The notes beneath the pieces are model-generated. The model had not been told where the DNA came from. It was given only the letters and a program-made list of their open reading frames with translations, and ran no database searches. A stretch of DNA of 64,000 nt from Prauserella flavalba (lineage in GTDB: Bacteria > Actinomycetota > Actinomycetes > Mycobacteriales > Pseudonocardiaceae). Location of the stretch: NCBI RefSeq assembly GCF_003202235.1, contig NZ_MASU01000007.1:310001-374000 (forward strand), in the 5' to 3' direction. The translations under genes and the position numbers were made by a program. This document shows, piece after piece, positions 1 to 64,000 of this stretch (position 1 is the stretch's first letter; each line of letters begins with the position of its first letter).

Positions 1-94
1 TCGCGAGCCCGGACGCGGTGGTGCCCGACCAGAGTCGCAGGAACGACGTGTCGCGCAGGACGGATCGGCTCGGGGCGCCGGCTGTCTGTGTCAC
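1..94 (-). CDS. MFS transporter, 5' end only (putative metallophore exporter)
   Basis: This is the N-terminal 31 codons of a gene that runs off the left edge. It starts at GTG (94-92) behind a GGAGGA ribosome site. The visible protein contains RDTSFLRLWSGTTASGLA, the typical opening of a 12-helix MFS drug/siderophore exporter, where an arginine-aspartate pair and FxxLW precede helix 1. It diverges from the FecCD permease gene, and a Zur-type box lies between them, so exporter and importer would share control. The family call rests on about 30 residues. The export role is inferred from context only. Confidence 0.55.
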   Translation of the reverse strand, partial: MTQTAGAPSRSVLRDTSFLRLWSGTTASGLA

Positions 95-145
95 GGGGCG
101 GTAACTCCTCCGGGGTCTCGCTCATTCTGGCACGCACAGGCTAGA

Positions 146-160
146 CGAAAATGGTTTTCA
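146..160. promoter_or_regulatory. Zur-type operator
   Basis: The sequence CGAAAATGGTTTTCA has perfect GAAAA and TTTTC arms around TGG. It differs at two positions from the TGAAAATGATTTTCA type of zinc-uptake regulator (Zur) box I recall from actinomycetes. It is a conspicuously AT-rich island, 52 bases from the MFS start and 63 bases from the permease start, so one bound dimer could repress both directions. It does not resemble the IdeR iron box found at 54295. The metal is inferred from the box type, not shown. Confidence 0.65.
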
Positions 161-222
161 TTTGTAGTATCGGCTGCCGCCGGGTGACGACCATCCGGGA
201 AACGTCCACTGTGGAGGGTCGT

Positions 223-1302
223 GTGACCGTGACGGAGGCGGCGCCCGAGGTCGCGCCGCCGGACAGCCCCCGCGCGCGAGGCCTGCTCACCGTGGTGGCG
301 CTCGTGCTCGTGCTGGTGACGTCGGTGATCGCCGGCATCTCGCTCGGCCCCGCCGTGGTCCCCCTGCCCGACACGCTGCGCTACCTTGGGGCCGCGCTCA
401 CGGGCGGCACGATCGGGCCGGGCGACGTGACGGGCTACTCGATCATCTGGCAGGTCCGCACACCGAGGGTGCTGCTCGCGGTGGTGGTCGGCGCCGGGCT
501 GAGCGTCATCGGCGTCGCCGTGCAGGCGATGGTGCGCAACGCGCTCGCCGATCCGTTCATCCTCGGGGTTTCGTCGGGGGCGTCGGTGGGTGCGAGCGCG
601 GTCGTGTCGTTCGGGCTGTTCGCTGGCCTCGGGATCTACGCGCTGTCGGCGGCCGCGTTCCTCGGCGCGCTCGCGGCGTCCGTTCTGGTGTACGTCGCCG
701 CGCACGGCAGGGCGGGGCTCACCCCGCTGCGGCTCGTGCTCACCGGCGTGGCGCTGGCCCATGGGTTCCAGGCGCTGATGAGCGTGATCGTGTTCTTCGC
801 GCCGTTCGGCGAGGCCGCGCGCTCGGTGCTGTTCTGGCTGCTCGGCAGCCTCGGCGGGGCGGCGTGGGGCTCGCTGCCCATCGCCGCGGTGACCGTCGCC
901 GTGGCGATCGTGGTGTTGCTGCGGCAGTCCAGCGCGCTGGACGTGCTGGCGATGGGCGACGAGTCCGCGGCGAGCCTCGGGGTCGACGCCGCCGCCGTGC
1001 GCCGCAGGCTGTTCCTGCTCACCGCTGTGGTGACGGGCGCGCTGGTCGCGGTCAGCGGCGCGGTCGGCTTCGTCGGGCTCGTCATGCCGCATCTGGTGCG
1101 CATCCTGGTCGGTGCGAGCCACCGCAGGGTCCTGGTGATCGCCCCGCTCGCCGGTGCGATCTTCCTGGTGTGGGTGGATCTCGCCTCCCGCACCCTGTTC
1201 GCGCCGCGCGAGCTGCCGCTGGGCGTGATCACGGCGCTCATCGGCGTGCCGGTGTTCGTGACGCTGCTGCGCCGCCGCGGTTATCTCTTCGGAGGCCGCT
1301 GA
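223..1302 (+). CDS. FecCD-family metal-chelate ABC transporter permease
   Basis: This is a 359-residue polytopic membrane protein of the BtuC/FecCD family. It forms the channel through which a metal-chelate is imported. The family's RTPRVLLAVVVGAGLSVIGVAVQ segment lies near residue 90, followed by NALADPFILGVSSGA, and GLVMPHLVRILVG occurs toward the C-terminus. I chose the GTG at 223 because GGAGGG lies just upstream; an ATG at 151 would extend the protein through the Zur box. The ATPase gene starts one base after the stop. There is only one permease gene, so a homodimer is expected. Confidence 0.9.
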   Translation: MTVTEAAPEVAPPDSPRARGLLTVVALVLVLVTSVIAGISLGPAVVPLPDTLRYLGAALTGGTIGPGDVTGYSIIWQVRTPRVLLAVVVGAGLSVIGVAVQAMVRNALADPFILGVSSGASVGASAVVSFGLFAGLGIYALSAAAFLGALAASVLVYVAAHGRAGLTPLRLVLTGVALAHGFQALMSVIVFFAPFGEAARSVLFWLLGSLGGAAWGSLPIAAVTVAVAIVVLLRQSSALDVLAMGDESAASLGVDAAAVRRRLFLLTAVVTGALVAVSGAVGFVGLVMPHLVRILVGASHRRVLVIAPLAGAIFLVWVDLASRTLFAPRELPLGVITALIGVPVFVTLLRRRGYLFGGR

Positions 1303-1303
1303 G

Positions 1304-2065
1304 ATGGAGCTGACCCTCGACGCGGTCTCGGTGGAGATCGCGGGCACCCGGCTGATCGACGAGCTGAGCCTCAAGGCAGGCGACGGCGAGGTGGTGGGAC
1401 TCGTCGGCCCGAACGGCAGCGGCAAGTCCACCGCGCTGCGCTGCGTCTACCGCGCACTGCGGCCGAGCTCGGGTGCCGTGCTCGTGGACGGCACCGACCT
1501 CGCCACACTGTCCATTCGCGACAGTGCGCGCTCGGTCGCGGCGCTCACCCAGGACAGCACCGCCGACCTGGACTTCACCGTCGCCGAGGTGGTGGCGCTC
1601 GGCCGGTTCCCGCACCAGCGCGGCAACCCGGTGCTGAGCGAGCGCGAACGGGAACTGTGTGCCGAGGCGATGCGGCGCACCGGCGTCACCCATCTCGCGC
1701 GGCGCGGAGTGCTCTCACTGTCCGGCGGGGAACGCCAGCGCGTGCTCATCGCCCGCGCTCTGGTGCAGGAGCCCCGGCTGCTCGTACTCGACGAGCCCAC
1801 CAACCACCTCGACGTGCGGCACCAGGTGGAGCTGCTCGCGTTCCTGCGCGACTGCGGGCTCACCGTGCTCGTCGCGCTGCACGACCTGAACCTCGCCGCG
1901 TCGACCTGCGACCGGCTCGCCGTGCTGCACAACGGAAAGCTCGTCGAGACCGGGCCACCGGCCGACGTGCTGACGCCCGAGCTGGTCCAGCGCGTGTTCG
2001 GCGTGACGCCCACCGTGGTGCGTCATCCGGGCACCGGCGTTCCCCAGCTGCTCTACACCCTCTGA
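1304..2065 (+). CDS. ABC transporter ATP-binding protein (FecE/BtuD type)
   Basis: This 253-residue cytoplasmic ATPase energises the preceding permease. Walker A GPNGSGKST is at residues 35-43, the ABC signature LSGGE at 139-143, Walker B LLVLDEP follows near 160, and the H-loop histidine sits in ALHDLNLA. Length and motif spacing are those of siderophore/cobalamin importers. It starts one base after the permease stop, so translation is probably coupled. Together with the permease and lipoprotein it completes an importer, unlike the operon at 54 kb, which has no ATPase gene. Confidence 0.92.
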   Translation: MELTLDAVSVEIAGTRLIDELSLKAGDGEVVGLVGPNGSGKSTALRCVYRALRPSSGAVLVDGTDLATLSIRDSARSVAALTQDSTADLDFTVAEVVALGRFPHQRGNPVLSERERELCAEAMRRTGVTHLARRGVLSLSGGERQRVLIARALVQEPRLLVLDEPTNHLDVRHQVELLAFLRDCGLTVLVALHDLNLAASTCDRLAVLHNGKLVETGPPADVLTPELVQRVFGVTPTVVRHPGTGVPQLLYTL

Positions 2066-2091
2066 GTCCCCGACAAGGAAGGCCCGTCCCC

Positions 2092-3084
2092 GTGAACCGG
2101 CTCCCCACCGCGTTACCCGCGCTGCTCGCCGTCTGCCTGCTCGTCACCGCGTGCGGCGCCGACGTCGCCCCGCAGGCACAGCAGGGCCCGAAGCCCGTGA
2201 CCATCGAGAACTGCGGCGAGCGGATCACCTATCCGCGGCCGGAGCGCGCGGTCGCCTACGACATGAGCAGCACCGAGAAGATGTTCGCGCTCGGGCTGGC
2301 CGACCGCATGCGCGGCATCGTCATGCCCAGCACCGCCGACCCCGCCGTCGAACGATCCCCGTACCTCGAGGACTACCGGTCGGTGGAGACGCTCTCCACC
2401 GACGTGCTGAGCTTCGAGACGGTGGTCGCCGCCGAGGCCGACTGGGTGCTGGCGGGCTGGAACTCCGGGTTCAGCGAGGAGCGGGGCATCACGCCCGCCC
2501 GGCTCGACGAGGTCGGCATCCGCAGCTACCAGCACACGGAGAGCTGCTTCAACTACGGCGACCGGCCCGTGAAGGTACCCCCGCTGGAGGCGCTCTACAC
2601 GGATCTGCGCCAGATCGGGCAGATCTTCGGCGTCTCCGGCAAGGCGGAGCGGCTCGTCGCCGACCTCCAAGCTCGGGCGTCCACTTTGGAGGAGAACCGG
2701 CCGCAGGGCGAGCCCGCGCGGGTGTTCATCTACGACTCCGGCACCGACCAGCCCTTCACCTCCGGAGGGCAGGGCGCTCCCGACGTGATCGTCTCGCTCG
2801 CCGGCGGGCGCAACATCTTCGGCGATCTCGCCGAACGCTGGACCACGGTCGGGTGGGAACCGGTGGTCGAGGCGCAGCCCGAGGTGATCGCCGTGGTCGA
2901 CTACGGCGACCAGCCGGTGCAGGAGAAGATCGCCTTCCTCAAGTCGTTCCCGCCGCTCGCCGACTCCCCCGCCGTGCGGAACGACCGCTTCCACGTCCTC
3001 GACTACGGCGAGGCCGTGAGCGGTCCCCGCAACCTCGACGCCGCCGAGAAGCTGGCCACATACCTCCGTTCCCTCGGCCGCTGA
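2092..3084 (+). CDS. Metal-chelate binding lipoprotein (FecB/BtuF type)
   Basis: This 330-residue protein has a lipoprotein signal: a short basic start, a leucine/alanine-rich stretch, and the lipobox LVTAC with Cys near residue 21. The GTG at 2092 follows AAGGAAGG. The mature part is a class III solute-binding protein, with two lobes joined by a long helix, that would sit on the outer face of the membrane and deliver a metal-chelate to the permease. PRPERAVAYDMSSTEKMFALG is the family's first strand-helix unit. An unusual CFNYG segment near residue 150 may belong to the binding pocket; that is a guess. The ligand is unknown. Confidence 0.88.
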   Translation: MNRLPTALPALLAVCLLVTACGADVAPQAQQGPKPVTIENCGERITYPRPERAVAYDMSSTEKMFALGLADRMRGIVMPSTADPAVERSPYLEDYRSVETLSTDVLSFETVVAAEADWVLAGWNSGFSEERGITPARLDEVGIRSYQHTESCFNYGDRPVKVPPLEALYTDLRQIGQIFGVSGKAERLVADLQARASTLEENRPQGEPARVFIYDSGTDQPFTSGGQGAPDVIVSLAGGRNIFGDLAERWTTVGWEPVVEAQPEVIAVVDYGDQPVQEKIAFLKSFPPLADSPAVRNDRFHVLDYGEAVSGPRNLDAAEKLATYLRSLGR

Positions 3085-3105
3085 CCCATCAAGAGGAGCC
3101 CTGTC

Positions 3106-3819
3106 TTGGACACGATCGACCGGCTGCCGCCGCCGCTGCCCGCCGAGCAGATCATCGCGCTGAACCAGCCGAAGGCCGACCTGCACACCCTCCGGTCCTA
3201 CGAGTGGAACGGGTGGACGTTCGACGTGCCGCCAGGCGTGTTCCTGCCTGGGGCCACGAGCCGCATGATCCACGAGCGGGTCCTCGACGGGCGCATCGAG
3301 GTGCGCGGCCGCCGCTACGCCGCGATGGGAACGGGCCTCGGGGTGGAGGCCGTCGCCGCGGCGGCTCGCGGCGCGCGGTCGGTCCACGCCTTCGACGTCC
3401 ACGCCGAGAGCGTCGCCACCACCGAGCGGCACTACCGGCGCCTCGCCGGGAGCCCGGAGGGCACGACGTTCACCGGCGTGGTGGCCGACGTGTTCGACGG
3501 CTTCGACGGCGGTCCGTTCGACGTGGTGACGTTCAACCCGCCCGCGGTGAGCCGGACCGTGAGCGACGACCCGGACGTGGTGCGCAACGTGTGTGTCGGC
3601 GCGAGCCTGCTCGAACGGTTCTTCCGCCAGCTCGCCGAGCGTGACCTGCTGGCGCCGGGCGGCGAGGTGTACGTGATCGCGTCCAACACCGCCGACCTGC
3701 GCGGCATCGCAGGGCACGCCGTCGCCAACGGCTTCACCGTCGAGGTCGCGCACCGGCACGACTGGCAGGACGGTGTGCTCACCTACCTGTTCCGGCTCAC
3801 GCGGGGAGGCGGGGCATGA
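3106..3819 (+). CDS. Class I SAM-dependent small-molecule methyltransferase
   Basis: This is a 237-residue Rossmann methyltransferase. SAM motif I is MGTGLGVEAVAAAARGA (about 68-84), followed by an acidic strand AFDVH. The catalytic-type motif is FNPPAV, a relative of the NPPY motif of HemK/RsmC enzymes that methylate planar nitrogens. The start is TTG (3106) with AGAGGAG seven bases upstream. The gene lies between the uptake lipoprotein and the DUF364 gene, with an ATGA overlap downstream. I infer that it methylates the product of this locus rather than RNA or protein, because every neighbour is a small-molecule or transport gene. The substrate is unknown. Confidence 0.75.
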   Translation: MDTIDRLPPPLPAEQIIALNQPKADLHTLRSYEWNGWTFDVPPGVFLPGATSRMIHERVLDGRIEVRGRRYAAMGTGLGVEAVAAAARGARSVHAFDVHAESVATTERHYRRLAGSPEGTTFTGVVADVFDGFDGGPFDVVTFNPPAVSRTVSDDPDVVRNVCVGASLLERFFRQLAERDLLAPGGEVYVIASNTADLRGIAGHAVANGFTVEVAHRHDWQDGVLTYLFRLTRGGGA

Positions 3820-4631
3820 GCGTGGCCGAGCTGACGGCGGGCGTGCTGGCGGGCGAGACCGGCACCGCGCGGACCGCGCCCTCGGACCTGGTGGCCACGA
3901 GCGTGTTCTGGCTGCACCACGGCACGCGGCTGGCCGGAGGGCACACGACGTACCTCAACCAGTACGTGCTCGTGCGGGCCGGTGACGTGTTCGGTGCGTG
4001 CGCGTTCGAGCGGGGCGAGCTGGACCCTTCGGTGTGCGCCGAGCTGTCGGGCAGCACAATCGACGTCCTGTTGCGAGAGGGCCCGCCCGCCGTGCGGATC
4101 GCCGCGCTCGACGCCTACCTCGCCCACGACCGTCCACATCGGACCGATGAACGGGCCGAGCCGGTGCCGCTTCCGGCGGGAACCCCGGAGGTGCGCGCGG
4201 TAGCCAGGGACGCCGCGATCGCCGGGCTGCTCGACGTCTCCCCCGGCGCGAAGGTCGCACTCATCGGCGTGGTGAACCCGCTCGTCGCGGCGATCAGGGA
4301 ACGCGGCGCGGAATGCCTGCCGTGCGACCTCAACCTCCGGGCGACGCAGTGGGGCGACCCCGTGGCCCGCGACATGGCCGACGTGCTCGGCGCGGCCGAC
4401 GCCGTGGTGGCGACCGGGATGACGCTGAGCAACGGCACGTTCGACCACATCGTCGCCCACTGCCGCGAACGCGGCGTCCCGCTGGTCGTCTACGCGCAGA
4501 CCGGCAGCGCGGTCGCCAGGGCGTTCCTCGGCGCAGGGGTGGCCGCGCTGTCGGCGGAACCGTTCCCGTTCTCGCAGTTCAGCGCCGAGCCCACGACGCT
4601 GTACCGTTACCGCGCGAAAGGAGCCGTATGA
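3816..4631 (+). CDS. DUF4213/DUF364 (Rossmann-like, putative heavy-metal chelation) protein
   Basis: This 271-residue protein has the two-part layout of the DUF4213-DUF364 family. An N-terminal alpha/beta part contains GGHTTYLNQYVLV. The C-terminal Rossmann-like part contains VALIGVVNPLV, then ATGMTLSNGTFDHIV and the family's closing VVYAQTGSAV segment. The family is described as 'putative heavy-metal chelation' and its biochemical function is unsettled. ATGA overlaps join it to the methyltransferase (3816-3819) and to the kinase (4628-4631), so all three are almost certainly made together. Its presence supports a metal-related pathway. Confidence 0.75.
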   Translation: MSVAELTAGVLAGETGTARTAPSDLVATSVFWLHHGTRLAGGHTTYLNQYVLVRAGDVFGACAFERGELDPSVCAELSGSTIDVLLREGPPAVRIAALDAYLAHDRPHRTDERAEPVPLPAGTPEVRAVARDAAIAGLLDVSPGAKVALIGVVNPLVAAIRERGAECLPCDLNLRATQWGDPVARDMADVLGAADAVVATGMTLSNGTFDHIVAHCRERGVPLVVYAQTGSAVARAFLGAGVAALSAEPFPFSQFSAEPTTLYRYRAKGAV

Positions 4632-5620
4632 CGGTGGGCAGTGTCGGCCGCGGTCACGCGCCGGGCCACCACGGCGAGATCCTGCAGGGCGTGTTCCTCG
4701 ACGCGGCGGGCCGCCCCTGCCCCGGGCTCGTGACGCTGCCCATGTCGGGGCCCGGCACGCGCGCCGAGTTCACCCGGGCGCCGGGAGACAGGGTCACCGT
4801 GGAGCCGCGGGAGCGCACGAAGGCCGCGCGGGCCGCGACGCTCGCCGTCGCCGAGTGCGCGCGGCGGACCGGGCAGCCGCCCGGCGGGGGCGGGCTGCGC
4901 CTGCGCAGCGACCTCCCGGTCGGGCTCGGCATGGGCTCCTCCACCAGTGACGTGCTCGCCGCGGTGCGCGCCGTCGCCGCGAGTTACGACGTGACGCTGC
5001 CCGCCGCGGACCTCGCGCGGCTGGCCGTGCGCGCCGAGCAGGCGTGCGATCCGCTCATGCTCGACGGCAGGCCCCTGCTGTTCGCGCAGCGGGAGGGGCG
5101 GGTGCTGGAGGACCTGGGCGCCGCGCTGCCGCCCACGGTCGTCGTCGGCTGCCTCACCAGCGACGGAGCGCCCGTCGACACGCTCACACTGCCCCGCGCC
5201 GAGCACGACGTGCGCGCGTTCGAATGGCTGCGCGGGCTGCTGCGCCGTGCGATCGCCGAATCCGACGTGGCACTGCTGGGCCGGGTGAGCACGCAGAGCG
5301 CGCGGTACAACCAGCGCGTGCTCGCCAAGCCCGAGTTCGGGGTGCTGGAGCACATCGCCGAGCACACCGGCGCGGCGGGCGTCCAGGTGGCCCACAGCGG
5401 CAACGTCGCGGGCCTGCTGTTCGACGCGACCGCCCCCGGGCTCGCCCGCAGGCTGCGCCGGTGCGTGCGGGCGTTGCGCCGCAACGACATCACCGTCACC
5501 CGCATCTTCGGCACCCGGAACGGAGGGCGTGCATGGACGACCACATCGCCGACGCCATCGGCAGGCCGGACCTGGTGCGAGCCGGCGACGGTCTCGTCTG
5601 CCTTCGCTTCGAGACGATGA
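4628..5620 (+). CDS. GHMP-family kinase, PduX (L-threonine kinase)-like
   Basis: This 330-residue protein is a GHMP small-molecule kinase. GHHGEILQG (13-21) matches the PduX-type start of the fold, and PVGLGMGSSTS (97-107) is the phosphate-binding loop that precedes helix A. PduX phosphorylates the hydroxyl of L-threonine. Here a hydroxy-amino acid such as serine or threonine is the likely substrate, because the next gene is a PLP enzyme whose relatives use O-phosphoserine. The start is the ATG of an ATGA overlap. The reading frame continues 88 bases into the next gene, so the last 28 or so residues look like a non-family tail. Confidence 0.78.
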   Translation: MTVGSVGRGHAPGHHGEILQGVFLDAAGRPCPGLVTLPMSGPGTRAEFTRAPGDRVTVEPRERTKAARAATLAVAECARRTGQPPGGGGLRLRSDLPVGLGMGSSTSDVLAAVRAVAASYDVTLPAADLARLAVRAEQACDPLMLDGRPLLFAQREGRVLEDLGAALPPTVVVGCLTSDGAPVDTLTLPRAEHDVRAFEWLRGLLRRAIAESDVALLGRVSTQSARYNQRVLAKPEFGVLEHIAEHTGAAGVQVAHSGNVAGLLFDATAPGLARRLRRCVRALRRNDITVTRIFGTRNGGRAWTTTSPTPSAGRTWCEPATVSSAFASRR

Positions 5621-6525
5621 AGGTGGTCTCCGCGCTGGCCGCCGTCGAGCACCTGCTCGGCACGGGCGTGGTCCGGCGCGGGGACACGCTGCTCGACAGC
5701 TCCAGCGGCATCTACGCCTACGCACTCGCGCTGGCCTGCCACCGGCACGGGCTGCGCTGCCACATCGTCGGTTCGACGACGGTCGACGAGACACTGCGGG
5801 TGCAGCTCGCCGTGCTCGGCGCCCGGCTGGAGCAGATGCCGCCCTCGGCGGACCTCAAGCTCGACCAGAGCCGCCGCGTGCGCCGGGTCCGCGAGATCCT
5901 GCGGGACAACCCCGGCTACCACTGGATGCGGCAGTACCACGACGACGTCCACTACCTCGGCTACCGCGAGGTGGCGCACCGCATCGCGGGCGAGGTCGAC
6001 GGCCCGGTGACGGTCGTGGGCGGGGTCGGCTCGGGCGCGTCGAGCGGTGCGCTCGCGACGTACCTGCGGGACCGCCTGCCGAGCGTGGAGCTGGCCGGGG
6101 TGCAGCCCTTCGGCAGCGTCACCTTCGGCAGCGAGCACGTCGCCGATCCGGAGATCATCATCGCCGGAATCGGCAGCTCGATCCCGTTCGGCAACGTCCG
6201 CCACCGGCTCTACGACACGATCCACTGGATCGGCTTCGAGGCCGCGCTCGCGGGCAGCGTGCACCTGCTGCGCGAGCACGCCGTATTCGCCGGGCTCTCG
6301 ACCGGTGCCGCCTATCTCGCGGCCCGGTGGGAGCGGCGGCTGCGTCCGGATCGGACGGTGGTGTTCGTCGCCGCCGACACCGGTCACCGCTACGTCGGCA
6401 CGGTCTTCGCGCGGCACGCCGAGGCCCGCCCGGTGGCAGGGCTCGCGCCGCACGCGGTGACCGCGCGGGACGAGCTGGCGCTGCCGTGGTCACGCATGGC
6501 CTGGAACCGCGCGTCGTTCCCGTGA
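5533..6525 (+). CDS. Cysteine-synthase-like PLP-dependent enzyme (SbnA/AesA-like role proposed)
   Basis: This 330-residue fold-type II PLP enzyme is expected to carry out beta-replacement on an activated amino acid. Lys30 in FETMK replaces the usual SVKDR Schiff-base lysine motif. SSGIYAYALA replaces the TSGNTG substrate loop. GGVGSGASSG is the phosphate-binding glycine loop and GLSTGAAYLAAR matches the GISSGA region. The altered substrate loop argues against ordinary cysteine synthesis. The ATG at 5533 is preceded by CGGAGGG. Relatives in metallophore pathways (SbnA, AesA) join O-phosphoserine to an amino-acid nitrogen; the same is inferred here with the upstream kinase supplying the phosphate ester. 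Confidence 0.78.
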   Translation: MDDHIADAIGRPDLVRAGDGLVCLRFETMKVVSALAAVEHLLGTGVVRRGDTLLDSSSGIYAYALALACHRHGLRCHIVGSTTVDETLRVQLAVLGARLEQMPPSADLKLDQSRRVRRVREILRDNPGYHWMRQYHDDVHYLGYREVAHRIAGEVDGPVTVVGGVGSGASSGALATYLRDRLPSVELAGVQPFGSVTFGSEHVADPEIIIAGIGSSIPFGNVRHRLYDTIHWIGFEAALAGSVHLLREHAVFAGLSTGAAYLAARWERRLRPDRTVVFVAADTGHRYVGTVFARHAEARPVAGLAPHAVTARDELALPWSRMAWNRASFP

Positions 6526-6567
6526 CCTGCGCGTACGCGGACGGGCACGGACCGCTACCGTGGAGGG

Positions 6568-7218
6568 GTGCGCGTGCTGGTCACGGAGGACGACGAGAAC
6601 CTCAGGGTGGCCGTCGAGGCGTCGCTGCGCGGCGCCGGCTTCGCCGTCGACGCCGCCACCGATCTTCCCGAGGCGGACGAGGCGCTGGCCGTCAACGCCT
6701 ACGACGGTGCCGTGTTCGACCGGATGCTGCCCTCGGGTGACGCGCTGGGGTACGTCGAACACCGCCGCCGCGCCGGCTGGTCCGTGCCCGTGCTGTTCCT
6801 GACCGCGCGGGACACGGTGACCGACCGGATCGCCGGGCTCCAGTGGGGTGACGACTACCTCGTGAAGCCGTTCGCCGTGGCCGAGCTCGTCGCACGGGTG
6901 CGAAGCCTGTGCCGCCGCGGCGCGACGCTGCCTGCGCCCGTGCTGCGATCCGGGGACCTCGAGCTCGACACGGGGCGGCACGAGGCGCGCCGCGCCGGCA
7001 CGCTGCTGAACCTCACCACCAAGGAGTTCCTGGTGCTGGAACGGCTGGTGGCCAACGGCGGGCCGGTGCCGAGGGCGGAGCTGATCGCCGCGGCCTGGGA
7101 CGAACTGGTGCCCCCCGCGTCGAACGTGCTGGACGTGCTCATCGCGCAGCTGCGCCGCAAGCTCGGACCGCCGCCGGTGCTGCACACCGTGCGCGGTGTC
7201 GGCTACGTGCTCAGGTGA
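6568..7218 (+). CDS. OmpR-family response regulator (orphan)
   Basis: This 216-residue protein has a receiver domain (1-118) and a winged-helix DNA-binding domain (125-216). The acidic pair is Glu7/Asp8-Asp9, the phospho-acceptor Asp51 lies in FDRMLP, switch Thr79 is in FLTARD, and the conserved lysine Lys100 is in LVKPF. The C-terminal domain ends with the VRGVGYVLR typical of OmpR/PhoB. No histidine kinase gene is adjacent, so its partner is elsewhere or it is an orphan. A TACCGT hexamer (6556-6561) lies seven bases before GTG 6568, suggesting a leaderless message. GTG 6574 is an alternative start with a better-spaced GGAGGGG. Confidence 0.88.
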   Translation: MRVLVTEDDENLRVAVEASLRGAGFAVDAATDLPEADEALAVNAYDGAVFDRMLPSGDALGYVEHRRRAGWSVPVLFLTARDTVTDRIAGLQWGDDYLVKPFAVAELVARVRSLCRRGATLPAPVLRSGDLELDTGRHEARRAGTLLNLTTKEFLVLERLVANGGPVPRAELIAAAWDELVPPASNVLDVLIAQLRRKLGPPPVLHTVRGVGYVLR

Positions 7219-7229
7219 GTGCCCCGACC

Positions 7230-7282
7230 GCAGTGAAGGCCACCATCACTGCATCTAACGCAGGCAAGGTGGCCCTCACTGC
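7230..7282. terminator. 53-bp nested palindrome (family copy A)
   Basis: This imperfect copy of the intergenic palindrome has a left half GCAGTGAAGGCC...CACTGC and a right half running to CCCTCACTGC around a short AT-containing centre. It sits exactly between convergent genes, the response regulator stop at 7218 and the ATPase stop at 7297, as expected of a bidirectional terminator. Several substitutions relative to the perfect copies suggest an older element. Confidence 0.6.
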
Positions 7283-7296
7283 GGATGGCTGGGCAC

Positions 7297-7734
7297 TCAG
7301 GAGGCGGCGCGGGCCGCGCGGGCCTGGGCCGGGAACACCGGCCGGTGCGACGGCGCGGTGAGGTCGAAGTCGGCGCGCACCGTGTGGCCCGTGCCGCCGT
7401 CGAGGCCGCTCACCGCCGCGAGGGCGCGGACCAGCTCGATTCCGCAGCGTTGCTCGGGTGTGCGCGCCGGAACCAGCATGGCGGGGTGGTCGAGCTCGAC
7501 GCGCAGGCGGCGGTCCGGCGCGTGGGACAGGCGCAGCCGCACGGGGCGGGAGGGGTCCGCCAGTGCCAGTGTGGCCAGTTCGTTGACCAGGAGCTGGGCG
7601 TCGGTCACGAGCTTGTCGTCGTACCGGGAGAGCATGGCCCGCACGCGATGCCGCAACGCCGGAAGATCACGTACGCGGGCCTCCTGCCAGCCGGTGTCGT
7701 CCACCGTCGGCCCCACCGCTTCTGACACTGTCAA
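7297..7734 (-). CDS. Anti-sigma-factor-type ATP-binding protein (RsbW-like, degenerate)
   Basis: This 145-residue protein matches the single-domain HATPase_c anti-sigma/serine-kinase family. LVNELATLALAD gives the N-box-like helix with its glutamate and asparagine. The usual G1 box (DxGxG) is replaced by VELDHPAMLVPA, so ATP binding may be weak. RCGIELVRALAAVSGLDG occupies the G2-side helix. Such proteins sequester sigma-B/F-type sigma factors or act as atypical anti-anti-sigma kinases. No sigma or antagonist gene is adjacent. A SigB-type promoter precedes it, hinting at feedback on the general stress response. Confidence 0.65.
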   Translation of the reverse strand: MTVSEAVGPTVDDTGWQEARVRDLPALRHRVRAMLSRYDDKLVTDAQLLVNELATLALADPSRPVRLRLSHAPDRRLRVELDHPAMLVPARTPEQRCGIELVRALAAVSGLDGGTGHTVRADFDLTAPSHRPVFPAQARAARAAS

Positions 7735-7772
7735 CCACCATCCGCTGTTTGCTCAACGTAGGAGAAGACGGG

Positions 7773-7798
7773 ATACCCCGTTCGGTTGATCGGCAAAC
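7773..7798 (-). promoter_or_regulatory. SigB/SigF-type promoter for the anti-sigma-like gene
   Basis: On the minus strand GTTT (7798-7795) is followed after 16 bases by GGGTAT (7778-7773). This matches the GTTT-N14-17-GGGTA(T/C) pattern of actinobacterial SigB/SigF promoters. The expected start point near 7765 leaves about 30 bases of leader before the ATG at 7734. Confidence 0.6.
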
Positions 7799-7817
7799 GC
7801 GAACCGTGAGACATCGG

Positions 7818-8750
7818 TCACGATTTCCGTTGCCGCTGGGGAACCACGACGTACTTGGGGTCCTTCGTGGACTCGACGCCCGCCTCGAAGATCCCGAACC
7901 GCTGCAGCGCGCTCCCGGCCAGCAGCGCCAGCCCGGACACCACGGCCGCCGCACGGCTGCGCCGGGCCGGCAGCAGCGCCCCGAGCGCGCCGCCGATCGT
8001 CAGGTACTCCGACCACTTCCGCAGCCGGTGTGCCTTCCCGGTGCGGTACGCCTCGCCCGCGAGCCCCGAGCGGTGCTCGACGAGCCGGGCCGCCACGCTC
8101 TCCAGCGCCGCCCCGGCGACGGCGAGCCTGCGCGCGGGCGCCGCCTCGCTCACCGGGGCGCACACCAGGCCGAGTCCCGCGCCCGCGGCCGCGGCGGAGC
8201 CGGTGAACACGAACGGAAGCTGCCGGTGCGCCTCGTGCCACGCCGGCACGGCCGTCTGCGAGAGCAGCACCGCCGTGTAGGACGCCACCGCGGGCGCGAC
8301 GGCCGCCGACGACAGCCCCGCCGGCCGCGCCAGGCGGCGCAGCAGCCGCGCGGGCAGCGTTTCCCGCACAGCACGTGGCACCAGCTCGGCGACGGCGGCC
8401 AGGCCGGTGCCCGGCCCGTAGGCGACGAGGATCCATGTGCCGACGCTCATCGGCGAGCTGGGTTTGGCCACCCGCAGCATGTGGTGGAAGCGCTCCGGCC
8501 TGCCCAGGTCCACGACCAGCAGGTACGTGCTCGCCATGAGCGCGCCGAGCGCACCGAGCCGCCCGGCCCTGCGCAGCGCGGGGCGTCCGGTCAGGTCGGC
8601 CCCGGCACCGAGCAGCGCCGAGCTCGCGGACACGCCGCCCGTGAACAGGTAGGCCGCGATCTTCCATTCCCACACCGGCGGTTTGAGCACCGGCCGCCCG
8701 TAGTACGACCGGAAGTCCGCCTCGGGCACCACGCTCTCCTGCTGCTTCAC
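7818..8750 (-). CDS. nrfD: NrfD/PsrC-type polysulfide-reductase-family membrane subunit
   Basis: This 310-residue integral membrane protein anchors the formate dehydrogenase and passes electrons to quinone. PVWEWKIAAYLFTGGVSA opens helix 1, and DLGRPERFHHMLRVAKPSSPMSVGTW carries the family's conserved loop before helix 3. About eight hydrophobic segments follow. The GTG start (8750-8748) overlaps the stop of the Fe-S subunit as GTGA, showing translational coupling. Since the alpha subunit lacks a twin-arginine signal, the catalytic face is probably cytoplasmic. Confidence 0.85.
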   Translation of the reverse strand: MKQQESVVPEADFRSYYGRPVLKPPVWEWKIAAYLFTGGVSASSALLGAGADLTGRPALRRAGRLGALGALMASTYLLVVDLGRPERFHHMLRVAKPSSPMSVGTWILVAYGPGTGLAAVAELVPRAVRETLPARLLRRLARPAGLSSAAVAPAVASYTAVLLSQTAVPAWHEAHRQLPFVFTGSAAAAGAGLGLVCAPVSEAAPARRLAVAGAALESVAARLVEHRSGLAGEAYRTGKAHRLRKWSEYLTIGGALGALLPARRSRAAAVVSGLALLAGSALQRFGIFEAGVESTKDPKYVVVPQRQRKS

Positions 8751-9649
8751 CGCGAGCCCCTTCCGAGGAACACCGACACCGCGGCGGCGGCGAGCGCCGA
8801 CGCCGCCAGGCCCGCGTGCTTCCACATCGACGGCGCGTCCCTCGTCGGCACCACGGGATCCGGTGGCAGGCCGTACACCTCGGGCTCGTCGAGCAGCAGG
8901 AAGAACGCGCCGTCGCCACCCACGCCGTCGTCCGGGCTCTCCCCGTACAGCCGCGCCTCGCTGACCCCGGCCTCGTGCAACGCGTCCACCCGCCGGGCCG
9001 CCCGCTCCCGCAGCTCGTCCAACGGTCCGAACTGGATCGAATCGGTCGGGCACGCCTTGGCGCACGCGGGTTCCAGCCCGTCACGCAGGCGGTCGTAGCA
9101 CAGCGTGCACTTCCACGCCCTGCCGTCGTCCTCGCGCCGGTCGATCACGCCGTACGGGCAGCCGGACACGCAGTAGCCACAACCGTTGCAGATGTCGGGC
9201 TGCACCACCACGCTGCCGTACTCGGTGCGGAAGAGGGCACCCGTCGGGCACACGTCGAGACAGCCGGCGTGCGTGCAGTGCTTGCAGACGTCGGAGCTCA
9301 TCAGCCACCGGAAGTCGGTGCGGCCCTCCTCGCCGGTGCCCGCACCGGGCAGGTCGAACGACGGCAGCCCGAGGTCCACCGCCTCCGCGCGGCGCGGCTC
9401 GGGCCGTGCTGGTTGCTCCACGAAGGTGACGTGGCGCCACGAGTTGGCGCCGAGCATGCCGGTGTTGTCGAACGACATGCCGAGCAGGTCGAACCCGTCG
9501 TCCGGTACACCGTTCCACTCCTTGCACGCCACCTCGCACGCCTTGCAGCCGATGCACACCGAGGTGTCGGTGAAGAACCCGACCCTCGGCGGGTGCTCGC
9601 CGTAGCCGGTGGCGGTCGCCGGGTCGGTGCGCGCGGCCTCGTCGGTCAT
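8747..9649 (-). CDS. fdhB: Formate dehydrogenase iron-sulfur (beta) subunit
   Basis: This 300-residue ferredoxin-like electron-transfer subunit has four cysteine clusters: CIGCKACEVACKEWN, CKHCTHAGCLDVCPTGAL, CNGCGYCVSGCPYGV, and CTLCYDRL...ACAKACPTDSI. Together these bind four [4Fe-4S] centres linking the molybdenum/tungsten site to the membrane subunit. A single hydrophobic helix near the C-terminus (HAGLAASALAAAAVSVFLG) would anchor it, as in FdnH/FdoH. The start ATG (9649) overlaps the alpha-subunit stop (ATGA), and its stop overlaps the NrfD start (GTGA). Confidence 0.92.
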   Translation of the reverse strand: MTDEAARTDPATATGYGEHPPRVGFFTDTSVCIGCKACEVACKEWNGVPDDGFDLLGMSFDNTGMLGANSWRHVTFVEQPARPEPRRAEAVDLGLPSFDLPGAGTGEEGRTDFRWLMSSDVCKHCTHAGCLDVCPTGALFRTEYGSVVVQPDICNGCGYCVSGCPYGVIDRREDDGRAWKCTLCYDRLRDGLEPACAKACPTDSIQFGPLDELRERAARRVDALHEAGVSEARLYGESPDDGVGGDGAFFLLLDEPEVYGLPPDPVVPTRDAPSMWKHAGLAASALAAAAVSVFLGRGSR

Positions 9650-12600
9650 CGGTCCTCCTCCCGGTGCGCGATGTCGTGCCGGGTGACGGTGTCGATCCGC
9701 GTCCCGGTCTCCGGCGTGACGCCGGCCCGCTTCCGGTACCCGGCGACGTAGTCGAGCAGCGCGGGCCCGCGCGGGCGCCTGCCCGGCCGGACGTCGCACG
9801 TCGCGACCTTGCTCTCCTGGATGAAGACGTTCGGGTCGAGCACCACGCCGATCAGGTCGTTCACCACGTCGCCGTCCACGAGCCCCGTGTGCCCCCAGTG
9901 GTACGGCATCCACACCTGATGCACCTCCCTGCCCTCGATCCGCAGCGGCCGCATCCGGTCGGTGACGAACACGCGCGCGTCCACGGCCGTCCTGCTGGTG
10001 ATCACGTGCGCCCAGCCGAGATGGGTGAGCCCGCGTTCGGCGGCGAGCCGGGGCGAGACCTCCATGAACAGCTCGGGCTGTAGCTCCGAGAGGTACGGCA
10101 GCTGCCTGCTCATGCCGCCCGCGGTGTGGTGCTCGGTGAGCCGCGCGGTGGTGAACACGTACGGGAACACCTCCCCGCCGCGCTCGGGCGGCGACGGGTT
10201 GGACGGGTTCTCCGCGCGGCCGTAGACGTTGCGCGCGGGGTTGCCCTGCTGGGCGTACAGCTGGTTGCGCACGGGCGACTCGTGCGGCTCGTAGTGTGTC
10301 GGCAGCGGGCCGTCCACGATGCCGTTGGGAGCGAACAGCCAGCCCTTGCCGTCGGCCTGCATGATGAACGGGTCGTCGCCGCTCAACGCGGCGGGGCCGA
10401 CGTCGTCGTCGCCGGGCCGGTAGTGCGGCGGCTTGTTCTTCTCGAAGTCCGGCACGTCGTGCCCGGTCCATTCGCCGCGCTCGGCGTCCCACCACACGAG
10501 CGCCTTGCGTTCGCTCCACGGCTTGCCGTCGAGGTCGGCGGAGGCCCGGTTGTACAGCACCCGCCGGTTCAGCGGCCACGTCCAGCCCCACTCGTTCTCG
10601 TAGGGTCCCTGCTCGTCGTGCGGTTTGCGGCGGGCGGCCTGGTTGACGCCGTCGGCGAACACTCCACTGTAGATCCAGCAGCCGCACGCGGTGGTGCCGT
10701 CGGCCCGCAGGTCGAGGTAGCCGCCGACCTCCCTGCCGGTGCGCAGGTCGATGCCGTTGATGCGGCGCAGCACGTCCTCGGCCGACGGTTCGTCGCCCTC
10801 CAGCTCGTAGTCCCACGCCAGGTCCAGCAGCGGGCGGTCGCGCTCGTCGGCGGAACCGGAGAGCTTCTCCCGGAGCAGGCGCCCGAGGTGGTAGATGAAC
10901 CACAGCTCCGAGCGCTGGTCGCCACGCGGCTCGACGGCCTTGTCCCGCCACTGCAGCATCCGCTGTGTCTGCGTGAACGTGCCCGCCTTCTCCACGTGTG
11001 AGGCGGCCGGGAAGAAGAACACCTCCGTGCGGCACCGCTCGGGCACGATCTCCCCGGTCTCGATCTCCGGCGAATCCTTCCAGAACTCCGCGCTCTCGAT
11101 CATCGCGAGGTCACGCACCACCAGCCAGTCCAGATTGGACATAGCAAGCCGTTGCAGCCGCCCGTGCGCGGAGCCGACGGCGGGGTTCTGCCCGAGCAGG
11201 AAGTAGCCGAACACCTTGCCGTCGAGCATGTCCAGCACCGTCCGGTAGGTGCCGTGGTCGCCGTTGATGCGCGGCAGGTAGTCGAAGCGGAAGTCGTTCT
11301 CCGGCGCCGCCGCCTCGCCCCAGTACTCCTTGAGCAGCGAGACGAGGTACGCGTCGGCGTTGCGCCAGAAGCCCTTCTGCCTGTCTCCCCTCACCTTGTG
11401 CAGGTAGCTCGGCAGGTCCTCGTGTGCGGTGTCCGGCATCGGCAGGTAGCCGGGCAGGAGGTTGAACAGCGTAGGGATGTCGGTGGAGCCCTGGATGCTC
11501 GCATGCCCGCGCAGCGCGAACACCCCGCCGCCGGGCCTGCCGATGTTGCCGAGCAGCAGCTGGATGATCGACCCAGCGCGGATGTACTGCGCGCCGAGGG
11601 TGTGCTGCGTCCAGCCGACGCTGTAGACGAGCGCGGCGGTGCGCTCCCGGCCCGAGTTGGCCGTCCACGCCCGGCACACGCGCAGGAACGTCTCCGCGGG
11701 CACGCCGCAGATCTCCTCGACGGCCTCGGGTGTGTAGCGCGCGAAGTGCCGCTTGAGGATCTGGAACACGCAGCGCGGATGCTTCAGCTCCGGGTCGGCC
11801 GCGATCTTGCGCGCGCCGCCCTCGAGTCCCGGCCCGCCGGAGCCCAGCTGGTCGGGCCTCGACTGCTCCTTGGCGCGGCTGCCGCCCTCGCCGGTGTCGG
11901 TCTGGCTCTCGTACCGCCAGGTCGTGTTGTCGTAGGAGGCGGTCTCCGGGTCGTAGCCGCTGAAGAGCCCGTCGAGATCCTCGGTGTCCTGGAAGCGCTC
12001 GTCGACGAGATACGGCGCGTTGGTGTAGGCGCGCACGTACTCCCGGAAGTCGAGGTCGTTCTGCAGGATGTGGTTGATCACGCCGCCGAGGAACGCGATG
12101 TCGGTGCCCGCGCGCAGCGGCACGTGCAGGTCGGCCATCGCGCTCGTGCGCGTGAACCTCGGGTCGATGTGGATCACCTCGGCGCCGCGTGCCTTGGCCT
12201 CCATCACCCATTGGAACCCGACCGGATGGGCTTCGGCCATGTTCGAGCCCATGATGACGATGAAGTCGGAGTTGGCGAGATCCTGCTGGTAGTCCGTCGC
12301 CCCGCCGCGACCGAAGGAGGCTCCCAGACCGGGAACCGTGGCGGAGTGTCAAATACGCGCCTGGTTCTCGATCTGGATGGCCCCGAGCGCGGTGAAGAGC
12401 TTCTTGATCAGGTAGTTCTCTTCGTTGTCGAGGGTCGCGCCGCCGAGGCTCGCGAAGCCCATCGTGCGGCGCAGGGGGTTGCCGTCCTCGTCGGCGTCCT
12501 GCCAGCCCTTGCGCCGCGCGTCGAGCACGCGGTCGGCCACCATGTCCATCGCCGTGCCGAGGTCGAGCTCCTGCCACTCGGTGCCGTACGGCGGCCGGTA

Positions 12601-12918
12601 GAGCACCCGCTCGGCCCGCTGCGGGCCGGTGACCAGCTGCTTGCTCGCGGAGCCCTTCGGGCACAGCCTGCCCCGCGAGATGGGGCTGCCGGGATTGCCC
12701 TCGATCTGGACGACGCGCTCGTCCCGGACGTAGACGTGCTGGGCGCAGCCGACCGCGCAGAACGGGCACACCGAGCCGACGACCCGGTCGGCTCCGGTGG
12801 TGCGCGGCGTGAGCGCGGCCGAGCGCCCCGACTGCGCGGCCCTGCCCCGGCCGGTGCGGTCACGTCCGGTCACCTGCCGGTACACGGGCCACGACCGGAT
12901 CCAGTCGGCCAGCCCCAT
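9646..12918 (-). CDS. fdhA: Formate dehydrogenase alpha subunit, selenocysteine-containing (TGA at 12349-12351 read as Sec)
   Basis: This is a 1090-residue molybdopterin oxidoreductase that oxidises formate to CO2. Cys51, 54, 58 and 86 (CPFCAVGC, then LCPKG) bind the first [4Fe-4S] cluster. The frame is interrupted once by TGA at codon 190. The flanks, ENQARI before and HSATVPGLGASFGRGG after, match E. coli FdnG exactly where it has selenocysteine (ARI-Sec-HGP, GRGA), and a SECIS-like hairpin follows. It should therefore be annotated as one CDS, not as two pseudogene fragments. The start ATG 12918 has GAGGAGG eight bases upstream. No twin-arginine signal is visible. No sel genes or tRNA-Sec are in the window. 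Confidence 0.9.
12319..12351 (-). promoter_or_regulatory. Selenocysteine UGA codon with bacterial SECIS hairpin
   Basis: The UGA occupies 12351-12349. Eleven bases downstream, GGTTCCC pairs with GGGAGCC (seven pairs, one G-U) around the five-base loop GGTCT. This is the same kind of GGUCU apical loop that SelB reads in E. coli fdhF. Position and loop fit a bacterial SECIS within the coding region. Confidence 0.8.
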
Positions 12919-13011
12919 ACTCACGTCCTCCTCACTCGCGGTAACGCGTTTCCCCGTGATCGCCGGTCCCAAACCCGGGTTGCCCTACGGCGTGCCGGGG
13001 AACACGGGGCC

Positions 13012-14643
13012 ATGCCCGACGCCTCGACATCCGGCAGACTGCGGCGCCTCGCAAGGGAGACCTTCGGCTGGCGCGACCTGAGGCCCGAGCAGCTCACGGC
13101 CATGCGGCACGTGCTCGATGGCGACGACGTGCTGGTGGTGATGCCGACCGGCTCCGGCAAGTCGGCGATCTACCAGCTGCCCACGATGCTCCTGCCAGGG
13201 CCGGCGATCGTGGTGTCGCCGCTGATCGCGCTGCAACGCGACCAGATCGGCAGCCTCGGCGAGGCCGGCGCGCCCGAGGCCGTCGCCGTGAACTCCGCCC
13301 AGGGCGCCCGGGACACCGAGGAGGCGTTCGAGGCGGCCACGGCTGGCGACGCGGAGTACCTGTTCCTCTCCCCCGAGCAGCTGGCCAAGGACGACGTGCT
13401 CGATCGACTCGCCGGCAGCGACCCCGCGTTGCTGGTTGTCGACGAGGCACACTGCGTCTCGGCGTGGGGGCACGACTTCCGGCCCGACTACCTGCGGCTT
13501 CGGCACGCCGCCGAGTACGTGGGCAGGCCGCCCGTGCTGGCGCTCACGGCCACCGCGGGCGGGCCGGTGCGCGATGACATCGTGGAGAAGCTCGGCCTGC
13601 GCGACCCGGCGCGGGTCGTCGCCGGCTTCGACCGGCCGAACCTGCACCTCGCGGCACGCGAGACCGCCGACGACGACAGCCGGGCCGGGACCGTCGCCGA
13701 GCACGTCGCCCGCGCCGCGAAGCCGGGCCTCGTCTACACGGCCACCCGCAGGGACACCGAACGGCTCGCGCGGCTGCTGCGCGCGCGGGACGTGCGCGCA
13801 GAGGCGTTCCACGCCGGCCTGCGCGCCCCCGAACGCGGGCGCGTCCAGGACGCCTTCATGGCGGGTGAGGTGGACGTGGTGGTGGCGACCTCGGCGTTCG
13901 GCATGGGCATCGACAAGCCCGACGTGCGCTTCGTCGTCCACGCGGCGCCGCCCGACTCGCTCGACTCCTACTACCAGCAGATCGGCCGTGCCGGGCGGGA
14001 CGGCGAGCCCGCGCACGCCCTACTGGTGCATCGTGGCGGGGACTTCGGCCTGCAGCGGTTCCTCACCTCCCGCTCGCTGGACGAGGACGCGGTCCGCGAG
14101 CTCGGCCGGGCGATCCGGCGGCACGAGGGACGGCTCCGCCCCGCCGATGCCGAGGCCGCGACCGGGCGGTCGCACCGCGCCGTGACCCGCGACCTCAACC
14201 TGCTCGAACAGGCCGGCGTCGTGCGCAGGACCCGGCGGGGCGAGCTGACGTGGGCGGGCGGGGACACCGACCCGGTGCGGGCCGCGGCGGAGGAGCTGGA
14301 GCGGCGGCAGCGGCTCGACCGTTCGCGCGTCGAGGTGCTGCGCGAGTACGCCGAGACCAGGACCTGCCGCAGGCGCTTCCTCCTCGGCTACTTCGGCCAG
14401 GATCTGCCGGGGCCGTGCGGGTTCTGCGACCGGTGCGACGAGGGCAGCGCCGCCGAGCACGCCCCCGCGGAGCACACGCGCGCGGAGTTCCCGCTGCGTT
14501 CCCGGGTCCGCCACCGCGAGTGGGGCGAGGGCAACGTGGTGACGCAGGCGGCCGACCGGATCACCGTGCTCTTCGACGACGCGGGCTACCGCACCCTCTC
14601 CCTCGCCGCCGTCCGCGAGCAGGGGCTGCTCACGCACGGGTGA
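13012..14643 (+). CDS. recQ: ATP-dependent DNA helicase RecQ
   Basis: This 543-residue superfamily 2 helicase unwinds recombination and fork-repair intermediates. FGWRDLRPEQLTAM is the RecQ motif 0, MPTGSGKSAIYQLP motif I, VVDEAHCVSAWGHDFRPDY motif II, and YYQQIGRAGRDG motif VI. The zinc-binding tail CRRRFLLGYFG...GPCGFCDRC follows. The C-terminus ends with an HREWGEGNVV...VLFDDAGYRTL segment in place of an HRDC domain, as in many actinobacterial RecQs. The ATG at 13012 was chosen because the RecQ homology begins about ten residues later. It is transcribed divergently from fdhA across 93 bases. Confidence 0.92.
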   Translation: MPDASTSGRLRRLARETFGWRDLRPEQLTAMRHVLDGDDVLVVMPTGSGKSAIYQLPTMLLPGPAIVVSPLIALQRDQIGSLGEAGAPEAVAVNSAQGARDTEEAFEAATAGDAEYLFLSPEQLAKDDVLDRLAGSDPALLVVDEAHCVSAWGHDFRPDYLRLRHAAEYVGRPPVLALTATAGGPVRDDIVEKLGLRDPARVVAGFDRPNLHLAARETADDDSRAGTVAEHVARAAKPGLVYTATRRDTERLARLLRARDVRAEAFHAGLRAPERGRVQDAFMAGEVDVVVATSAFGMGIDKPDVRFVVHAAPPDSLDSYYQQIGRAGRDGEPAHALLVHRGGDFGLQRFLTSRSLDEDAVRELGRAIRRHEGRLRPADAEAATGRSHRAVTRDLNLLEQAGVVRRTRRGELTWAGGDTDPVRAAAEELERRQRLDRSRVEVLREYAETRTCRRRFLLGYFGQDLPGPCGFCDRCDEGSAAEHAPAEHTRAEFPLRSRVRHREWGEGNVVTQAADRITVLFDDAGYRTLSLAAVREQGLLTHG

Positions 14644-14820
14644 ACCTCGGTTGACGGCCCGGCACCACGGGTAGGCCCTGCCCATGCTTGACACACCCCC
14701 CGACGATGGCGGCCTGCGGCCCGCCCTGACCGACCGCCCGAACCGCCCCGGCCACGACGGCCGGAACCAGCGCACCGTAACCGGGTGAGGCGGCTCGGCA
14801 CACAGGCGCGGCCGGGGTCT
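14644..14820. other. Intergenic gap with no recognised feature
   Basis: These 177 bases lie between the convergent recQ and enoyl-CoA hydratase genes. I see no convincing ORF and no copy of the 53-bp palindrome that ends several other convergent pairs here. Confidence 0.5.
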
Positions 14821-15885
14821 TCACCGTCCGGACTCGACCGCGTCGACCAGTCCCCACTCCAGTGCCGTGTCCGCGTCGATCGCCCGGCCGGACAACGCCG
14901 CGAACAGGGTGCGCCAGCGGCCGATCCGGCGCGGGATGCTCACGGTGCCGCCCGCGCCCGGGATCAGACCCATCGACACCTCGGGCAGCCGGAACGTCGT
15001 GTCCGGCGCCGCCACGACGTGTCCGGCGAACGCGGGCAGCTCGATACCGGCGCCGACGCAACTGCCGTGCACGCGCACCTCGGCCCGCCGCGCCAGCGCG
15101 TGCAGCAGCGGCCCCGCGCCCGCCCTCGTGCGCACGAGGTGCGCGGTGGCGAGGTCGGGCGTGGTGCCGAACTCGCCGAGGTCGCCGCCCGCGCAGAACG
15201 CCGGGCCAGCGCCGTCGAGGACGACGCGCGTGATCGTGTCGTCCACTGTGGCCAGACGCAGCGCGCCGGTGAGCGCGTCGCGCAGTTCGCGGCCGTAGGC
15301 GTTGCGCCGCTCGGGACGGTTGAGCGTGATCCGCAGCAGACCGTCGTCGCGGGCGAGGAGCACGGGCTCGGCGGCGGGCGGCGGCAGCGGACGCGCGCCC
15401 CTCGCGGTGAGCCAGCGGGCGAACTCCGTGCCGCCGAGCAACGTCGAGTAGGCGAACGACTCGACGTCCAGTGCCGCGCGCACGTCGAGCGGTTCGCCGG
15501 CACGCAGTACCTGCGCGAGCGTGAGCGTGGCCCGCGGGCACGCGGTGGCCGCCGCGTACAGGGCCGCGGCGTCGGCCACCGGGTCGGCGCTGCGGACGAG
15601 CTCGGGCCCGGGCGGCGCCGCGCCGCAGGCCACGAGCGTGACATCGAGCGCGCGGGACAGTCCGCGCCACTGCTCGTCCGGTTCGCCTGCCGCCACACCG
15701 ACGAGCACGCGGTCGGCCACGATCGCCGCGTGCGTGGCGGCCTTCAGCGTGCCGGCGTCCGCGGCCTCGAGATCCACGACGAGAAGTGGGTCGATCACCT
15801 CGCCGTTCTCGCCCAGGATCGGCGCCGCCGCGGCGCCTTCGGCGAGGCCGGTGACCGAGCACCGCGGCAGGGAAATGCCATCCAT
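14821..15885 (-). CDS. Enoyl-CoA hydratase/isomerase family protein with extra N-terminal domain
   Basis: This is a 354-residue crotonase-family enzyme. The crotonase fold begins near residue 165: LRITLNRPERRNAYG, then FCAGGDLGEFG (first oxyanion-hole region) and VHGSCVGAGIELPAFAGHV (second), and GLIPGAGGTVSIPRRIG. About 160 residues precede it that I do not recognise; they read LLVVDLEAADAGTLKAATHAAIV and may be a degenerate crotonase-like half. The catalytic glutamate pair of true hydratases is not clear, so a non-canonical acyl-CoA reaction is possible. It diverges from a TetR gene with 46 bases between the starts. Confidence 0.75.
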   Translation of the reverse strand: MDGISLPRCSVTGLAEGAAAAPILGENGEVIDPLLVVDLEAADAGTLKAATHAAIVADRVLVGVAAGEPDEQWRGLSRALDVTLVACGAAPPGPELVRSADPVADAAALYAAATACPRATLTLAQVLRAGEPLDVRAALDVESFAYSTLLGGTEFARWLTARGARPLPPPAAEPVLLARDDGLLRITLNRPERRNAYGRELRDALTGALRLATVDDTITRVVLDGAGPAFCAGGDLGEFGTTPDLATAHLVRTRAGAGPLLHALARRAEVRVHGSCVGAGIELPAFAGHVVAAPDTTFRLPEVSMGLIPGAGGTVSIPRRIGRWRTLFAALSGRAIDADTALEWGLVDAVESGR

Positions 15886-15931
15886 GCGGCGACTGTATCG
15901 TCGTGGCCGCCGCCGAGTCTGGGGAGACACA

Positions 15932-16534
15932 ATGACGTGGATTGAGTCAGCTGAACGCGGCCGCATCATCGAAGCCGCGTCGCACTGCCTGGCGACGGGA
16001 GAGGCCCGCGGGGTGTCGGTGACCGACATCCTGGCGACCTCGGGCCTGTCCACGCGGGCGTTCTACCGGCACTTCCGGTCGAAGGACTCACTGCTGCTGG
16101 CGATGTTCCGCCGGGAGTACGAGGGGGTGCTCGCGGAGCTGCGGGACGCCGTTGCCACACCCTGTCCCCGCCAGGGGCTCGCGGCCTGGATCGAGGGCAT
16201 GCTGCGGGTGGCGGCTCAGGCGCGCAGCGGGCGGCGCGTGATGGTGCTCGGCTCCCCGGATCTGGCCGGTGCCAAGGGTTTCACGGCGGAGGCGGCGCGC
16301 GCGGCGGCGGCGCACCAGGAGGCGATCGCGCAGATCCTGCGCCGGGGCCGCGACGACGGCTCGTTCCCGCTGACCGATCCCGGGCCGGACGCGAAGGCGA
16401 TCCGGGCGGCGCTGCACGAGACGTTCACGGAGCTGCTCTCCGGCGCGTCCACGATGAGCGCCGACGACGCCGCGGCCGAGGTCACGCGCTTCGCCCTGCG
16501 CGCGCTCGGGGCGGTGCCTCAGCCGGCGTCGTAG
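15932..16534 (+). CDS. TetR-family transcriptional regulator
   Basis: This 200-residue protein has an N-terminal helix-turn-helix, GVSVTDILATSGLSTRAFYRHFRSKDSLLLAM (about 31-62), followed by an all-helical ligand domain. Start ATG 15932 lies behind GGGGAGA. It probably regulates the divergent enoyl-CoA hydratase gene 46 bases away, since TetR genes usually control a divergent neighbour. Its ligand is unknown, perhaps an acyl-CoA. Its last 16 bases overlap the 3' end of the convergent amidohydrolase gene. Confidence 0.85.
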   Translation: MTWIESAERGRIIEAASHCLATGEARGVSVTDILATSGLSTRAFYRHFRSKDSLLLAMFRREYEGVLAELRDAVATPCPRQGLAAWIEGMLRVAAQARSGRRVMVLGSPDLAGAKGFTAEAARAAAAHQEAIAQILRRGRDDGSFPLTDPGPDAKAIRAALHETFTELLSGASTMSADDAAAEVTRFALRALGAVPQPAS

Positions 16535-17889
16535 CCGAGCACGCCCCCGCATACAGTCGCCCGCACCACCCCGGCACCGGGCTCCCGCAACGCCACCTCC
16601 AGCGGAACCCGCAGCACGCACAGGTCACCGGGGGCACCGACCGCGACCCGCCTCGGTGCCCCACCGGGGTCCTCCAGCGGCGCCAGCAGACCCGCGAGCA
16701 CGTCCCCGGCCGCCACGCGCTCCCCCGCGCCCACCACGGCACCGCCTGCCGTGCGGCGGTGCACGGCGGCCGCGATCGTGCGCCACGGATCCTCGCTCGC
16801 GAAGGGTGCGTCGCTGCTGGGCACCACGCGGATCCCGGCACGCCGCAGGCTCGCGTAGCGGTACAGCTCGGCGTGCTCGGCCTCGGGCAGGTCGCGGCGG
16901 TACTCCTCGCCCCGTTCGGCGACGAACCCCGGCTGTGTCACCACCACGGGCCCCGTTTCCGCGAGCAGCGGCAGCAGGTCGTCGCCCACGATCGCCGCGT
17001 GCTCGATCCGGTCGCCCGGCAGCGGGCCTGCCTCGGCCAGCACGGCGAGCGCCACCACCAGCGACTCCCGGGTGACGGCGTGGATCGCCACCGCGCGGCC
17101 CACCGCGTGTGCCGCGGTGACCTCGGCGTGCAGCGCGTCCCAGTCCGGAGGCACGTGGTCGGGCGGCAGGATCTTGTGCGGCCCCACCGTCACCCGCTCC
17201 GGCAGCGCGGCCCCGGCGGGCGCCCCGAGCAGGTGCACGCGCTGCGGCAGCGTGCCGCTCGCGAGCAGGGCGACGGTGTCGTCGTCGAGGTGCGGCGTCG
17301 CGTCGGTGACGCCCGTGACGCCGAGTTCGGCCAGCCGCCTGCCCACGGCGGCCAGGTCCGGCGGCGGCGGGGTGCCGAGGCGTTCGCGCAGCAGGGCGTC
17401 GGCTCGCCAGACCCGCCCGGTGGGCTGCCCATCGGCTCCCAGCTCGACGCCCGGCTCGTCGCGCAGCCGCAGCGCGGCGACGGCGCGGGAGTTGAGCATC
17501 CACAGCGCACCGCCCCGATGCTGAACGCGCACGGGCCTGGCCGGTTCGAGCCGGTCGAGCACCGCCCGGTCGAGGATCCCGGCGACGCTCTCGTGGTAGC
17601 CGACGCCGCGGACCCACCCGCCGGGCGCGGCGCGCAGCGCCGCCACGAGCTGCTCGAGGTTCGTGACCTCGGGCGGGCCGCAGCGCACCGACTCGCGCGC
17701 CGCCGCGAGCGACAGCAGGTGCAGGTGGTGGTCGTGCAGGCCGGGCAGCACCGCGCCCCCGGCCGCGTCGAGCACCGTCTCCCCCGGCCGTGGCCGGAGC
17801 GTCCCGATCTCCGCGACCCACCCACCGGCGACGCGCACATCCACCCGCCGCTCACCGACCTCGCCATCCCGCACGAGCAGCCCGCTCAC
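16519..17889 (-). CDS. Amidohydrolase family 3 (YtcJ-like) protein
   Basis: This 456-residue metal-dependent hydrolase has an N-terminal beta-sandwich and TIM barrel. GLHDHHLHLLSLAA gives the HxH metal ligands, IHAVTRES and RIEHAAIV supply the later histidines, and PSSDAPFASEDPWRTI supplies the catalytic aspartate. The YtcJ group acts on N-substituted amides, formamides and related compounds; the substrate cannot be predicted. It lies 94 bases upstream-facing of the CoA transferase stop in the same direction, so the two may be cotranscribed. Its 3' end overlaps the TetR gene by 16 bases. Confidence 0.82.
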   Translation of the reverse strand: MSGLLVRDGEVGERRVDVRVAGGWVAEIGTLRPRPGETVLDAAGGAVLPGLHDHHLHLLSLAAARESVRCGPPEVTNLEQLVAALRAAPGGWVRGVGYHESVAGILDRAVLDRLEPARPVRVQHRGGALWMLNSRAVAALRLRDEPGVELGADGQPTGRVWRADALLRERLGTPPPPDLAAVGRRLAELGVTGVTDATPHLDDDTVALLASGTLPQRVHLLGAPAGAALPERVTVGPHKILPPDHVPPDWDALHAEVTAAHAVGRAVAIHAVTRESLVVALAVLAEAGPLPGDRIEHAAIVGDDLLPLLAETGPVVVTQPGFVAERGEEYRRDLPEAEHAELYRYASLRRAGIRVVPSSDAPFASEDPWRTIAAAVHRRTAGGAVVGAGERVAAGDVLAGLLAPLEDPGGAPRRVAVGAPGDLCVLRVPLEVALREPGAGVVRATVCGGVLGYDAG

Positions 17890-17983
17890 GACAACCTCAG
17901 CTCACCGAGAAACGCGGCCGGGTGCGCACCCAGCCCTGGCGCGCGCCGTCCGCCGACCTCGCCGTCGCGCCCGACCAGCCCGG

Positions 17984-19429
17984 TCACGCCAGCCCCAGCT
18001 CACCGAGGACCGCCGCGGTGTGCGCGCCCAGCGCGGGCGCGGGCCGCCAGGGCCGCCTCGGCTCGGCGGTCACCGCCGCGGCGGCCTCCGCAGGCACGGC
18101 GCACACGGTCGCCGCGGCCTGCTCCCGCAGGGCCAGGTCGGCCAGCCACGTACCGCCGCCGAGGCGGCAGGCCACGGCGGCGAAGGCGGCGTGGACGCCC
18201 GTGAGCGGATCGGCGATGGCGTCCCCGCACGGCGCGGGCGTGCCCTCGTCGAAGGCCACGAGCCCGCCCGCGATGGCGGCGTCGTCGCCGAAGCCGACGG
18301 CGTTGTCCCACGGGCCGGTCCGGCCGTAGGCGGTGATGCTCACCCAGCACTTCGCGCGCGCGTGCGCGAGCACGTCCTCGGCGACCACGCCCAGCTGCCG
18401 CAACGCGCGTGGCCGTGACCCCTCGATCACGATGTCGGCGGCCTCGACCAGCCCGGCGAGCGCGGCCCTGCCCTCGGCCGTGCCGAAGTCGAGCGCCACC
18501 GATTCCTGCCCGCCGTGCAGGAGGTCGTAGAACGCGGCGGAGCCGAAGCGGGCCCCATCAGGGCGATGGGTGCTCTCGACCTTGATCACGCGCGCTCCGA
18601 GCAGCGTGAGCAGGTGCCCGCACAGCGGGCCTGCCCACAGCGACGACAGGTCCACCACGAGCGTGGGCTCCAGCGTCCACGCCCGCCTGCGCGACCCGGC
18701 CCGCTCGCCCGGTTCCGCGCGGCGCACCTCGCCGTTGAGCACCAGCGGTGACACGGACGCGGTCTGCCCGCGCGCCGCGAGCTGCTCGTCGGCGCGAGCC
18801 GGATGGGCACCGACGGGCAGCCCCAGCAGGCGGGCGCGCTCGGCCAGCGGCGCGGCGGCCCGCCCGGCGACCAGCTCGGCCAGCACCGGCCACGGGTCGC
18901 CGAGGGGCACGGGCGCCTCCAGCCACGCCGGGAGCAGCTCGGCGTCGGAGGCCCTGGCGACGTTGACGCCGAGCCAGCCGTCGGCCGCGCGCAGCAGGCG
19001 CAGCGCGCCGCCCGCCGACCGGGGCGCGTCCCGGTACAGCCCGGCCAGCGCGGCACGTTCGGAGAGCACCCCGGCTCCCGGCAGGGTCACCCGCGAGCCC
19101 GCGATGCGGGCGAGCAGCTCGGTGGCCAGCAGCGCACCCCGTGCGGCGCTGGCCGGGATCCCGGGAGCCGCGAGCGGGGGCCCGTCGCGGCGGCCGGTGA
19201 GCGCGAGCGCGCCGGAGGCGGCCCAGTCCGCGGCCGCCGTCGTGTCCCCGGTGCGGACGAGGGGTCCGGCGTGGCCGGTGCCCGTCGCGTCGAGGACGCC
19301 GTCCACGTCCTCGTCCGGTGTCGACAGGACCGCGGCTCCGGCGGCGGCGAGCAGGCCGGCGGCGTGGCGGAGCGCGGGCCCTTCGCCCGTCACCGCCACG
19401 CGCATCCCCGTCAGTGGGCCGCTCAGCAC
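17984..19429 (-). CDS. Family III (CaiB/BaiF) CoA transferase with N-terminal extension
   Basis: This is a 481-residue protein. The recognisable CaiB/BaiF start VVDLSSLWAGPLCGHLLTLLGARVIKVE begins only at about residue 258, followed by LHGGQESVALDF, YGRTGPW and a GDAIADPLTGVHAAFA segment that carries the likely catalytic Asp. The first 250 residues contain LLATELLARIAGSRV and LLRAADGWLGVNVARASD, like the small-domain half of the same family. The gene therefore looks rearranged or a two-part fusion. Such enzymes move CoA between carboxylates. The start GTG 19429 is likely, with ATG 19405 as alternative. The folP-like gene ends 17 bases upstream. Confidence 0.78.
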   Translation of the reverse strand: MLSGPLTGMRVAVTGEGPALRHAAGLLAAAGAAVLSTPDEDVDGVLDATGTGHAGPLVRTGDTTAAADWAASGALALTGRRDGPPLAAPGIPASAARGALLATELLARIAGSRVTLPGAGVLSERAALAGLYRDAPRSAGGALRLLRAADGWLGVNVARASDAELLPAWLEAPVPLGDPWPVLAELVAGRAAAPLAERARLLGLPVGAHPARADEQLAARGQTASVSPLVLNGEVRRAEPGERAGSRRRAWTLEPTLVVDLSSLWAGPLCGHLLTLLGARVIKVESTHRPDGARFGSAAFYDLLHGGQESVALDFGTAEGRAALAGLVEAADIVIEGSRPRALRQLGVVAEDVLAHARAKCWVSITAYGRTGPWDNAVGFGDDAAIAGGLVAFDEGTPAPCGDAIADPLTGVHAAFAAVACRLGGGTWLADLALREQAAATVCAVPAEAAAAVTAEPRRPWRPAPALGAHTAAVLGELGLA

Positions 19430-19446
19430 GCCCCGATTGTGCCTGG

Positions 19447-20328
19447 TCAGCGCAGGCCCCTGAGCACCTTGGCCGGCTGCCTGGTGCCCTTGATCACCGA
19501 CACCATGTCCAGCGTCTGGCACGTCTCGGCGACGTTGTGGGCGCGGAACACCGCCACGCCCTCCCACGCGCAAACGGCGGTGGCGGCGAGCGTGCCGTAG
19601 AGCCGTTCGCCCACGTCGGCGCCGAGCGACTCGCCCACGAAGTCCTTGTTCGACAGCGCGACCAGCACGGGCCAGCCGGTGCCGACGAGCCTGCCGATCT
19701 CGCGGGTGAGGGTGAGCGAGTGCCACGTGTTCTTGCCGAAGTCGTGCGTCGGGTCGATGAGGATGCCGTCCGCGGGCACGCCGCGGGCCACCAGCTCGCC
19801 GGCCCGGCGGGTGACCTCGTCGACGACGTTGGCGACCAGCCCGGGGTAGGTGACCCGGTGCGGGCGGGTGCGGGGCACCGCGCCGCCGGTGTGGGAGCAG
19901 ACGTAGCCGGCGCCGAACTCGGCGGCCACGTCGGCGAGCCGGGGGTCGGCACCGGCCCACGTGTCGTTGAGCAGGTCGGCGCCCTCCTGGCAGGCGAGCC
20001 TGCCGATCTCGTGGCGCCAGGTGTCGACGCTGATCACCAGCTCGGGGAAGCGGGCGCGCAGCTCGGCGACGAAGGGCACGACGCGGCGGGTCTCCTCGGC
20101 CACGTCGACGTCGCTGCCGGGCCCCGCCTTGACGCCGCCGATGTCGATGATGTCCGCACCGCTCTCGACGGCCCGCTCGACCGCCGCCATCGCCTCGCCG
20201 GTGCCGTAGGTGGCGCCCCGGTCGTAGAACGAGTCGGGCGTGCGGTTGACGATCGCCATGACCAGCGGGCGGTCCCGCCTCATCGGACGGCCCCGGAACC
20301 GGATCTCGCGCGGCGTGACGCCTTCCAT
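19447..20328 (-). CDS. folP2: Dihydropteroate synthase-like protein (FolP2 type)
   Basis: This 293-residue TIM-barrel protein has DHPS signatures: VMAIVNRTPDSFYDRG (pterin-site strand 1), ADIIDIGGVKAGPGSD (strand 2), ISVDTWRHEIGRLACQEGADLLNDTW (strands 3-4). The later strands DPTHDFGKNTWHSL and VLVALSNKDFVGE are close to the mycobacterial FolP2 group, which lacks proven DHPS activity and whose role is unsettled. It is not in a folate operon but upstream of a CoA transferase with a 17-base gap. Start ATG 20328 has AAGGAAG upstream. Confidence 0.82.
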   Translation of the reverse strand: MEGVTPREIRFRGRPMRRDRPLVMAIVNRTPDSFYDRGATYGTGEAMAAVERAVESGADIIDIGGVKAGPGSDVDVAEETRRVVPFVAELRARFPELVISVDTWRHEIGRLACQEGADLLNDTWAGADPRLADVAAEFGAGYVCSHTGGAVPRTRPHRVTYPGLVANVVDEVTRRAGELVARGVPADGILIDPTHDFGKNTWHSLTLTREIGRLVGTGWPVLVALSNKDFVGESLGADVGERLYGTLAATAVCAWEGVAVFRAHNVAETCQTLDMVSVIKGTRQPAKVLRGLR

Positions 20329-20374
20329 ACCACTTCCTTGCGACGTTGCGGACGACCAGACCGAGTATGCCCCG

Positions 20375-20695
20375 CGCGAGTCGTGCACTCCCGCACGCGA
20401 GTCGTGCACTCCCGCACGCGAGTCGTGCGCTCCCGCACGCGAGTCCCCCGCTCCGGACGACGAGTGGCGCGTTCCGGGATCCCGCAGTCCCCCGGGCCGC
20501 CGCGCCCGCACATGTGCACATAGCCGCCCGAACGCACGACTCGCGCGCCGGAACGCACAACTCGCGGTCCCGAACGCACGACTCGCGGTCCCGAACGCAC
20601 GACTCGCGGTCCCGAACGCACGACTCGCGGTCCCGAACGCACGACTCGCGGTCCCGAACGCACGACTCGCGGTCCCGAACGCACGACTCGCGGAG
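20375..20695. repeat. 21-bp tandem array in giant inverted-repeat arrangement (array 1)
   Basis: The left arm has three good units of CGCGAGTCGTGC + (A/G)CTCCCGCA at 20375-20437 plus a decayed fourth. The right arm has eight units beginning at 20530, 20551, 20572, 20593, 20614, 20635, 20656 and 20677 with the reverse-complement core GAACGCACGACTCGCG. The period is exactly 21 bp and there are no unique spacers. Between the arms lie about 90 unrelated bases. It fills the 369-base gap between the folP2-like start and the 3' end of the MEDS protein gene, three bases from the latter's stop. Long open frames across it are artefacts of the 21-bp period. Confidence 0.9.
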
Positions 20696-20697
20696 CG

Positions 20698-21639
20698 TCA
20701 GCGGCGCGGGCCCGGCGCCCGGCCACCGCGGAGCCGGACGGTGAAGCCATCGGGACCGGCGATGAGGGCCACGTCGAGGTCGAGCTGGTGGGTCAGCCAG
20801 AGCCCGAGACCTGAGCGGGTCACCGAATCGGCGACGGGCATCAGCCCAGCCAGCCGGTCACGCGGCCCCGGGCCGCTGTCGTGCACGTGCACCACGACGC
20901 GGCCGCGCCCCGCCCAGATCCGGACCGTCGTCGGCGCCAGGCCGTGGATCCGCGCGTTGCTGGTCGCTTCGGAGATACCGAGCACGAGATCGTCGACGAC
21001 GACGCCGGCCACCTGCGCGCGGGCGACGCGTTCCACGGCGTGCCGGGCCTCGGCCGGCGCCGGGTCCGACAGCTCCACCAACGGCTCCGTCGCCTCCAGC
21101 GGGTCCGGTTCCGCGGGCAGGCCCACGAACGACGCCGGATCCTCGTAGCGCCCGCTCGGGAACCGCTCACCCAGGGGTGTCACCAGGTGCGGGTGGGTCC
21201 GCTCCACCACGTCGCGCACCTCGGGAGTCACCGTCGTCGCGTCGTAGAGGCACACGCTGCGCACGGGAAAGTCCTCCCACACGGCGTTCACCGCGGCCTC
21301 GTAGCGGTCCCAGCCGTCGAACCGGCCCCCGTTGCCCGCGTGCGGGACGTCGCCGGCGATGCGGATCCGCCGCGCGCCCTCGCCGACGTGCCGCTCGAAC
21401 AGCCGCCGGTACTCCGCGATCGCCTTCGCGGGGCTCGAGTACAGGCTCCGGTCGGAGACGAAGGCGACACCCGAGGCGTCGGCCAGCCACGATCGCAGCA
21501 GGGCGGACTTGTGGTCGTCGTAGCCGATCACCACCGGCTCACCGTGGGCGAGGCCCTCCTCGACGAACGGCACGATCAGCGCGCGGAACTCGTCCTCCGA
21601 CGAGTAGAAACCGGCTTCGTGAACGTGCCCCACACGCAT
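20698..21639 (-). CDS. MEDS-domain sensor / HATPase anti-sigma-type regulator
   Basis: This 313-residue protein fuses a MEDS domain (about 1-160; HEAGFYSSEDEFRALIVPFVEEGLAHGEPVVIG, then RFDGWDRYEAAVNAVW and SVCLYDATTV) to an HATPase_c domain. The latter has LVLGISEATSNARIHG (N box), VHDSGPGPRD (G1 box) and SGLGLWLTHQL (G2 box). MEDS-HATPase proteins are found in actinobacteria as regulators of sigma factors or as sensor kinases. No dimerisation/phosphoacceptor histidine helix is evident, so an anti-sigma role fits better. ATG 21639 lies six bases after TATCGT, suggesting a leaderless start; a GTG 21 bases upstream is possible. Confidence 0.75.
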   Translation of the reverse strand: MRVGHVHEAGFYSSEDEFRALIVPFVEEGLAHGEPVVIGYDDHKSALLRSWLADASGVAFVSDRSLYSSPAKAIAEYRRLFERHVGEGARRIRIAGDVPHAGNGGRFDGWDRYEAAVNAVWEDFPVRSVCLYDATTVTPEVRDVVERTHPHLVTPLGERFPSGRYEDPASFVGLPAEPDPLEATEPLVELSDPAPAEARHAVERVARAQVAGVVVDDLVLGISEATSNARIHGLAPTTVRIWAGRGRVVVHVHDSGPGPRDRLAGLMPVADSVTRSGLGLWLTHQLDLDVALIAGPDGFTVRLRGGRAPGPRR

Positions 21640-21702
21640 CGCCCCACGATAACCGCGCACTCACCACGCGGCATCTTCTACAAGCGACGTGACGGCCGTC
21701 AC

Positions 21703-22785
21703 TCACGCGTCGAAGTCGACCGTGAGGCTTTCGGAGACCGGCAGCGACTGGCAGGTGAGGACGAACCCCTGGTCCACTTCAGACTCCTCGAGCGCGAAGT
21801 TGCGCCGCATGTCGACCTTGCCGGTCGTCACCTTGGCACGGCAGGTCCCGCACACGCCGCCCTTGCAGGCGAACGGCAGGTCGGGCCTGGCGCGCTGGGC
21901 ACCGTCGAGCACCGAGCGGTCCTGCGGCACCGCGACCGTCGTGGACCTGCCGTCGAGCACGATCGTCACGTCGCTGGTGAGGCCGTCGACGGGCGCGTCC
22001 TCGTGCCGGACCGGCGCGGGCGGCGTGTCGTCGACGAAGAACAGCTCCTGGTGGATCCGCTCGGCGGGCACGCCGGCGGCCCGCAGCTCCCGCTGCGCCG
22101 TGGTGACCATCTCGAATGGTCCGCACAACCACCAGTGGTCGACCCGGGCGAGGTCGCCGAGCAGCGGTCGCAGTGCGGCGAGCTTCTCCGCGTCGAGGCG
22201 GCCGGTGAACAGCTCCGCCTCGCGCGGTTCGCGGGAGAGCACGTGCATCAGTTCCAGCCTCGCGGGGTAACGGTCCTTGAGGTCGGCCAGCTCGTCGGCG
22301 AACATCACCGTGTTCGTGCGCCGGTTGCCGTACAACAGGGTCGCGGTGGCGCCGGGCTCGCGCAGCACCGTCGCGGCGATCGAGAGCACCGGCGTGATCC
22401 CGGAACCGGCCGCGATCAGCACGTGGTGCCCCGGCACGGCGGGCTCGGGCGTGAAGCTGCCCGTGGGCGTGCCGACCTCGACCACGTCGCCCGGCCGGAC
22501 CTCGCGCACCAGCCAGGTGGAGAACAGGCCGTCGGGCACCTCGCGCACGCCGATCCTCGGCGCCGCGCCCTCGGGCGCGCAGATCGAGTACGAGCGTCGT
22601 TCCTCGCGGTCGCCGACGGTGCGCCGGAGGGTCAGCGACTGGCCTGCGCGGAACGCGTACCGCTCGGCAAGCTCGCCGGGGACGTCGAAGGTGATCGCCA
22701 CCGCGTCGTCGCACAGCGGCGTCACCTCGGCCACGGTCAGCGCGTGGAACTCGCCTCGCAGCCGGGACTTCGTGCTCGCGGTCAA
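21703..22785 (-). CDS. paaE: Phenylacetyl-CoA 1,2-epoxidase reductase subunit PaaE
   Basis: This is a 360-residue NADPH-dependent reductase with an FAD domain (RSYSICAPEG near 70), an NAD(P) domain (IAAGSGITPVLSI near 150), and a C-terminal plant-type [2Fe-2S] domain with CKGGVCGTCRAKV plus a distal cysteine in VLTCQS. It feeds electrons to the PaaA diiron centre. The start is TTG (22785) with AAGGAG seven bases upstream, two bases after the paaD stop. It is last of the paaZABCDE operon. Confidence 0.92.
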   Translation of the reverse strand: MTASTKSRLRGEFHALTVAEVTPLCDDAVAITFDVPGELAERYAFRAGQSLTLRRTVGDREERRSYSICAPEGAAPRIGVREVPDGLFSTWLVREVRPGDVVEVGTPTGSFTPEPAVPGHHVLIAAGSGITPVLSIAATVLREPGATATLLYGNRRTNTVMFADELADLKDRYPARLELMHVLSREPREAELFTGRLDAEKLAALRPLLGDLARVDHWWLCGPFEMVTTAQRELRAAGVPAERIHQELFFVDDTPPAPVRHEDAPVDGLTSDVTIVLDGRSTTVAVPQDRSVLDGAQRARPDLPFACKGGVCGTCRAKVTTGKVDMRRNFALEESEVDQGFVLTCQSLPVSESLTVDFDA

Positions 22786-22786
22786 C

Positions 22787-23275
22787 TCAGATCTCCTTGA
22801 CGTGTTCGAACGGTTCGCGGCACGCGCGGCAGCGGTGCAGCGCCTTGCACGCGGTGGCCCCGAACTCCGAGAGCAGCTCGGTCTCCGCCGAGCCGCAGTG
22901 CGGGCAGCGCACGCGCCGGGCAGGCGGGCCGAGGGTCAGCGGGACGGGTCCCGACCGCCTCGGGGCGGCGCCGGGTGGTGAGATGCCTGCCTCGGCGAGC
23001 TTGCGCCTGCCGTCCTCGGTGATCCAGTCGCTCGACCACGCGGGCCGCAGCACGGTACGCACCTCGACCTCGGCGTAGCCCGCACCCCGGAGCGCGTGCA
23101 CGAGATCGTCGCGCATGGTGTCCATCGCGGGGCAGCCGCTGTAGGTCGGGGTGATCGCCACGACCACCTTGCCGTCCTTTTCGGACACCTCGCGCAGCAC
23201 GCCGAGGTCGGCGAGGGTGAGCATCGGCAGCTCGGGGTCGGTCACCCGCGCGGCGACGGCCTGTGCGGTCACCAT
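22787..23275 (-). CDS. paaD: Phenylacetate degradation protein PaaD (Fe-S assembly, DUF59 type)
   Basis: This 162-residue protein is needed for maturation of the epoxidase complex. The N-terminal MIP18/DUF59 domain has VTDPELPMLTLADLGVL and PTYSGCPAMDTM with its conserved cysteine. The C-terminal zinc-ribbon-like part has CPHCGS and CKALHRCRACREPF. It overlaps the end of paaC by seven bases and precedes paaE by a single base. Confidence 0.9.
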   Translation of the reverse strand: MVTAQAVAARVTDPELPMLTLADLGVLREVSEKDGKVVVAITPTYSGCPAMDTMRDDLVHALRGAGYAEVEVRTVLRPAWSSDWITEDGRRKLAEAGISPPGAAPRRSGPVPLTLGPPARRVRCPHCGSAETELLSEFGATACKALHRCRACREPFEHVKEI

Positions 23276-24150
23276 GTCGCCTCCGGGTGCGCCCTCGCGA
23301 CGCTCTGCAGCTCGGCGAGCAGGTAGCCCATCCCCTCGGTGTGCACACCGGCGCGGCCCGCTCTGCCGGCCACGCCGGGGATCGCGGGGGCCTCAGGGGT
23401 GTCGAGCGTCGCCGCCCGCAGCACCTGGCCGAGCACGTCGTCGAACTCCGCCCGCGCCGCCGACGGATCCACCGCGACGCCCGCCTCGCCGAGCCGCAGC
23501 TCTACCGGGTGCGGGGTGAACAGCTCGTCCGTGTACGGCCACACCGACGCGAGTCCCTCCGTGATGCGCTCCCGCGAGTACTCGGTGCCGTCGCCGAGGC
23601 GCACCGCCCACTGTGCGGCGTAGTCGCGGTGGTAGGTGAGCTCCTTGACGCCCTTGGCCGCGATCGCGGCCAGCACGGGGTCGCGGGACTCCGTGAGCCG
23701 CTGGAACAGCGCGAGCCGCCAGGTGGAGAACACCAGCAGTCGCGCGATCAGCTCACCGAAGTCGCCACGCGGCAGTTCGGCCAGCCGCACGTTGCGGAAC
23801 TCGTGCTCCGCGCGGAAGAACGCGTAGTGGTCCTCGCCGCGATCGCCGCCCTCGGCCTTGCCCGCGCGGGCGAGCAGCAGGCGAGCCTGGCCGAGCAGGT
23901 CGAGGCCGATGTTGGCGATCGCGACCTCGTCCTCCAGCTCCGGTGCGTTGGTGCACCACTCCTGCAGCCGGTGGGAGAAGATCAGCGCGTCGTCACCGAG
24001 CATCAGGCAGTACGCCGCGAGGTCGGCGCCCTCCACTCCGGACGGGACGGTGGTGTCCACTCCGGACAGCGGGTCCTCGAAGCCGGTGCCGAAGGCCCAG
24101 CGGGAGTCGTTCTCCTCGGTGATCGCCTCGTAGGCGTTGTCAAAGGACAC
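23269..24150 (-). CDS. paaC: Phenylacetyl-CoA 1,2-epoxidase structural subunit PaaC
   Basis: This 293-residue helical ferritin-like protein pairs with PaaA but lacks its complete diiron ligands. LAAYCLMLGDDALIFSHRLQEWC and IANIGLDLLGQARLLL are the characteristic helices, and VKELTYHRDYAAQW follows. It starts with GTG at 24150, 13 bases after the paaB stop, within the same operon. Confidence 0.93.
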   Translation of the reverse strand: MSFDNAYEAITEENDSRWAFGTGFEDPLSGVDTTVPSGVEGADLAAYCLMLGDDALIFSHRLQEWCTNAPELEDEVAIANIGLDLLGQARLLLARAGKAEGGDRGEDHYAFFRAEHEFRNVRLAELPRGDFGELIARLLVFSTWRLALFQRLTESRDPVLAAIAAKGVKELTYHRDYAAQWAVRLGDGTEYSRERITEGLASVWPYTDELFTPHPVELRLGEAGVAVDPSAARAEFDDVLGQVLRAATLDTPEAPAIPGVAGRAGRAGVHTEGMGYLLAELQSVARAHPEATW

Positions 24151-24163
24151 AGCAGGACATCCC

Positions 24164-24448
24164 TTACATGTGGGGAACGTTGTCGGGAATGTCGTAGAAC
24201 GTGGGGTGGCGGTACACCTTGTCGCCGCTCGGCGCGAAGAACGGGTCCTTCTCGTCCGGGCTGGACGCGGTGATGTCGGCGGCTTTGACCACCCAGATGC
24301 TCACGCCCTCGTTGCGCCGCGTGTAGAGATCGCGCGCGTGGTGCAGCGCCATCTCGTCGTCGGCGGCGTGCAGCGAGCCCACGTGCACGTGGTTGAGGCC
24401 ACGCTTGCCCCGCACGAACACCTCGTACAACGGCCAATCGCTGCTCAT
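24164..24448 (-). CDS. paaB: Phenylacetyl-CoA 1,2-epoxidase subunit PaaB
   Basis: This 94-residue small subunit bridges PaaAC heterodimers. [27 protein letters not shown] and [16 protein letters not shown] are the family hallmarks, and it ends [18 protein letters not shown]. The start ATG 24448 overlaps the paaA stop as ATGA. Confidence 0.94.
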
Positions 24449-25380
24449 GCGGCGCTCCTCTGTCGTTCGTCGATCTTGCGGGCGTGTGCCGCCGCGGCCT
24501 CGCGCACCCAGGCCCCGTCGTCGTGCGCGGCCTTGCGGTGCGCGACGCGCTGTGCGTTGCACGGCCCGTTGCCGGAGACGACCTGCTTGAACTCGGCCCA
24601 GTCGATCTCGCCGAAGTCGTGGTGCCCGCGCGCCGCGTTCCACTTCAGCTCGGGGTCGGGCAGCGTCACGCCGAGCGCCTCGGCCTGCGGCACCGTCATG
24701 TCCACGAACCGCTGGCGCAGCTCGTCGTTGGTGTGCCGCTTGACCTTCCACGCCATCGACTGCGCCGTGTGCGACGAGTCGGCGTCGGGCGGGCCGAACA
24801 TCATCAGCGACGGCCACCACCAGCGGTTCACCGCCTCCTGCACCATCTCCCGCTGCTCCGGGGTGCCGCGCATCATCGTCATCAGCAGCTCGTAGCCCTG
24901 CCGCTGGTGGAACGACTCCTCCTTGCAGATGCGGATCATCGCCCGCGCGTAGGGCCCGTACGAGGAGCGGCACAGCGGCACCTGGTTGCAGATGGCGGCG
25001 CCGTCCACGAGCCAGCCGATCACGCCGACGTCGGCGAAGGTCAGCGTCGGGTAGTTGAAGATCGAGGAGTACTTCTGCTTCCCCGCGATGAGCTTCTCGG
25101 TCAGTTCGCCGCGGTCGGCGCCCAGCGTCTCGGCCGCGGAGTACAGGTACAGCCCGTGCCCTGCCTCGTCCTGCACCTTGGCGAGCAGGATCGCCTTGCG
25201 GCGCAACGACGGCGCCCGCGTGATCCAGTTGCCCTCGGGCTGCATGCCGATGATCTCGGAGTGCGCGTGCTGCGCGATCATGCGCACCATCGTCGAGCGG
25301 TAGGCGTCGGGCACCCAGTCCCTCGGCTCGATCCGCTGGTCGTGGGCGATCGTCTCCTCGAACTTCAGTTCCAGGCTCAC
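24445..25380 (-). CDS. paaA: Phenylacetyl-CoA 1,2-epoxidase catalytic subunit PaaA
   Basis: This 311-residue diiron oxygenase converts phenylacetyl-CoA to the ring 1,2-epoxide. [14 protein letters not shown] gives one EXXH iron-ligand pair, and [16 protein letters not shown] gives the second. [16 protein letters not shown] and [17 protein letters not shown] are typical of PaaA. The GTG start (25380) overlaps the paaZ stop as GTGA, and its stop overlaps paaB as ATGA, so the operon is tightly coupled. Confidence 0.95.
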
Positions 25381-27425
25381 TGCGTGGCCTCCTTGGCGAC
25401 CAGGGTCAGCACGTCGTACTTCGCCACCGACTCGCCGTCGGCGTTGGTGACGTCGGTGTCCCAGCGCACCTCGCCGTAGTCGGCGTTCTCGCGCGGGGTG
25501 ATCTGTTTGCAGGTCAGCGTCACGGTCAGCTCGTCGCCGGGCTTGACGGGGGTGAGGAACCGCAGGTTCTCGAGCCCGTAGTTGGCGAGCACGGGCCCCG
25601 GCTCCGGCGAGACGAACAGGCCGGCCGCGAACGACACCACGAGGTAGCCGTGCGCCACGATCCCGCCGAACAGCGGGTTGGCCGCGGCGGCGGCCTCGTC
25701 GGTGTGGGCGTAGAAGGTGTCGCCGGTGAACTCGGCGAAGTGGGCGATGTCCTCGGGCGTCACGCGACGGGGGCCTGCCACCACGGTGTCGCCGACGCGC
25801 AGCTCGGCCAGCGACTTGCGGAACGGGTGGACGCCCTCCTGCCGGGGTGCGCCCGCGACCCACTGGCCGGTGACGGCCGACAGGACCTTCGGGCTGCCCT
25901 GCACGGCGGTGCGCTGCATGTGGTGCAGCACGCCGCGGATGCCGCCCATCTCCTCGCCACCGCCCGCGCGGCCCGGACCGCCGTGCACGAGCGCGGGCAG
26001 CGGCGAGCCGTGCCCGGTGGACTCCTTGGCGTCGTCGGCGTCGAGCACGAGCAGCCTGCCGTGCCACGGCGCGACGCCGAGCACCACGTCGCGCGCGAAC
26101 GCCGCGTCGCCGGTCACCACGGACCCGGCGAGGCTGCCCTGGCCGCGCGCGGCCAGCTCGACGACCTGTTCCGTGGAGGTGTAGGGCATCAGCGTCGACA
26201 CGGGTCCGAACGCCTCGACCTCGTGCGGCTCCGCGCGGTCGGGGTCGTCGGCGCGCAGCAGCACCGGGGAAATGAAGGCACCGAGCTCGGCGTCGGCGTC
26301 CACCACGTCCACGTGGTCGGGGTCGCCGAAGACGATCCGGCCCGCCTCACTGAGGCCCTTGAGCGAGCGGCGAACCTCCTCGCGCTGTTCGAGGCTCGCG
26401 AGCGCGCCCATGCGCACGCCCTCGCTCGCGGGGTTGCCGACGGTGGTCTTCGCCAGCCGCGCGCCGACGGCCTCGGCGACGTCGTCCAACAGCTCGGCGG
26501 GGACGAACGCGCGCCGGATGGCGGTGCACTTCTGCCCGGCCTTCACGGTCATCTCGGTGACCAGCTGCTTGACGTAGAGGTCGAACTCGGCCGTGCCCGG
26601 CTTCGCGTCGGGGCCGAGGATCGAGCAGTTGAGCGAGTCGGCCTCGGCGTTGAACCGCACAGAGTGGCGCACGATCGCGGGGTGCGCGCGCAGCCGCTGC
26701 GCGGTGGAGGCCGAGCCGGTGAACGACACGAGGTCCTGGCCGGTGACGTGGTCGAGCAGGTCGCCCGCGCCGCCGCACACGAGCTGCAGCGTGCCCTCCG
26801 GCAGGAGGCCCGAGTCGATGATCAGCTCGACGAGCCGCTGCGTGAGGTACGCCGTCTGGCTGGCCGGCTTCACCAGGCTCGGCACCCCGGCGAGGAACGC
26901 GGGCGCGAACTTCTCCAGCGGCCCCCACACGGGGAAGTTGAAGGCGTTGATCTGCACCGCGACGCCCCGCAGCGGGCTCGCGATGTGCCTGCCGGCGAAC
27001 GTGCCGCCCTTGCTCAGCGGCTCGACGGCGCCGTCGACGAAGACGGTGTCGTTGGGCAGCTCGCGGCGGCCCTTGCTCGCGTAGGCCAGCAGCACGCCGA
27101 TGCCGCCGTCGATGTCGAACTTCGAGTCACCGAGCGTGGCGCCGGTGCGGGCGGAGAGCGCGTAGAGCTCGTCGCGGTGCTCGCGCAGGTGCCCGCCGAG
27201 CGCCTTGAGCAGCGCCGCGCGCTGGTGGAACGTCAGCTCGCGGAGCGCGGGGCCACCCGTCCGGCGGCCGTGCTCCAGCGCGGCGCCCATGTCGATGCCC
27301 TCCGAGGAGATGCGGGCGACCTCCTCGCCGGTCACCGCGTCGTGCAGCGGCGCACCGTCCCCTGACGGGGCGTGCCACCCGCCGCTCACGTAGCTGCGCA
27401 ACAGCGCCGTCGCGTGCTCACCCAT
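25377..27425 (-). CDS. paaZ: Bifunctional oxepin-CoA hydrolase / 3-oxo-5,6-dehydrosuberyl-CoA semialdehyde dehydrogenase PaaZ
   Basis: This is a 682-residue fusion. The N-terminal aldehyde dehydrogenase (1-530) has [19 protein letters not shown], a SFTGSAST cofactor loop and catalytic cysteine in [10 protein letters not shown]. The C-terminal MaoC hotdog domain (540-682) has [14 protein letters not shown] and [14 protein letters not shown] and performs ring opening. The two activities open the oxepin ring and oxidise the resulting aldehyde. It is the first gene of paaZABCDE; a PaaR-like operator lies 17 bases upstream of its ATG. Confidence 0.95.
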
Positions 27426-27441
27426 CGAGCCTCCTCGAATT

Positions 27442-27463
27442 ACCAACCGAACGTTCAGGAAGT
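27442..27463. promoter_or_regulatory. PaaR-like operator between paaZ and paaG
   Basis: This 22-bp site reads ACCAACCG, six bases AACGTT, then CAGGAAGT. It fits the pattern ACT-N-ACCG, six bases, CGGT-N-AGT that I recall for the TetR-type PaaR of Corynebacterium, with three differences. It lies in the 55-base divergent region between paaZ and paaG, and paaR itself is 3.6 kb away. Confidence 0.65.
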
Positions 27464-27480
27464 GATGGTAGCGTGCTCGC

Positions 27481-28266
27481 ATGGCTGACGAAAGCAGGAA
27501 CACCGAAGTTCGCGTCGAAACCGAGCACCCGGTGGGCACGGTCACCCTGCGCACCCCGGCACTGACCGCGCGCGGCAAGGCCGCGCTGCGCGAGGCACTC
27601 GAGGGCCTCGCCACCGACGATGCCGTGCGGGCCGTGGTGCTCACCGGAACCGGCAAGGCGTTCTGCGTCGGGCAGGACCTCGCCGAGCACGCGGAGGCGC
27701 TGCGCGAGGACCCGGCGACCGCCTTCGCGACCATCGACGAGCACTACAACCCGATCGTGACCGCGCTCGCGACCATGCCGAAGCCCGTGGTCGCCGCCGT
27801 CAACGGCACGTGCGTGGGCGCCGGGCTCGGTTTCGCGCTCGCGTGCGACGTGCGCGTCGTGGCCGACACCGCCCGCTTCGGCACGGCCTTCACCGGCATC
27901 GGGCTGGCCCCCGACTCGGGCCTGTCCGCCACGCTGGCGCGTGCCGTCGGCGTGGCGAGGGCCAGCGAGCTGATCCTGCTGGCCGAGCCGTTCACCGCCG
28001 AGCAGGCGCGTGAGTGGGGCATCGCGGGCCGCGTGGTGCCCGCCGCCGAGCTGCCGGGCGAGGCGGACAGGCTCGCCGCCCGCCTCGCCGGGGGCCCGAC
28101 CCTGGCCTACGCCGAGGCCAAGCGCGCGCTGGCTGCGGCGTTCCCGCTCGCCGACGTGCTCGCCACGGAGGGGGCGGCACAGGCCCGGCTGGGCCTGACC
28201 GCCGACCACCGCGGTGCCGTCGAGGCGTTCCTCGCCAAGGAGAAGCCGACCTTCGCGGGACGTTAG
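27481..28266 (+). CDS. paaG: Enoyl-CoA hydratase/isomerase, PaaG-like
   Basis: This 261-residue crotonase-fold enzyme has VVLTGTGKAFCVGQDLAEHAE and AAVNGTCVGAGLGFALACDVRV forming the oxyanion hole. FGTAFTGIGLAPDSGLSATLARAVG and KEKPTFAGR at the end are typical of PaaG/PaaF. PaaG isomerises the ring epoxide to the oxepin, and PaaF is a later hydratase. Divergent placement beside paaZ and the PaaG-like DSGLS segment make PaaG the better call. Confidence 0.82.
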   Translation: MADESRNTEVRVETEHPVGTVTLRTPALTARGKAALREALEGLATDDAVRAVVLTGTGKAFCVGQDLAEHAEALREDPATAFATIDEHYNPIVTALATMPKPVVAAVNGTCVGAGLGFALACDVRVVADTARFGTAFTGIGLAPDSGLSATLARAVGVARASELILLAEPFTAEQAREWGIAGRVVPAAELPGEADRLAARLAGGPTLAYAEAKRALAAAFPLADVLATEGAAQARLGLTADHRGAVEAFLAKEKPTFAGR

Positions 28267-28318
28267 GCCGTATCGGACAATCCTCTGCCGTGCAACGGGG
28301 TTGTCAGACGCGGCCTAA
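28263..28318. terminator. Bidirectional terminator between paaG and the thiolase gene
   Basis: TTAGGCCG (28263-28270) pairs with CGGCCTAA (28311-28318), and the inner GGACAATCC pairs imperfectly with GGGTTGTC. The hairpin covers both stop codons (TAG at 28264 and, on the minus strand, 28317) of the convergent genes. It is unrelated in sequence to the 53-bp palindrome family. Confidence 0.7.
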
Positions 28319-29535
28319 ACTCGCTCGACGAGCAGCGCGACGCCCTGGCCGACGCCGACGCACAGCGTGGCGAGCCCGCGCCTGCCCTGCTCGCGCTCGA
28401 GCCTGCCGAGCAGGGTGACCACGAGGCGGGCGCCGGAGCAGCCGAGCGGGTGCCCCAGTGCGATCGCGCCGCCGTCGGTGTTGACGCGCTCCTCGTCGAG
28501 CTTCAGCCGCCGGAGCACGGCGAGGCTCTGCGCGGCGAACGCCTCGTTCAGCTCGACGGCGTCGAGGTCGTCGACGCCGAGCCCGGTACGGCGCAGAAGC
28601 TTCTCGGTGGCGGGCACCGGGCCGAGGCCCATCAGGTGGGGCGCGACGCCCGCGCTGGCCCCGGCGACCACGCGGGCCCTCGGCGTCAGCCCGTAGCGGC
28701 GCACGGCCTCCTCGCCGGCGAGCACGAGCGCGGCGGCGCCGTCGGACAGCGGCGAGGAGGACCCGGCCGTGACGATCCCGTCCTTGCGGAACACCGGGCG
28801 CAGCGCGCCGAGCTTCTCCAGCGTGGTCCCGCGCCGGGGGCCCTCGTCGACGGCGAACTCACCGTCGCGCACCGGGACGGGCACGATCTCGGGCGCGAAG
28901 CGGCCGGCGTCGATCGCCGCGACGGCCCGCTGGTGGCTGCGCAGGGCGAACTCGTCGCACTCCTGCCGCGTGAGCCCGTCGAGCTGGGCGACCTCCTCGG
29001 CCGTCTCCCCCATCGGCGGGGTCACCTTCCGCACGTCCGGACCCGCGCCCGGCGCGACCGCGCGGTCGTGGGCGGCGAACTCCGGGTTGGTGAAACGCCA
29101 GCCCAGCGACGTGTCGGCCACCTCGCCCGGGCGCGCCCACGGCGTACCCGGCTTGGCCATCACCCACGGCGCGCGCGTCATCGACTCGACACCGCCCGCC
29201 ACCACGACGTCGGCCTCACCCGCGCGGATCGTCGCCGCCGCGGTGGCCACGGCGGTGAGCCCGCTCGCGCACAGCCGGTTGACGGTGTAGCCGGGGACCT
29301 CGTCGGGCAGGCCGGCCAGCAGCACGGCCATGCGGGCGACGTTGCGGTTGTCCTCCCCGGCCTGGTTGGCGGCGCCGAGGATCACCTCGTCAACGGCCTC
29401 GCCGTCGACCCCGGCCCGCCGCACCGCCTCCCCCACGACGCGGCCGGCGAGGTCGTCGGGCCGCACCCCGGCGAGCGCGCCGCCGTACCGGCCCTGTGCC
29501 GTACGGACTCCGTCGACCACGAAAACCTCGGACAT
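28315..29535 (-). CDS. paaJ: 3-oxoadipyl-CoA/3-oxo-5,6-dehydrosuberyl-CoA thiolase
   Basis: This 406-residue thiolase has nucleophile Cys in [21 protein letters not shown] with NEAF upstream, [16 protein letters not shown], and final active-site cysteine in [12 protein letters not shown]. It carries out the two thiolytic steps ending the phenylacetate pathway (acetyl-CoA and succinyl-CoA products). The start ATG 29535 follows AGAGGAGA. It diverges from paaK across a PaaR-like operator. Confidence 0.88.
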
Positions 29536-29585
29536 GGCTCTCCTCTTGACATCCGCTCACGCGCTGGCTTTTACTGGGCCACATT

Positions 29586-29607
29586 AATAACCGTCCATTC
29601 GGTCAGT
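29586..29607. promoter_or_regulatory. PaaR-like operator between thiolase gene and paaK
   Basis: This 22-bp site reads AATAACCG, TCCATT, CGGTCAGT. It has both intact ACCG and CGGT half-site cores with the six-base centre seen at 27442. It sits in the 135-base divergent region upstream of paaK-paaR and the thiolase gene, so PaaR would autoregulate. Confidence 0.7.
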
Positions 29608-29670
29608 TAGCAAGGCGGCGCGGCCACCGGAGTCCGGGGTCACACCGCCACGCGGAGGAGTTCCCGGAGC

Positions 29671-31017
29671 ATGACCACCACGCACAGCGAAGTGCCGAGC
29701 GCCCGGCGACTGGGCGCGGCCCCCGCCGCCGACGACCTGTCGCCCGCCGAGCGGACGAGCGTCGACGAGCTGCGCGCGACCCAGCTCGAGCGTCTGCAGT
29801 GGACACTCCGCCACGCGTACGAGAACGTGCCGTTCTACCGCAGGAAGTTCGACGAGGCCGGTGTGCATCCGTCCGACTGCCGGGAGCTGGCCGACCTCGC
29901 GAGGTTCCCCTGCACCACCAAGCACGACCTGCGTGACAACTACCCCTTCGGCATGTTCGCCGTGCCGCAGGAACGGGTGCGGCGCATCCACGCCTCCAGC
30001 GGCACCACCGGCAAGCCCACCGTCGTCGGCTACACCGAGGACGACATCGACACCTGGGCCACGGTGATGGCCCGCTCGATCTTCGCCGCGGGCGGCCGGC
30101 CGGGCCACAAGGTGCACGTGGCCTACGGCTACGGGCTGTTCACGGGCGGGCTGGGCGCCCACTACGGCGTCGAGAAACTCGGCTGCACCGCGATTCCCGC
30201 GTCGGGCGGCATGACCGCGCGGCAGGTGCAGATCATCACCGACTTCCGGCCCGAGATCATCATGGTGACGCCGTCGTACATGCTCACGCTGCTGGACGAG
30301 TTCGAGCGCCAGGGCATCGACCCGCGCACGAGCTCCCTGCGTGTCGGCATCTTCGGCGCCGAGCCGTGGACCGAGCAGATGCGCCGCGAGATCGAGGAAC
30401 GCATGGACCTCGACGCCGTGGACATCTACGGGCTGTCCGAAGTGATGGGTCCCGGCGTGGCACAGGAGTGCACGGAGACCAAGGACGGCCTGCACATCTG
30501 GGAAGACCACTTCTACCCCGAGGTGGTGGACCCGGTCGACGGCACCGTGCTGCCCGACGGCCAGAACGGCGAGCTGCTGTTCACCTCGCTCACCAAGCAG
30601 GCGCTGCCGATCATCCGCTACCGCACCCGTGACCTCACGACGCTGCGGCCCGGCACCGCGCGCCCGGCGTTCCGGCGCATGGACAAGGTCACCGGCCGCA
30701 GCGACGACATGATCATCCTGCGCGGTGTCAACGTGTTCCCGACCCAGATCGAGGAGATCGTGCTCGGCACGACGGGGCTCGCGCCGCACTTCCAGATCCG
30801 GCTCACCCGCCGCGACCGCATGGACCACCTGACCGTCGTGGTGGAGGCACACGGCGACACGACCGGCGAGCGCCGCGCGGACGCCGCCCGCGAGATCGCG
30901 GCCAGGGTCAAGGACGGCGTCGGCGTGAGCGTCGGCGTGGAGGTGGTCGACCCGGAGACCCTCGAACGGTCGGTGGGCAAACTGCGCCGGGTGGTCGACC
31001 AGCGACCGCCCGCCTGA
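29671..31017 (+). CDS. paaK: Phenylacetate-CoA ligase
   Basis: This 448-residue adenylate-forming enzyme activates phenylacetate with ATP and CoA. P-loop ASSGTTGKPTVVGYT (about 110-124), YGYGLFTGGLGAHYG, SLRVGIFGAEPWTE and the GLSEVMGPGVAQEC region are standard PaaK motifs. ITGRSDDMIILRGVNVFPTQIEE-type hinge residues near 345 and a C-terminal ACT-like lobe follow. CGGAGGAG precedes ATG 29671. paaR follows after 22 bases. Confidence 0.95.
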   Translation: MTTTHSEVPSARRLGAAPAADDLSPAERTSVDELRATQLERLQWTLRHAYENVPFYRRKFDEAGVHPSDCRELADLARFPCTTKHDLRDNYPFGMFAVPQERVRRIHASSGTTGKPTVVGYTEDDIDTWATVMARSIFAAGGRPGHKVHVAYGYGLFTGGLGAHYGVEKLGCTAIPASGGMTARQVQIITDFRPEIIMVTPSYMLTLLDEFERQGIDPRTSSLRVGIFGAEPWTEQMRREIEERMDLDAVDIYGLSEVMGPGVAQECTETKDGLHIWEDHFYPEVVDPVDGTVLPDGQNGELLFTSLTKQALPIIRYRTRDLTTLRPGTARPAFRRMDKVTGRSDDMIILRGVNVFPTQIEEIVLGTTGLAPHFQIRLTRRDRMDHLTVVVEAHGDTTGERRADAAREIAARVKDGVGVSVGVEVVDPETLERSVGKLRRVVDQRPPA

Positions 31018-31039
31018 GCGGACCTGGGATAATGCGACC

Positions 31040-31657
31040 ATGACCGACACCTCGCCGAACCGGCCCGCCAAGCGCGGCAGGCCGGGCTACGACCTCGAGT
31101 CCTTGCTGGCGGTGGCGGTCAAGCTGTTCAACGAGCGCGGCTACGACGGCACGAGCATGGAGGACCTCTCCCGCAAGCTCGGCATCACCAAGTCCGCGAT
31201 CTACCACCACGTGCCCAGCAAGCAGGAACTGCTGCGGCTGGCCGTGAACCGTGCGCTGGACGGCCTGTTCGCCGAGGTGGACAAACTGGACACCGTGGAG
31301 GGGCGGGCGATCGACCGCCTCGAACACCTGGTGCGGGGCAGCGTGGCGGTGCTGGCGGACCAGCTGCCGTTCGTCACGCTGCTGCTGCGCGTGCGCGGGA
31401 ACACCAAGGTGGAGCGTGACGCGCTCGCGCGCAGGCGCGAGTTCGACCACATCGTCACCGACCTGGCGGGCAAGGCCATCGCCGACGGCGACCTGCGCGC
31501 CGACGTCGACCCCGCCACGGCCGCCCGCCTGCTGTTCGGCATGGTCAACTCGCTCATCGAGTGGTACCGGCCCCGGGGTGGCCTGCGTGCGCCCGAGCTG
31601 GCCGACATGGTGGCCACGGTCGCCTTCGACGGCCTCCGCGTCCGCCCCGAGGCCTGA
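31040..31657 (+). CDS. paaR: TetR-family phenylacetate regulator PaaR
   Basis: This 205-residue repressor has an HTH in TSMEDLSRKLGITKSAIYHHVPSKQELL (about 38-65), preceded by an arginine/lysine-rich arm (RPAKRGRPGYD) that could contact the minor groove. It is cotranscribed with paaK and lies in a paa cluster with matching 22-bp operators at 27442, 29586 and 35520. By analogy with known PaaRs, phenylacetyl-CoA should be the inducer. Confidence 0.85.
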   Translation: MTDTSPNRPAKRGRPGYDLESLLAVAVKLFNERGYDGTSMEDLSRKLGITKSAIYHHVPSKQELLRLAVNRALDGLFAEVDKLDTVEGRAIDRLEHLVRGSVAVLADQLPFVTLLLRVRGNTKVERDALARRREFDHIVTDLAGKAIADGDLRADVDPATAARLLFGMVNSLIEWYRPRGGLRAPELADMVATVAFDGLRVRPEA

Positions 31658-31671
31658 ACCCCTACCCAGCC

Positions 31672-31778
31672 GCAGTGAAGGCCACCTTCACTGCGTTGAA
31701 TCAACACAGCGGCGCGCAGCGTCCCCGTTTGGGTGGTGGTGGGAGATGGGCGGGCGCAGGCAAGGTGGCCTTCACTGC
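31672..31778. terminator. Split copy of the intergenic palindrome (copy B)
   Basis: The left half GCAGTGAAGGCC...CACTGCGTT occupies 31672-31697 and the right half GCAGGCAAGGTGGCC...CACTGC occupies 31756-31778. They are separated by about 58 bases of unrelated, G-rich sequence that replaces the normal one-base centre. It lies between convergent paaR and the alcohol dehydrogenase gene. The intervening DNA looks like an insertion into an intact element. Confidence 0.65.
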
Positions 31779-31784
31779 GGTCGG

Positions 31785-32909
31785 CTAGTCGAAGACGACC
31801 AGGCCGCGGATGTTGCGGCCGGCGTGCATGTCCTCGTACGCCTGCGCCACCTGGTCCAGTGTGTACTCGCGGGTCACCAGCTCGTCGAGCTTCAGCTGCC
31901 CCGCCCGGTACATGCGCAGCAGGTTCGGGATGTCGTGCCGCGGGTTGGACTCGCCGAACAGCGAGCCCTGCAACCGCTTCTGCATCAGGGTCAGGTCACC
32001 GAGCGCGATGGGCGCGCCCGCCGCGGTGATGTCGCCGAGTCCGGTGAGGACGACCGTGCCCGCCTTGCGGATCGACGCGAGCGCCTCGCCGACGTGCTCG
32101 CCCTTGACCACGCCGATCGTCACGATCGTGGCGTCGGCGCCCTGGCCGTTGGTGAGCGAGCGGGCGAAGTCGGCGGCCTCCTCGATCGTCGCGTAGGCGT
32201 GCGTGGCACCGAACAGCTTGGCCTGCTCCTGCTTGAACGGCACCGGGTCCACTGCGATGACGGTGGTCGCTCCGGCGTGGACGGCGCCCTGCAGCGCGTT
32301 GGCACCGATGCCGCCGATGCCCATGACGATCACGGTGGCTCCCGGCCGGATGTTCGCCGAGTTGACCGCGGAACCCCACCCGGTCGGCACCCCGCAGCCG
32401 ACGAGCGCCGCCGCCTTGAGCGGGATGTCCTTGCCGATCTTGACCACGGAGTCGACCGACGCGGTGGTGTACTCCGCGAAGGTCGAGATACCGCACTGCT
32501 GGCCCACGGGGTTGCCGTTCTCGGTCATCCGGAAACTGGTGGGGTCGTCCGCGCGGGCACCGGTCAGCAGCGACGCGCCGAGGTCGCACAGGTTGGACAG
32601 CCCCTGTGCGCAGAACTCGCACTTGCCGCACGCCGGCAGGAACGAGAAGACCACGTGGTCGCCGACCTCGTAGCCGGGGGTGTCCGGGCCGACGGCCGTG
32701 ATCACGCCGGCGCCCTCGTGGCCGCCGGCGTACGGGTAGACGGCGACGGGCACGTCACCGGTGGCGACGTGGTCGTCCGAGTGGCACAGCCCCGACGCGG
32801 CGAGCTTGACGGTGACCTCGCCCTGGCGCGGGTCGTCGAGCTCCACGGTGGCGGTCTCGTAGGTGCCGGGCGCTCCGCGCACCAGTGAGACACGGGTGGT
32901 GATGGGCAT
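31785..32909 (-). CDS. Zinc alcohol dehydrogenase, NDMA-dependent (mycofactocin-associated) type
   Basis: This 374-residue medium-chain dehydrogenase has catalytic zinc ligands in GLCHSDDHVATG and GGHEGAGVI, structural zinc cysteines CGKCEFCAQGLSNLC, and coenzyme fold GIGGIGANALQGAVHAG. The long insert DDPTSFRMTENGNPVGQQCGISTFAEY is typical of the NDMA-dependent group, whose NAD is not freely exchangeable and which depends on mycofactocin for electron removal. It lies 30 bases downstream of the aldehyde dehydrogenase gene, so alcohol and aldehyde oxidation would be made together. Confidence 0.85.
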   Translation of the reverse strand: MPITTRVSLVRGAPGTYETATVELDDPRQGEVTVKLAASGLCHSDDHVATGDVPVAVYPYAGGHEGAGVITAVGPDTPGYEVGDHVVFSFLPACGKCEFCAQGLSNLCDLGASLLTGARADDPTSFRMTENGNPVGQQCGISTFAEYTTASVDSVVKIGKDIPLKAAALVGCGVPTGWGSAVNSANIRPGATVIVMGIGGIGANALQGAVHAGATTVIAVDPVPFKQEQAKLFGATHAYATIEEAADFARSLTNGQGADATIVTIGVVKGEHVGEALASIRKAGTVVLTGLGDITAAGAPIALGDLTLMQKRLQGSLFGESNPRHDIPNLLRMYRAGQLKLDELVTREYTLDQVAQAYEDMHAGRNIRGLVVFD

Positions 32910-32939
32910 GTTTCGCTCCTCCTTGAGCTGAATGGGTCC

Positions 32940-34394
32940 TCAGAGGACGACCGTGACGACCTTTTCCTCGGTGTTGGCGAGGATGCCGCTCCAGCCGAGC
33001 TCGCGGCCGATGCCGCTGGTCTTCATGCCGCCCCAGGGCAGGGCGGCGTCGATCGGCGCCCAGCCGTTGACGCCGACCGCACCGGCGCGCACCTGGGCGG
33101 CGAGCGTGTGCGCGGCGGCGACGTCCCTGGTCCACAGGGTCGCGGCGAGGCCGTAGCTGGTGTCGTTGGCGATCCGGATGGCCTCCTCGGGCTCGTCGAA
33201 GGGGATCACGGAGCCGACCGGGCCGAAGATCTCCTCGCGCGCGATCGTCATGTCGTTGTCCACGTCGGCGAAGATCGTGGGCTGCACGAAGAAGCCGGCG
33301 CCCTCGGGGCGGCCGCCGCCCGCGACGATCCTGGCGCCCTCCGAGCGGCCCTTCTCGATGTAGCCGAGTACGCGCTCCTGCTGCTTGCGGTTGACCAGCG
33401 CGCCCATCGTGGTCGCCGGGTCGAGCGGGTCGCCGAGCACCTGCTGCGCGGCGGCGGCCGCCAGCGCCTCCACCACGTCGGCGTAACGAGACCGGTGCAC
33501 CAGCACACGCGTGCCCGCCGCGCAGACCTCGCCCTGGTTGAAGAACAGGCCCATCGCGGTGCCGGCGACGGCGGCGTCGAGGTCGGCGTCGGGCAGGATG
33601 ATCTGCGGCGACTTGCCGCCCAGCTCCAGCGTGATCCGCTTGAACGACGACGCCGCGGCCATCGCGATCGCGCGGCCCACCTCGGGGCTGCCCGTGAAGC
33701 TGATCTTGTCGACGCCCGGGTGGTCCACCAGCGCCTGACCCGCGACGGGTCCGAGGCCGGGCAGCACGCTCACCACGCCGTCGGGAAGACCCGCCTCCTG
33801 CAGCAGTGTCGCCAGGTGCAGGATCGACAGCGGCGCGTCCTCTGGCGGCTTGACGACCACGGTGTTGCCCGCCGCCAGCGCGGGCGCGAGCTTCCACGCG
33901 GCGATCATCAGCGGCGTGTTCCACGGGATGATCGCGCCGATGACGCCCACCGGCTCGCGGCGGGTGTAGGAGTGGGTCGGCCTGCCCAGGTAGCCGTCGG
34001 TGGGCACGACCTGCCCGGTGATCTTGTCGGCCCACCCCGCGAAGTGGCGGAACGTGCGCGCCGCGTTGGGGATGTCCAGCATCGACGGCTGCGCGAGCGG
34101 CTTGCCGACGTCCATGGCCTCCAGCCGGGCCAGCGTGCCGGCGTCGCGCTCGATGAGCTCGGCGACGCGGTGCAGGATCCTGCCCCGCTGCGAACCGGGC
34201 AGCGCGGCCCACTCGCCGGAGAGCTGGGCGCGGGCGGCGGCGACCGCGGCGTCGACGTCCTCGGCCGAGGCGGCGGCGACGTCGGCGAGCTTCTCCTCGG
34301 TGGCCGGGTTGAGGTCGGCGAACGTGCCGCCGCCCCCGTCTCGCCACTCGCCTGCCACGAACAACCGCTGGGGAAGGGTGTCGGTGCTGGTCAC
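32940..34394 (-). CDS. Aldehyde dehydrogenase (phenylacetaldehyde/betaine-aldehyde type)
   Basis: This 484-residue NAD-dependent enzyme has the Asn in IIPWNTPLMIAAWKLAPAL, the general base Glu in LELGGKSPQ, catalytic Cys in FNQGEVCAAGTR, and EEIFGPVGSVIPF. It would oxidise the aldehyde produced by the downstream alcohol dehydrogenase. The AraC gene lies directly upstream in the same orientation, and a 21-bp-phased direct repeat in the 165-base gap looks like the activator site. The role as phenylacetaldehyde dehydrogenase is inferred from paa proximity. Confidence 0.85.
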   Translation of the reverse strand: MTSTDTLPQRLFVAGEWRDGGGGTFADLNPATEEKLADVAAASAEDVDAAVAAARAQLSGEWAALPGSQRGRILHRVAELIERDAGTLARLEAMDVGKPLAQPSMLDIPNAARTFRHFAGWADKITGQVVPTDGYLGRPTHSYTRREPVGVIGAIIPWNTPLMIAAWKLAPALAAGNTVVVKPPEDAPLSILHLATLLQEAGLPDGVVSVLPGLGPVAGQALVDHPGVDKISFTGSPEVGRAIAMAAASSFKRITLELGGKSPQIILPDADLDAAVAGTAMGLFFNQGEVCAAGTRVLVHRSRYADVVEALAAAAAQQVLGDPLDPATTMGALVNRKQQERVLGYIEKGRSEGARIVAGGGRPEGAGFFVQPTIFADVDNDMTIAREEIFGPVGSVIPFDEPEEAIRIANDTSYGLAATLWTRDVAAAHTLAAQVRAGAVGVNGWAPIDAALPWGGMKTSGIGRELGWSGILANTEEKVVTVVL

Positions 34395-34474
34395 GGGTTC
34401 TCCTTGCCGATCTGCGCTGACCGCGGCCCGGACGGGACGCCGGTGCCGAGCATGCGCGCGGCGGTGACCACACG

Positions 34475-34510
34475 TCTTGTGCGTACGCGCACGGCTCTTG
34501 TGCGGATGCG
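34475..34510. promoter_or_regulatory. Direct repeat, probable AraC-family activator site
   Basis: TCTTGTGCGTACGCG (34475-34489) and TCTTGTGCGGATGCG (34496-34510) agree at 13 of 15 positions and begin exactly 21 bp apart, two helical turns. This is the geometry of AraC/XylS-type operators. The site lies 80 bases upstream of the aldehyde dehydrogenase start, transcribed leftward. Confidence 0.6.
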
Positions 34511-34531
34511 GCGAACCCGTCAGCGCCCAAC

Positions 34532-34554
34532 GCAGTGAAGGTGGCCTTCACTGC
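34532..34554. terminator. Half copy of the intergenic palindrome (copy C)
   Basis: This is one 23-bp half-element: GCAGTGAAGG, a three-base centre, CCTTCACTGC. It lies six bases beyond the araC stop. Presence of a lone half shows that the halves can exist independently and that one hairpin may suffice for termination. Confidence 0.65.
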
Positions 34555-34559
34555 ATCCG

Positions 34560-35495
34560 TCAGCTCGCGGCGGTCAGCTCGGCCCGGTGCTCCCGTGGTG
34601 TGCGGCCGTAGCGGGCGCGGAACACACGGCTGAACTGCGGGGCGTCGACCAGCCCCCAGGACGCGGCGACGGCGGCGACCGGGCGGTGCGCGAGCCGGGG
34701 GTCGGCGAGGTCGTGCCAGCAGCGGTCGAGCCTGCGCTCGCGGATCCAGCCGGTGATCGTGGTGCCGCGCCGTTCGAACAGCTTCTGGAGGTGCCGCAGC
34801 GACACGTGCACCGCCGCGGCGACGTCGGCAGGCCGCAGGCCGGGCTCGCGGAGGTGCTCGTCGATGTAGCGCTGCGCCGCCGTGACGACGGTGTCGGCCG
34901 CGGGTTCGGGGCGGACGCCAGCGCAGCCGGTGAGGCAGGCCGCGAGCAGGTCGACGGCCGCGTCGCTCAGGTGCGCGGCCTCGGGGCCGGGACGAAGGGT
35001 CCTCGGGTCGAGGCCGCGCAGCAGCGACGACGTCAGCGCGCCCGTGCCGCTCGCGCCCGGGATGGTCACCGCGGTCGCGTCGGCCAGCGCGGGCGCGCGA
35101 ACGGCGAGCCGGTGCCGGGGCACCACGAGGACGAGCATCTCGAAATCGTGTTGGAACACGAGCTCGTAGGGCCGGGTGGTGTCGTAGACGGCCAGGTCAC
35201 CGGGTTCGAGCCGGGCGGACCTGCCGTCCTGCTCCACGGTGCCGCGGCCGCGCAGCTGCAGCCCCACCTTGTAGAGGTCGGCGGCGCTGCGGCGCACCAG
35301 GCCCGGCGTGCGCCGGACGACCTGCCCTGACGAGGACACGACGGAGACCTGCAGGTCGGCCATCGGCCCGGCGTGCAGCCGCCCTCGGAAGGCCGTGGCC
35401 TCGCCCAGTGGCGAGACGTCCAGCGGCACGAACGCGCGCGCGAGCGCCTCCCGCCAGTCCGTCAGGCTCGTCGGTGCGTCGGGGAGCGCGCCCAC
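34560..35495 (-). CDS. AraC-family transcriptional regulator (FeaR/ThcR-like)
   Basis: This 311-residue regulator has an N-terminal AraC-binding-like sensing domain (SAADLYKVGLQLRGRGTVEQDGRSARLEPGD) and a C-terminal double HTH (LRPADVAAAVHVSLRHLQKLFERRG and a final ARYGRTPREHR). The start GTG 35495 has AGGAGG five bases upstream; an ATG at 35546 would put the PaaR-like site inside the gene. The FeaR/ThcR type activates aldehyde dehydrogenase or oxidation genes, which fits the two downstream genes. Confidence 0.85.
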   Translation of the reverse strand: MGALPDAPTSLTDWREALARAFVPLDVSPLGEATAFRGRLHAGPMADLQVSVVSSSGQVVRRTPGLVRRSAADLYKVGLQLRGRGTVEQDGRSARLEPGDLAVYDTTRPYELVFQHDFEMLVLVVPRHRLAVRAPALADATAVTIPGASGTGALTSSLLRGLDPRTLRPGPEAAHLSDAAVDLLAACLTGCAGVRPEPAADTVVTAAQRYIDEHLREPGLRPADVAAAVHVSLRHLQKLFERRGTTITGWIRERRLDRCWHDLADPRLAHRPVAAVAASWGLVDAPQFSRVFRARYGRTPREHRAELTAAS

Positions 35496-35519
35496 GTCGG
35501 CCTCCTTCCCGGCCCAATT

Positions 35520-35541
35520 ACTGACCGTGTGGTCGGGAAGT
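35520..35541. promoter_or_regulatory. Third PaaR-like operator, upstream of araC
   Basis: This 22-bp site reads ACTGACCG, TGTGGT, CGGGAAGT. The left half matches the PaaR pattern perfectly and the right differs by one base. It lies 25 bases upstream of the araC GTG and downstream of the enoyl-CoA hydratase stop, so it would link the araC-aldehyde-alcohol block to paa control. Confidence 0.6.
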
Positions 35542-35570
35542 GTCATGGTACGACGACGTGGTGGGCCGCG

Positions 35571-36335
35571 TCACCTGCCCCGGGCGGCGCGGAACGCGCG
35601 GACGGCCTCGCGGTGCTCGACCGTGTCGAACAGCAGGGCCGTGGAGTCCACGGACTCGCTGAACCCGCCACCCGTATCCCGGTTGACGAACGCCTTGCCG
35701 ACCTGCACGGCGAGTGCCGGGTGCGCTGCGATCTCGGCGGCCAGCCCGACGGCGGCGTCCACCAGCGACTCGTCGGGGTGCACCTCCTGCACCAGCCCCG
35801 CCCGTGCGGCACGCTCCGCGCCGAGATCCCGTCCGGTGAGCGCGAGGTAGCGGGTCCAGTGCCTGCCGATCACGTCGGGACCACGGACGATGCCGTAGCC
35901 GGGCATGAGCCCCACGGTCGGCTCCTTGAACGCGAACCTGGCGGACCGTCCGGCAAGCACGATGTCGCACGCGAGCGCCAGCTCGGTGCCGCCGCCGTAG
36001 GCGAGCCCGTTCACCGCCGCGACCACCGGAACGGCGCACCGCTCGACGGCATGGAACGCGGCGTACACGTCGCGCAGGTGCGGCCGGGTCCGCCGGACGT
36101 CGCCGTCGAGATCGGCGAACATGTCGATGTCGCCGCCCGCGGAGAAGGCCCGGCCCGATCCCGTGAGCACCACGGCCCTGGCGTCGTCCGCGTCGCCGAG
36201 GCCGTCCATCACCGCACGCAGTTCGGCGAACCACGTGCGGTCCATCGCGTTGAGCTTCTCCGGGCGGCACATCGTCAGCAGCAGTACGCCGGGTTCCGGC
36301 TTCTCGGCGGTGAAGCGGCTCAGCTCAGGCGTCAT
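35571..36335 (-). CDS. Enoyl-CoA hydratase/isomerase family protein
   Basis: This 254-residue crotonase has LLLTMCRPEKLNAMD, VVLTGSGRAFSAGGDIDMF and AAVNGLAYGGGTELALACDIVLAG as oxyanion-hole segments, and GLMPGYGIVRGPDVIG. Its start overlaps the AMP-ligase stop by 11 bases, so the pair is coupled: the ligase makes an acyl-CoA which this enzyme processes. Substrate not predictable. Confidence 0.85.
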   Translation of the reverse strand: MTPELSRFTAEKPEPGVLLLTMCRPEKLNAMDRTWFAELRAVMDGLGDADDARAVVLTGSGRAFSAGGDIDMFADLDGDVRRTRPHLRDVYAAFHAVERCAVPVVAAVNGLAYGGGTELALACDIVLAGRSARFAFKEPTVGLMPGYGIVRGPDVIGRHWTRYLALTGRDLGAERAARAGLVQEVHPDESLVDAAVGLAAEIAAHPALAVQVGKAFVNRDTGGGFSESVDSTALLFDTVEHREAVRAFRAARGR

Positions 36336-37890
36336 CGGCGGCCTCCCGGTCCCACGTGTCCGGCGTGACGCCTTCCGCGCGCAGCTTGTACTTCTCCACG
36401 CGCTGGCTCGGCGTCATCGGCAGCTCCGCGACCACGCGCACGTAGCGGGGCAGCGCGAAGCCGGTCAGCGCGCCGGAGCAGTGGGTGATGAGCGTGGCCG
36501 GGTCGAACCCGTCCGCCGAAGGCACCACCGCGACCATCACGTCCTCTTCGGACAGTTCGGACGGCACCCCGTACGCGGCGACCTGCGCCACGGCCGGATG
36601 GGTGGCCACCACGCGCTCCACCTCCCACGACGAGACGTTCTCCCCGCGCCTGCGGATGGTGTCCTTGAGCCGGTCGAGGAACACGAGGTAGCCGTCGTCG
36701 TCGAGGTAGCCGCGGTCCCCGGTGTGGAACCACAGGTTGCGCCAGCTGCGCACGGTCTCCTCGGGCATCGCGTGGTAGCCGTCGAACATCCAGCCCGGCT
36801 TGACCGGCCGCGCCACGATCTCGCCTGGCACGCCCGCGGGCACGGGTTCGTCGTGCTCGTCGACCACGGCGACCTGGTAGTTGGCCGACGCGGTGCCCGC
36901 CGTGGAGATCCGGCGCCGCTGCGGCGGCATGTCGGTGACGATCGAGACCTCGGTGCTGCCGTAGATCTCGGTGAGCGTGAGCCCGAAGCGCCGTTCGAAC
37001 GCTTCGAAGATCTCCGGCGGGCACGGCGCCCCGAACGCGGCCCGCACGGGGTTCTCGGCGTCGTCGGCGCGGGGTGGTCGCTTGTGGAGGATGCTGAGCA
37101 TCGCTCCCTGGTAGTTGAACGCCGTGATGCCGTGCTCGCGGCAGGTGTCCCAGAACCGGCTCGCCGAGAACCGCCGGTCCAGCACGAGGTCGGCCCCGGC
37201 CTCGATCGAGGCCATGACGCTGCAGAACCGCGCGTTGCTGTGGAAGAGCGGGAAGACGCTGTAGAGCCGGTCGGCGGCGGTGTAGCCCATCAGGTTCACG
37301 GTGTGCCGCGCGAGGTTGACGTTGGCGCGATGGCTCAGCAGTACGCCCTTCGGCGGACCCGTGGTGCCGGAGGTGTAGAGGATCACCGCCGCGCTCGCGG
37401 GGTCCACGGGCGGCAGCGCACCGGCCGGATGGGCGAGGACGTCGGCGAGCCGGTGCAGCGCGAGGCCCCCCGGTGACGCCTGGGCGCCCTCGCCGTGGAC
37501 GATCAGGTGCCGCAGCGACGCGATGCCCTCGGCGCAGTCACGCACGAGCGGTTCGAACTCCGCGTCGCACACCACCGCCGACGCGCCCGCGTGTTCGAGG
37601 TAGTAGCGCATCAGGTAGGCCCCGGCGGCCGGGGTGATGGGCACCTCGACGAGCCCCGCCTTCGCCAGGCCGAACCACACCCGCAGCGTCTCGGTGCCGC
37701 TGCGCATCACCACGCACACGCGCTCGCCCGGCCTCAGTCCCAGCGCGGCGAACCCGGCGGCGGCCCGGTCGGTGGCGGCGTCCAGCTCGCGGTAACCGAT
37801 CCGCCGCCCGTCCACCAGTGCCGTCGCGTGTTCCGGGGCCCGCGCGGCGGCCTGCCCCAGCCAGTCGCCGAGCGCCTGCGCTGTCGTCAC
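36325..37890 (-). CDS. AMP-dependent acyl-CoA synthetase/ligase
   Basis: This 521-residue ANL-superfamily enzyme has P-loop LYTSGTTGPPKGVLLSHRAN (near 175), EIYGSTEVSIVTDMP, WFHTGDRGYLDDDGYL, and RRGENVSSWEVERVV with a C-terminal catalytic lysine in QRVEKYKLRAEG. It activates an unknown carboxylate as CoA thioester. It diverges from a SnoaL-like gene with 85 bases between the starts. Confidence 0.87.
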   Translation of the reverse strand: MTTAQALGDWLGQAAARAPEHATALVDGRRIGYRELDAATDRAAAGFAALGLRPGERVCVVMRSGTETLRVWFGLAKAGLVEVPITPAAGAYLMRYYLEHAGASAVVCDAEFEPLVRDCAEGIASLRHLIVHGEGAQASPGGLALHRLADVLAHPAGALPPVDPASAAVILYTSGTTGPPKGVLLSHRANVNLARHTVNLMGYTAADRLYSVFPLFHSNARFCSVMASIEAGADLVLDRRFSASRFWDTCREHGITAFNYQGAMLSILHKRPPRADDAENPVRAAFGAPCPPEIFEAFERRFGLTLTEIYGSTEVSIVTDMPPQRRRISTAGTASANYQVAVVDEHDEPVPAGVPGEIVARPVKPGWMFDGYHAMPEETVRSWRNLWFHTGDRGYLDDDGYLVFLDRLKDTIRRRGENVSSWEVERVVATHPAVAQVAAYGVPSELSEEDVMVAVVPSADGFDPATLITHCSGALTGFALPRYVRVVAELPMTPSQRVEKYKLRAEGVTPDTWDREAADDA

Positions 37891-37975
37891 GTTCCCGGAC
37901 CCCTTTATCCGACGCTATTAATGATTACCATAGCAATGGATTTGTGGGCGTCAATCGTGTCCAAGGAGGAACCTC

Positions 37976-38539
37976 GTGACCACCGCACTCACCCTCGAAC
38001 AACGGCTCACCAGGATCGAGGACCGCACGGAGATCACCGACCTCGCCGTGCTCTACGGCTACGTCATGGACGAGCGCGACATCCCCGGGATCCGCCGGAT
38101 CTTCTGCGAGGACGCGACGTTGCGCTCGGCCGACGGGGTGTTCGCCGCCAGCGGGATCGACGAGATCGTGCGCGTGTACCAGGGCCGGTTCGCCGCGCTC
38201 GGCGCCACCAACCACTTCACGCACGGCCACGTGATCCGCTTCGACGACGGCGACCCCGGCTCCGCGCACGGCTTGCTGGCCTCGCACGCCGAGGTGGTGC
38301 GCGACGGCAAGCCGATGGTCGTCGCGCTGCGCTACCGCGACCGCTATCGCAGGACACCGGAGGGCTGGCGGTTCGCCGACCGGCTGATGTCCTACATGTA
38401 CTACGTCGACGTGCGCGAATACGCCGACGCCCTCGGTGACGCGCTGCGGGTGCGGGCCTACGGCGACCGGCGGCCCGCCGACTGGCCCGAGGTGCTGAAC
38501 GGCGGCGGTGCCGACTGGCTGCACGACTACCTTCGCTGA
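37976..38539 (+). CDS. SnoaL-like (NTF2-fold) protein
   Basis: This 187-residue single-domain protein of the SnoaL/limonene-epoxide-hydrolase-like cone fold has RTEITDLAVLYGYVMDERDIPGIRRIFCEDATL at the N-terminus and the strand VVALRYRDRYRRTPEGWRFADRLM toward the end. Relatives act as hydratases, cyclases, isomerases or merely bind small molecules. GTG 37976 has AAGGAGGA upstream. It faces the ligase/hydratase pair across a shared promoter region. Confidence 0.72.
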   Translation: MTTALTLEQRLTRIEDRTEITDLAVLYGYVMDERDIPGIRRIFCEDATLRSADGVFAASGIDEIVRVYQGRFAALGATNHFTHGHVIRFDDGDPGSAHGLLASHAEVVRDGKPMVVALRYRDRYRRTPEGWRFADRLMSYMYYVDVREYADALGDALRVRAYGDRRPADWPEVLNGGGADWLHDYLR

Positions 38540-38541
38540 CG

Positions 38542-38577
38542 CTGAAGGGTCCGGTGTGGACGCACCGGACCCCTCAG
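38542..38577. terminator. Bidirectional hairpin terminator
   Basis: GGGTCCGGTG (38547-38556) pairs perfectly with CACCGGACCC (38563-38572) over a six-base loop, and outer CTGA/TCAG extends the stem. It lies between the convergent SnoaL-like and flavoprotein genes. Confidence 0.85.
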
Positions 38578-38586
38578 GCCATGAGG

Positions 38587-40260
38587 CTAGGGAACGGGTA
38601 GGCCGCCCAGCTCGTGAGCGACCAGGTAGGCCAGCGTGACGCCCCTGCCGAGCGCGAACCCGCTGTTGTACCCGGTGCCGACCGTGGTCAGCGCCGCACA
38701 CGAGCCGACCGCGTACAGCCCGCCGATCGGCGCGCCGCGCTCGTCGAGCACGTGCCCGTCTCCGTCGATGTGCACACCGCTGGAACCGATGCCGGTGCCC
38801 ACGAACTTCAGCCGCAGCCCGTGGAACGGCGGCTTCACCAGCTCGCCGAGCACCGGGCACGGCTTCTGCTCAGGGTCGCCCGCGAAGCGGTTGACGTAGG
38901 TGACCGTGCCGCGCCCGAAGTCCGGATCCTCTCCCCGGGCGGCGTGCTCGTTGAACCGCGCCACCGTGACCTCGAACCGCTCGGCGTCGATGCCGAGCGC
39001 CTCGCCGAGCGCGCGCACCGTGGGCGCCGAGGTGACCCAGCCTTCCGGATAGTCACCGCCGGGCGGGGTACCGGCGAGCCCGTACTTCTGCCGGTGCTGG
39101 TCGTCCCACACGAGGAAGAACGGCAGGTGCCGGTCGGCGGGGTTCAGCGTCTTGGCGACGATGTCCACCCAGTAGGAGTCGTTGCAGAACCGCCTGCCCG
39201 TGCTGTCGACGATCATGCTGTGCGGCATCGCGTACTCCGGCCCGTAGCCGTAGCCGGTGCCGACCTGCGACCGCCAGCCGGGCAGCATCGGCACACTCGT
39301 CGCCGGGATCTTCGCGACGGCCGCGCCGACATCCCTGGCGAGCCTGATCCCGTCGCCGCGCAGGCTCTCCGGCGCGACGCTGCCGAAGTCCTCCGGTTCG
39401 AGGCCCACCAGTTCCCGCACGAGATCGGGGTCCCAGTCGTAGGTGCTCGTCGCGAGCACCACCGGGCCGCGCAGCTCCACCGGCCCGCCCGGACCGTCGG
39501 CCCGCACGCCCACCACGCGGCCGCCCTCGGAGAGCAGGCCGGTCACCGGATGGGACGTGCGGATCTCGATGTTCTCCTCGCGCAGCGCCCGCGCCAGGAA
39601 GCTCGCCACCACCCCGGTGCCGAACGTCAGCGGGTCGTCGCCCCGCGGCTGTCCCGACCGGTCGCGGCCGTCGGCGATGCCGAACGCGGGCACCCCGGCG
39701 TGCTCGGTCGCGGGCTCCTCCTCCCCTGGATTGTCCACATAGGCCGCTCGGCGGCCCCTGGTGAGCAGGTCGTCGTAGGTGGTGCCCACCGGGAAGTACG
39801 GGCTCACGCGCAGCAGCCGCCGCCACGGGCCGAGCACACCGCCGTCGATCACCTCGTTGGTGAGGTAGCGACCCATCGGCAGCGCACCGTCAGCCTCGTT
39901 GTGGTAGTCGGCGAGCCCGGGGATCACCTTCCAGCGGATCGCGCCGATGTCCTCCCAGTACCGCATCGCCTCCGGCGCTGTGGTGATCCACCGCCGCATG
40001 GCCCGCTCATCGAGCAGCTCCGGGTCCCGGTGGGCGATCGCCCGTACGTACGTCTCGGTGAGCTCGAGCGAGTCCTCGATGCCGTCCCTGCGCGCCACGT
40101 GGTTGGCACCGCACCACACCTGGCCGCCCGAGTAGGCCGCGGCGCCCCCGACCAGCTCCGCCGCCTCCAACACCACCACCCTGCGCCCGCGCAGGGCCGC
40201 GCCCAGCGCGGTCGCCAGGCCGGAGAGCCCGGCGCCCACGACGATGACCGGTTCCGTCAT
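38587..40260 (-). CDS. FAD-dependent oxidoreductase, 3-ketosteroid dehydrogenase/fumarate-reductase-like
   Basis: This 557-residue flavoprotein has an N-terminal FAD motif VVGAGLSGLATALGAALRGRRVVVLE, VGGAAAYSGGQVWCG, and the C-terminal FAD-contact segment GSCAALTTVGTGYNSGFALGRG. The architecture is of the FAD_binding_2 group (KstD, fumarate reductase flavoproteins). The start ATG 40260 overlaps the upstream SnoaL stop (ATGA). It would introduce or reduce a double bond next to a carbonyl, perhaps before the Baeyer-Villiger step encoded in the same operon; this order is an inference. Confidence 0.8.
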   Translation of the reverse strand: MTEPVIVVGAGLSGLATALGAALRGRRVVVLEAAELVGGAAAYSGGQVWCGANHVARRDGIEDSLELTETYVRAIAHRDPELLDERAMRRWITTAPEAMRYWEDIGAIRWKVIPGLADYHNEADGALPMGRYLTNEVIDGGVLGPWRRLLRVSPYFPVGTTYDDLLTRGRRAAYVDNPGEEEPATEHAGVPAFGIADGRDRSGQPRGDDPLTFGTGVVASFLARALREENIEIRTSHPVTGLLSEGGRVVGVRADGPGGPVELRGPVVLATSTYDWDPDLVRELVGLEPEDFGSVAPESLRGDGIRLARDVGAAVAKIPATSVPMLPGWRSQVGTGYGYGPEYAMPHSMIVDSTGRRFCNDSYWVDIVAKTLNPADRHLPFFLVWDDQHRQKYGLAGTPPGGDYPEGWVTSAPTVRALGEALGIDAERFEVTVARFNEHAARGEDPDFGRGTVTYVNRFAGDPEQKPCPVLGELVKPPFHGLRLKFVGTGIGSSGVHIDGDGHVLDERGAPIGGLYAVGSCAALTTVGTGYNSGFALGRGVTLAYLVAHELGGLPVP

Positions 40261-40697
40261 GCGGATTCCTTTCCGTTGCCGGCCGCGATGACCCGCCCAC
40301 CCAGCGCCTCGACGAGCGGGATGGGATCGAAGAACTCCGCGAACCGCGCGATCTTGCCGTCGCGGACCGTCACCCGCGCCACGTAGGTGTTGCGATACGG
40401 CACGCCCGTCTGCTTCATCGATGAGTCCGATGTGTACTCGGCGACGAACTCGCCGTCCTCCTCCAGCGCGCTGATGCGGTAGCCGGCGAAGTTCATGGGG
40501 GTCACCAGTTCCGGCAGCGCGCGGTAGAACTCGTCGATCGCCGCCCTGCCCGCCAGTGTGCGAGGGATACCGCTCGGCGCGTAGGGGATGTCCAGCACGC
40601 CGTCCTCGTGGAACAGCGGTGCGACGGCCGCGACGTCGAGCGTGCCCACGGCATCCAGATAGGACGTGATGAGGGCCTTGCCCTCGGCGACGCTCAT
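40257..40697 (-). CDS. SnoaL-like (NTF2-fold) protein
   Basis: This 146-residue protein has GKALITSYLDAVGTLDVAAVAPLFHEDGVLDIPY, then RAAIDEFYRALPELV and FVAEYTSDSS, the usual cone-fold pattern. It is coupled by ATGA overlaps to both the upstream monooxygenase (40694-40697) and the downstream flavoprotein (40257-40260). Probably a hydrolase/isomerase or substrate-binding partner in the same pathway. Confidence 0.75.
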   Translation of the reverse strand: MSVAEGKALITSYLDAVGTLDVAAVAPLFHEDGVLDIPYAPSGIPRTLAGRAAIDEFYRALPELVTPMNFAGYRISALEEDGEFVAEYTSDSSMKQTGVPYRNTYVARVTVRDGKIARFAEFFDPIPLVEALGGRVIAAGNGKESA

Positions 40698-42322
40698 CCG
40701 GCCACGCTCCCCTGCAGCACGAAACCCTCGTAGCCGTTGCCGGCCACCTCTCGGCACTTCTCCCGGTAGACGCCGACGCCGCCGATGTAGGCCATGAACA
40801 CGCGCGGTTTCCCGGGTACGTTGGCGCCCATGTACCAGGAGTCCGTCTTCGGGTAGAGCGTGGCCTCACCGCACTCGCGGACGTGCTCGCCCCATTCCTT
40901 CTCCGCCGCCTCGCTGGCCTCCACTGTGGACAACCCGTTGGCATCCAGATGGGACAGCAGACCGGCGATCCAGTCGACATGCTGCTCGATCGACACGATC
41001 ATGTTGCTGAGCACGGACGGGCTGCCGGGCCCGGTGATGGTGAACAGGTTCGGGAAGCCGGCGACGCCGAGCCCCAGGTAACCGACCGGCCCCTGGCTCC
41101 ACTTCTCCCGCAGGGTCAGCCCGTCGCGGCCCCTGATGTCGATTGCCAGGAACGCGCCAGTCATGGCGTCGAACCCGGTGGCGAGCACGATGCTGTCGAA
41201 CTCGTACTCGCGCTCGCTCGTGCGCAGCCCGCGTTCCGTGATCTCCACGAGCGGGGTCTCGCGCAGGTCGACCAGGTGCACGTCGTCGCGGTTGAACGTC
41301 TCGTAGTAGCCGGTACCGAGACACGGCCGCTTGGTGCCGAACGCGTGCCCCCTTGGCAGGAGCTTCTCCGCCGTCGCCGGATCGGTCACGGTCTCGCGGA
41401 TCCGGTCCCGCACGAAGTCCGCGGCGGTGTCGTTGGCGGCCTGGTCGGTGAGCAGGTCGGTGTAGGCCTGCAGGACCCCGGTGAGGTTGCCGCGGTTCCA
41501 GCGTTCCTCATAGGTCCGCAGCCGTTCGTCCTCGCTCACCTCCAGCGCCGACCGCGTTGGCGCCTCGATCGCGATGCCGAACCCGGAGTTGCGGCCCGCC
41601 TCCCGCACCTCCGGGTAGGTCGCCTTGATCTCGGAGACCATCTCCCGGTCGATGGGACCGTTGAACGTCGGCAGGCAGAAGTTGGCCGTGCGCTGGAAGA
41701 CCGTGAGCTCGGCCGCGCGCTCGGCGAGGATCGGGATCGCCTGGATCCCCGACGATCCGGTGCCGATCACCGCCACGCGCTGCCCGCTGAAGTCGACGTC
41801 GTCCTCCGGCCACTGCGACGTGTGGTACCAGGAGCCTCGGAAGTTCTCGAGCCCGGGAACCTCGGGCGCCTTGGGGACGGACAGGCAGCCGACGGCGAGG
41901 ACGCAGTAGCGCGCCGACACCACGTGTCCCCGGTCGGTGCGCACGGTCCAGCGCCGCGAGCCCTCGTCGAAGTGCGCCGCCGTCACACGGGTGGAGAGCA
42001 CGACGTCGCGGCGCAGGTCGTGGCGCTCGGCGACGTGCCGGATGTAGGCGAGGATCTCGGGCTGGCTCGGGTACTTCTCGGTCCACTCCCATTCCTGTTC
42101 GAGCTCAGGGTCGAACGAGAAGGAGTAGTGCATGCTCTCCACATCACAGCGTGCGCCCGGATACCGGTTCCAGTACCAGGTTCCGCCGACGTCGTCGCCC
42201 GCTTCGAAGACTCTGGCCGACATGCCCAGCTCGCGAAGGCGGTAGAGCATATACAGCCCGGAGAATCCGGCACCGACCACGACGGCGTCGAGTTCGGTGG
42301 GCACGGTGCTGCTCGATGACAT
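40694..42322 (-). CDS. Flavin-containing Baeyer-Villiger-type monooxygenase
   Basis: This 542-residue class B flavoprotein monooxygenase has an FAD site VVGAGFSGLYMLYRLRELG, the BVMO fingerprint FRGSWYHTSQWP (FxGxxxHxxxW), an NADPH site VIGTGSSGIQAIP, and ATGFDAMTGAFLA. It would insert oxygen next to a ketone to give an ester or lactone. It is the first gene of the three-gene operon and follows an AT-rich promoter region (42395-42440). Confidence 0.9.
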   Translation of the reverse strand: MSSSSTVPTELDAVVVGAGFSGLYMLYRLRELGMSARVFEAGDDVGGTWYWNRYPGARCDVESMHYSFSFDPELEQEWEWTEKYPSQPEILAYIRHVAERHDLRRDVVLSTRVTAAHFDEGSRRWTVRTDRGHVVSARYCVLAVGCLSVPKAPEVPGLENFRGSWYHTSQWPEDDVDFSGQRVAVIGTGSSGIQAIPILAERAAELTVFQRTANFCLPTFNGPIDREMVSEIKATYPEVREAGRNSGFGIAIEAPTRSALEVSEDERLRTYEERWNRGNLTGVLQAYTDLLTDQAANDTAADFVRDRIRETVTDPATAEKLLPRGHAFGTKRPCLGTGYYETFNRDDVHLVDLRETPLVEITERGLRTSEREYEFDSIVLATGFDAMTGAFLAIDIRGRDGLTLREKWSQGPVGYLGLGVAGFPNLFTITGPGSPSVLSNMIVSIEQHVDWIAGLLSHLDANGLSTVEASEAAEKEWGEHVRECGEATLYPKTDSWYMGANVPGKPRVFMAYIGGVGVYREKCREVAGNGYEGFVLQGSVAG

Positions 42323-42474
42323 GGCAATCGTTCCTCACTGTCGTCGGGAGGATCGTCCGCATGGCCGGCGCACAGCCACTGTGACCCGACGCCGAAGTCA
42401 AGTCAAGACTGTCTCTTATATTGATAGTAAGTAATTAGCCCGGAGTCGCCCGATCAGCGGAACCCCCACCGAAC

Positions 42475-42527
42475 GCAGTGAAGGCCACCTTCACTGCGTT
42501 GAACGCAGGCAAGGTGGCCTTCACTGC
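42475..42527. terminator. 53-bp nested palindrome (copy D)
   Basis: GCAGTGAAGG CCA CCTTCACTGC, then GTTGAAC, then GCAGGCAAGG TGG CCTTCACTGC. It lies 14 bases beyond the MFS stop on the minus strand, in the 218-base gap upstream of the monooxygenase promoter. It has near-perfect symmetry except for one base pair in the right half. Confidence 0.75.
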
Positions 42528-42540
42528 GGCTGGGCCGGGG

Positions 42541-43971
42541 CTAGTGGGCCGCCGCGACCGGCTCCGTCTCCTCCTCCCTGGCCGGTGTGCGGCCGGGCAG
42601 GAAGACCGCGATGACGAACGCGACCACGGCGGCGGCCGCGCCGATCGCCATCACCACGCGGAAGCCGTTCTCCGCGGGAACCGAGACGGGACCGAGCGAC
42701 ACCGTCAGGTGCGCGAGCACCACCCCGGCGACGGCGCTGGAGACCGACGTGCCGATGGAGCGCATCAGGGTGTTGAGGCTGTTGGCCGCGGCCGTCTCCG
42801 ACACCGGCACGGCCGCCATCACCAGCGCGGGCATGGCGCCGTACGCGAGCCCGATCCCGGCACCGATGACACTGGAGACGAACACCAGCTCCCAGATCTC
42901 CGACATCAGCACGATGCTCAGCCCGTAACCGATCGCGACCACGGCCGCGCCGGTCATGAGCGTCACCTTGGGGCCGAGGTTGCGCGAGATCCGCGCCGAC
43001 ACCGGTGCCATCGCCATCATCACGAGCCCGTTGGGTGCCATCACGAGGCCGACCGCGACCATCGACTGCCCAAGGCCGTACCCGGTCGCCTCCGGCAGTT
43101 GCAGCAGCTGCGGCAGCACGAGCGACATCGCGAACATCGAGAAGCCGAACGCCACCGAGGCCAGGTTGGTGAGCAGCACCTGACGGCGGGCCGTGGTACG
43201 CAGGTCGACCAGCGGCTCGGCCGTGCGCAGCTCCCACCATCCCCACAGCAGCAGCACGACCACCGCCGCGCCGAAGAGCCCGGTGGTGAGACCGCTCCCC
43301 CAGCCCCAGTCGGCACCCTTGGAGATCGCCAGCAGCAGGCACAGCAAGGCCACGGACAGCCCGGCCGCGCCGGGCACGTCGAAGCGGCCACCGGAGCGCA
43401 CCGACGACTCCGGCACGAACGAGAGCACGAGCGCCGCGCCGAGGATGCCGAGGCCCGCGGAGCTCCAGAACAGCAGGTGCCAGTCCGCGTGCTCGGCGAG
43501 GAACGCCGCGGCGGGCAGGCCCAGCGCACCACCGACGCCCAGCGACCCGCTCATCAACGCGATCGCCGAGCCGACCCGCTCGGCCGGCAGCTCGTCCCGC
43601 ATGATGCTGATGCCCAGCGGGATCACTCCGGCGGAGAGGCCCTGCAAGGCTCGTCCGACCACTGCGGGCGCGAGGCTGTCCGACAGCGCGACGACGGCGG
43701 AGCCGGCCGCCAGCATCCCGAGGCTGAACAGCAGCATGCGGCGCTTGCCGTACATGTCGCCGAGCCGTCCCACGGTGGGGGTCGCGACGGCGGCGGCGAG
43801 CAGCGTGGCGGTGATGGCCCACGCCGTGTCGGAGGCCGACGCCCCCAGCAGGTCGGGGAGCTTCGGCACCAGCGGGATCACCATGGTCTGCGTCAGCGAG
43901 ACCACGATCCCCGAGAGCGCCAGCACCGCCACGACGACGTTCGGGCGCGCCACGGCAGGGGCATGCGTCAT
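42541..43971 (-). CDS. MFS transporter, DHA2/EmrB-like efflux pump
   Basis: This 476-residue protein has about 14 hydrophobic helices. GRLGDMYGKRRMLLFSLGML is the MFS loop 2-3 motif and GRALQGLSAGVIPLGISIMRDELP is the motif C/helix 5 region. It diverges from a P450/TetR/ferredoxin operon, a common arrangement in which the TetR regulator controls export of the substrate or product. Specificity unknown. Confidence 0.85.
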   Translation of the reverse strand: MTHAPAVARPNVVVAVLALSGIVVSLTQTMVIPLVPKLPDLLGASASDTAWAITATLLAAAVATPTVGRLGDMYGKRRMLLFSLGMLAAGSAVVALSDSLAPAVVGRALQGLSAGVIPLGISIMRDELPAERVGSAIALMSGSLGVGGALGLPAAAFLAEHADWHLLFWSSAGLGILGAALVLSFVPESSVRSGGRFDVPGAAGLSVALLCLLLAISKGADWGWGSGLTTGLFGAAVVVLLLWGWWELRTAEPLVDLRTTARRQVLLTNLASVAFGFSMFAMSLVLPQLLQLPEATGYGLGQSMVAVGLVMAPNGLVMMAMAPVSARISRNLGPKVTLMTGAAVVAIGYGLSIVLMSEIWELVFVSSVIGAGIGLAYGAMPALVMAAVPVSETAAANSLNTLMRSIGTSVSSAVAGVVLAHLTVSLGPVSVPAENGFRVVMAIGAAAAVVAFVIAVFLPGRTPAREEETEPVAAAH

Positions 43972-44095
43972 GGGAAGTCTCCGTCTTCGGAAAAGATGCT
44001 TGTGCGTTGCAAGTTTAAATCAGACGCTTGACGAAGGCGAGCGGGGGGCGGTTGACTGGCCACGTACTCGACGGCTACTTCGAGGAGAATCCACC

Positions 44096-45316
44096 GTGGG
44101 CCATGCCGGAACCGAGAAGGCGCCGAGCTATCCCTTCACCGGTCCTGCGGCGCTGGAGCCGCCCGGGGAATGGGAGAAACTGCGGCGGCAGTGCCCCGTC
44201 GCGCGGGTGACGTTGCCGAGCGGCGACGAGGCATCCCTGCTCACGCGCTACGACGACGTGAAGCAGGTGCTCGCGGACCCCAGGTTCGGCAGGCTCCTCG
44301 ACGCCCCCGACGCGGCGCGCATCTCCGACACCGAATCGGGCGGGCTGTTCAACAGCGAGATGGCGACGACGCTCCCCCAGAGTGGCGAGGCCCACCAGCG
44401 GTGGCGCCGCATGGTCAACAGGTGGTTCACCGCCAAGCGGATGGCGGCGCTGCGGCCCGGCATCGCGGCGATGGCCGAGCGGCTCGTCGACGACATGGTC
44501 AAGTCGGGCTCGCCCGCCGACCTCAAGGCGAGCGTCGGGTTCCCGCTCCCGGTGTGGGTCATCTGCGACCTGCTCGGCGTACCCGACAGCGACCGCGACC
44601 GGTTCGCCCACTGGTCCGACTCCCTGCTGAACCTGACCCGCTACACCGAGGACGAGGTCAACGCCGCGCAGGAGGAGTTCTTCGCCTACCTGGCGGGCCA
44701 TATCGCCGCCAAACGCGACCAGCCGGGCGACGACCTGCTCAGCGAGCTCATCACCGCCACCGACAGCACCGGTGAGCGCCTGTCCGACACGATGCTCGTC
44801 GCCACCGGCCTCGGCCTGCTGATCGCAGGGCACGAGACGACGGCGAACATGATCGGGAAGATGATCGCCATGCTGCTGGCCGACCGGCGGCACTGGGAGC
44901 GGTTGCTCGCCGACCCGTCGGCGGTACGCACGGCCGTCGAGGAGGCGCTGCGCTTCGACGCCAACCCCGGGCTCGGCATGGTGCGCTACCTCGACGGGGA
45001 CGTCGAGGTCGGCGACACCGTACTGCCGCGCGGCACCACCGTGCTGTGCAGCATGGCCGCCGCGAACCGCGACGAGACGGCGTTCGACCGCGCGGACGAG
45101 CTGGATCTCGGCCGCACACCCAATCCGCACCTCGCCTTCGGCAGCGGGGCGCACTCGTGCCTCGGCCAGGCGCTCGCGCGCACCGAACTGCAGGTGGTGC
45201 TGGAGGTCCTGCTGCGCAAGCTGCCGACACTGGAGCTCGCCGTGCCCGCCGAGGACCTGCGCCGCGTGGAGGGCCTCGTGGTCGGCGGCCTGCGCGAAGT
45301 CCCGGTGCGGTGGTGA
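44096..45316 (+). CDS. Cytochrome P450
   Basis: This 406-residue soluble P450 has the I-helix oxygen-binding site LLIAGHETTANMIG, K-helix EEALRF with the ExxR pair, and heme loop FGSGAHSCLGQALAR with the thiolate cysteine. The start GTG 44096 has GAGGAG eight bases upstream. It is the first gene of a P450-TetR-ferredoxin-P450 operon; the 3Fe-4S ferredoxin is its probable electron donor. Confidence 0.9.
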   Translation: MGHAGTEKAPSYPFTGPAALEPPGEWEKLRRQCPVARVTLPSGDEASLLTRYDDVKQVLADPRFGRLLDAPDAARISDTESGGLFNSEMATTLPQSGEAHQRWRRMVNRWFTAKRMAALRPGIAAMAERLVDDMVKSGSPADLKASVGFPLPVWVICDLLGVPDSDRDRFAHWSDSLLNLTRYTEDEVNAAQEEFFAYLAGHIAAKRDQPGDDLLSELITATDSTGERLSDTMLVATGLGLLIAGHETTANMIGKMIAMLLADRRHWERLLADPSAVRTAVEEALRFDANPGLGMVRYLDGDVEVGDTVLPRGTTVLCSMAAANRDETAFDRADELDLGRTPNPHLAFGSGAHSCLGQALARTELQVVLEVLLRKLPTLELAVPAEDLRRVEGLVVGGLREVPVRW

Positions 45317-45318
45317 CG

Positions 45319-45966
45319 ATGCCGAACGGAACCGCGCGCGCCGACCGCGTCAGCGCCACCAGGGAGGCGATCCTCACGGTGGCCGAGCGGCTGTACGCCG
45401 AGCGCGGGGTCTTCGCGGTGTCCAACCGCCAGATCAGCGAGGCCGCCGGGCAGGGCAACAACGCGGCGGTCAACTACCACTTCGGCACCAAGACCGATCT
45501 CGTCAGGGCGATCGTGCGCAAGCACCACGAGCAGACCGAGCGGCTACGCGAGCGGATGGTGTCCGGACTCGGCGACTCCACCGAGACGAGGGACTGGGTG
45601 GCCTGCCTCGTGCGCCCGCCCATCGAGCATCTCGCCGAGCTGGGCTCGCCCACGTGGTACGGGCGGTTCGCCGCGCAGATCATGACCGAGCCCTCCCTGC
45701 GCGACATCACGTCCGAGGAGTCGCTCACCTCCCCCACACTGGTCCGGGCCATCGACGGGCTCAACCGGTGCATCCCCGAGATGCCGGTGGAGGTGCGCAT
45801 GGAACGCGGCGACATGGTTCGCCAGCTCATGGTGCACACGGTCGCCGAGCGCGAGCGCGCTCTCGCCGAGGGCTCCCCCACCCCCAGGAACACGTGGCAC
45901 GCCGCCGCAACCGGCCTGATCGACGCGATCGTCGGCCTGTGGCACGCCCCTGTCACGCCGCAATGA
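45319..45966 (+). CDS. TetR-family transcriptional regulator
   Basis: This 215-residue protein has HTH FAVSNRQISEAAGQGNNAAVNYHFGTKTDLVRAIV (about 30-64) and a C-terminal ligand domain. It lies between two P450 genes. ATG 45319 follows the P450 stop by two bases, with GTG 45313 (GTGA overlap) as alternative. The stop overlaps a possible ATGA start of the ferredoxin gene. It probably controls the P450 operon and the divergent MFS pump. Confidence 0.85.
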   Translation: MPNGTARADRVSATREAILTVAERLYAERGVFAVSNRQISEAAGQGNNAAVNYHFGTKTDLVRAIVRKHHEQTERLRERMVSGLGDSTETRDWVACLVRPPIEHLAELGSPTWYGRFAAQIMTEPSLRDITSEESLTSPTLVRAIDGLNRCIPEMPVEVRMERGDMVRQLMVHTVAERERALAEGSPTPRNTWHAAATGLIDAIVGLWHAPVTPQ

Positions 45967-46001
45967 CCGAAACCCGCACGACCGAAGAGGGAACGCACGA
46001 C

Positions 46002-46199
46002 ATGAAGGTCCAGGTCGACCAGGACAGGTGCTGCGGCGCGGGTTCCTGTGTGCTGACCGCACCGGAGGTGTTCGACCAGCGCGAGGACGACGGGGTCGTG
46101 GTGCTGCTCGACGCGGAGCCGCCGGAGCAGGTGCACCGCGGCGTCCGCGAGGCCGCCGACAGCTGCCCCGCCGGTGCCATCGCGCTGCACGGCGCCTGA
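46002..46199 (+). CDS. [3Fe-4S] ferredoxin (P450 partner)
   Basis: This 65-residue ferredoxin, MKVQVDQDRCCGAGSCVLTAP at the start, has three cluster cysteines in the pattern C-x5-C...CP (final SCPAGAI). This is the standard single-cluster donor for actinobacterial P450s. ATG 46002 follows an AGAGGGA site. An in-frame ATG at 45963 overlaps the TetR stop and would add 13 residues, so coupling is also possible. Confidence 0.92.
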   Translation: MKVQVDQDRCCGAGSCVLTAPEVFDQREDDGVVVLLDAEPPEQVHRGVREAADSCPAGAIALHGA

Positions 46200-46215
46200 C
46201 CCGGGAGGCTTCCTG

Positions 46216-47430
46216 GTGACCACCACCATGCACACCACGGACGTCCCCGAGTTCCCGATGGCCAGGACCTCGGGCTGCCCGTTCGATCCCCCGCCCGCCG
46301 CGAGGGCGAAGCAGCGGGAGGGCCCGCTCGTGCGGGTGCGCCTGTGGGACGGCAGCACCCCGTGGCTGGTGACCCGCTACGCGGAGCAGCGGGCCCTGCT
46401 GGCCGATCCCCGCGTGAGCGCGGACGTCAGCCGGCCCGGGTACCCGAGTCCCGCGCCGACCACCGGCGAGGGCTCGAAGATCAGCTTCATCCTCATGGAC
46501 GATCCGGAGCACGCGCGCCTGCGCCGCATGGTCACCGCGCCGTTCGCGGTGCGCCGGGTCAGGGCGATGCGCCCCGCCGTGCAGAAGATCGTCGACGACC
46601 TGATCGACGAGCTGCTCGCCGGACCGAAGCCGGTGGATCTCGTGGAGGCGTTCGCCCTGCCGGTGCCCTCGCTGGTGATCTGTGAGCTACTCGGGGTCCC
46701 GTACTCCGACCACGACTTCTTCCAGGACAACAGCAAGATCATGATCAGGAGGGACGCCGAGCCCGAGGAGCGCACCGCGGCGCTGGGCAAGCTCGCGGCC
46801 TACCTCGACGAGCTGATGGGCGCGAAGCTCGCGAAGCCGCGCGACGACCTGCTGTCCGGCCTCGCCGGCCGGGTCGAGGCGGGCGAGCTGACCCGTTCCG
46901 AGGCCGCGCAGATGGGCGTCCTGCTGCTCATCGCGGGGCACGAGACCACCGCGAACATGATCGCGCTCGGCACACTGGCACTGCTGGAGCATCCCGATCA
47001 GCTGGCCCGGTTGCGGGACGCCGACGACCCCCGGCTCGTCGAGTCCGCGGTCGAGGAGCTGTTGCGCTACCTCAACATCACGCACAACGGCCGCCGCCGG
47101 GTGGCGACCGAGGACATCGAGATCGCCGGGCGGACGATCAAGGCTGGCGAGGGCATCATCCTCGCCAACGACATCGCCAACCGGGATCCCGACGTGTTCC
47201 CCGATCCCGACCGGCTCGACCTGGGCCGCGATGCGCGCAAGCACGTCGCTTTCGGCTTCGGGGTGCACCAGTGCCTCGGGCAGTCGCTCGCCCGGCTCGA
47301 GCTGGAGATCGTCTACGGCACGCTCTACCGGCGCATCCCGACCCTGAGGCTGGCGAGCGACCTGGCCCGGATCCCGTTCAAGCACGACGGTTCCGTGTAC
47401 GGCGTCTACGAACTGCCCGTGACGTGGTGA
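46216..47430 (+). CDS. Cytochrome P450, CYP105-like
   Basis: This is a 404-residue P450. FPMARTSGCPFDPPP is the CYP105-type N-terminus, with LLLIAGHETTANMIAL (I helix), VEELLRYL (ExxR), and FGFGVHQCLGQSLARLELE (heme loop). GTG 46216 has GGGAGG seven bases upstream. Located 16 bases after the ferredoxin gene, with which it forms a classic ferredoxin-P450 pair. CYP105s hydroxylate diverse xenobiotics and secondary metabolites. Confidence 0.92.
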   Translation: MTTTMHTTDVPEFPMARTSGCPFDPPPAARAKQREGPLVRVRLWDGSTPWLVTRYAEQRALLADPRVSADVSRPGYPSPAPTTGEGSKISFILMDDPEHARLRRMVTAPFAVRRVRAMRPAVQKIVDDLIDELLAGPKPVDLVEAFALPVPSLVICELLGVPYSDHDFFQDNSKIMIRRDAEPEERTAALGKLAAYLDELMGAKLAKPRDDLLSGLAGRVEAGELTRSEAAQMGVLLLIAGHETTANMIALGTLALLEHPDQLARLRDADDPRLVESAVEELLRYLNITHNGRRRVATEDIEIAGRTIKAGEGIILANDIANRDPDVFPDPDRLDLGRDARKHVAFGFGVHQCLGQSLARLELEIVYGTLYRRIPTLRLASDLARIPFKHDGSVYGVYELPVTW

Positions 47431-47455
47431 CCTGACCTCCCCGCGGGTCCCAACT

Positions 47456-47508
47456 GCAGTGAAGGCCACCTTCCCTGCGTTCAACGCAGTGAAGGTGGCC
47501 TTCACTGC
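47456..47508. terminator. 53-bp nested palindrome (copy E)
   Basis: GCAGTGAAGG CCA CCTTCCCTGC, GTTCAAC, GCAGTGAAGG TGG CCTTCACTGC, 26 bases after the P450 stop. The only deviations are one base in the left half and one in the centre. Confidence 0.75.
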
Positions 47509-47848
47509 GGCTGCCTGAGCTGAAACGCGCCTCTCATTAGAACAGCACAAACGATCTTCAGCATGGTCTGAACATGTTTATGTTGACGACAACCAAAAGT
47601 CCCCTTACTGTTCGAAACGGCGAAGACACCCGGTGTGGGGCGCTCGCGTAGGCCCCGCCCTGAGCACTACCGAGCCGAAGAAGGTAGGGGTCACCGCGTG
47701 AGCAGGATCGGGGCGGATCCGACAGCGTCACCGGCACCGTCGCTCGTCCCTCTCGCACGTGAGCTCGATGGTTTTCCCGCGTCACGCCTTCTCCGGCATG
47801 CGCCACTTCCCCATCCCCACCGAGTTCTGTGACGAGAGGTAGGTACCC
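47509..47848. other. Non-coding promoter region of the sugar dehydrogenase gene
   Basis: These 340 bases hold no convincing gene. The part 47525-47615 is markedly AT-richer than its surroundings and contains AACAT-GTTT-ATGTT (around 47573-47586), a possible regulator site, with an unresolved promoter. The GAGAGGTAGG before ATG 47849 is the likely ribosome site. Confidence 0.45.
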
Positions 47849-49981
47849 ATGCGAATATCGCGCATGGTGGCACTGGCCGCCGCGGCGGGCACGGCTCTCG
47901 CCGTCGCGCCGGCGATCTCGGCGGCCTCGACGGCGTCAGGGAGACAACCCGCGCCGCCGCCCGATTCGGCCTTCCAGAAGGTGACCCTCAACGACTCCCC
48001 CGGCGAGCCGGTCGACCTCGCGGTGCTGCCGGACGGGCGGGTGCTGCACACCACCCGCGCCGGTGAGCTGTGGCTGCACGACCCCGACACGCGCCTCAAC
48101 ACGCTCGCGGCGGAGCTGGACGTCTACACCCACGACGAGGAGGGACTCCAGAGCGTCGCCGTCGACCCCGGCTTCAACGGCAAGAGCAACCGGTGGGTGT
48201 ACCTGTACTACGCGCCGCCGATGGACACCCCGGTCGACGATCCGTCCACACCGGACGTGAACGAGGGCGACGCGCCGTTCACCGGGACACCGGCGGACTT
48301 CGAGCCGTTCGAGGGCGTGCAGCGGTTGTCGCGCTTCCAGCTGGTGGGCAACGAGCTGGACCTGTCCACCGAGCAGCAGATCCTCGAGGTCGACGAAGAC
48401 CGGGGCATCTGCTGCCACGTCGGTGGCGACATCGTGTTCGACGGCAAGGGAAACCTCTACCTGTCGACGGGCGACGACACCAACCCGTTCGAGTCCGACG
48501 GGTACACGCCGATCGACGAGCGAGCCGACCGCAACCCCGCCTTCGACGCCCAGCGCACGTCGGCGAACACCAACGACCTGCGCGGCAAGGTGCTGCGGAT
48601 CCGCGTGCAGCGCGACGGCTCATACACGATCCCTGACGGCAACCTCTTCGAACCCGGAACTCCCCAGACCCGGCCCGAGATCTACCTGATGGGCCTGCGC
48701 AACCCGTTCCGGATCGAGGTCAACGACCGCGGCGACCTCTACGTCGCCGACTACTCGCCGGACGCCGCCGAGGCCGACCCCGCGCGCGGACCTGCCGGGC
48801 ACGGCCGGTGGCTCATGACGAGGGAGGCCGGCAACTACGGCTGGCCCTACTGCGTCGCGCCCGACATGCCGTACGTCGACTACGACTTCGCCACGGAGCA
48901 GTCCGGTGAGCCGTTCGACTGCGCGGCGCCCGTGAACAACTCACCGCACAACACCGGCCTCACCGAGCTGCCGCCGGTGGAGCAGCCCGATGTCTGGTAC
49001 ACCTACTCCGAGTCCGAGGAGTTCCCGGAGCTCGGCGCGACCGGCGGCATCGGCCCGATGGCCGGGCCCGCGTACGACTACGACCCGCGCGACCAGCAGG
49101 GGCGCACCCCGGTCGCGTGGCCCAAGTACTACGACGGCATGCCACTGTTCTACGAGTGGACCCGCGACTACATCAAGGGATTCCGCCTCGACCGTTCCGG
49201 CGAGCTGAAGTCCATTGAGGACGTCGTGCCGTCGATCCCCGTGTCCGGGCCGATCGACATGGAGTTCGGGCCCGACGGAGCGCTGTACGTACTCGACTAC
49301 GGCAAGGGCTACTTCGCGGAGAACCCGGAAGCGCAGCTCGCCAGGATCGACTACATCGGCACCGGCGGCAACCACACCCCGGTGCCGATGGTGGCGGCTG
49401 ACGTCGACAATGGACAGACGCCGCTCACGGTGAACTTCTCCAGCGCGGGAACCCAGGACGCGGACGGCGACCGGCTGCGCTACGAGTGGGACTTCGACTC
49501 CGACGGTGTGGTGGACTCCCGGCAGCTCAACCCCACGCACACCTACACGGAGAACGGTGGCTACACCGCGACGCTGAAGGTGACCGACGTCGGCGGCAAG
49601 CACCGGGGCCGTTCCGCGTCGGCCGAGGTCGACATCGTGGTCGGCAACGAGGAGCCCGTGGTCACCTTCGTCAGCCCCGTGGAGGGCCAGCCCTTCGAGT
49701 TCGGTGACGTCGTCCAGTACGAGGTCGCCGTCACCGACGACCAGCCGGTGGACTGCTCGCGGGTGCAGGTGACCTACATCCTCGGCCACGACGGCCACGG
49801 TCACCCGATCTCGTCGGCGACCGGCTGCACCGGGTCCTTCCTGACGACGGTGCCGGACGGTCACGACCCCGAGAACGACGAACTGGCCGGCGTGTTCAAC
49901 GCGACCTACACCGATCCCGGCGCCGAGGGCGTGCCCCCGCTGACCGGTACGGCCGAAGTCGCACTGACGCCGACCCACTAG
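47849..49981 (+). CDS. Secreted PQQ-type sugar dehydrogenase with PKD domain
   Basis: This 710-residue protein has a cleavable signal peptide (about 1-31, basic start, alanine-rich core, AAS-type cleavage). A six-bladed propeller follows, with VDLAVLPDGRVLHTTRAGELW, GICCHVGGDIVFDGKGNLYLSTGDDTNPF and YLMGLRNPFRIEV, which is the GDH-B/soluble glucose dehydrogenase (GSDH) family. A PKD domain follows near 520-600 (GTQDADGDRLRYEWDFDSDG), then an Ig-like tail. It probably oxidises a sugar or polysaccharide end outside the cell; binding of PQQ itself is not certain. Confidence 0.82.
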   Translation: MRISRMVALAAAAGTALAVAPAISAASTASGRQPAPPPDSAFQKVTLNDSPGEPVDLAVLPDGRVLHTTRAGELWLHDPDTRLNTLAAELDVYTHDEEGLQSVAVDPGFNGKSNRWVYLYYAPPMDTPVDDPSTPDVNEGDAPFTGTPADFEPFEGVQRLSRFQLVGNELDLSTEQQILEVDEDRGICCHVGGDIVFDGKGNLYLSTGDDTNPFESDGYTPIDERADRNPAFDAQRTSANTNDLRGKVLRIRVQRDGSYTIPDGNLFEPGTPQTRPEIYLMGLRNPFRIEVNDRGDLYVADYSPDAAEADPARGPAGHGRWLMTREAGNYGWPYCVAPDMPYVDYDFATEQSGEPFDCAAPVNNSPHNTGLTELPPVEQPDVWYTYSESEEFPELGATGGIGPMAGPAYDYDPRDQQGRTPVAWPKYYDGMPLFYEWTRDYIKGFRLDRSGELKSIEDVVPSIPVSGPIDMEFGPDGALYVLDYGKGYFAENPEAQLARIDYIGTGGNHTPVPMVAADVDNGQTPLTVNFSSAGTQDADGDRLRYEWDFDSDGVVDSRQLNPTHTYTENGGYTATLKVTDVGGKHRGRSASAEVDIVVGNEEPVVTFVSPVEGQPFEFGDVVQYEVAVTDDQPVDCSRVQVTYILGHDGHGHPISSATGCTGSFLTTVPDGHDPENDELAGVFNATYTDPGAEGVPPLTGTAEVALTPTH

Positions 49982-49995
49982 GCACCACCTCTTCT

Positions 49996-50048
49996 GCCCC
50001 CAAGGGCACTGTGGTTGCGTTGAACGCGACCACAGTGCCCTTGGGCGC
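49996..50048. terminator. 53-bp palindrome (copy F, alternative outer sequence)
   Basis: GCCCCCAAGGGCACTGTGG...GCGTT pairs with AACGC...CCACAGTGCCCTTGGGCGC around a single G, with two mismatches. The GCGTT-G-AACGC centre and AAGG/CCTT blocks are shared with the other copies but the outer sequence differs. It lies between convergent genes. Confidence 0.75.
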
Positions 50049-50074
50049 GTCCGGGCCGCGGGAAGGGTGCCCGT

Positions 50075-50722
50075 TCACGGCCGCGGGAACTCGGCGGCGA
50101 CATCGGCGATGCCGTCGAGATAGCCGGGTGACGGTGCACCGCTCACCGGCTCGACCTCAGCGATGACCACGAGCCGGTTCGAGCGTCTCGAGTCGTAGTT
50201 CCGACCGGTCCAGCGGATGTCGCCCACGCCGACGAACGATCCGGGCAACGGAGCGATGTTCCCCGTGCCGTGTACGTCGGCCAGCGCGCGTAGTTCGCGC
50301 GCGGACACGGCGTTACGCATGTCGACCCACGCGACCGACACGACGATCCGGTTCCACTGTTCGTCGTCGAGGGCGTACAGCATCCGGTCGAGCGAGCGGC
50401 ACGGTGTCCGGAACAGAAACCGTTGGACGTCACCGTAGGAGTTGACCGCACAGCGGGCTCCACGGAACAGTCGCTGTCCGGTCCGCTTGAGACTCAGGTC
50501 CTTCCACGCCGCGCCGGGCCGGCCCTTCGCTGCATTCCGCTTGCCCTTGTCGAGCTTGGTGCGCAACGCCTGGCTGATCGACGACTCGACCGACGCCGTG
50601 CCGCCTCCGGTCACGCCGACCTGTCCATAGGCCACGGTGGCCGCCAGCGCCGCCGCGACCGCGACCCCCGATCGTTTCCGCCATTTGCCGTCGGGCCCGC
50701 GCGGCTGATCCGGCTTTCCCAT
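50075..50722 (-). CDS. Unknown membrane-anchored protein
   Basis: This is a 215-residue protein I do not recognise. A short basic cytoplasmic start (about 1-18) is followed by one hydrophobic helix (GVAVAAALAATVAYGQVGV), then an extracellular part of about 175 residues. The latter has two cysteines (RCAVNSYG, TPCRSLDR) that could form a disulfide, and patterns such as WNRIVVSVAWVDM and VVIAEVEPV that suggest a compact alpha/beta domain. It stands alone, convergent with the sugar dehydrogenase and beyond the MftR-like gene. Confidence 0.6.
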   Translation of the reverse strand: MGKPDQPRGPDGKWRKRSGVAVAAALAATVAYGQVGVTGGGTASVESSISQALRTKLDKGKRNAAKGRPGAAWKDLSLKRTGQRLFRGARCAVNSYGDVQRFLFRTPCRSLDRMLYALDDEQWNRIVVSVAWVDMRNAVSARELRALADVHGTGNIAPLPGSFVGVGDIRWTGRNYDSRRSNRLVVIAEVEPVSGAPSPGYLDGIADVAAEFPRP

Positions 50723-50825
50723 ACGCTTCGTCCCCCATGTCCGCTTCCGGCCATGATGATCCGGTCACGCCAGACCGGGCGCAGCCATTCGGCCGGACGT
50801 CACCGGAACAGAGCAGTGGCCCGCG

Positions 50826-51452
50826 CTAGCCGGTTCCGGCGGGGACGAGCAGATGCAGGAAGCGCGCCATGATGTCCGGCAGCTCCTGGTCCGGGTGGGC
50901 CAGCCAGTACTCGTGCGCGGCCACGGTCGCGGCCAGCACCGCATGACCCACCGCGATGGCAACGAGGTCATCCGGCCCGCTCCCCCTGCGCGCCGCCACG
51001 AACTCGGTGGCGATGCGCCGCCATTCCGTGTGCCGCACAGTGGCCTTCTCCAGCACCGCGGGCACCGTGAGCAGTAGCTCGGCGCGGTGCAGCGCCCAGG
51101 TCCTGCGCTCCGGCGGATGACTCAGCGCCCTCGGCGCCGCACGGCAGAGCACGTCGGCGTAGGGCTCCTCCGGCGGGGCGGCCGCGAGCAGCTCCCGGAA
51201 ACGCGCCAGCTCGGCGGGCGACTCCACCCACAGCACGTCGGCTTTGGTCGAGAAGTACCGGAAGAACGTGCGACGGCTGACCCCGGCGGCCGCGGCGATG
51301 TCGTCCACCGACACGTTCTCGAAACCGCGCTCCAGGAACAGTTCCTGGGCCACCTCGGCCAGTTCGCGGGCGCTCGTCAGCGCGGGACGGCCACCGCGGT
51401 CGGCCACCGCACCGCGCTCACCGGAACCGGACACCCCGGCATGATCCCACAT
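50826..51452 (-). CDS. mftR: TetR-family regulator, MftR (mycofactocin)-like
   Basis: This 208-residue protein has an N-terminal HTH, VSVDDIAAAAGVSRRTFFRYFSTKADVLW (about 47-75), followed by RALSHPPERRTWALHRAELLLTVPAVLEK, the segment I associate with MftR. It diverges from a mycofactocin-coupled SDR gene across a perfect palindrome, as mycofactocin regulators do. No mftA-F genes are in the window, so it may be an MftR paralogue. ATG 51452 is used; GTG 51434 is possible. Confidence 0.7.
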   Translation of the reverse strand: MWDHAGVSGSGERGAVADRGGRPALTSARELAEVAQELFLERGFENVSVDDIAAAAGVSRRTFFRYFSTKADVLWVESPAELARFRELLAAAPPEEPYADVLCRAAPRALSHPPERRTWALHRAELLLTVPAVLEKATVRHTEWRRIATEFVAARRGSGPDDLVAIAVGHAVLAATVAAHEYWLAHPDQELPDIMARFLHLLVPAGTG

Positions 51453-51480
51453 CGGCCGTACCCGAATCGGTCTCGACTTC

Positions 51481-51495
51481 TGGCACAGTGTGCCA
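51481..51495. promoter_or_regulatory. Perfect 15-bp palindrome, probable operator of the MftR-like regulator
   Basis: TGGCACAGTGTGCCA has seven-base arms around a central G. It lies 29 bases from the regulator start and 46 bases from the SDR start in an 88-base divergent region. Confidence 0.65.
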
Positions 51496-51540
51496 TAACC
51501 TCACCTGGTCAACCGTCGTCAGAGTGGACACGGAGCAGCC

Positions 51541-52368
51541 ATGGGCAAACTGGACGGCAAGGTCGCGTTCGTCACCGGAGCGGCACGGGGCCAGGGCCGA
51601 AGCCACGCGCTCGGTCTCGCCAGGGAAGGCGCCGACATCATCGCCATCGACACCACCGCCAAGGTCGACACAGTCCCCTATCCGCTGGCCTCCGCGGGGG
51701 AGCTGAGCGAGACCGTGCGACTGGTCGAGGCCACCGGGCGGAGCATCGTCGCCCGCGACGCCGACGTCCGGGACTCCGCGGCGCTGGCCAAGGCGGTCGC
51801 CGCGGGCGTCGAGCGGTTCGGCAGGCTCGACATCGTCCTCGCCAACGCCGGAATCTCCAGTCCCGCCCCGACGCTCGAGATGAGCGACGAGACCTGGCAG
51901 GACATGATCGACATCAACCTCACCGGCGTGTGGAAGTCGCTCAAGGCTTCCGTCCCGCACATCATCGAGGGCGGCCGCGGCGGCTCCGTGGTCATCACCA
52001 GCTCCCTCGCCGCGATCCACGCCAACGAGAACACCGCGCACTACTCCGCAGCCAAGGCCGGACTCGTGATGCTGATGAAGGTGATGGCCAAGGAGCTCGC
52101 CCCGCACAGCATCCGCGTCAACACCATCCACCCGACGACGGTCGCCACCGACATGATCCTCAACGACGCCACCTACCGGCTCTTCCGGCCCGACATCAAC
52201 AACCCCACCCGCGCCGACTTCGAGCAGGCGGCCCTCGGCCTCAACCGCCTGCCCGTCGCCGCACTCGAACCCGAGGACATCACCAACACCGTCCTCCACC
52301 TCGTCACCGACACCGGCAAGTACATCACCGGCACCACGCAGGTCATCGACGCGGGCGGCGCACTGTAA
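51541..52368 (+). CDS. Mycofactocin-coupled SDR-family oxidoreductase
   Basis: This 275-residue short-chain dehydrogenase has VAFVTGAARGQGRSHALGLAREGADIIAID (cofactor fold with the RGQGRSH variant typical of the mycofactocin-coupled group), LANAGIS, catalytic Ser-Tyr-Lys in ITSSLAA...HYSAAKAG, and an insertion (LNDATYRLFRPDINNPTRADF) characteristic of this group. These enzymes retain their NAD and pass electrons to mycofactocin. Substrate is probably a secondary or terpenoid alcohol; not determined. Confidence 0.85.
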   Translation: MGKLDGKVAFVTGAARGQGRSHALGLAREGADIIAIDTTAKVDTVPYPLASAGELSETVRLVEATGRSIVARDADVRDSAALAKAVAAGVERFGRLDIVLANAGISSPAPTLEMSDETWQDMIDINLTGVWKSLKASVPHIIEGGRGGSVVITSSLAAIHANENTAHYSAAKAGLVMLMKVMAKELAPHSIRVNTIHPTTVATDMILNDATYRLFRPDINNPTRADFEQAALGLNRLPVAALEPEDITNTVLHLVTDTGKYITGTTQVIDAGGAL

Positions 52369-52398
52369 CGACCGGACAATCCACAACGGACACTCTGG

Positions 52399-53274
52399 TC
52401 AGCCCACTTCGGTGATGGTCAGCCGGGAAAGCCGTGCGGGGTCGGCGATCACGGCGAACTCGGCGACCAGGCCGTCCACGATCCGGAACGTGAGCGCGAG
52501 CCGCACGTGCCCGTCGCGGACCACGACCGCGCCCGGCGCACCGTCCACCAGCGCGGGCCGTGCGGTCCGCGCCGGTGCGGACATCGTGCGTGCCTCCGCC
52601 GCCACGGTGGTGGCTCCCCTGACCTCGGCGGGCACACCGTCGGGCAGCAACGCCGGGTCGACGCGCCGGACGACGTCGGGCGCCAGCACGGCGAGCAGCG
52701 CCTCGGTATCACCGGCCCGGATCGCGGCGAGGAAGGCGTCGACGAGGAGCCGGTGCCCGGCGAGGTCGGCCACCGGCTCCTGCCCGGCGCCCGCGCGCAC
52801 CCGCTGACGGGCCCGGCTCGCGAGCCTCTTCGTGGCCTGCGGGGTCCGCTCGAGGATCGGGGCGATCTCGGCGAACGGGACCGCGAACACGTCATGCAGC
52901 ACGAACGCCACGCGCTCCGCGGGGCTCAACGTTTCCAGCACCGTGAACAGAGCCCTGCTGACCGAGTCGGCCTGCACTGCCTCCCGTGCGGGATCGGCGG
53001 CGTCACCCGGCCGGTCGGGCAGTTCCGGGTCGGCGGGCGTCTCCCGGCGCCTGCGGGGCGAGCGCAGCAGGTCGAGGCAGATCCGCGTGACCACGGTGGT
53101 GAGCCAGCCCGGCAGGTTGCCGACCTCGCGGGTGTCCCCGCGCTGGAGCCGCAGCCAGGTCTCCTGAACGGCGTCCTCCGCGTCGGTGGCCGAGCCCAGG
53201 ATCCGGTAGGCCACCGCCCACAGGTGGTCCCGCCGGCCCGCGAACACCTCGGCGAGCGCGTCCCAGTCGGGCAT
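52399..53274 (-). CDS. ECF sigma factor of the ECF41 (SigJ-like) type with SnoaL C-domain
   Basis: This 291-residue protein has sigma2 (RRDHLWAVAYRILGSATDAEDAVQETWLRL), sigma4 (LSPAERVAFVLHDVFAVPFAEIAPILERTPQATKRLASRARQR) and a C-terminal SnoaL-like domain (LVDAFLAAIRAGDTEALLAVLAPDVV) instead of a separate anti-sigma factor, the ECF41 hallmark. In that group the C-domain gates activity. ATG 53274 has AGGAAGG upstream. The neighbour across a shared promoter region is an ABM-like/DoxX pair. Confidence 0.88.
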   Translation of the reverse strand: MPDWDALAEVFAGRRDHLWAVAYRILGSATDAEDAVQETWLRLQRGDTREVGNLPGWLTTVVTRICLDLLRSPRRRRETPADPELPDRPGDAADPAREAVQADSVSRALFTVLETLSPAERVAFVLHDVFAVPFAEIAPILERTPQATKRLASRARQRVRAGAGQEPVADLAGHRLLVDAFLAAIRAGDTEALLAVLAPDVVRRVDPALLPDGVPAEVRGATTVAAEARTMSAPARTARPALVDGAPGAVVVRDGHVRLALTFRIVDGLVAEFAVIADPARLSRLTITEVG

Positions 53275-53276
53275 CG

Positions 53277-53339
53277 TGTCCCCTTCCTCGTGCACCTCTC
53301 GTCATAGGGGATGACGAGATCCAACCCCGCGACGGGACA
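53277..53339. promoter_or_regulatory. Two facing ECF41-type promoters
   Basis: On the plus strand TGTCCCC (53277-53283), 16 bases, then CGTC (53300-53303). On the minus strand TGTCCCG (53339-53333), 16 bases, then CGTC (53316-53313). The -10 parts form the inverted repeat TCTCGTCAT/ATGACGAGA (53297-53319). Spacing and TGTC/CGTC cores fit the ECF41 pattern TGTCACA-N16-CGTC that I recall. They would drive the sigma gene and the ABM/DoxX pair simultaneously. Confidence 0.6.
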
Positions 53340-53353
53340 CCCAGGAGGACACC

Positions 53354-53656
53354 ATGCCGGTTCAGCTGGTCCGGTTCACCACCCGCGAGGCGGACGCACC
53401 CGCCGTCGAGCAGGCGACGGAGACGATGCTCGCCGCGCTGCGGCGAGCGCGGCCGCACGGCACCCGCTTCGCCGCGTGCAAGCTGGCCGACGGCGTCACG
53501 TTCGTCAACCTGCTGGAGCTGGACGAGGGCGTGGACAACCCGTTGCCGGGCATCCCGGAGTGCCGCGCGTACCAGCAGCGGATCCCGGAGTGGGCGCTGG
53601 AGCCCTCGGGACCGCAACCCGTCACGGTCCTCGGCTCCTACGAGCTGTTCGGCTGA
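53354..53656 (+). CDS. Small dimeric alpha/beta-barrel (ABM-like) protein
   Basis: This 100-residue protein has PVQLVRFTTREADAPAVEQATETMLAALRRARPHGTRFAACKLADGVTFVNLLELD, a ferredoxin-like beta-alpha-beta plan similar to antibiotic biosynthesis monooxygenase (ABM) or heme-degrading families, but no catalytic residues are recognisable. AGGAGGA precedes ATG 53354. The gene is downstream of an ECF41-type promoter and followed 7 bases later by the DoxX-like gene. The family assignment is a structural guess. Confidence 0.55.
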   Translation: MPVQLVRFTTREADAPAVEQATETMLAALRRARPHGTRFAACKLADGVTFVNLLELDEGVDNPLPGIPECRAYQQRIPEWALEPSGPQPVTVLGSYELFG

Positions 53657-53663
53657 GGTCGCC

Positions 53664-54017
53664 ATGCTCGTCGCCTACCTCGCCGTGACAGTGCTCGCCA
53701 TCGCCGCCAACGCCTTCATCGTCGTGGCCGACCTCACCCGCGCGCGGTTCGTGCTCCAGAACTCGGCCGCCGTCGGCGTGCCCGAGTCGTGGCTCCCGGG
53801 TCTCGCGCTGCTGAAGGGCGCCGGGGCGGTCGGGCTCCTGCTGGGACTCCTCGGCGTCCAGGTGATCGGTCTGCTGGCCGCGGCGGGGCTCGTGCTCTTC
53901 TACGTCGGGGCGGTGCTCACCCATCTGCGAGCGGGTGACCGTTCGGCCTCGCTCGGCTTCCCTCTCGCCTTCCTGCTGGTCGCCGCGGCCTCGCTGGCGC
54001 TCGGCCTCTCGGCCTGA
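53664..54017 (+). CDS. DoxX-like small membrane protein
   Basis: This 117-residue protein has four predicted helices (about 1-22, 46-64, 66-85, 98-116). NSAAVGVPESWLPGLALLKGAGAVGLLLGLLG is the DoxX-like consensus. The family is linked to redox stress and thiosulfate/quinone chemistry but is mostly uncharacterised. Probably cotranscribed with the ABM-like gene under the ECF41 factor. The tandem array begins nine bases after the stop. Confidence 0.75.
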   Translation: MLVAYLAVTVLAIAANAFIVVADLTRARFVLQNSAAVGVPESWLPGLALLKGAGAVGLLLGLLGVQVIGLLAAAGLVLFYVGAVLTHLRAGDRSASLGFPLAFLLVAAASLALGLSA

Positions 54018-54025
54018 CCCACCCG

Positions 54026-54240
54026 CGCGAGTCGTGCGCTCCCGCTCGCGAGTCGTGCGCTCCCGCTCGCGAGTTGTGCGTTCCCGATCGCGAGTTGGGC
54101 GTTCCCGTCGCGGCGAACGCACAACTCGGCGTCCTGAGCGCACGACTCGCGGTCCTGAGCGCACGACTCGCGGTCCTGAGTGCACGACTCGCGGTCCTGA
54201 ACGCACGACTCGCGGTCCTGAGTGCACGACTCGCGGCCGG
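54026..54240. repeat. 21-bp tandem array in giant inverted-repeat arrangement (array 2)
   Basis: The left arm has four units of CGCGAGT(C/T)GTGCG + (C/T)TCCCG from 54026 in 21-bp steps. The right arm has six units, starting at 54115, 54136, 54157, 54178, 54199 and 54220, with core GCACGACTCGCGGTCCT. Only about six bases separate the arms. It follows the DoxX stop and precedes the iron-boxed promoter. It is the same repeat family as 20375-20695. Confidence 0.9.
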
Positions 54241-54294
54241 GGGGCCTGGCTCTGGGTTACGGACAGGACAAGATCTCTCGGTCAACCGAGCGAC

Positions 54295-54313
54295 TTAGGT
54301 TACCCTGCCCTAA
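54295..54313. promoter_or_regulatory. IdeR/DmdR1-type iron box overlapping the start codon
   Basis: TTAGGTTACCCTGCCCTAA agrees at 15 of 19 positions with the TTAGGTTAGGCTAACCTAA consensus. Its last base is the first base of the ATG at 54313. TAGGTT (54296-54301) also serves as a -10 hexamer whose start point would fall at or just before the ATG. Confidence 0.8.
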
Positions 54314-55302
54314 TGAAATTCTCAGGACGTCTGTCACGCTCCGTAGCCGTGCTGGCCGGGGCACTCGCGGCCGCGACCATCGCGGGCTGCGGTTCCGGCG
54401 AGGGCGGCACCGAGGAGAACGGCCGCGCCCTCGCCAATCCGGTGACGGTCGAGCACCGGTTCGGGTCGACCACGATCGACACGGTACCCGAGCGGATCGT
54501 CACCATCGACCTGCAGTGGACCGACACCATGCTGGCGATGGGCGTCGAGCCCGTCGGCTACACGGTCGACGACCTGATGCCGAAGTCGGGCGTGCCGTGG
54601 CAGAAGCCGCCCGCCAACGGCAAGGCGCTCTCCCTCACGGACGGCGTGCCCGTGGAGCAGATCCTGGCGCTGGACCCGGACCTGGTCGTCGGCTCGTTCT
54701 CGATCAGCGACGAGGAGACCTACCGGCTGCTGTCGGACCGCGTGCCGACGATCGCGGGCCCGCCGAAGGCCGACGAGGTGACGCCGTGGCAGGACCTGGT
54801 GCGCACCGCCGGCAAGATCCTCGACAAGCCCGGCGAAGCCGAACGACTCGTCACCTCGGTCAACGACACGGTGTCGGCCACGGCGAAGGAGTTCCCCGGG
54901 CTCGAGGGCAAGACGTTCGCGCTCGCGCAGTACATCGTGGGCGACTCGATGTACATTGTCTCCAACGAAAAAGACGGCTCGAGCGTCTTCTTCCAGCAAC
55001 TGGGCATGAAGCTGTACCCGCCGGTGCGCGACGAGGGCACACGCACGGGACAAAGCCGGCTCAACGTGAGCACCGAGCGAGCCGATCTGCTGCGCTCCGA
55101 CCTGCTGGCGTTCCTGGTGAACGGGGGCGACGAGAGCGACCTCGCCGACATCCCCGGCTTCGACCAGCTGCCGGGCACGGTCGCGGTGCTCGACTACCCG
55201 ACCGTGGTGGGGCTGAACACGCCCACGCCACTGTCGATCCCGTACGCACTCGACCAGCTGCGTCCGCACCTGCGCGACGCCGCGGGCCAGTCGGGCACGT
55301 GA
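54313..55302 (+). CDS. Iron-siderophore binding lipoprotein (FecB-like)
   Basis: This 329-residue protein has lipobox TIAGC with Cys near residue 24 after a basic, alanine-rich signal. VPERIVTIDLQWTDTMLAMGVEPVGYTVDD and QILALDPDLVVGSF are the class III solute-binding folds. Leaderless translation is likely, because no ribosome site precedes the ATG and the iron box/-10 overlaps it. Iron-loaded IdeR would block transcription. The two permeases that follow overlap or abut, so this is one operon. Confidence 0.9.
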   Translation: MKFSGRLSRSVAVLAGALAAATIAGCGSGEGGTEENGRALANPVTVEHRFGSTTIDTVPERIVTIDLQWTDTMLAMGVEPVGYTVDDLMPKSGVPWQKPPANGKALSLTDGVPVEQILALDPDLVVGSFSISDEETYRLLSDRVPTIAGPPKADEVTPWQDLVRTAGKILDKPGEAERLVTSVNDTVSATAKEFPGLEGKTFALAQYIVGDSMYIVSNEKDGSSVFFQQLGMKLYPPVRDEGTRTGQSRLNVSTERADLLRSDLLAFLVNGGDESDLADIPGFDQLPGTVAVLDYPTVVGLNTPTPLSIPYALDQLRPHLRDAAGQSGT

Positions 55303-56342
55303 CGGAACGGACGGGGGTGCCCTCCGGGCAACGCCGGAGGGCACCCGCCACGTACCGGCTCACGGCCGGCCTCGCGGGGCTCGCCGTGCTGGTGCTGCTG
55401 GTCTCGGTGCTGGGCGTCGTGATCGGCGCGCGGCCCATCGAGCTCTCCGTCGCGCTCGACGCCCTTCGCGCCTACGACCCGGGGATCGCCGAGCACCAGG
55501 TGATCGCGGACCGGGCCGTGCGGACACTCGCTGGCCTGCTCGTGGGAGCGGCACTCGGTCTCGCGGGCGTCCTCATGCAGGGCATCACGCGCAATCCGCT
55601 CGCGGACCCCGGGCTGCTCGGGATCAACGCCGGCGCCGCGTTCGCGGTGGTGTGCGCGATCGCGCTGTTCGGCGTCACCACCGCGCTCGGCTACGTGTGG
55701 TTCGCGTTCGCGGGCGCGCTGTTCGTGGCGGTCGTCGTGTACGTGGTCGGCTCGCTCGGCCGCGGCGGTGCGACCCCCGTGAAGGTCGCACTCGCCGGTG
55801 CCGCGGTCAGCGCCGCGCTGGTGGCACTGACCACCGCGGTCCTGCTCACCGACTCGGTCACGTTCGACCAGCACCGGTTCTGGACCGTCGGCTCCCTCGC
55901 CGGCCGGGACTGGGACCTGGTCGCCCCGCTCGCGCCGTTCGTCGTCGCAGGCGTGGTCGCCGCGCTGTTCCTCGGCCGGGCGCTCAACGCGCTCTCCCTC
56001 GGCGACGACGTCGCGAGCGGGCTTGGCCAGCGGGTGGGCCTGGCGCGTGCGGTGACGGCCGTGGTGGCGGTGGTGCTCTGTGGTTCGGCCACGGCGATCG
56101 CGGGCCCGATCTGGTTCGTGGGCCTGTTCGTGGCGCATCTCGCACGGCTGGTGACCGGCCCCGACTATCGCTGGATACTGCCCTATTCGCTGCTGCTCGG
56201 GCCCGTGCTCGTGCTCGCGGCCGACGTGCTCGGCCGGGTCATCGCCCAGCCCGGCGAGCTGCAGGTGGGCATCGTGCTGTCCCTGCTCGGCTCACCGTTT
56301 CTGATCCTGCTCGTCCGCTACCGCAAGCTGTCGGAGCTCTAG
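55299..56342 (+). CDS. FecCD-family siderophore permease
   Basis: This 347-residue membrane protein has the FecCD pattern RAVRTLAGLLVGAALGLAGVLMQGITRNPLADPGLLGINAGAAF and WFVGLFVAHLARLVTG. GTG 55299 overlaps the lipoprotein stop (GTGA). It would pair with the next permease as a heterodimer. No ATPase gene follows, so one must be recruited from elsewhere. Confidence 0.9.
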   Translation: MTERTGVPSGQRRRAPATYRLTAGLAGLAVLVLLVSVLGVVIGARPIELSVALDALRAYDPGIAEHQVIADRAVRTLAGLLVGAALGLAGVLMQGITRNPLADPGLLGINAGAAFAVVCAIALFGVTTALGYVWFAFAGALFVAVVVYVVGSLGRGGATPVKVALAGAAVSAALVALTTAVLLTDSVTFDQHRFWTVGSLAGRDWDLVAPLAPFVVAGVVAALFLGRALNALSLGDDVASGLGQRVGLARAVTAVVAVVLCGSATAIAGPIWFVGLFVAHLARLVTGPDYRWILPYSLLLGPVLVLAADVLGRVIAQPGELQVGIVLSLLGSPFLILLVRYRKLSEL

Positions 56343-57389
56343 ATGCCCACGTCCCTCGACACCCGGCCGCCGACGGTCGCCCGCACCCGCGGGCGCAAGC
56401 GTTCGCGCAGCACCGTCGTGTCGCTCGTCCTCACCGCGGCGGGGTTTCTCGCCCTCTGCGTGTCGGTGTCGCTCGGCGAGGTCACCATCCCGCTGCCCGA
56501 TGTGGTGCGCGCCCTGTTCGGCGACGACGCGGACGGCATGTCCTACATCGTGACGGAGCTGCGGTTGCCGAGGGCGCTGGTCGCGGTGCTGGCAGGCGCG
56601 GCGCTCGGCCTTTCCGGCGCGATCTTCCAGTCCCTCGTCCGCAACCCGCTGGCGAGTCCCGACATCATCGGCATCACCGGCGGCGCGAGCGCGGCCGCGG
56701 TGGTGGCCCTGCTGCTGATCGGCCTGCGTGGTTTCCCGGTGTCGCTGGCCGCGTTCGCGGGCGCGCTCGCGACGGCCGCGGCGATCTACGTGCTCACGTG
56801 GCGCAAGGGCGTCACCGGCTACCGGCTGGTGCTGGTGGGCGTGGCGATGGGCGCCATGCTGACGAGCATCGTGTCCTACTGCCTGACGAGGGCCGACGTG
56901 TACGACGCCCGCGAGGCGCTGGTGTGGCTCACGGGCAGCCTCAACGCCAAGACGTGGTCGACCGTGCAGATCCTCGGGCTGAGCCTCGCGCTGATCGTGC
57001 CGCTCGCGCTGCTCGCCGGGCGCTGGCTGCTGCCGCTGGAGCTCGGCGACGACACCGCGCAGGCGCTGGGTGTCCCGCTCGAACGGGCCAGGATGGGCCT
57101 GATCGTCGCGGCGGTCGCCCTCGCGGCCGCGGCCACCGCAGCCGTGGGCCCGGTCGCGTTCGTGGCGTTCGTGTCCGGCCCGATCGCGCGCAGGCTCGCG
57201 GGCGGACCCGGCATCGCGCTCGTGCCGTCCGCGCTGGTGGGCGCGCTGGTGATGACGGTCTCCGACCTCGTCGCCCAGCACGCGTTCGCGTCCGTGCAGT
57301 TCCCGGTTGGCGTGATCACCGCGATCGTCGGTGCGCCGTACCTGCTGTGGCTGCTCGCGGTCACCAACCGCGTCGGCCGGGGCGGCTAG
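56343..57389 (+). CDS. FecCD-family siderophore permease
   Basis: This 348-residue membrane protein has LRLPRALVAVLAGAALGLSGAIFQSLVRNPLASPDIIGITGGASAA and VAFVSGPIARRLAGG. ATG 56343 directly follows the TAG of the upstream permease. It ends the operon; the next gene is opposite. The ATPase is missing. Confidence 0.9.
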   Translation: MPTSLDTRPPTVARTRGRKRSRSTVVSLVLTAAGFLALCVSVSLGEVTIPLPDVVRALFGDDADGMSYIVTELRLPRALVAVLAGAALGLSGAIFQSLVRNPLASPDIIGITGGASAAAVVALLLIGLRGFPVSLAAFAGALATAAAIYVLTWRKGVTGYRLVLVGVAMGAMLTSIVSYCLTRADVYDAREALVWLTGSLNAKTWSTVQILGLSLALIVPLALLAGRWLLPLELGDDTAQALGVPLERARMGLIVAAVALAAAATAAVGPVAFVAFVSGPIARRLAGGPGIALVPSALVGALVMTVSDLVAQHAFASVQFPVGVITAIVGAPYLLWLLAVTNRVGRGG

Positions 57390-57531
57390 CCGGGTCAGCC
57401 GACGGTCTCAGGGCGCGATCGCCGTGCCACGGACCGGCATCGTCCGCCCCGGCATCGCCGTCACGCTGGAGACGGGATCGACGAGGTGATCGCGGAACCT
57501 GCCCCGGCGACCGGCGGCCGTGCCGGTCCGG

Positions 57532-57942
57532 TTATCCGCCCGCCCCCTCCTCACAGAGCGCGCGCACGGTCCGCAGCTCCTCGCGGACGACCGACATCTG
57601 CTCGGCGACCGCCGTGTCCGGTGCGCCGGCGGGGAAGAGCATCGTGAACTGGTACTCGGAGCCCTCCCCGTTGGGCAGCACGCGGGTGAAGACGCCTTGC
57701 CGGGGGTCCTGCGCGGAAAGCAGGTCCACGGTGCCGTGCTCCCGCGACACGCGGACGGTGATCCGGAACTCGGTGTCCCCGTTGACGAGCACCCAGTCGT
57801 CGCCGTCGGGGCGGACGGTCTTCGCGACGCCGGGAGCCCAGCGTGGCAGCTGTCCTGGGTCGGAGACGAGATCGAGAACGGTCGTCGTCGGGGCATTGAT
57901 CGAGACGGTCGCGGTCTCGGCGCGGGAAGAAATAGTAGGCAT
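57532..57942 (-). CDS. SRPBCC-family (START/polyketide-cyclase-like) protein
   Basis: This 136-residue helix-grip protein has SINAPTTTVLDLVSDPGQLPRWAPGVAKTV at the start and EYQFTMLFPAGAPDTAVAEQMSVVREELRTVRAL at the end. The fold binds hydrophobic ligands. Its start ATG 57942 lies inside the 21-bp operator shared with the divergent MarR gene, so binding would block this gene completely. Confidence 0.78.
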   Translation of the reverse strand: MPTISSRAETATVSINAPTTTVLDLVSDPGQLPRWAPGVAKTVRPDGDDWVLVNGDTEFRITVRVSREHGTVDLLSAQDPRQGVFTRVLPNGEGSEYQFTMLFPAGAPDTAVAEQMSVVREELRTVRALCEEGAGG

Positions 57943-57961
57943 GTGCGTATCGTACGCACAT
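57941..57961. promoter_or_regulatory. Perfect 21-bp palindrome, MarR operator
   Basis: ATGTGCGTA and TACGCACAT (perfect nine-base arms) flank TCG. A third half-site, GCGTATCGT, follows at 57962-57970. The palindrome covers the ATG of the SRPBCC gene and lies 32 bases upstream of the MarR GTG. Confidence 0.8.
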
Positions 57962-57993
57962 GCGTATCGTTTTGTCACTCTACGATCCCCGTT

Positions 57994-58407
57994 GTGGAAG
58001 ACGAGGATCTCGGTGCGCTGCTCGCGCGCCTCATGCGGCGGCTGATGGACGCGGAGCAGCCACTGCTGCGCGCGCACGGGCTCTCCATGTGGGCCTACAC
58101 CGTTCTGACGAGCCTCGCCGAACGGCCCGCGACCTCCCAGCTCGTGCTAGCCAAGGCGATCGGCTACGACAAGACCCGCCTGATCGCACTGCTCGACGAG
58201 CTGGAGCACGACGGCCTGATCGTCCGCGAGCGGGACCCGGCCGACCGCCGCGCACAGACCGTCAGGCTGACCCCGGCGGGCGAAGCCCGGCACGCCGCCG
58301 CGAAGGCCGACATCCGGAAGATGGAGAACGAGCTGCTGGCCGGCCTCCCCCGCGACGAGCAACGCACCCTCCGCACGCTCCTGACCAAGCTCGCCCACCC
58401 GGAGTAA
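57994..58407 (+). CDS. MarR-family transcriptional regulator
   Basis: This 137-residue winged-helix regulator has QLVLAKAIGYDKTRLIALLDELEHDGLIVRERDPADRRAQTVRLTPAG, the MarR HTH and wing with the DRR signature. GTG 57994 lies seven bases downstream of TACGAT (57981-57986), a good leaderless -10. It should repress itself and the divergent SRPBCC gene from the palindrome. Confidence 0.88.
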   Translation: MEDEDLGALLARLMRRLMDAEQPLLRAHGLSMWAYTVLTSLAERPATSQLVLAKAIGYDKTRLIALLDELEHDGLIVRERDPADRRAQTVRLTPAGEARHAAAKADIRKMENELLAGLPRDEQRTLRTLLTKLAHPE

Positions 58408-58415
58408 CGCGACCT

Positions 58416-58468
58416 GCCCCCAAGGCCACCTTTGTTGCGTTGAACGCAACAAAGGTGGCCTTGGGGGC
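58416..58468. terminator. Perfect 53-bp palindrome (copy G)
   Basis: Left arm 58416-58441 (GCCCCCAAGGCCACC...GCGTT) is exactly complementary to right arm 58443-58468, giving 26 perfect base pairs around one G. It lies between convergent marR and acyl-CoA dehydrogenase genes. It shares AAGGCCACCTT and GCGTT-G-AACGC with the other copies. Confidence 0.85.
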
Positions 58469-58482
58469 CGTCGGAACCGGGC

Positions 58483-59634
58483 TCAGAGGAAGGCGCTCAC
58501 GCCTGTTTCGGCTCGCCCGATGAGGAGTTTCTGGATCTGGCTGGTGCCCTCGTAAAGGGTCATCACGCGGGCATCACGCAGGTACTTCTGCACCGGGTAC
58601 TCGTCGACGTAGCCGTAGCCGCCGAAGATTTGGATCGCGCTGTTCGCGGCGCGCACGGCGGCCTCACTGGCGAAGTACTTCGCCTTCGACGCCGTGACGC
58701 CGAACGCCTCGCCGCGCTCGATCAGGTCCGCGGCGCGCCACACGAGCAGCCGCGCCGCGTCGAGGTCCACCGACATGTCGGCGATCATGTCCTGGATCAG
58801 CTGGAACGACGCGAGCGGCCGGCCGAACTGCCGCCGCTCCGTCGCGTAGTCCACGGCGGTCTCCAGGCAGCCCATGATGATGCCTGCACACCCCGCGCCG
58901 ACCGACACGCGGCCCTTGTCGAGCGAGTGCATGGCGATCGAGAAGCCCTGCCCCTCCTCGCCCAGCCGGGCCGAGGCGGGCACGCGCACGTCGCTCAGGT
59001 ACACCTCGCCGGTGGCCTGGCCCCGCAGGCCCAGCTTGCCCTTGATCTCGCGGGCCTCGAAGCCCGGAGTGTCCGTCGGCACGAGGAACGCCGACACACC
59101 TTTGGGACCCGCACCGCCCGTGCGCGCGAACACCAGGCAGACGTCGGCCCAGGTGGCGTTGGTGATGAACATCTTCTGTCCATTGAGGACGTAGTCGTCA
59201 CCCCGCCGCACCGCGCGGGTCTTGAGGTTGCCCGCGTCGGAGCCCGTGTCCGGCTCGGTGAGCCCGAAGCACGCGAGCACCTCCCCCGTCGCGATGCGCG
59301 GCAGCCACTGCCGCTTCTGCTCCTCGGTGCCGTGCGAGAGGATCACCTTGCCCACCAGGCCCATCGACACGGACACGATGCCGCGCACCGCCGAGTCGGC
59401 GCGGCCGAGCTCCTCCATGCCGATGCAGTAGGTGACGTAGTCGCCGCCGAGACCGCCGTACTCCTCGGGGATCGTCAGCCCGAAGAAGCCCATCTCACCG
59501 AGCTTGGGGATGATCGCGGTGTCGACGGACTCGGCGCGGTCCCACTCGATGCGGTGGGCCACGACCTCGGCGTCGAGGAATTCCCGCGCGTACTCCCGGA
59601 ACTTCTGCTGTTCGTCGGTCAGGGTCAGGTCCAT
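58483..59634 (-). CDS. Acyl-CoA dehydrogenase (candidate cyclohexanecarboxyl-CoA or cyclohexenyl-CoA dehydrogenase)
   Basis: This 383-residue FAD flavoprotein has CFGLTEPDTGSDAGNLKT (FAD/substrate site), KMFITNATWADVCLVFA, and the catalytic glutamate in MTLYEGTSQIQKLLIGR. It is the last gene of a run that encodes ligase, hydratase, SDR and a ring-opening hydrolase, consistent with AliB or BadJ type. Ten bases separate it from the hydratase gene. Confidence 0.85.
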   Translation of the reverse strand: MDLTLTDEQQKFREYAREFLDAEVVAHRIEWDRAESVDTAIIPKLGEMGFFGLTIPEEYGGLGGDYVTYCIGMEELGRADSAVRGIVSVSMGLVGKVILSHGTEEQKRQWLPRIATGEVLACFGLTEPDTGSDAGNLKTRAVRRGDDYVLNGQKMFITNATWADVCLVFARTGGAGPKGVSAFLVPTDTPGFEAREIKGKLGLRGQATGEVYLSDVRVPASARLGEEGQGFSIAMHSLDKGRVSVGAGCAGIIMGCLETAVDYATERRQFGRPLASFQLIQDMIADMSVDLDAARLLVWRAADLIERGEAFGVTASKAKYFASEAAVRAANSAIQIFGGYGYVDEYPVQKYLRDARVMTLYEGTSQIQKLLIGRAETGVSAFL

Positions 59635-59643
59635 GACGGCTCC

Positions 59644-60411
59644 TCAGTTGCCGGTGAACGTGGCCGGGCGCTTGGCGAGGAACGCCTCGGCACCTTCGCG
59701 TTTGTCGTCGCTGGTGTAGAGCAGCGCCTGGGCCAGCCGCTCCACGACGAGGCCGGTGCGCTGGTCGGTGTCGATGCCGGTGCGCACGACCAGCTTCGCG
59801 AGCCGCACCGCGAGCGGTCCCCTGGCCAGGATCCGCCTCGCGGTGTCGTGCGCCGCGCCGACGGGGTCGTCGGCGACGGCGGTGACCAGGCCGATCTCCC
59901 GCGCCTCCTCCGCGGAGACGAGCCGGCCGGTGAGGATCAGCTCGATCGCGCGGCCGACCCCGGCCAGCCGCGCGAGCCGCTGCGTGCCGCCCGCGCCGGG
60001 CAGCACGGACAGCATCGTCTCGGGCAGCCCCAGTTTCGCCGCGGGACAGGCGACGCGAATGTCGCAGGCCATCGCCAGCTCACAGCCTCCGCCGAGTGCG
60101 TAGCCGTTGATCGCGGCGATCGTGGGCTTCTCGAAGGCCTCGATCTCGTCGTAGAGCCGTTGCATGTCCGCGGCGAGTCCGGTGTGGACGGTGTAGTCCC
60201 GCAGCTGCGCGATGTCGGCGCCCGCGGCGAACGCGCGGCCGCCCGCGCCGGTGAACACGACCGCGCCCACGCCGTCGTCGGCGCGCAGCGACTCCAGCGC
60301 GGAACGCAGCTCGGCCAGCACCCGCGCGTTGAGGGCGTTGCGCACGTCGGGCCGGTTGAGCGTCAGCACCGCGACGCCGTCGGCGATCTCCACGAGCACC
60401 GTACTGGTCAT
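59644..60411 (-). CDS. badK: Enoyl-CoA hydratase (BadK-like, cyclohex-1-ene-1-carboxyl-CoA hydratase)
   Basis: This 255-residue crotonase has LTLNRPDVRNALN, FAAGADIAQLRD and INGYALGGGCELAMACDIRVACPAAKLGLPETMLSVLPGAGGTQRLARLAG, including both catalytic glutamates expected of true hydratases. ATG 60411 overlaps the ligase stop (ATGA). Assigned BadK from position in a ligase-SDR-dehydrogenase-hydrolase cluster. Confidence 0.78.
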   Translation of the reverse strand: MTSTVLVEIADGVAVLTLNRPDVRNALNARVLAELRSALESLRADDGVGAVVFTGAGGRAFAAGADIAQLRDYTVHTGLAADMQRLYDEIEAFEKPTIAAINGYALGGGCELAMACDIRVACPAAKLGLPETMLSVLPGAGGTQRLARLAGVGRAIELILTGRLVSAEEAREIGLVTAVADDPVGAAHDTARRILARGPLAVRLAKLVVRTGIDTDQRTGLVVERLAQALLYTSDDKREGAEAFLAKRPATFTGN

Positions 60412-62021
60412 GCCTGACCTCCGAACCGGGCGCGCAGCTGGAACTTCTGGATCTTGCCGCTGGCGGTGCGCGGCAGCTCGGGCAGCACGTGCAGCAGCTC
60501 GGGCCAGTACTGCTTGGCGACCCCCTTCTCGGCCAGGAAGGCCCGCAGCTTCTCCAGGTCCAGCTCCCCCGCGCCCGGCTTGAGCACGACGCACGCGCAC
60601 GCGCGTTCCTGCAGCCGGGGGTCGGGCACGCCCACCACGGCGACCGCCTCGACGTCCGGGTGCTCGTACAACGCGTTCTCGACGTAGACCACCGGGAGGT
60701 TCTCGCCACCCCGGATGATCACGTCCTTGGTGCGGCCCGCGATGCGCAGGTAGCCGTCGGCGTCGAGCACGGCGAGGTCGCCGGTGTCGAACCACTCGCC
60801 GTCGAAGGCGGCGCGGGTCTGCTCCAGGCGCTCGGCGTAGCCGACGAACAGGAACGGCCCGGTCACCTGGAGCCTGCCCTCGGTGCCCGGCGGCAGCTCC
60901 GCGCCCTCGCCGTCCACCACCCGCACCCGCATTCCCGGCCACGGGTAGCCGTCGGTGTCGACGATCTTCTCGTCGGGGTCACCGGGGATGCCGAGCGTGA
61001 CGAGTGCGTCCTCGCTCTGCCCCCAGCCGCCGAGCACCACGAGCCCTGGCAGCTTCCTGCGGGCCTCGCGCACGAGCGCCCTCGGGATCGGCGCGCCCAT
61101 GCAGCAGAACCTTTGCAGCGACGACAAATCGTGCTCGGCGAGGTTCGGCGCGGAGAGCAGGTCGTGCAGGAACGGCGTGGCCGCCGAGGTGTAGGTGATG
61201 CCGTGCTCGGCGACCAGCTCGACGAACCGGCTTGCGTCCCAGACGTCCTGCAGCACGCACGTCGCGCCGTTCTGCACGGGCAGCCGCGCACCGTAGAGGA
61301 ATCCGGTGAGGTGCGCGAGCGTCGAGGCCATGTGGATCACGCTGTCCCGCGTGATGCCGAGCCGCCGCGGCAGCGGGTTGTTGGCCGCGATCGCCGTGTT
61401 GTGGGTGTGCATCACGCCCTTGGGCTCGCCCGTCGTGCCCGAGGTGAAGATCAGCAGCGTGACGTCGTTCGGGTCGGGCCGCAGCGTCGCCAGCTCGGCG
61501 GGGTCGCGGCGCTGCTCCCACGGGGTCGCGGCGAAGTCGTCCCACGACGAGCCCACCACGAGCACGTGCTCCAGTTCCGGCCACTGTGGACGGAGCTTAC
61601 CGACCATCGCCGGGTAGTCGAAACCGCGGAAGGTCTCCGGCACCACGAGCACCTTGGACCTGGCGAGGCCGACCATGAAGCCGACCTCGCGCTCGCGGTA
61701 GATCGGGATGAGCGGGTTGCTGATCGCGCCGACTCGGGAGGCCGCAAAGTGCACGACGATCCACTCGATCCAGTTGGGGAGCTGGAAGGAGACCACGTCG
61801 CCTGGCCGGACACCGAGCTCAAGCAGGCCCAGCGCGCACCGGTCGACCTCGCGTTTCAGCTCTCCGTAGGCGATGGAGCGGCGGGAGTCGACGAAGGCGG
61901 TCTTGTCCGGGCTCGCCTCCGCCACCTCGTCCAGGTGGTCGGTGATCGTGCGGTCCACCCAGAACCCGGCACGGGTGTAGCGGTCGATCTGCTCGTCGTC
62001 GAGGATCGTGTCGAAGGACAT
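60408..62021 (-). CDS. aliA: Cyclohexanecarboxylate-CoA ligase (AliA-like)
   Basis: This 537-residue adenylate-forming ligase has LLIFTSGTTGEPKGVMHTHN, a VLGGWGQSEDALVTLGIPGD segment, EWFDTGDLAVLDADGYLRIAGRTKDVIIRGGENL, and a C-terminal catalytic lysine in RTASGKIQKFQLR. Its cluster neighbours are the other enzymes of CoA-dependent alicyclic acid degradation, which supports AliA over a generic fatty-acid ligase. Thirteen bases separate it from badH. Confidence 0.82.
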   Translation of the reverse strand: MSFDTILDDEQIDRYTRAGFWVDRTITDHLDEVAEASPDKTAFVDSRRSIAYGELKREVDRCALGLLELGVRPGDVVSFQLPNWIEWIVVHFAASRVGAISNPLIPIYREREVGFMVGLARSKVLVVPETFRGFDYPAMVGKLRPQWPELEHVLVVGSSWDDFAATPWEQRRDPAELATLRPDPNDVTLLIFTSGTTGEPKGVMHTHNTAIAANNPLPRRLGITRDSVIHMASTLAHLTGFLYGARLPVQNGATCVLQDVWDASRFVELVAEHGITYTSAATPFLHDLLSAPNLAEHDLSSLQRFCCMGAPIPRALVREARRKLPGLVVLGGWGQSEDALVTLGIPGDPDEKIVDTDGYPWPGMRVRVVDGEGAELPPGTEGRLQVTGPFLFVGYAERLEQTRAAFDGEWFDTGDLAVLDADGYLRIAGRTKDVIIRGGENLPVVYVENALYEHPDVEAVAVVGVPDPRLQERACACVVLKPGAGELDLEKLRAFLAEKGVAKQYWPELLHVLPELPRTASGKIQKFQLRARFGGQA

Positions 62022-62033
62022 GCTGGCTCCGGC

Positions 62034-62780
62034 TCAGCTCATGGTGAGGCCGCCGCTGACGCTGACGGTCTGCCCGGTGACGTAGTTCGCCTCGTCGGAG
62101 GCCAGGAAGGCGACCACGCCCGCGAGGTCGCTCGGCTGCGCGAGCCGACGGAACGGGATCGCCTTGGTCAGCGCCTCCCGCAGCTTGGGGTTGTCGCCGC
62201 CGATCGAGGCGAACAGCGCGGTGTCGGCCGGGCCGGGGCAGACCGCGTTCGCGTTGACCTGGCTGCGCGCCAGCTCCCTGGCGATCGACTTGGTGAACGC
62301 GATGACGCCGCCCTTGGCCGCGGAGTACACGGCCTCGCCGGAGGAGCCGACACGGCCGGCGTCTGAGGCGATGTTGACCACCGAGCCGTGGCCCTGCGCG
62401 GCCAGGATCGGCAGCACCGCACGGCAGGTGTTCAGCACGCCGTAGAGGTTGATCCGCACCACCCGGTCCCAGTCGTCCGGATCGGACTCCACGAACGGGC
62501 CCGCCTTGTCCCAGCCGGCATTGTTGACCAGCACGTCGATGCGGCCGAACCGGCTCGTCACCTGCTCGACCGTCGCGCCGACGGACTCCCGCGACGTGAC
62601 GTCGGTGCGGATGCCGACGGCACCGCCACCGATCGCGTCCGCGGTCTCCTTCGCCGTGGTCTCGTTGATGTCGGTGACGATCACCGTCGCCCCCTCGGCG
62701 GCGAGCTTCTCCGCGATGCCACGGCCGATGCCCTGGCCCGCGCCCGTCACGATGCTGATCTTGTCCTGGAGCTTGCCCAT
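62034..62780 (-). CDS. badH: 2-hydroxycyclohexanecarboxyl-CoA dehydrogenase (BadH-like SDR)
   Basis: This 248-residue short-chain dehydrogenase has IVTGAGQGIGRGIAEKLAAEGATVIVTDI, VNNAGWDKAGPFVES (the GWD variant seen in BadH), and SDAGRVGSSGEAVYSAAKGGVIAFTKS with catalytic Ser-Tyr-Lys. It would oxidise 2-hydroxycyclohexanecarboxyl-CoA to the 2-keto form for ring opening. Ten bases downstream of the other acyl-CoA dehydrogenase. Confidence 0.85.
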   Translation of the reverse strand: MGKLQDKISIVTGAGQGIGRGIAEKLAAEGATVIVTDINETTAKETADAIGGGAVGIRTDVTSRESVGATVEQVTSRFGRIDVLVNNAGWDKAGPFVESDPDDWDRVVRINLYGVLNTCRAVLPILAAQGHGSVVNIASDAGRVGSSGEAVYSAAKGGVIAFTKSIARELARSQVNANAVCPGPADTALFASIGGDNPKLREALTKAIPFRRLAQPSDLAGVVAFLASDEANYVTGQTVSVSGGLTMS

Positions 62781-62790
62781 GATGTGCCTT

Positions 62791-63936
62791 TCAGGGTGCG
62801 TAGGTACGGCCCAGCAGGTTGCGGGCGACGACGAGCTTGGAGACCTGGGCCGTGCCGTCGCCGATCTCGAGGCCGATGACGTCGCGAAGCCGCTGCCCGA
62901 CCGGGCTTTCGCTGGAGTAGCCGAGGTGTCCGAACGTCAGCAGGCACTGGTGGATGGCCTCGGCGGCGAGCTTGGGCGCCCAGAACTTCGCCATGGCGGC
63001 CTCGCTGCTGTGCTCGAGGTCGTTGTCCTTGCGCCACAAGGCCTCGTAGCAGACGTGCCGGGCGCCCTTGAGGTACGTGGCGTACTCGGCGAGCGGGAAC
63101 GACACGCCCTGGAACGTGCCGATCGGGACGCCGAACGCGTCGCGGTCGCGTGCCCACTGCAGCGCCTCGTCGAGCGAGACCGCGGCGGCGCCGAGACAGG
63201 CCAGTCCGATGATCGCGCGGGAGTAGTCGAAGCCCTGCATGACGGAGACGAACCCGCCGCCTTCGTCGCCGACGAGCTGCTCGGGGCCGACCGGGAGGCC
63301 GTCGAAGTGCAGCGAGGCACGGCCGATCGCACGGCTGCCCAGATCGTCGAACGCGGAACGGGAGACGTAGCGCTCGTCGAGGTCGACGTAGAACGCGCTG
63401 ACTCCGTGAGCTCCGGGGCCGCCGGTGCGGGCGAGCACGAGCGCCTTGTCGGCGGCCATGCCCAGGGTGATCGAGGTCTTCTCCCCCGTGATCCGCCAGC
63501 CTTCCCCGTCACGCTCGGCCCTCGTCTCCAGCTTCGCGGCGTCGGTGCCGTGCTCCGGCTCGGTGATGCAGAACGCGGGCACGACCTCGCCGGATGCGAT
63601 CCTCGGCAGCCACGCGGCCTGCTGCTCCTCGGTGGCGTTACGGGTGAGGATGTCGCTCACCAGCGCGCTGACGATGATCAGGTAGGTCGCGTTGAAGTCG
63701 CCGCGCGCGACCTCCTCGGCGGCCAGTCCCGCGATCACCGCGCTGGCCTCCTGGCCGCCATGCCGCTCGGGGATGCGCAGGCCGGTCAGACCCATGCCCG
63801 CCAGGTCGGCGACCAGTCCGGGGCGCAGCTTCGCCGCCTTGTCGTCGGACTGGTAGTGCGGCGCGAGCACCCTGGTGGCGAAGCGGCGCAGCTCCTGCCG
63901 GTAGGCGTCTTCGTCCTCGGAGAACGTGAAGTCCAT
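62791..63936 (-). CDS. Acyl-CoA dehydrogenase (second one of the cluster)
   Basis: This 381-residue flavoprotein has AFCITEPEHGTDAAKLET (FAD/substrate site) and EKTSITLGMAADKALVLARTGGPG, and the C-terminal helix VGQRLRDVIGLEIGDGTAQVSKLVVARNLLG. The latter has Asp in place of the usual glutamate (IGDGTAQ rather than YEGTSQ), an aspartate catalytic base known from cyclohexanecarboxyl-CoA/cyclohexenyl-CoA dehydrogenases. The partial badI gene ends two bases upstream. Confidence 0.83.
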   Translation of the reverse strand: MDFTFSEDEDAYRQELRRFATRVLAPHYQSDDKAAKLRPGLVADLAGMGLTGLRIPERHGGQEASAVIAGLAAEEVARGDFNATYLIIVSALVSDILTRNATEEQQAAWLPRIASGEVVPAFCITEPEHGTDAAKLETRAERDGEGWRITGEKTSITLGMAADKALVLARTGGPGAHGVSAFYVDLDERYVSRSAFDDLGSRAIGRASLHFDGLPVGPEQLVGDEGGGFVSVMQGFDYSRAIIGLACLGAAAVSLDEALQWARDRDAFGVPIGTFQGVSFPLAEYATYLKGARHVCYEALWRKDNDLEHSSEAAMAKFWAPKLAAEAIHQCLLTFGHLGYSSESPVGQRLRDVIGLEIGDGTAQVSKLVVARNLLGRTYAP

Positions 63937-63938
63937 GA

Positions 63939-64000
63939 TCAGTGCCAGTTCACGTGGCGGTTGAAGTCGGGCGTGCGCTTCTCGGCGAAGGCGTTCGCGC
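63939..64000 (-). CDS. badI: 2-ketocyclohexanecarboxyl-CoA hydrolase (BadI-like), 3' end only
   Basis: This is the C-terminal 19 or so codons, reading ANAFAEKRTPDFNRHVNWH and a TGA (63941-63939). A final AF-x-EKR-x-PDF is the closing motif of BadI/MenB-like crotonases. It is in the same direction and two bases from the dehydrogenase. BadI opens the ring to pimelyl-CoA. The call rests mainly on cluster context. Confidence 0.6.
   Translation of the reverse strand, partial: ANAFAEKRTPDFNRHVNWH

Follow-up and report, generated by a model that had tools for sequence, protein, structure and literature searches.

Does the locus at positions 1–6525 of the window (the whole 64,000-nucleotide stretch of Prauserella flavalba DNA analysed, contig NZ_MASU01000007.1, positions 310,001–374,000) encode a metal-scavenging system of its own kind, and by what chemistry might it work? 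The initial annotation described an MFS exporter, a FecCD/ATPase/lipoprotein importer and four enzymes in one divergent locus, with a box between the divergent transcripts; Pfam domains and coordinates bear out both the gene set and the position of the box (Table 1). Positions 1–6525 form a single divergon around this Zur-type palindrome, and the exporter gene extends past the left window edge. From FecCD through the PLP enzyme the genes are separated, in order, by 1, 26, 21, −4, −4 and −88 bases, the last being an overlap with the PLP gene of the kinase 3′ end, which runs to 5620. For FecCD, possible in-frame starts are 151, 184, 211, 223 and 229, of which the first would place part of the box inside the gene. 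The label ‘PduX-like’ for the kinase is not borne out by the library profiles, which give weak matches only, e.g. to homoserine and mevalonate kinase. The cassette is probably a Zur-repressed zincophore system, predicted to make an aminopolycarboxylate from O-phosphoserine and to use the GHMP kinase as the counterpart of SbnI.

Table 1. Features of the divergent locus (positions in the window, except for the full exporter gene)
Feature	Position	Strand	Remarks
MFS exporter, 5′ end	1..94	−	406 aa; starts at 94; remaining 1,127 bases left of window
MFS exporter, full gene	G000:C7:308874-310094 (= L009:10874-12094)		MFS_1 E 1.2e-33; weak EntS match
Zur-type 7-1-7 palindrome CGAAAATGGTTTTCA	146..160		Between MFS and FecCD; kept in relatives
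FecCD permease	223..1302	+	PF01032 E 3.5e-83; GTG start at 223 chosen
ABC ATPase of FecCD importer	1304..2065	+	PF00005 E 1e-32
Substrate-binding lipoprotein (SBP)	2092..3084	+	Peripla_BP_2, PF01497 E 1.9e-17; VTAC lipobox read in sequence
HemK2/PrmC-like N-methyltransferase (MTS-type), putative accessory	3106..3819	+	PF05175; FNPPA motif invariant in alignment
DUF364 protein, putative core enzyme	3816..4631	+	PF04016 E 2.1e-12, 47.4 bits vs gathering score 23
GHMP-family small-molecule kinase	4628..5620	+	GHMP kinase N, PF00288 E 1.8e-12 (on 4628-5533)
SbnA/cysteine-synthase-like PLP enzyme	5533..6525	+	PALP, PF00291 E 1.9e-33

The cassette recurs in many genera, as a neighbourhood check across actinobacteria shows. 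A draw of 396 genomes from across the phylum contains DUF364 relatives in only seven, P. flavalba included. The comparison takes in, out of 446 matched, the 80 nearest DUF364 loci from named species, and all counts out of 80 refer to these best 80 of 446; the sample is not random, with 55 of the 80 from Streptomyces, and it covers 14 named genera and one family-level MAG. The PLP enzyme is present in 79 of the 80 and the GHMP kinase in 65 (at least 100 bits). Kinase presence was counted by tblastn, because at many loci the overlap with the PLP gene kept gene calling from detecting the GHMP gene; the count is 65 and not 67 since two matches are distant (31–33%) and divergently placed. The DUF364–GHMP gap is −4 in 46 of 63 cases measured, and the GHMP and PLP genes overlap in 62 of 64. 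The methyltransferase is found in 40 loci and not in the other 40, a count taken from a homology search, as neighbour clustering had merged it with the ATPase.

Transport genes accompany the enzymes. The FecCD permease is found in 71 of the 80 best loci, the SBP in 72, and an MFS exporter of either type in 76 (the type in the window in 65, a second type in 12); an SBP_bac_5 importer is near four. Close relatives of the importer in the window make up 29 of the 71 FecCD (at least 60% identity) and 29 of the 72 SBP proteins (at least 50%), and the importer is less tightly tied to the cassette than the enzymes are. Only cassette families span at least ten genera among these loci, and no other neighbour family present in at least eight of them spans more than four. 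The four clusters below ten genera, the TauD protein and the second MFS type among them, add no new core gene; a 303-aa call among them overlaps, on the opposite strand, the kinase gene of locus L142. The response regulator at 6568–7218 was rejected as a cassette member on the four-genus finding. The initial annotation had held that conserved company with cobalamin or cysteine genes would count against its reading; the set instead travels with transport, and cysteine or cobalamin synthesis was rejected on this ground and on the narrow spread of the non-cassette neighbour families present in at least eight loci.

The box offers a second line of evidence. We take the actinobacterial Zur consensus, a 7-1-7 palindrome, to be near TGAAAATNATTTTCA, from which the box at 146–160 differs by two mismatches. 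Among the best 80 of 446 loci it adjoins a cassette gene in 61 at three mismatches or fewer, and in 71 at four or fewer, a limit beyond the permuted control, which covers three or fewer; at three or fewer it lies anywhere in the locus in 64. Permuted palindromes served as the control, and 102 of 104 were found in at most eight of these 80 loci. The other two, found in 65 and 39 loci, pick up the same sites read out of register: of the 83 sites of the first, 81 coincide at least partly with a box of four or fewer mismatches, as do 51 of the 53 of the second. The box is thus commoner in the relatives’ loci than expected by chance, and a general absence from homologous loci, which would have told against the annotated reading, was not seen. 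Nineteen of the 80 have no box within limits at three mismatches, five of them on pieces shorter than 13 kb. In the order sample, 12 of the 13 fetched loci that contain DUF364 have the box, as against none of the seven that lack it, and no box was found in relatives with the PLP enzyme but without DUF364. Elsewhere in the P. flavalba genome the same motif occurs by the genes for CobW, L28, S14 and S18, the L31 gene being on the far side of CobW; one copy lies between the CobW start and the coding part of L28. CobW and alternative ribosomal genes appear as Zur targets of Streptomyces coelicolor in a section of a review (PMC6103462).

The strongest alternative, though unlikely, is that the chelator binds a metal other than zinc (nickel, cobalt, iron or copper) or that a different regulator of the Fur family recognizes the box. 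Importers of the FecCD kind take up a wide range of chelates, Fur-family regulators may have similar boxes, and box sequences differ between the species here. Against this, the consensus of the 61 boxes is TAATGAAAATSATTTTCATTA, and the motif marks CobW and alternative ribosomal genes in the genome.

What reaction might the enzymes carry out? The best NCBIfam model for the PLP enzyme is SbnA (TIGR03945), which it matches with 128.9 bits, well under the cut-off of 349.95, and the cassette PLP enzymes form their own long-branched clade in the tree. K47 of SbnA is the Schiff-base lysine, and R132, Y152 and S185 recognize phosphoserine, according to a portion of PMC12414870. Residues K30, R115 and Y135 of the cassette enzyme align with SbnA K47, R132 and Y152 and are invariant in 20 of 20 sequences; a glycine stands at the place of S185. 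The enzyme therefore keeps the lysine and two of the three phosphoserine-recognition residues. The same portion of that paper describes the SbnI kinase as duplicating the phosphorylated serine pathway, a precedent that fits the absence of the cassette kinase from 15 of the best 80 of 446 loci. A sequence search of solved structures gave weak, generic matches only for the kinase and likewise for the methyltransferase. The model of the latter (pLDDT 90.2) has KMT9/HemK2 and Asc-Orf2 as best folds.

With DUF364, the sequence search of solved structures gave two chance-like matches only, but the model (pLDDT 92.4) has the DUF364 structure 3l5o as its top fold match (E 7.9e-10), and the protein is predicted to have the same two-domain fold as the family (PF04016; 3l5o, 3npg). 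Known DUF364 structures have no reaction assigned in their titles or in the consulted part of the 3l5o paper, whereas the cassette DUF364 is tied to a PLP/kinase pair. A role in a cofactor (F420-0, corrinoid or pterin) served by importer and enzymes, with no chelator, might be considered. DUF364 was once linked to flavin or pterin synthesis, in the part of PMC2954201 consulted, and the best NCBIfam models of the three importer parts are named ‘putative F420-0 ABC transporter’, although all score below cut-off (TIGR03868, 184.3 against 392.4 bits; TIGR03869, 285.1 against 437.35; TIGR03873, 277.4 against 372.4). The linked MFS exporter and the Zur-type box do not fit such a role, nor does the restriction to four genera or fewer of the non-cassette neighbour families present in at least eight loci, and it appears very unlikely.

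The zincophore reading may be laid out as a pathway, whose product, metal and DUF364 chemistry we infer. In low zinc, Zur would leave the 146–160 site, as the motif suggests, and both transcripts would start. The GHMP kinase may phosphorylate free L-serine (or L-threonine), L-serine giving O-phosphoserine. From its residues, the PLP enzyme, as an SbnA relative, would form an aminoacrylate, to whose beta carbon it would add the amine of an amino acid; the product would be an N-(2-amino-2-carboxyethyl)-amino acid. This would be kept unsplit as an aminopolycarboxylate ligand, because the cassette has no SbnB-type dehydrogenase or lyase. DUF364 might carry out a further conserved step on the pathway, and the HemK-like methyltransferase, where its gene is present, might N-methylate the product. 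By family, MFS would export the ligand, and FecCD, the ATPase and the lipoprotein would return the metal complex. The earlier proposal of a small amino-acid-derived chelator made in low zinc is supported, at the level of genomic inference, by the company of transport genes and the Zur-type box. Perhaps the product is instead an excreted zinc-stripping weapon or signal that the importer merely salvages. Excreted zinc chelators are known among the aminopolycarboxylates, for example aspergillomarasmine, and the importer type is more variable than the enzymes; the FecCD importer near the cassette in 71 of the best 80 of 446 loci is nevertheless what uptake would predict, and such a role is highly doubtful.

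Identity of the cassette with the known EDDS (aes) cluster, or direct orthology to it, is most unlikely, for although a Zur box, an SbnA-superfamily PALP enzyme, an exporter and the lack of NRPS or NIS follow the same logic, a separate Zur-boxed operon of OCD, Orn/Arg-type decarboxylase, PALP and MATE is found in two relatives of genus g4, its OCD and MATE match none and its decarboxylase two of the best 80 of 446 cassette loci, and none is among the seven proteins from FecCD to the PLP enzyme. This operon, found in L256 by Pfam and in L257 by likeness of called genes, is, we presume from its gene set, probably aes. It shares with the cassette an exporter and, only distantly, the PALP (26–27% identical to the window PLP enzyme in partial alignments, and in another clade); where it has OCD, decarboxylase and MATE, the cassette has GHMP kinase, DUF364, MFS and FecCD. 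As the relevant portion of PMC4993170 describes it, [S,S]-EDDS of Amycolatopsis japonicum is a Zur-controlled zincophore outside the NRPS and NIS routes, as is proposed for the product of the cassette.

The proposed zincophore system also stands apart from other known routes, and the annotated absence of NRPS, NIS synthetase, nicotianamine-synthase-like and opine dehydrogenase genes agrees with the Pfam results of the cassette proteins. Like the staphyloferrin B system with SbnA and SbnI, the cassette has an SbnA-like PLP enzyme and a kinase in the same operon. SbnI has a ParB-type fold, whereas the cassette kinase has a GHMP fold, and the cassette is without SbnB and IucA/C. The enzyme list differs from those of both the EDDS and the staphyloferrin B systems, as had been claimed. 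A true SbnA (423.5 bits) lies with SbnB and IucA/C elsewhere in the P. flavalba genome. The NIS route was rejected for the cassette, which contains no IucA/IucC domain; an IucA query matched none of the best 80 of 446 loci. Opine zincophores (staphylopine, pseudopaline) are also small and amino-acid-derived with dedicated export, and opine-like clusters in actinobacteria are served by FecCD and dipeptide-type importers, according to part of PMC7438024; this route was rejected as Pfam searches with the seven proteins from FecCD to the PLP enzyme show no CntL (nicotianamine synthase-like) or CntM (opine dehydrogenase). The NRPS route (coelibactin type) was rejected likewise: the cassette proteins contain no NRPS modules, and adjacent calls are of ordinary size except one of 787 aa.

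GHMP kinase and PALP pairs occur in other loci, where they are presumably of the DabC/DabA type of peptide antibiotics. Seven of nine of their PLP enzymes are the nearest tree rows to the cassette core clade, and the L093 kinase is 48% identical over 231 aa to the window kinase; loci L087 and L089–L099 nonetheless have no DUF364 or FecCD match and no box. Many loci of this type are near large proteins, and L093 has lyase and ATP-grasp genes.

The open-access library searched for the gene set gave no description of it, in keeping with the annotation of the system as possibly undescribed, and the cassette route to a metal-grabbing molecule looks unlike the known ones. There is perhaps an even chance that it stands for a widespread actinobacterial zincophore class of beta-aminoalanine-linked aminopolycarboxylates from O-phosphoserine, in which a GHMP serine kinase would replace SbnI, DUF364 would be the class-defining new catalytic step, and accessories (methyltransferase, dioxygenase, GCS2, ATP-grasp) would be swapped by species. 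If the zincophore reading is correct, DUF364, with structures since 2010, would gain its first function, and the products could suggest biodegradable chelators of a new EDTA-like kind and perhaps compounds that inhibit zinc enzymes. Zinc acquisition in many Streptomyces and Amycolatopsis relatives would then be accounted for; should all 446 matched loci be like the 80 examined, hundreds of actinobacterial species would have in common an overlooked pathway for scavenging zinc.

The seven co-directional genes of the cassette are separated by 1, 26, 21, -4, -4 and -88 bases, and because of these gaps they are likely to form one operon; a response regulator lies 42 bases from the set. The initial annotation described an importer and four enzymes in one locus with a divergent MFS exporter, and a box between the divergent transcripts. 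All of these genes and domains are recovered in the P. flavalba genome (8.09 Mb, 39 contigs), where the window occupies G000:C7:310001-374000, and the palindrome is found where it was placed. Elsewhere in the window, the residues around a TGA within a formate dehydrogenase frame read ARI-stop-HSA, resembling the setting in selenocysteine enzymes.

Locations of the cassette, its box and other loci discussed in the text
Feature	Location	Strand	Description
Divergent MFS exporter	start at window 94		most of gene left of window (L009, fetched locus)
Palindrome	window 146-160		CGAAAATGGTTTTCA
Seven co-directional genes	first 6.5 kb of window		FecCD, ATPase, binding lipoprotein, MTS-type methyltransferase, DUF364, GHMP kinase, PALP-family PLP enzyme
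Formate dehydrogenase	window 9646-12252	-	frame runs through one TGA at 12351-12349
Possible azole RiPP locus	L216 (G000:C20:1-16000)		Zur-type box at 10295
Locus with SbnA and SbnB	L258 (G000:C17:9000-27000)		IucA/C-type synthetase also present
Probable aes operon, genome G069	L256:7348-12102		OCD, Orn/Arg-type decarboxylase, PALP, MATE
Probable aes operon, genome G076	L257:7209-16736		similar genes on one strand; box at 16750
S-adenosylmethionine synthetase and UbiE-like methyltransferase	L200:4862-6975		divergent from cassette

An alignment scan with DUF364 of one-genome-per-species contigs from named species matched at least 595 stretches, at least 446 of which encode a relative. The best 80 of these relatives, 68-78% identical, were kept (Streptomyces 55, Nocardiopsis 6, Amycolatopsis 4, and twelve other groups). 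As the loci were picked by DUF364, its presence in 80/80 follows from the selection itself, which also favours near relatives. The cassette is patchy in distribution, since DUF364 relatives occur in 7 of 396 genomes drawn across the phylum, its own included.

Other cassette genes were counted with tblastn over a range of 10 kb, or less where the contig was shorter. The PLP enzyme is present in 79/80 loci, the single miss (L138) being cut by a contig end. FecCD is found in 71/80, the SBP in 72/80, the methyltransferase in 40/80, and the ATPase in 77/80, a count that takes in unrelated ABC proteins. The kinase is matched in 67/80 loci, or in 65/80 at ≥100 bits, two matches being distant. An MFS exporter of the window's type occurs in 65/80 and a second type in 12 loci, with one or the other in 76/80. 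Thus the search across actinobacteria proposed in the initial annotation finds the gene set recurring with transport genes. Judged by identity, the importer is not of one lineage, because 29 of the 71 FecCD matches are ≥60% identical to that of the window and 42 fall below. Query-free clustering of all called neighbours shows that families common to at least 10 genera are cassette families only; the next best, among families in at least eight loci, is a TauD-type protein (14 loci, 4 genera). The gene overlaps are themselves conserved: the gap is -4 in 46/63 DUF364-GHMP pairs and in 29/40 methyltransferase-DUF364 pairs, and GHMP and PLP genes overlap in 62/64. In one locus (L200), genes for S-adenosylmethionine synthetase and a UbiE-like methyltransferase run divergently from the cassette, with two box-like sites in between; this arrangement hints at a high SAM demand.

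The box, which was to be sought upstream of homologous loci, is also conserved. With ≤3 mismatches it occurs in 64/80 loci, and in 61/80 it lies within -30 to 350 bases of the start of a cassette gene; at 4 mismatches, a level with no control, the latter count is 71/80. The 61 best sites have the consensus TAATGAAAATSATTTTCATTA. Among 104 permuted palindromes, 102 match at most eight loci each; the other two match 65 and 39 loci, at the same sites in shifted register (81/83 and 51/53 of their sites overlap a box). Of the 19/80 loci that miss a box near such a start, three (L198, L200, L203) have boxes farther from the assigned starts.

In the P. flavalba genome, TGAAAATNATTTTCA has 25 sites with ≤3 mismatches versus five for the reversed control. 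The window box is one of four sites with 2 mismatches, and no site has fewer. Gene surroundings were inspected for 15 of the 25. One site (L117) is flanked on one side by the start of a CobW-type gene, past which L31 lies, and on the other by the L28 coding part, with S14 and S18 genes after it. Excerpts of PMC6103462 list alternative ribosomal genes and a COG0523 gene among the Zur targets of Streptomyces coelicolor. Gene context together with this list therefore indicates that the motif marks Zur-type targets in the genome. Several of the other 14 inspected sites are inside genes or near genes without a clear zinc role, as a loose pattern would lead one to expect. A further site with 2 mismatches, in L216, precedes a gene for a 394-aa protein by 46 bases. 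The locus has YcaO, S9 and S15 peptidases, an ABC transporter and another importer of the FecCD/ATPase/SBP kind, and may be a Zur-linked azole RiPP locus.

Within the order, 21 of 200 genomes (own included) have the PLP enzyme at ≥58% identity, and 33/200 at E≤1e-30. Loci were fetched for 20 of the 21, G097 being left out, and 13 of the 20 contain DUF364. A box (≤3 mismatches) is found by the exporter, importer, methyltransferase or DUF364 start in 12 of these 13, the exception being L076, and in none of the seven fetched loci without DUF364. Five loci (L082, L083, L084, L107, L108) have a close FecCD importer and the PLP enzyme without DUF364, kinase or box; in L083, which is among the seven and is the one covered by the domain scan, a different methyltransferase is also present, and an ATP-grasp amino-acid ligase follows. 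A second DUF364 context is seen in six loci (L104, L105, L106, L133-L135), where a DUF364 protein of 39-45% identity accompanies a PLP enzyme of another clade; boxes are present in four of the six, and L104, the one scanned, also has ATP-grasp, MR_MLE, MFS, methyltransferase and SBP_bac_5 domains.

The closest curated model to the PLP enzyme is SbnA, at 128.9 bits versus a cut-off of 349.95. In a profile of 20 orthologs set against wild-type SbnA (5d84), with positions counted by hand, K30 falls on K47, R115 on R132 and Y135 on Y152, and glycine takes the place of S185; K30, R115 and Y135 are invariant in 20/20. Excerpts of PMC12414870 describe R132, Y152 and S185 of SbnA as key for O-phosphoserine binding, and the kinase SbnI as duplicating the phosphorylated pathway. 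In a tree rooted only at the midpoint, the core PLP enzymes group in a single clade with 100/100 support, whose branch measures 2.54 changes per column, and they stand clear of SbnA, the cysteine-synthase-like sequences and the probable Aes enzyme. Closest to them are seven of nine PLP enzymes taken from GHMP+PALP pairs of other loci; the remaining two fall elsewhere in the tree. The GHMP kinase keeps the glycine-rich loop GLGMGSSTSD and, over 231 residues, shares 48% identity with the kinase from one such pair. The AlphaFold model of DUF364 (pLDDT 92.4, from 15 sequences) has DUF364 structures 3l5o and 3npg as top fold matches. The model of the methyltransferase (pLDDT 90.2) best matches KMT9/HemK2 and the carbamoyl N-methyltransferase Asc-Orf2, and FNPPA is invariant in 20/20 sequences.

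Two genomes of genus g4 have an OCD/decarboxylase/PALP/MATE operon whose composition matches that of the aes genes of EDDS and which is probably that cluster. In L256 the box is 52 bases before it, and in L257 the genes are behind an SBP_bac_5 importer that has a box. The probable aes PALP shares 26-27% identity with the PLP enzyme of the window. P. flavalba also has a separate NIS siderophore locus (L258), where SbnA scores 423.5 bits and there is no box. The cassette would follow the logic by which EDDS or the precursor of staphyloferrin B is made, yet it does not show the features of either system that were examined: OCD, decarboxylase and MATE genes beside the PALP gene for EDDS, and an SbnA score above the cut-off and an IucA/IucC synthetase for staphyloferrin B. 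Identity with the aes cluster and an NIS route are rejected. The gene set is provisionally regarded as undescribed, no description being found in the open-access full text searched.

Gene content, its conservation, that of the box and the conserved residues are directly established, and a pathway can be proposed from them. The kinase, acting as a serine kinase, would yield O-phosphoserine, and the PLP enzyme would add an amino-acid amine to the aminoacrylate. The adduct may be kept as an aminopolycarboxylate ligand, because no SbnB-like OCD, NIS or argininosuccinate-lyase-like gene is nearby (OCD and IucA queries, 0/80 loci; argininosuccinate-lyase-like query, no match in the 80). DUF364 would make a further change, and the methyltransferase may decorate the ligand, as may, in some species, PhyH (4/80 loci within 10 kb), TauD (14/80), a UbiE-like methyltransferase (3/80) or, in L086 from the sample of the order, GCS2. 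The MFS protein would export the ligand, and FecCD, or an SBP_bac_5 importer (4/80 loci), would bring it back. The absence of the kinase from 15/80 loci is compatible with O-phosphoserine coming from the ordinary serine pathway.
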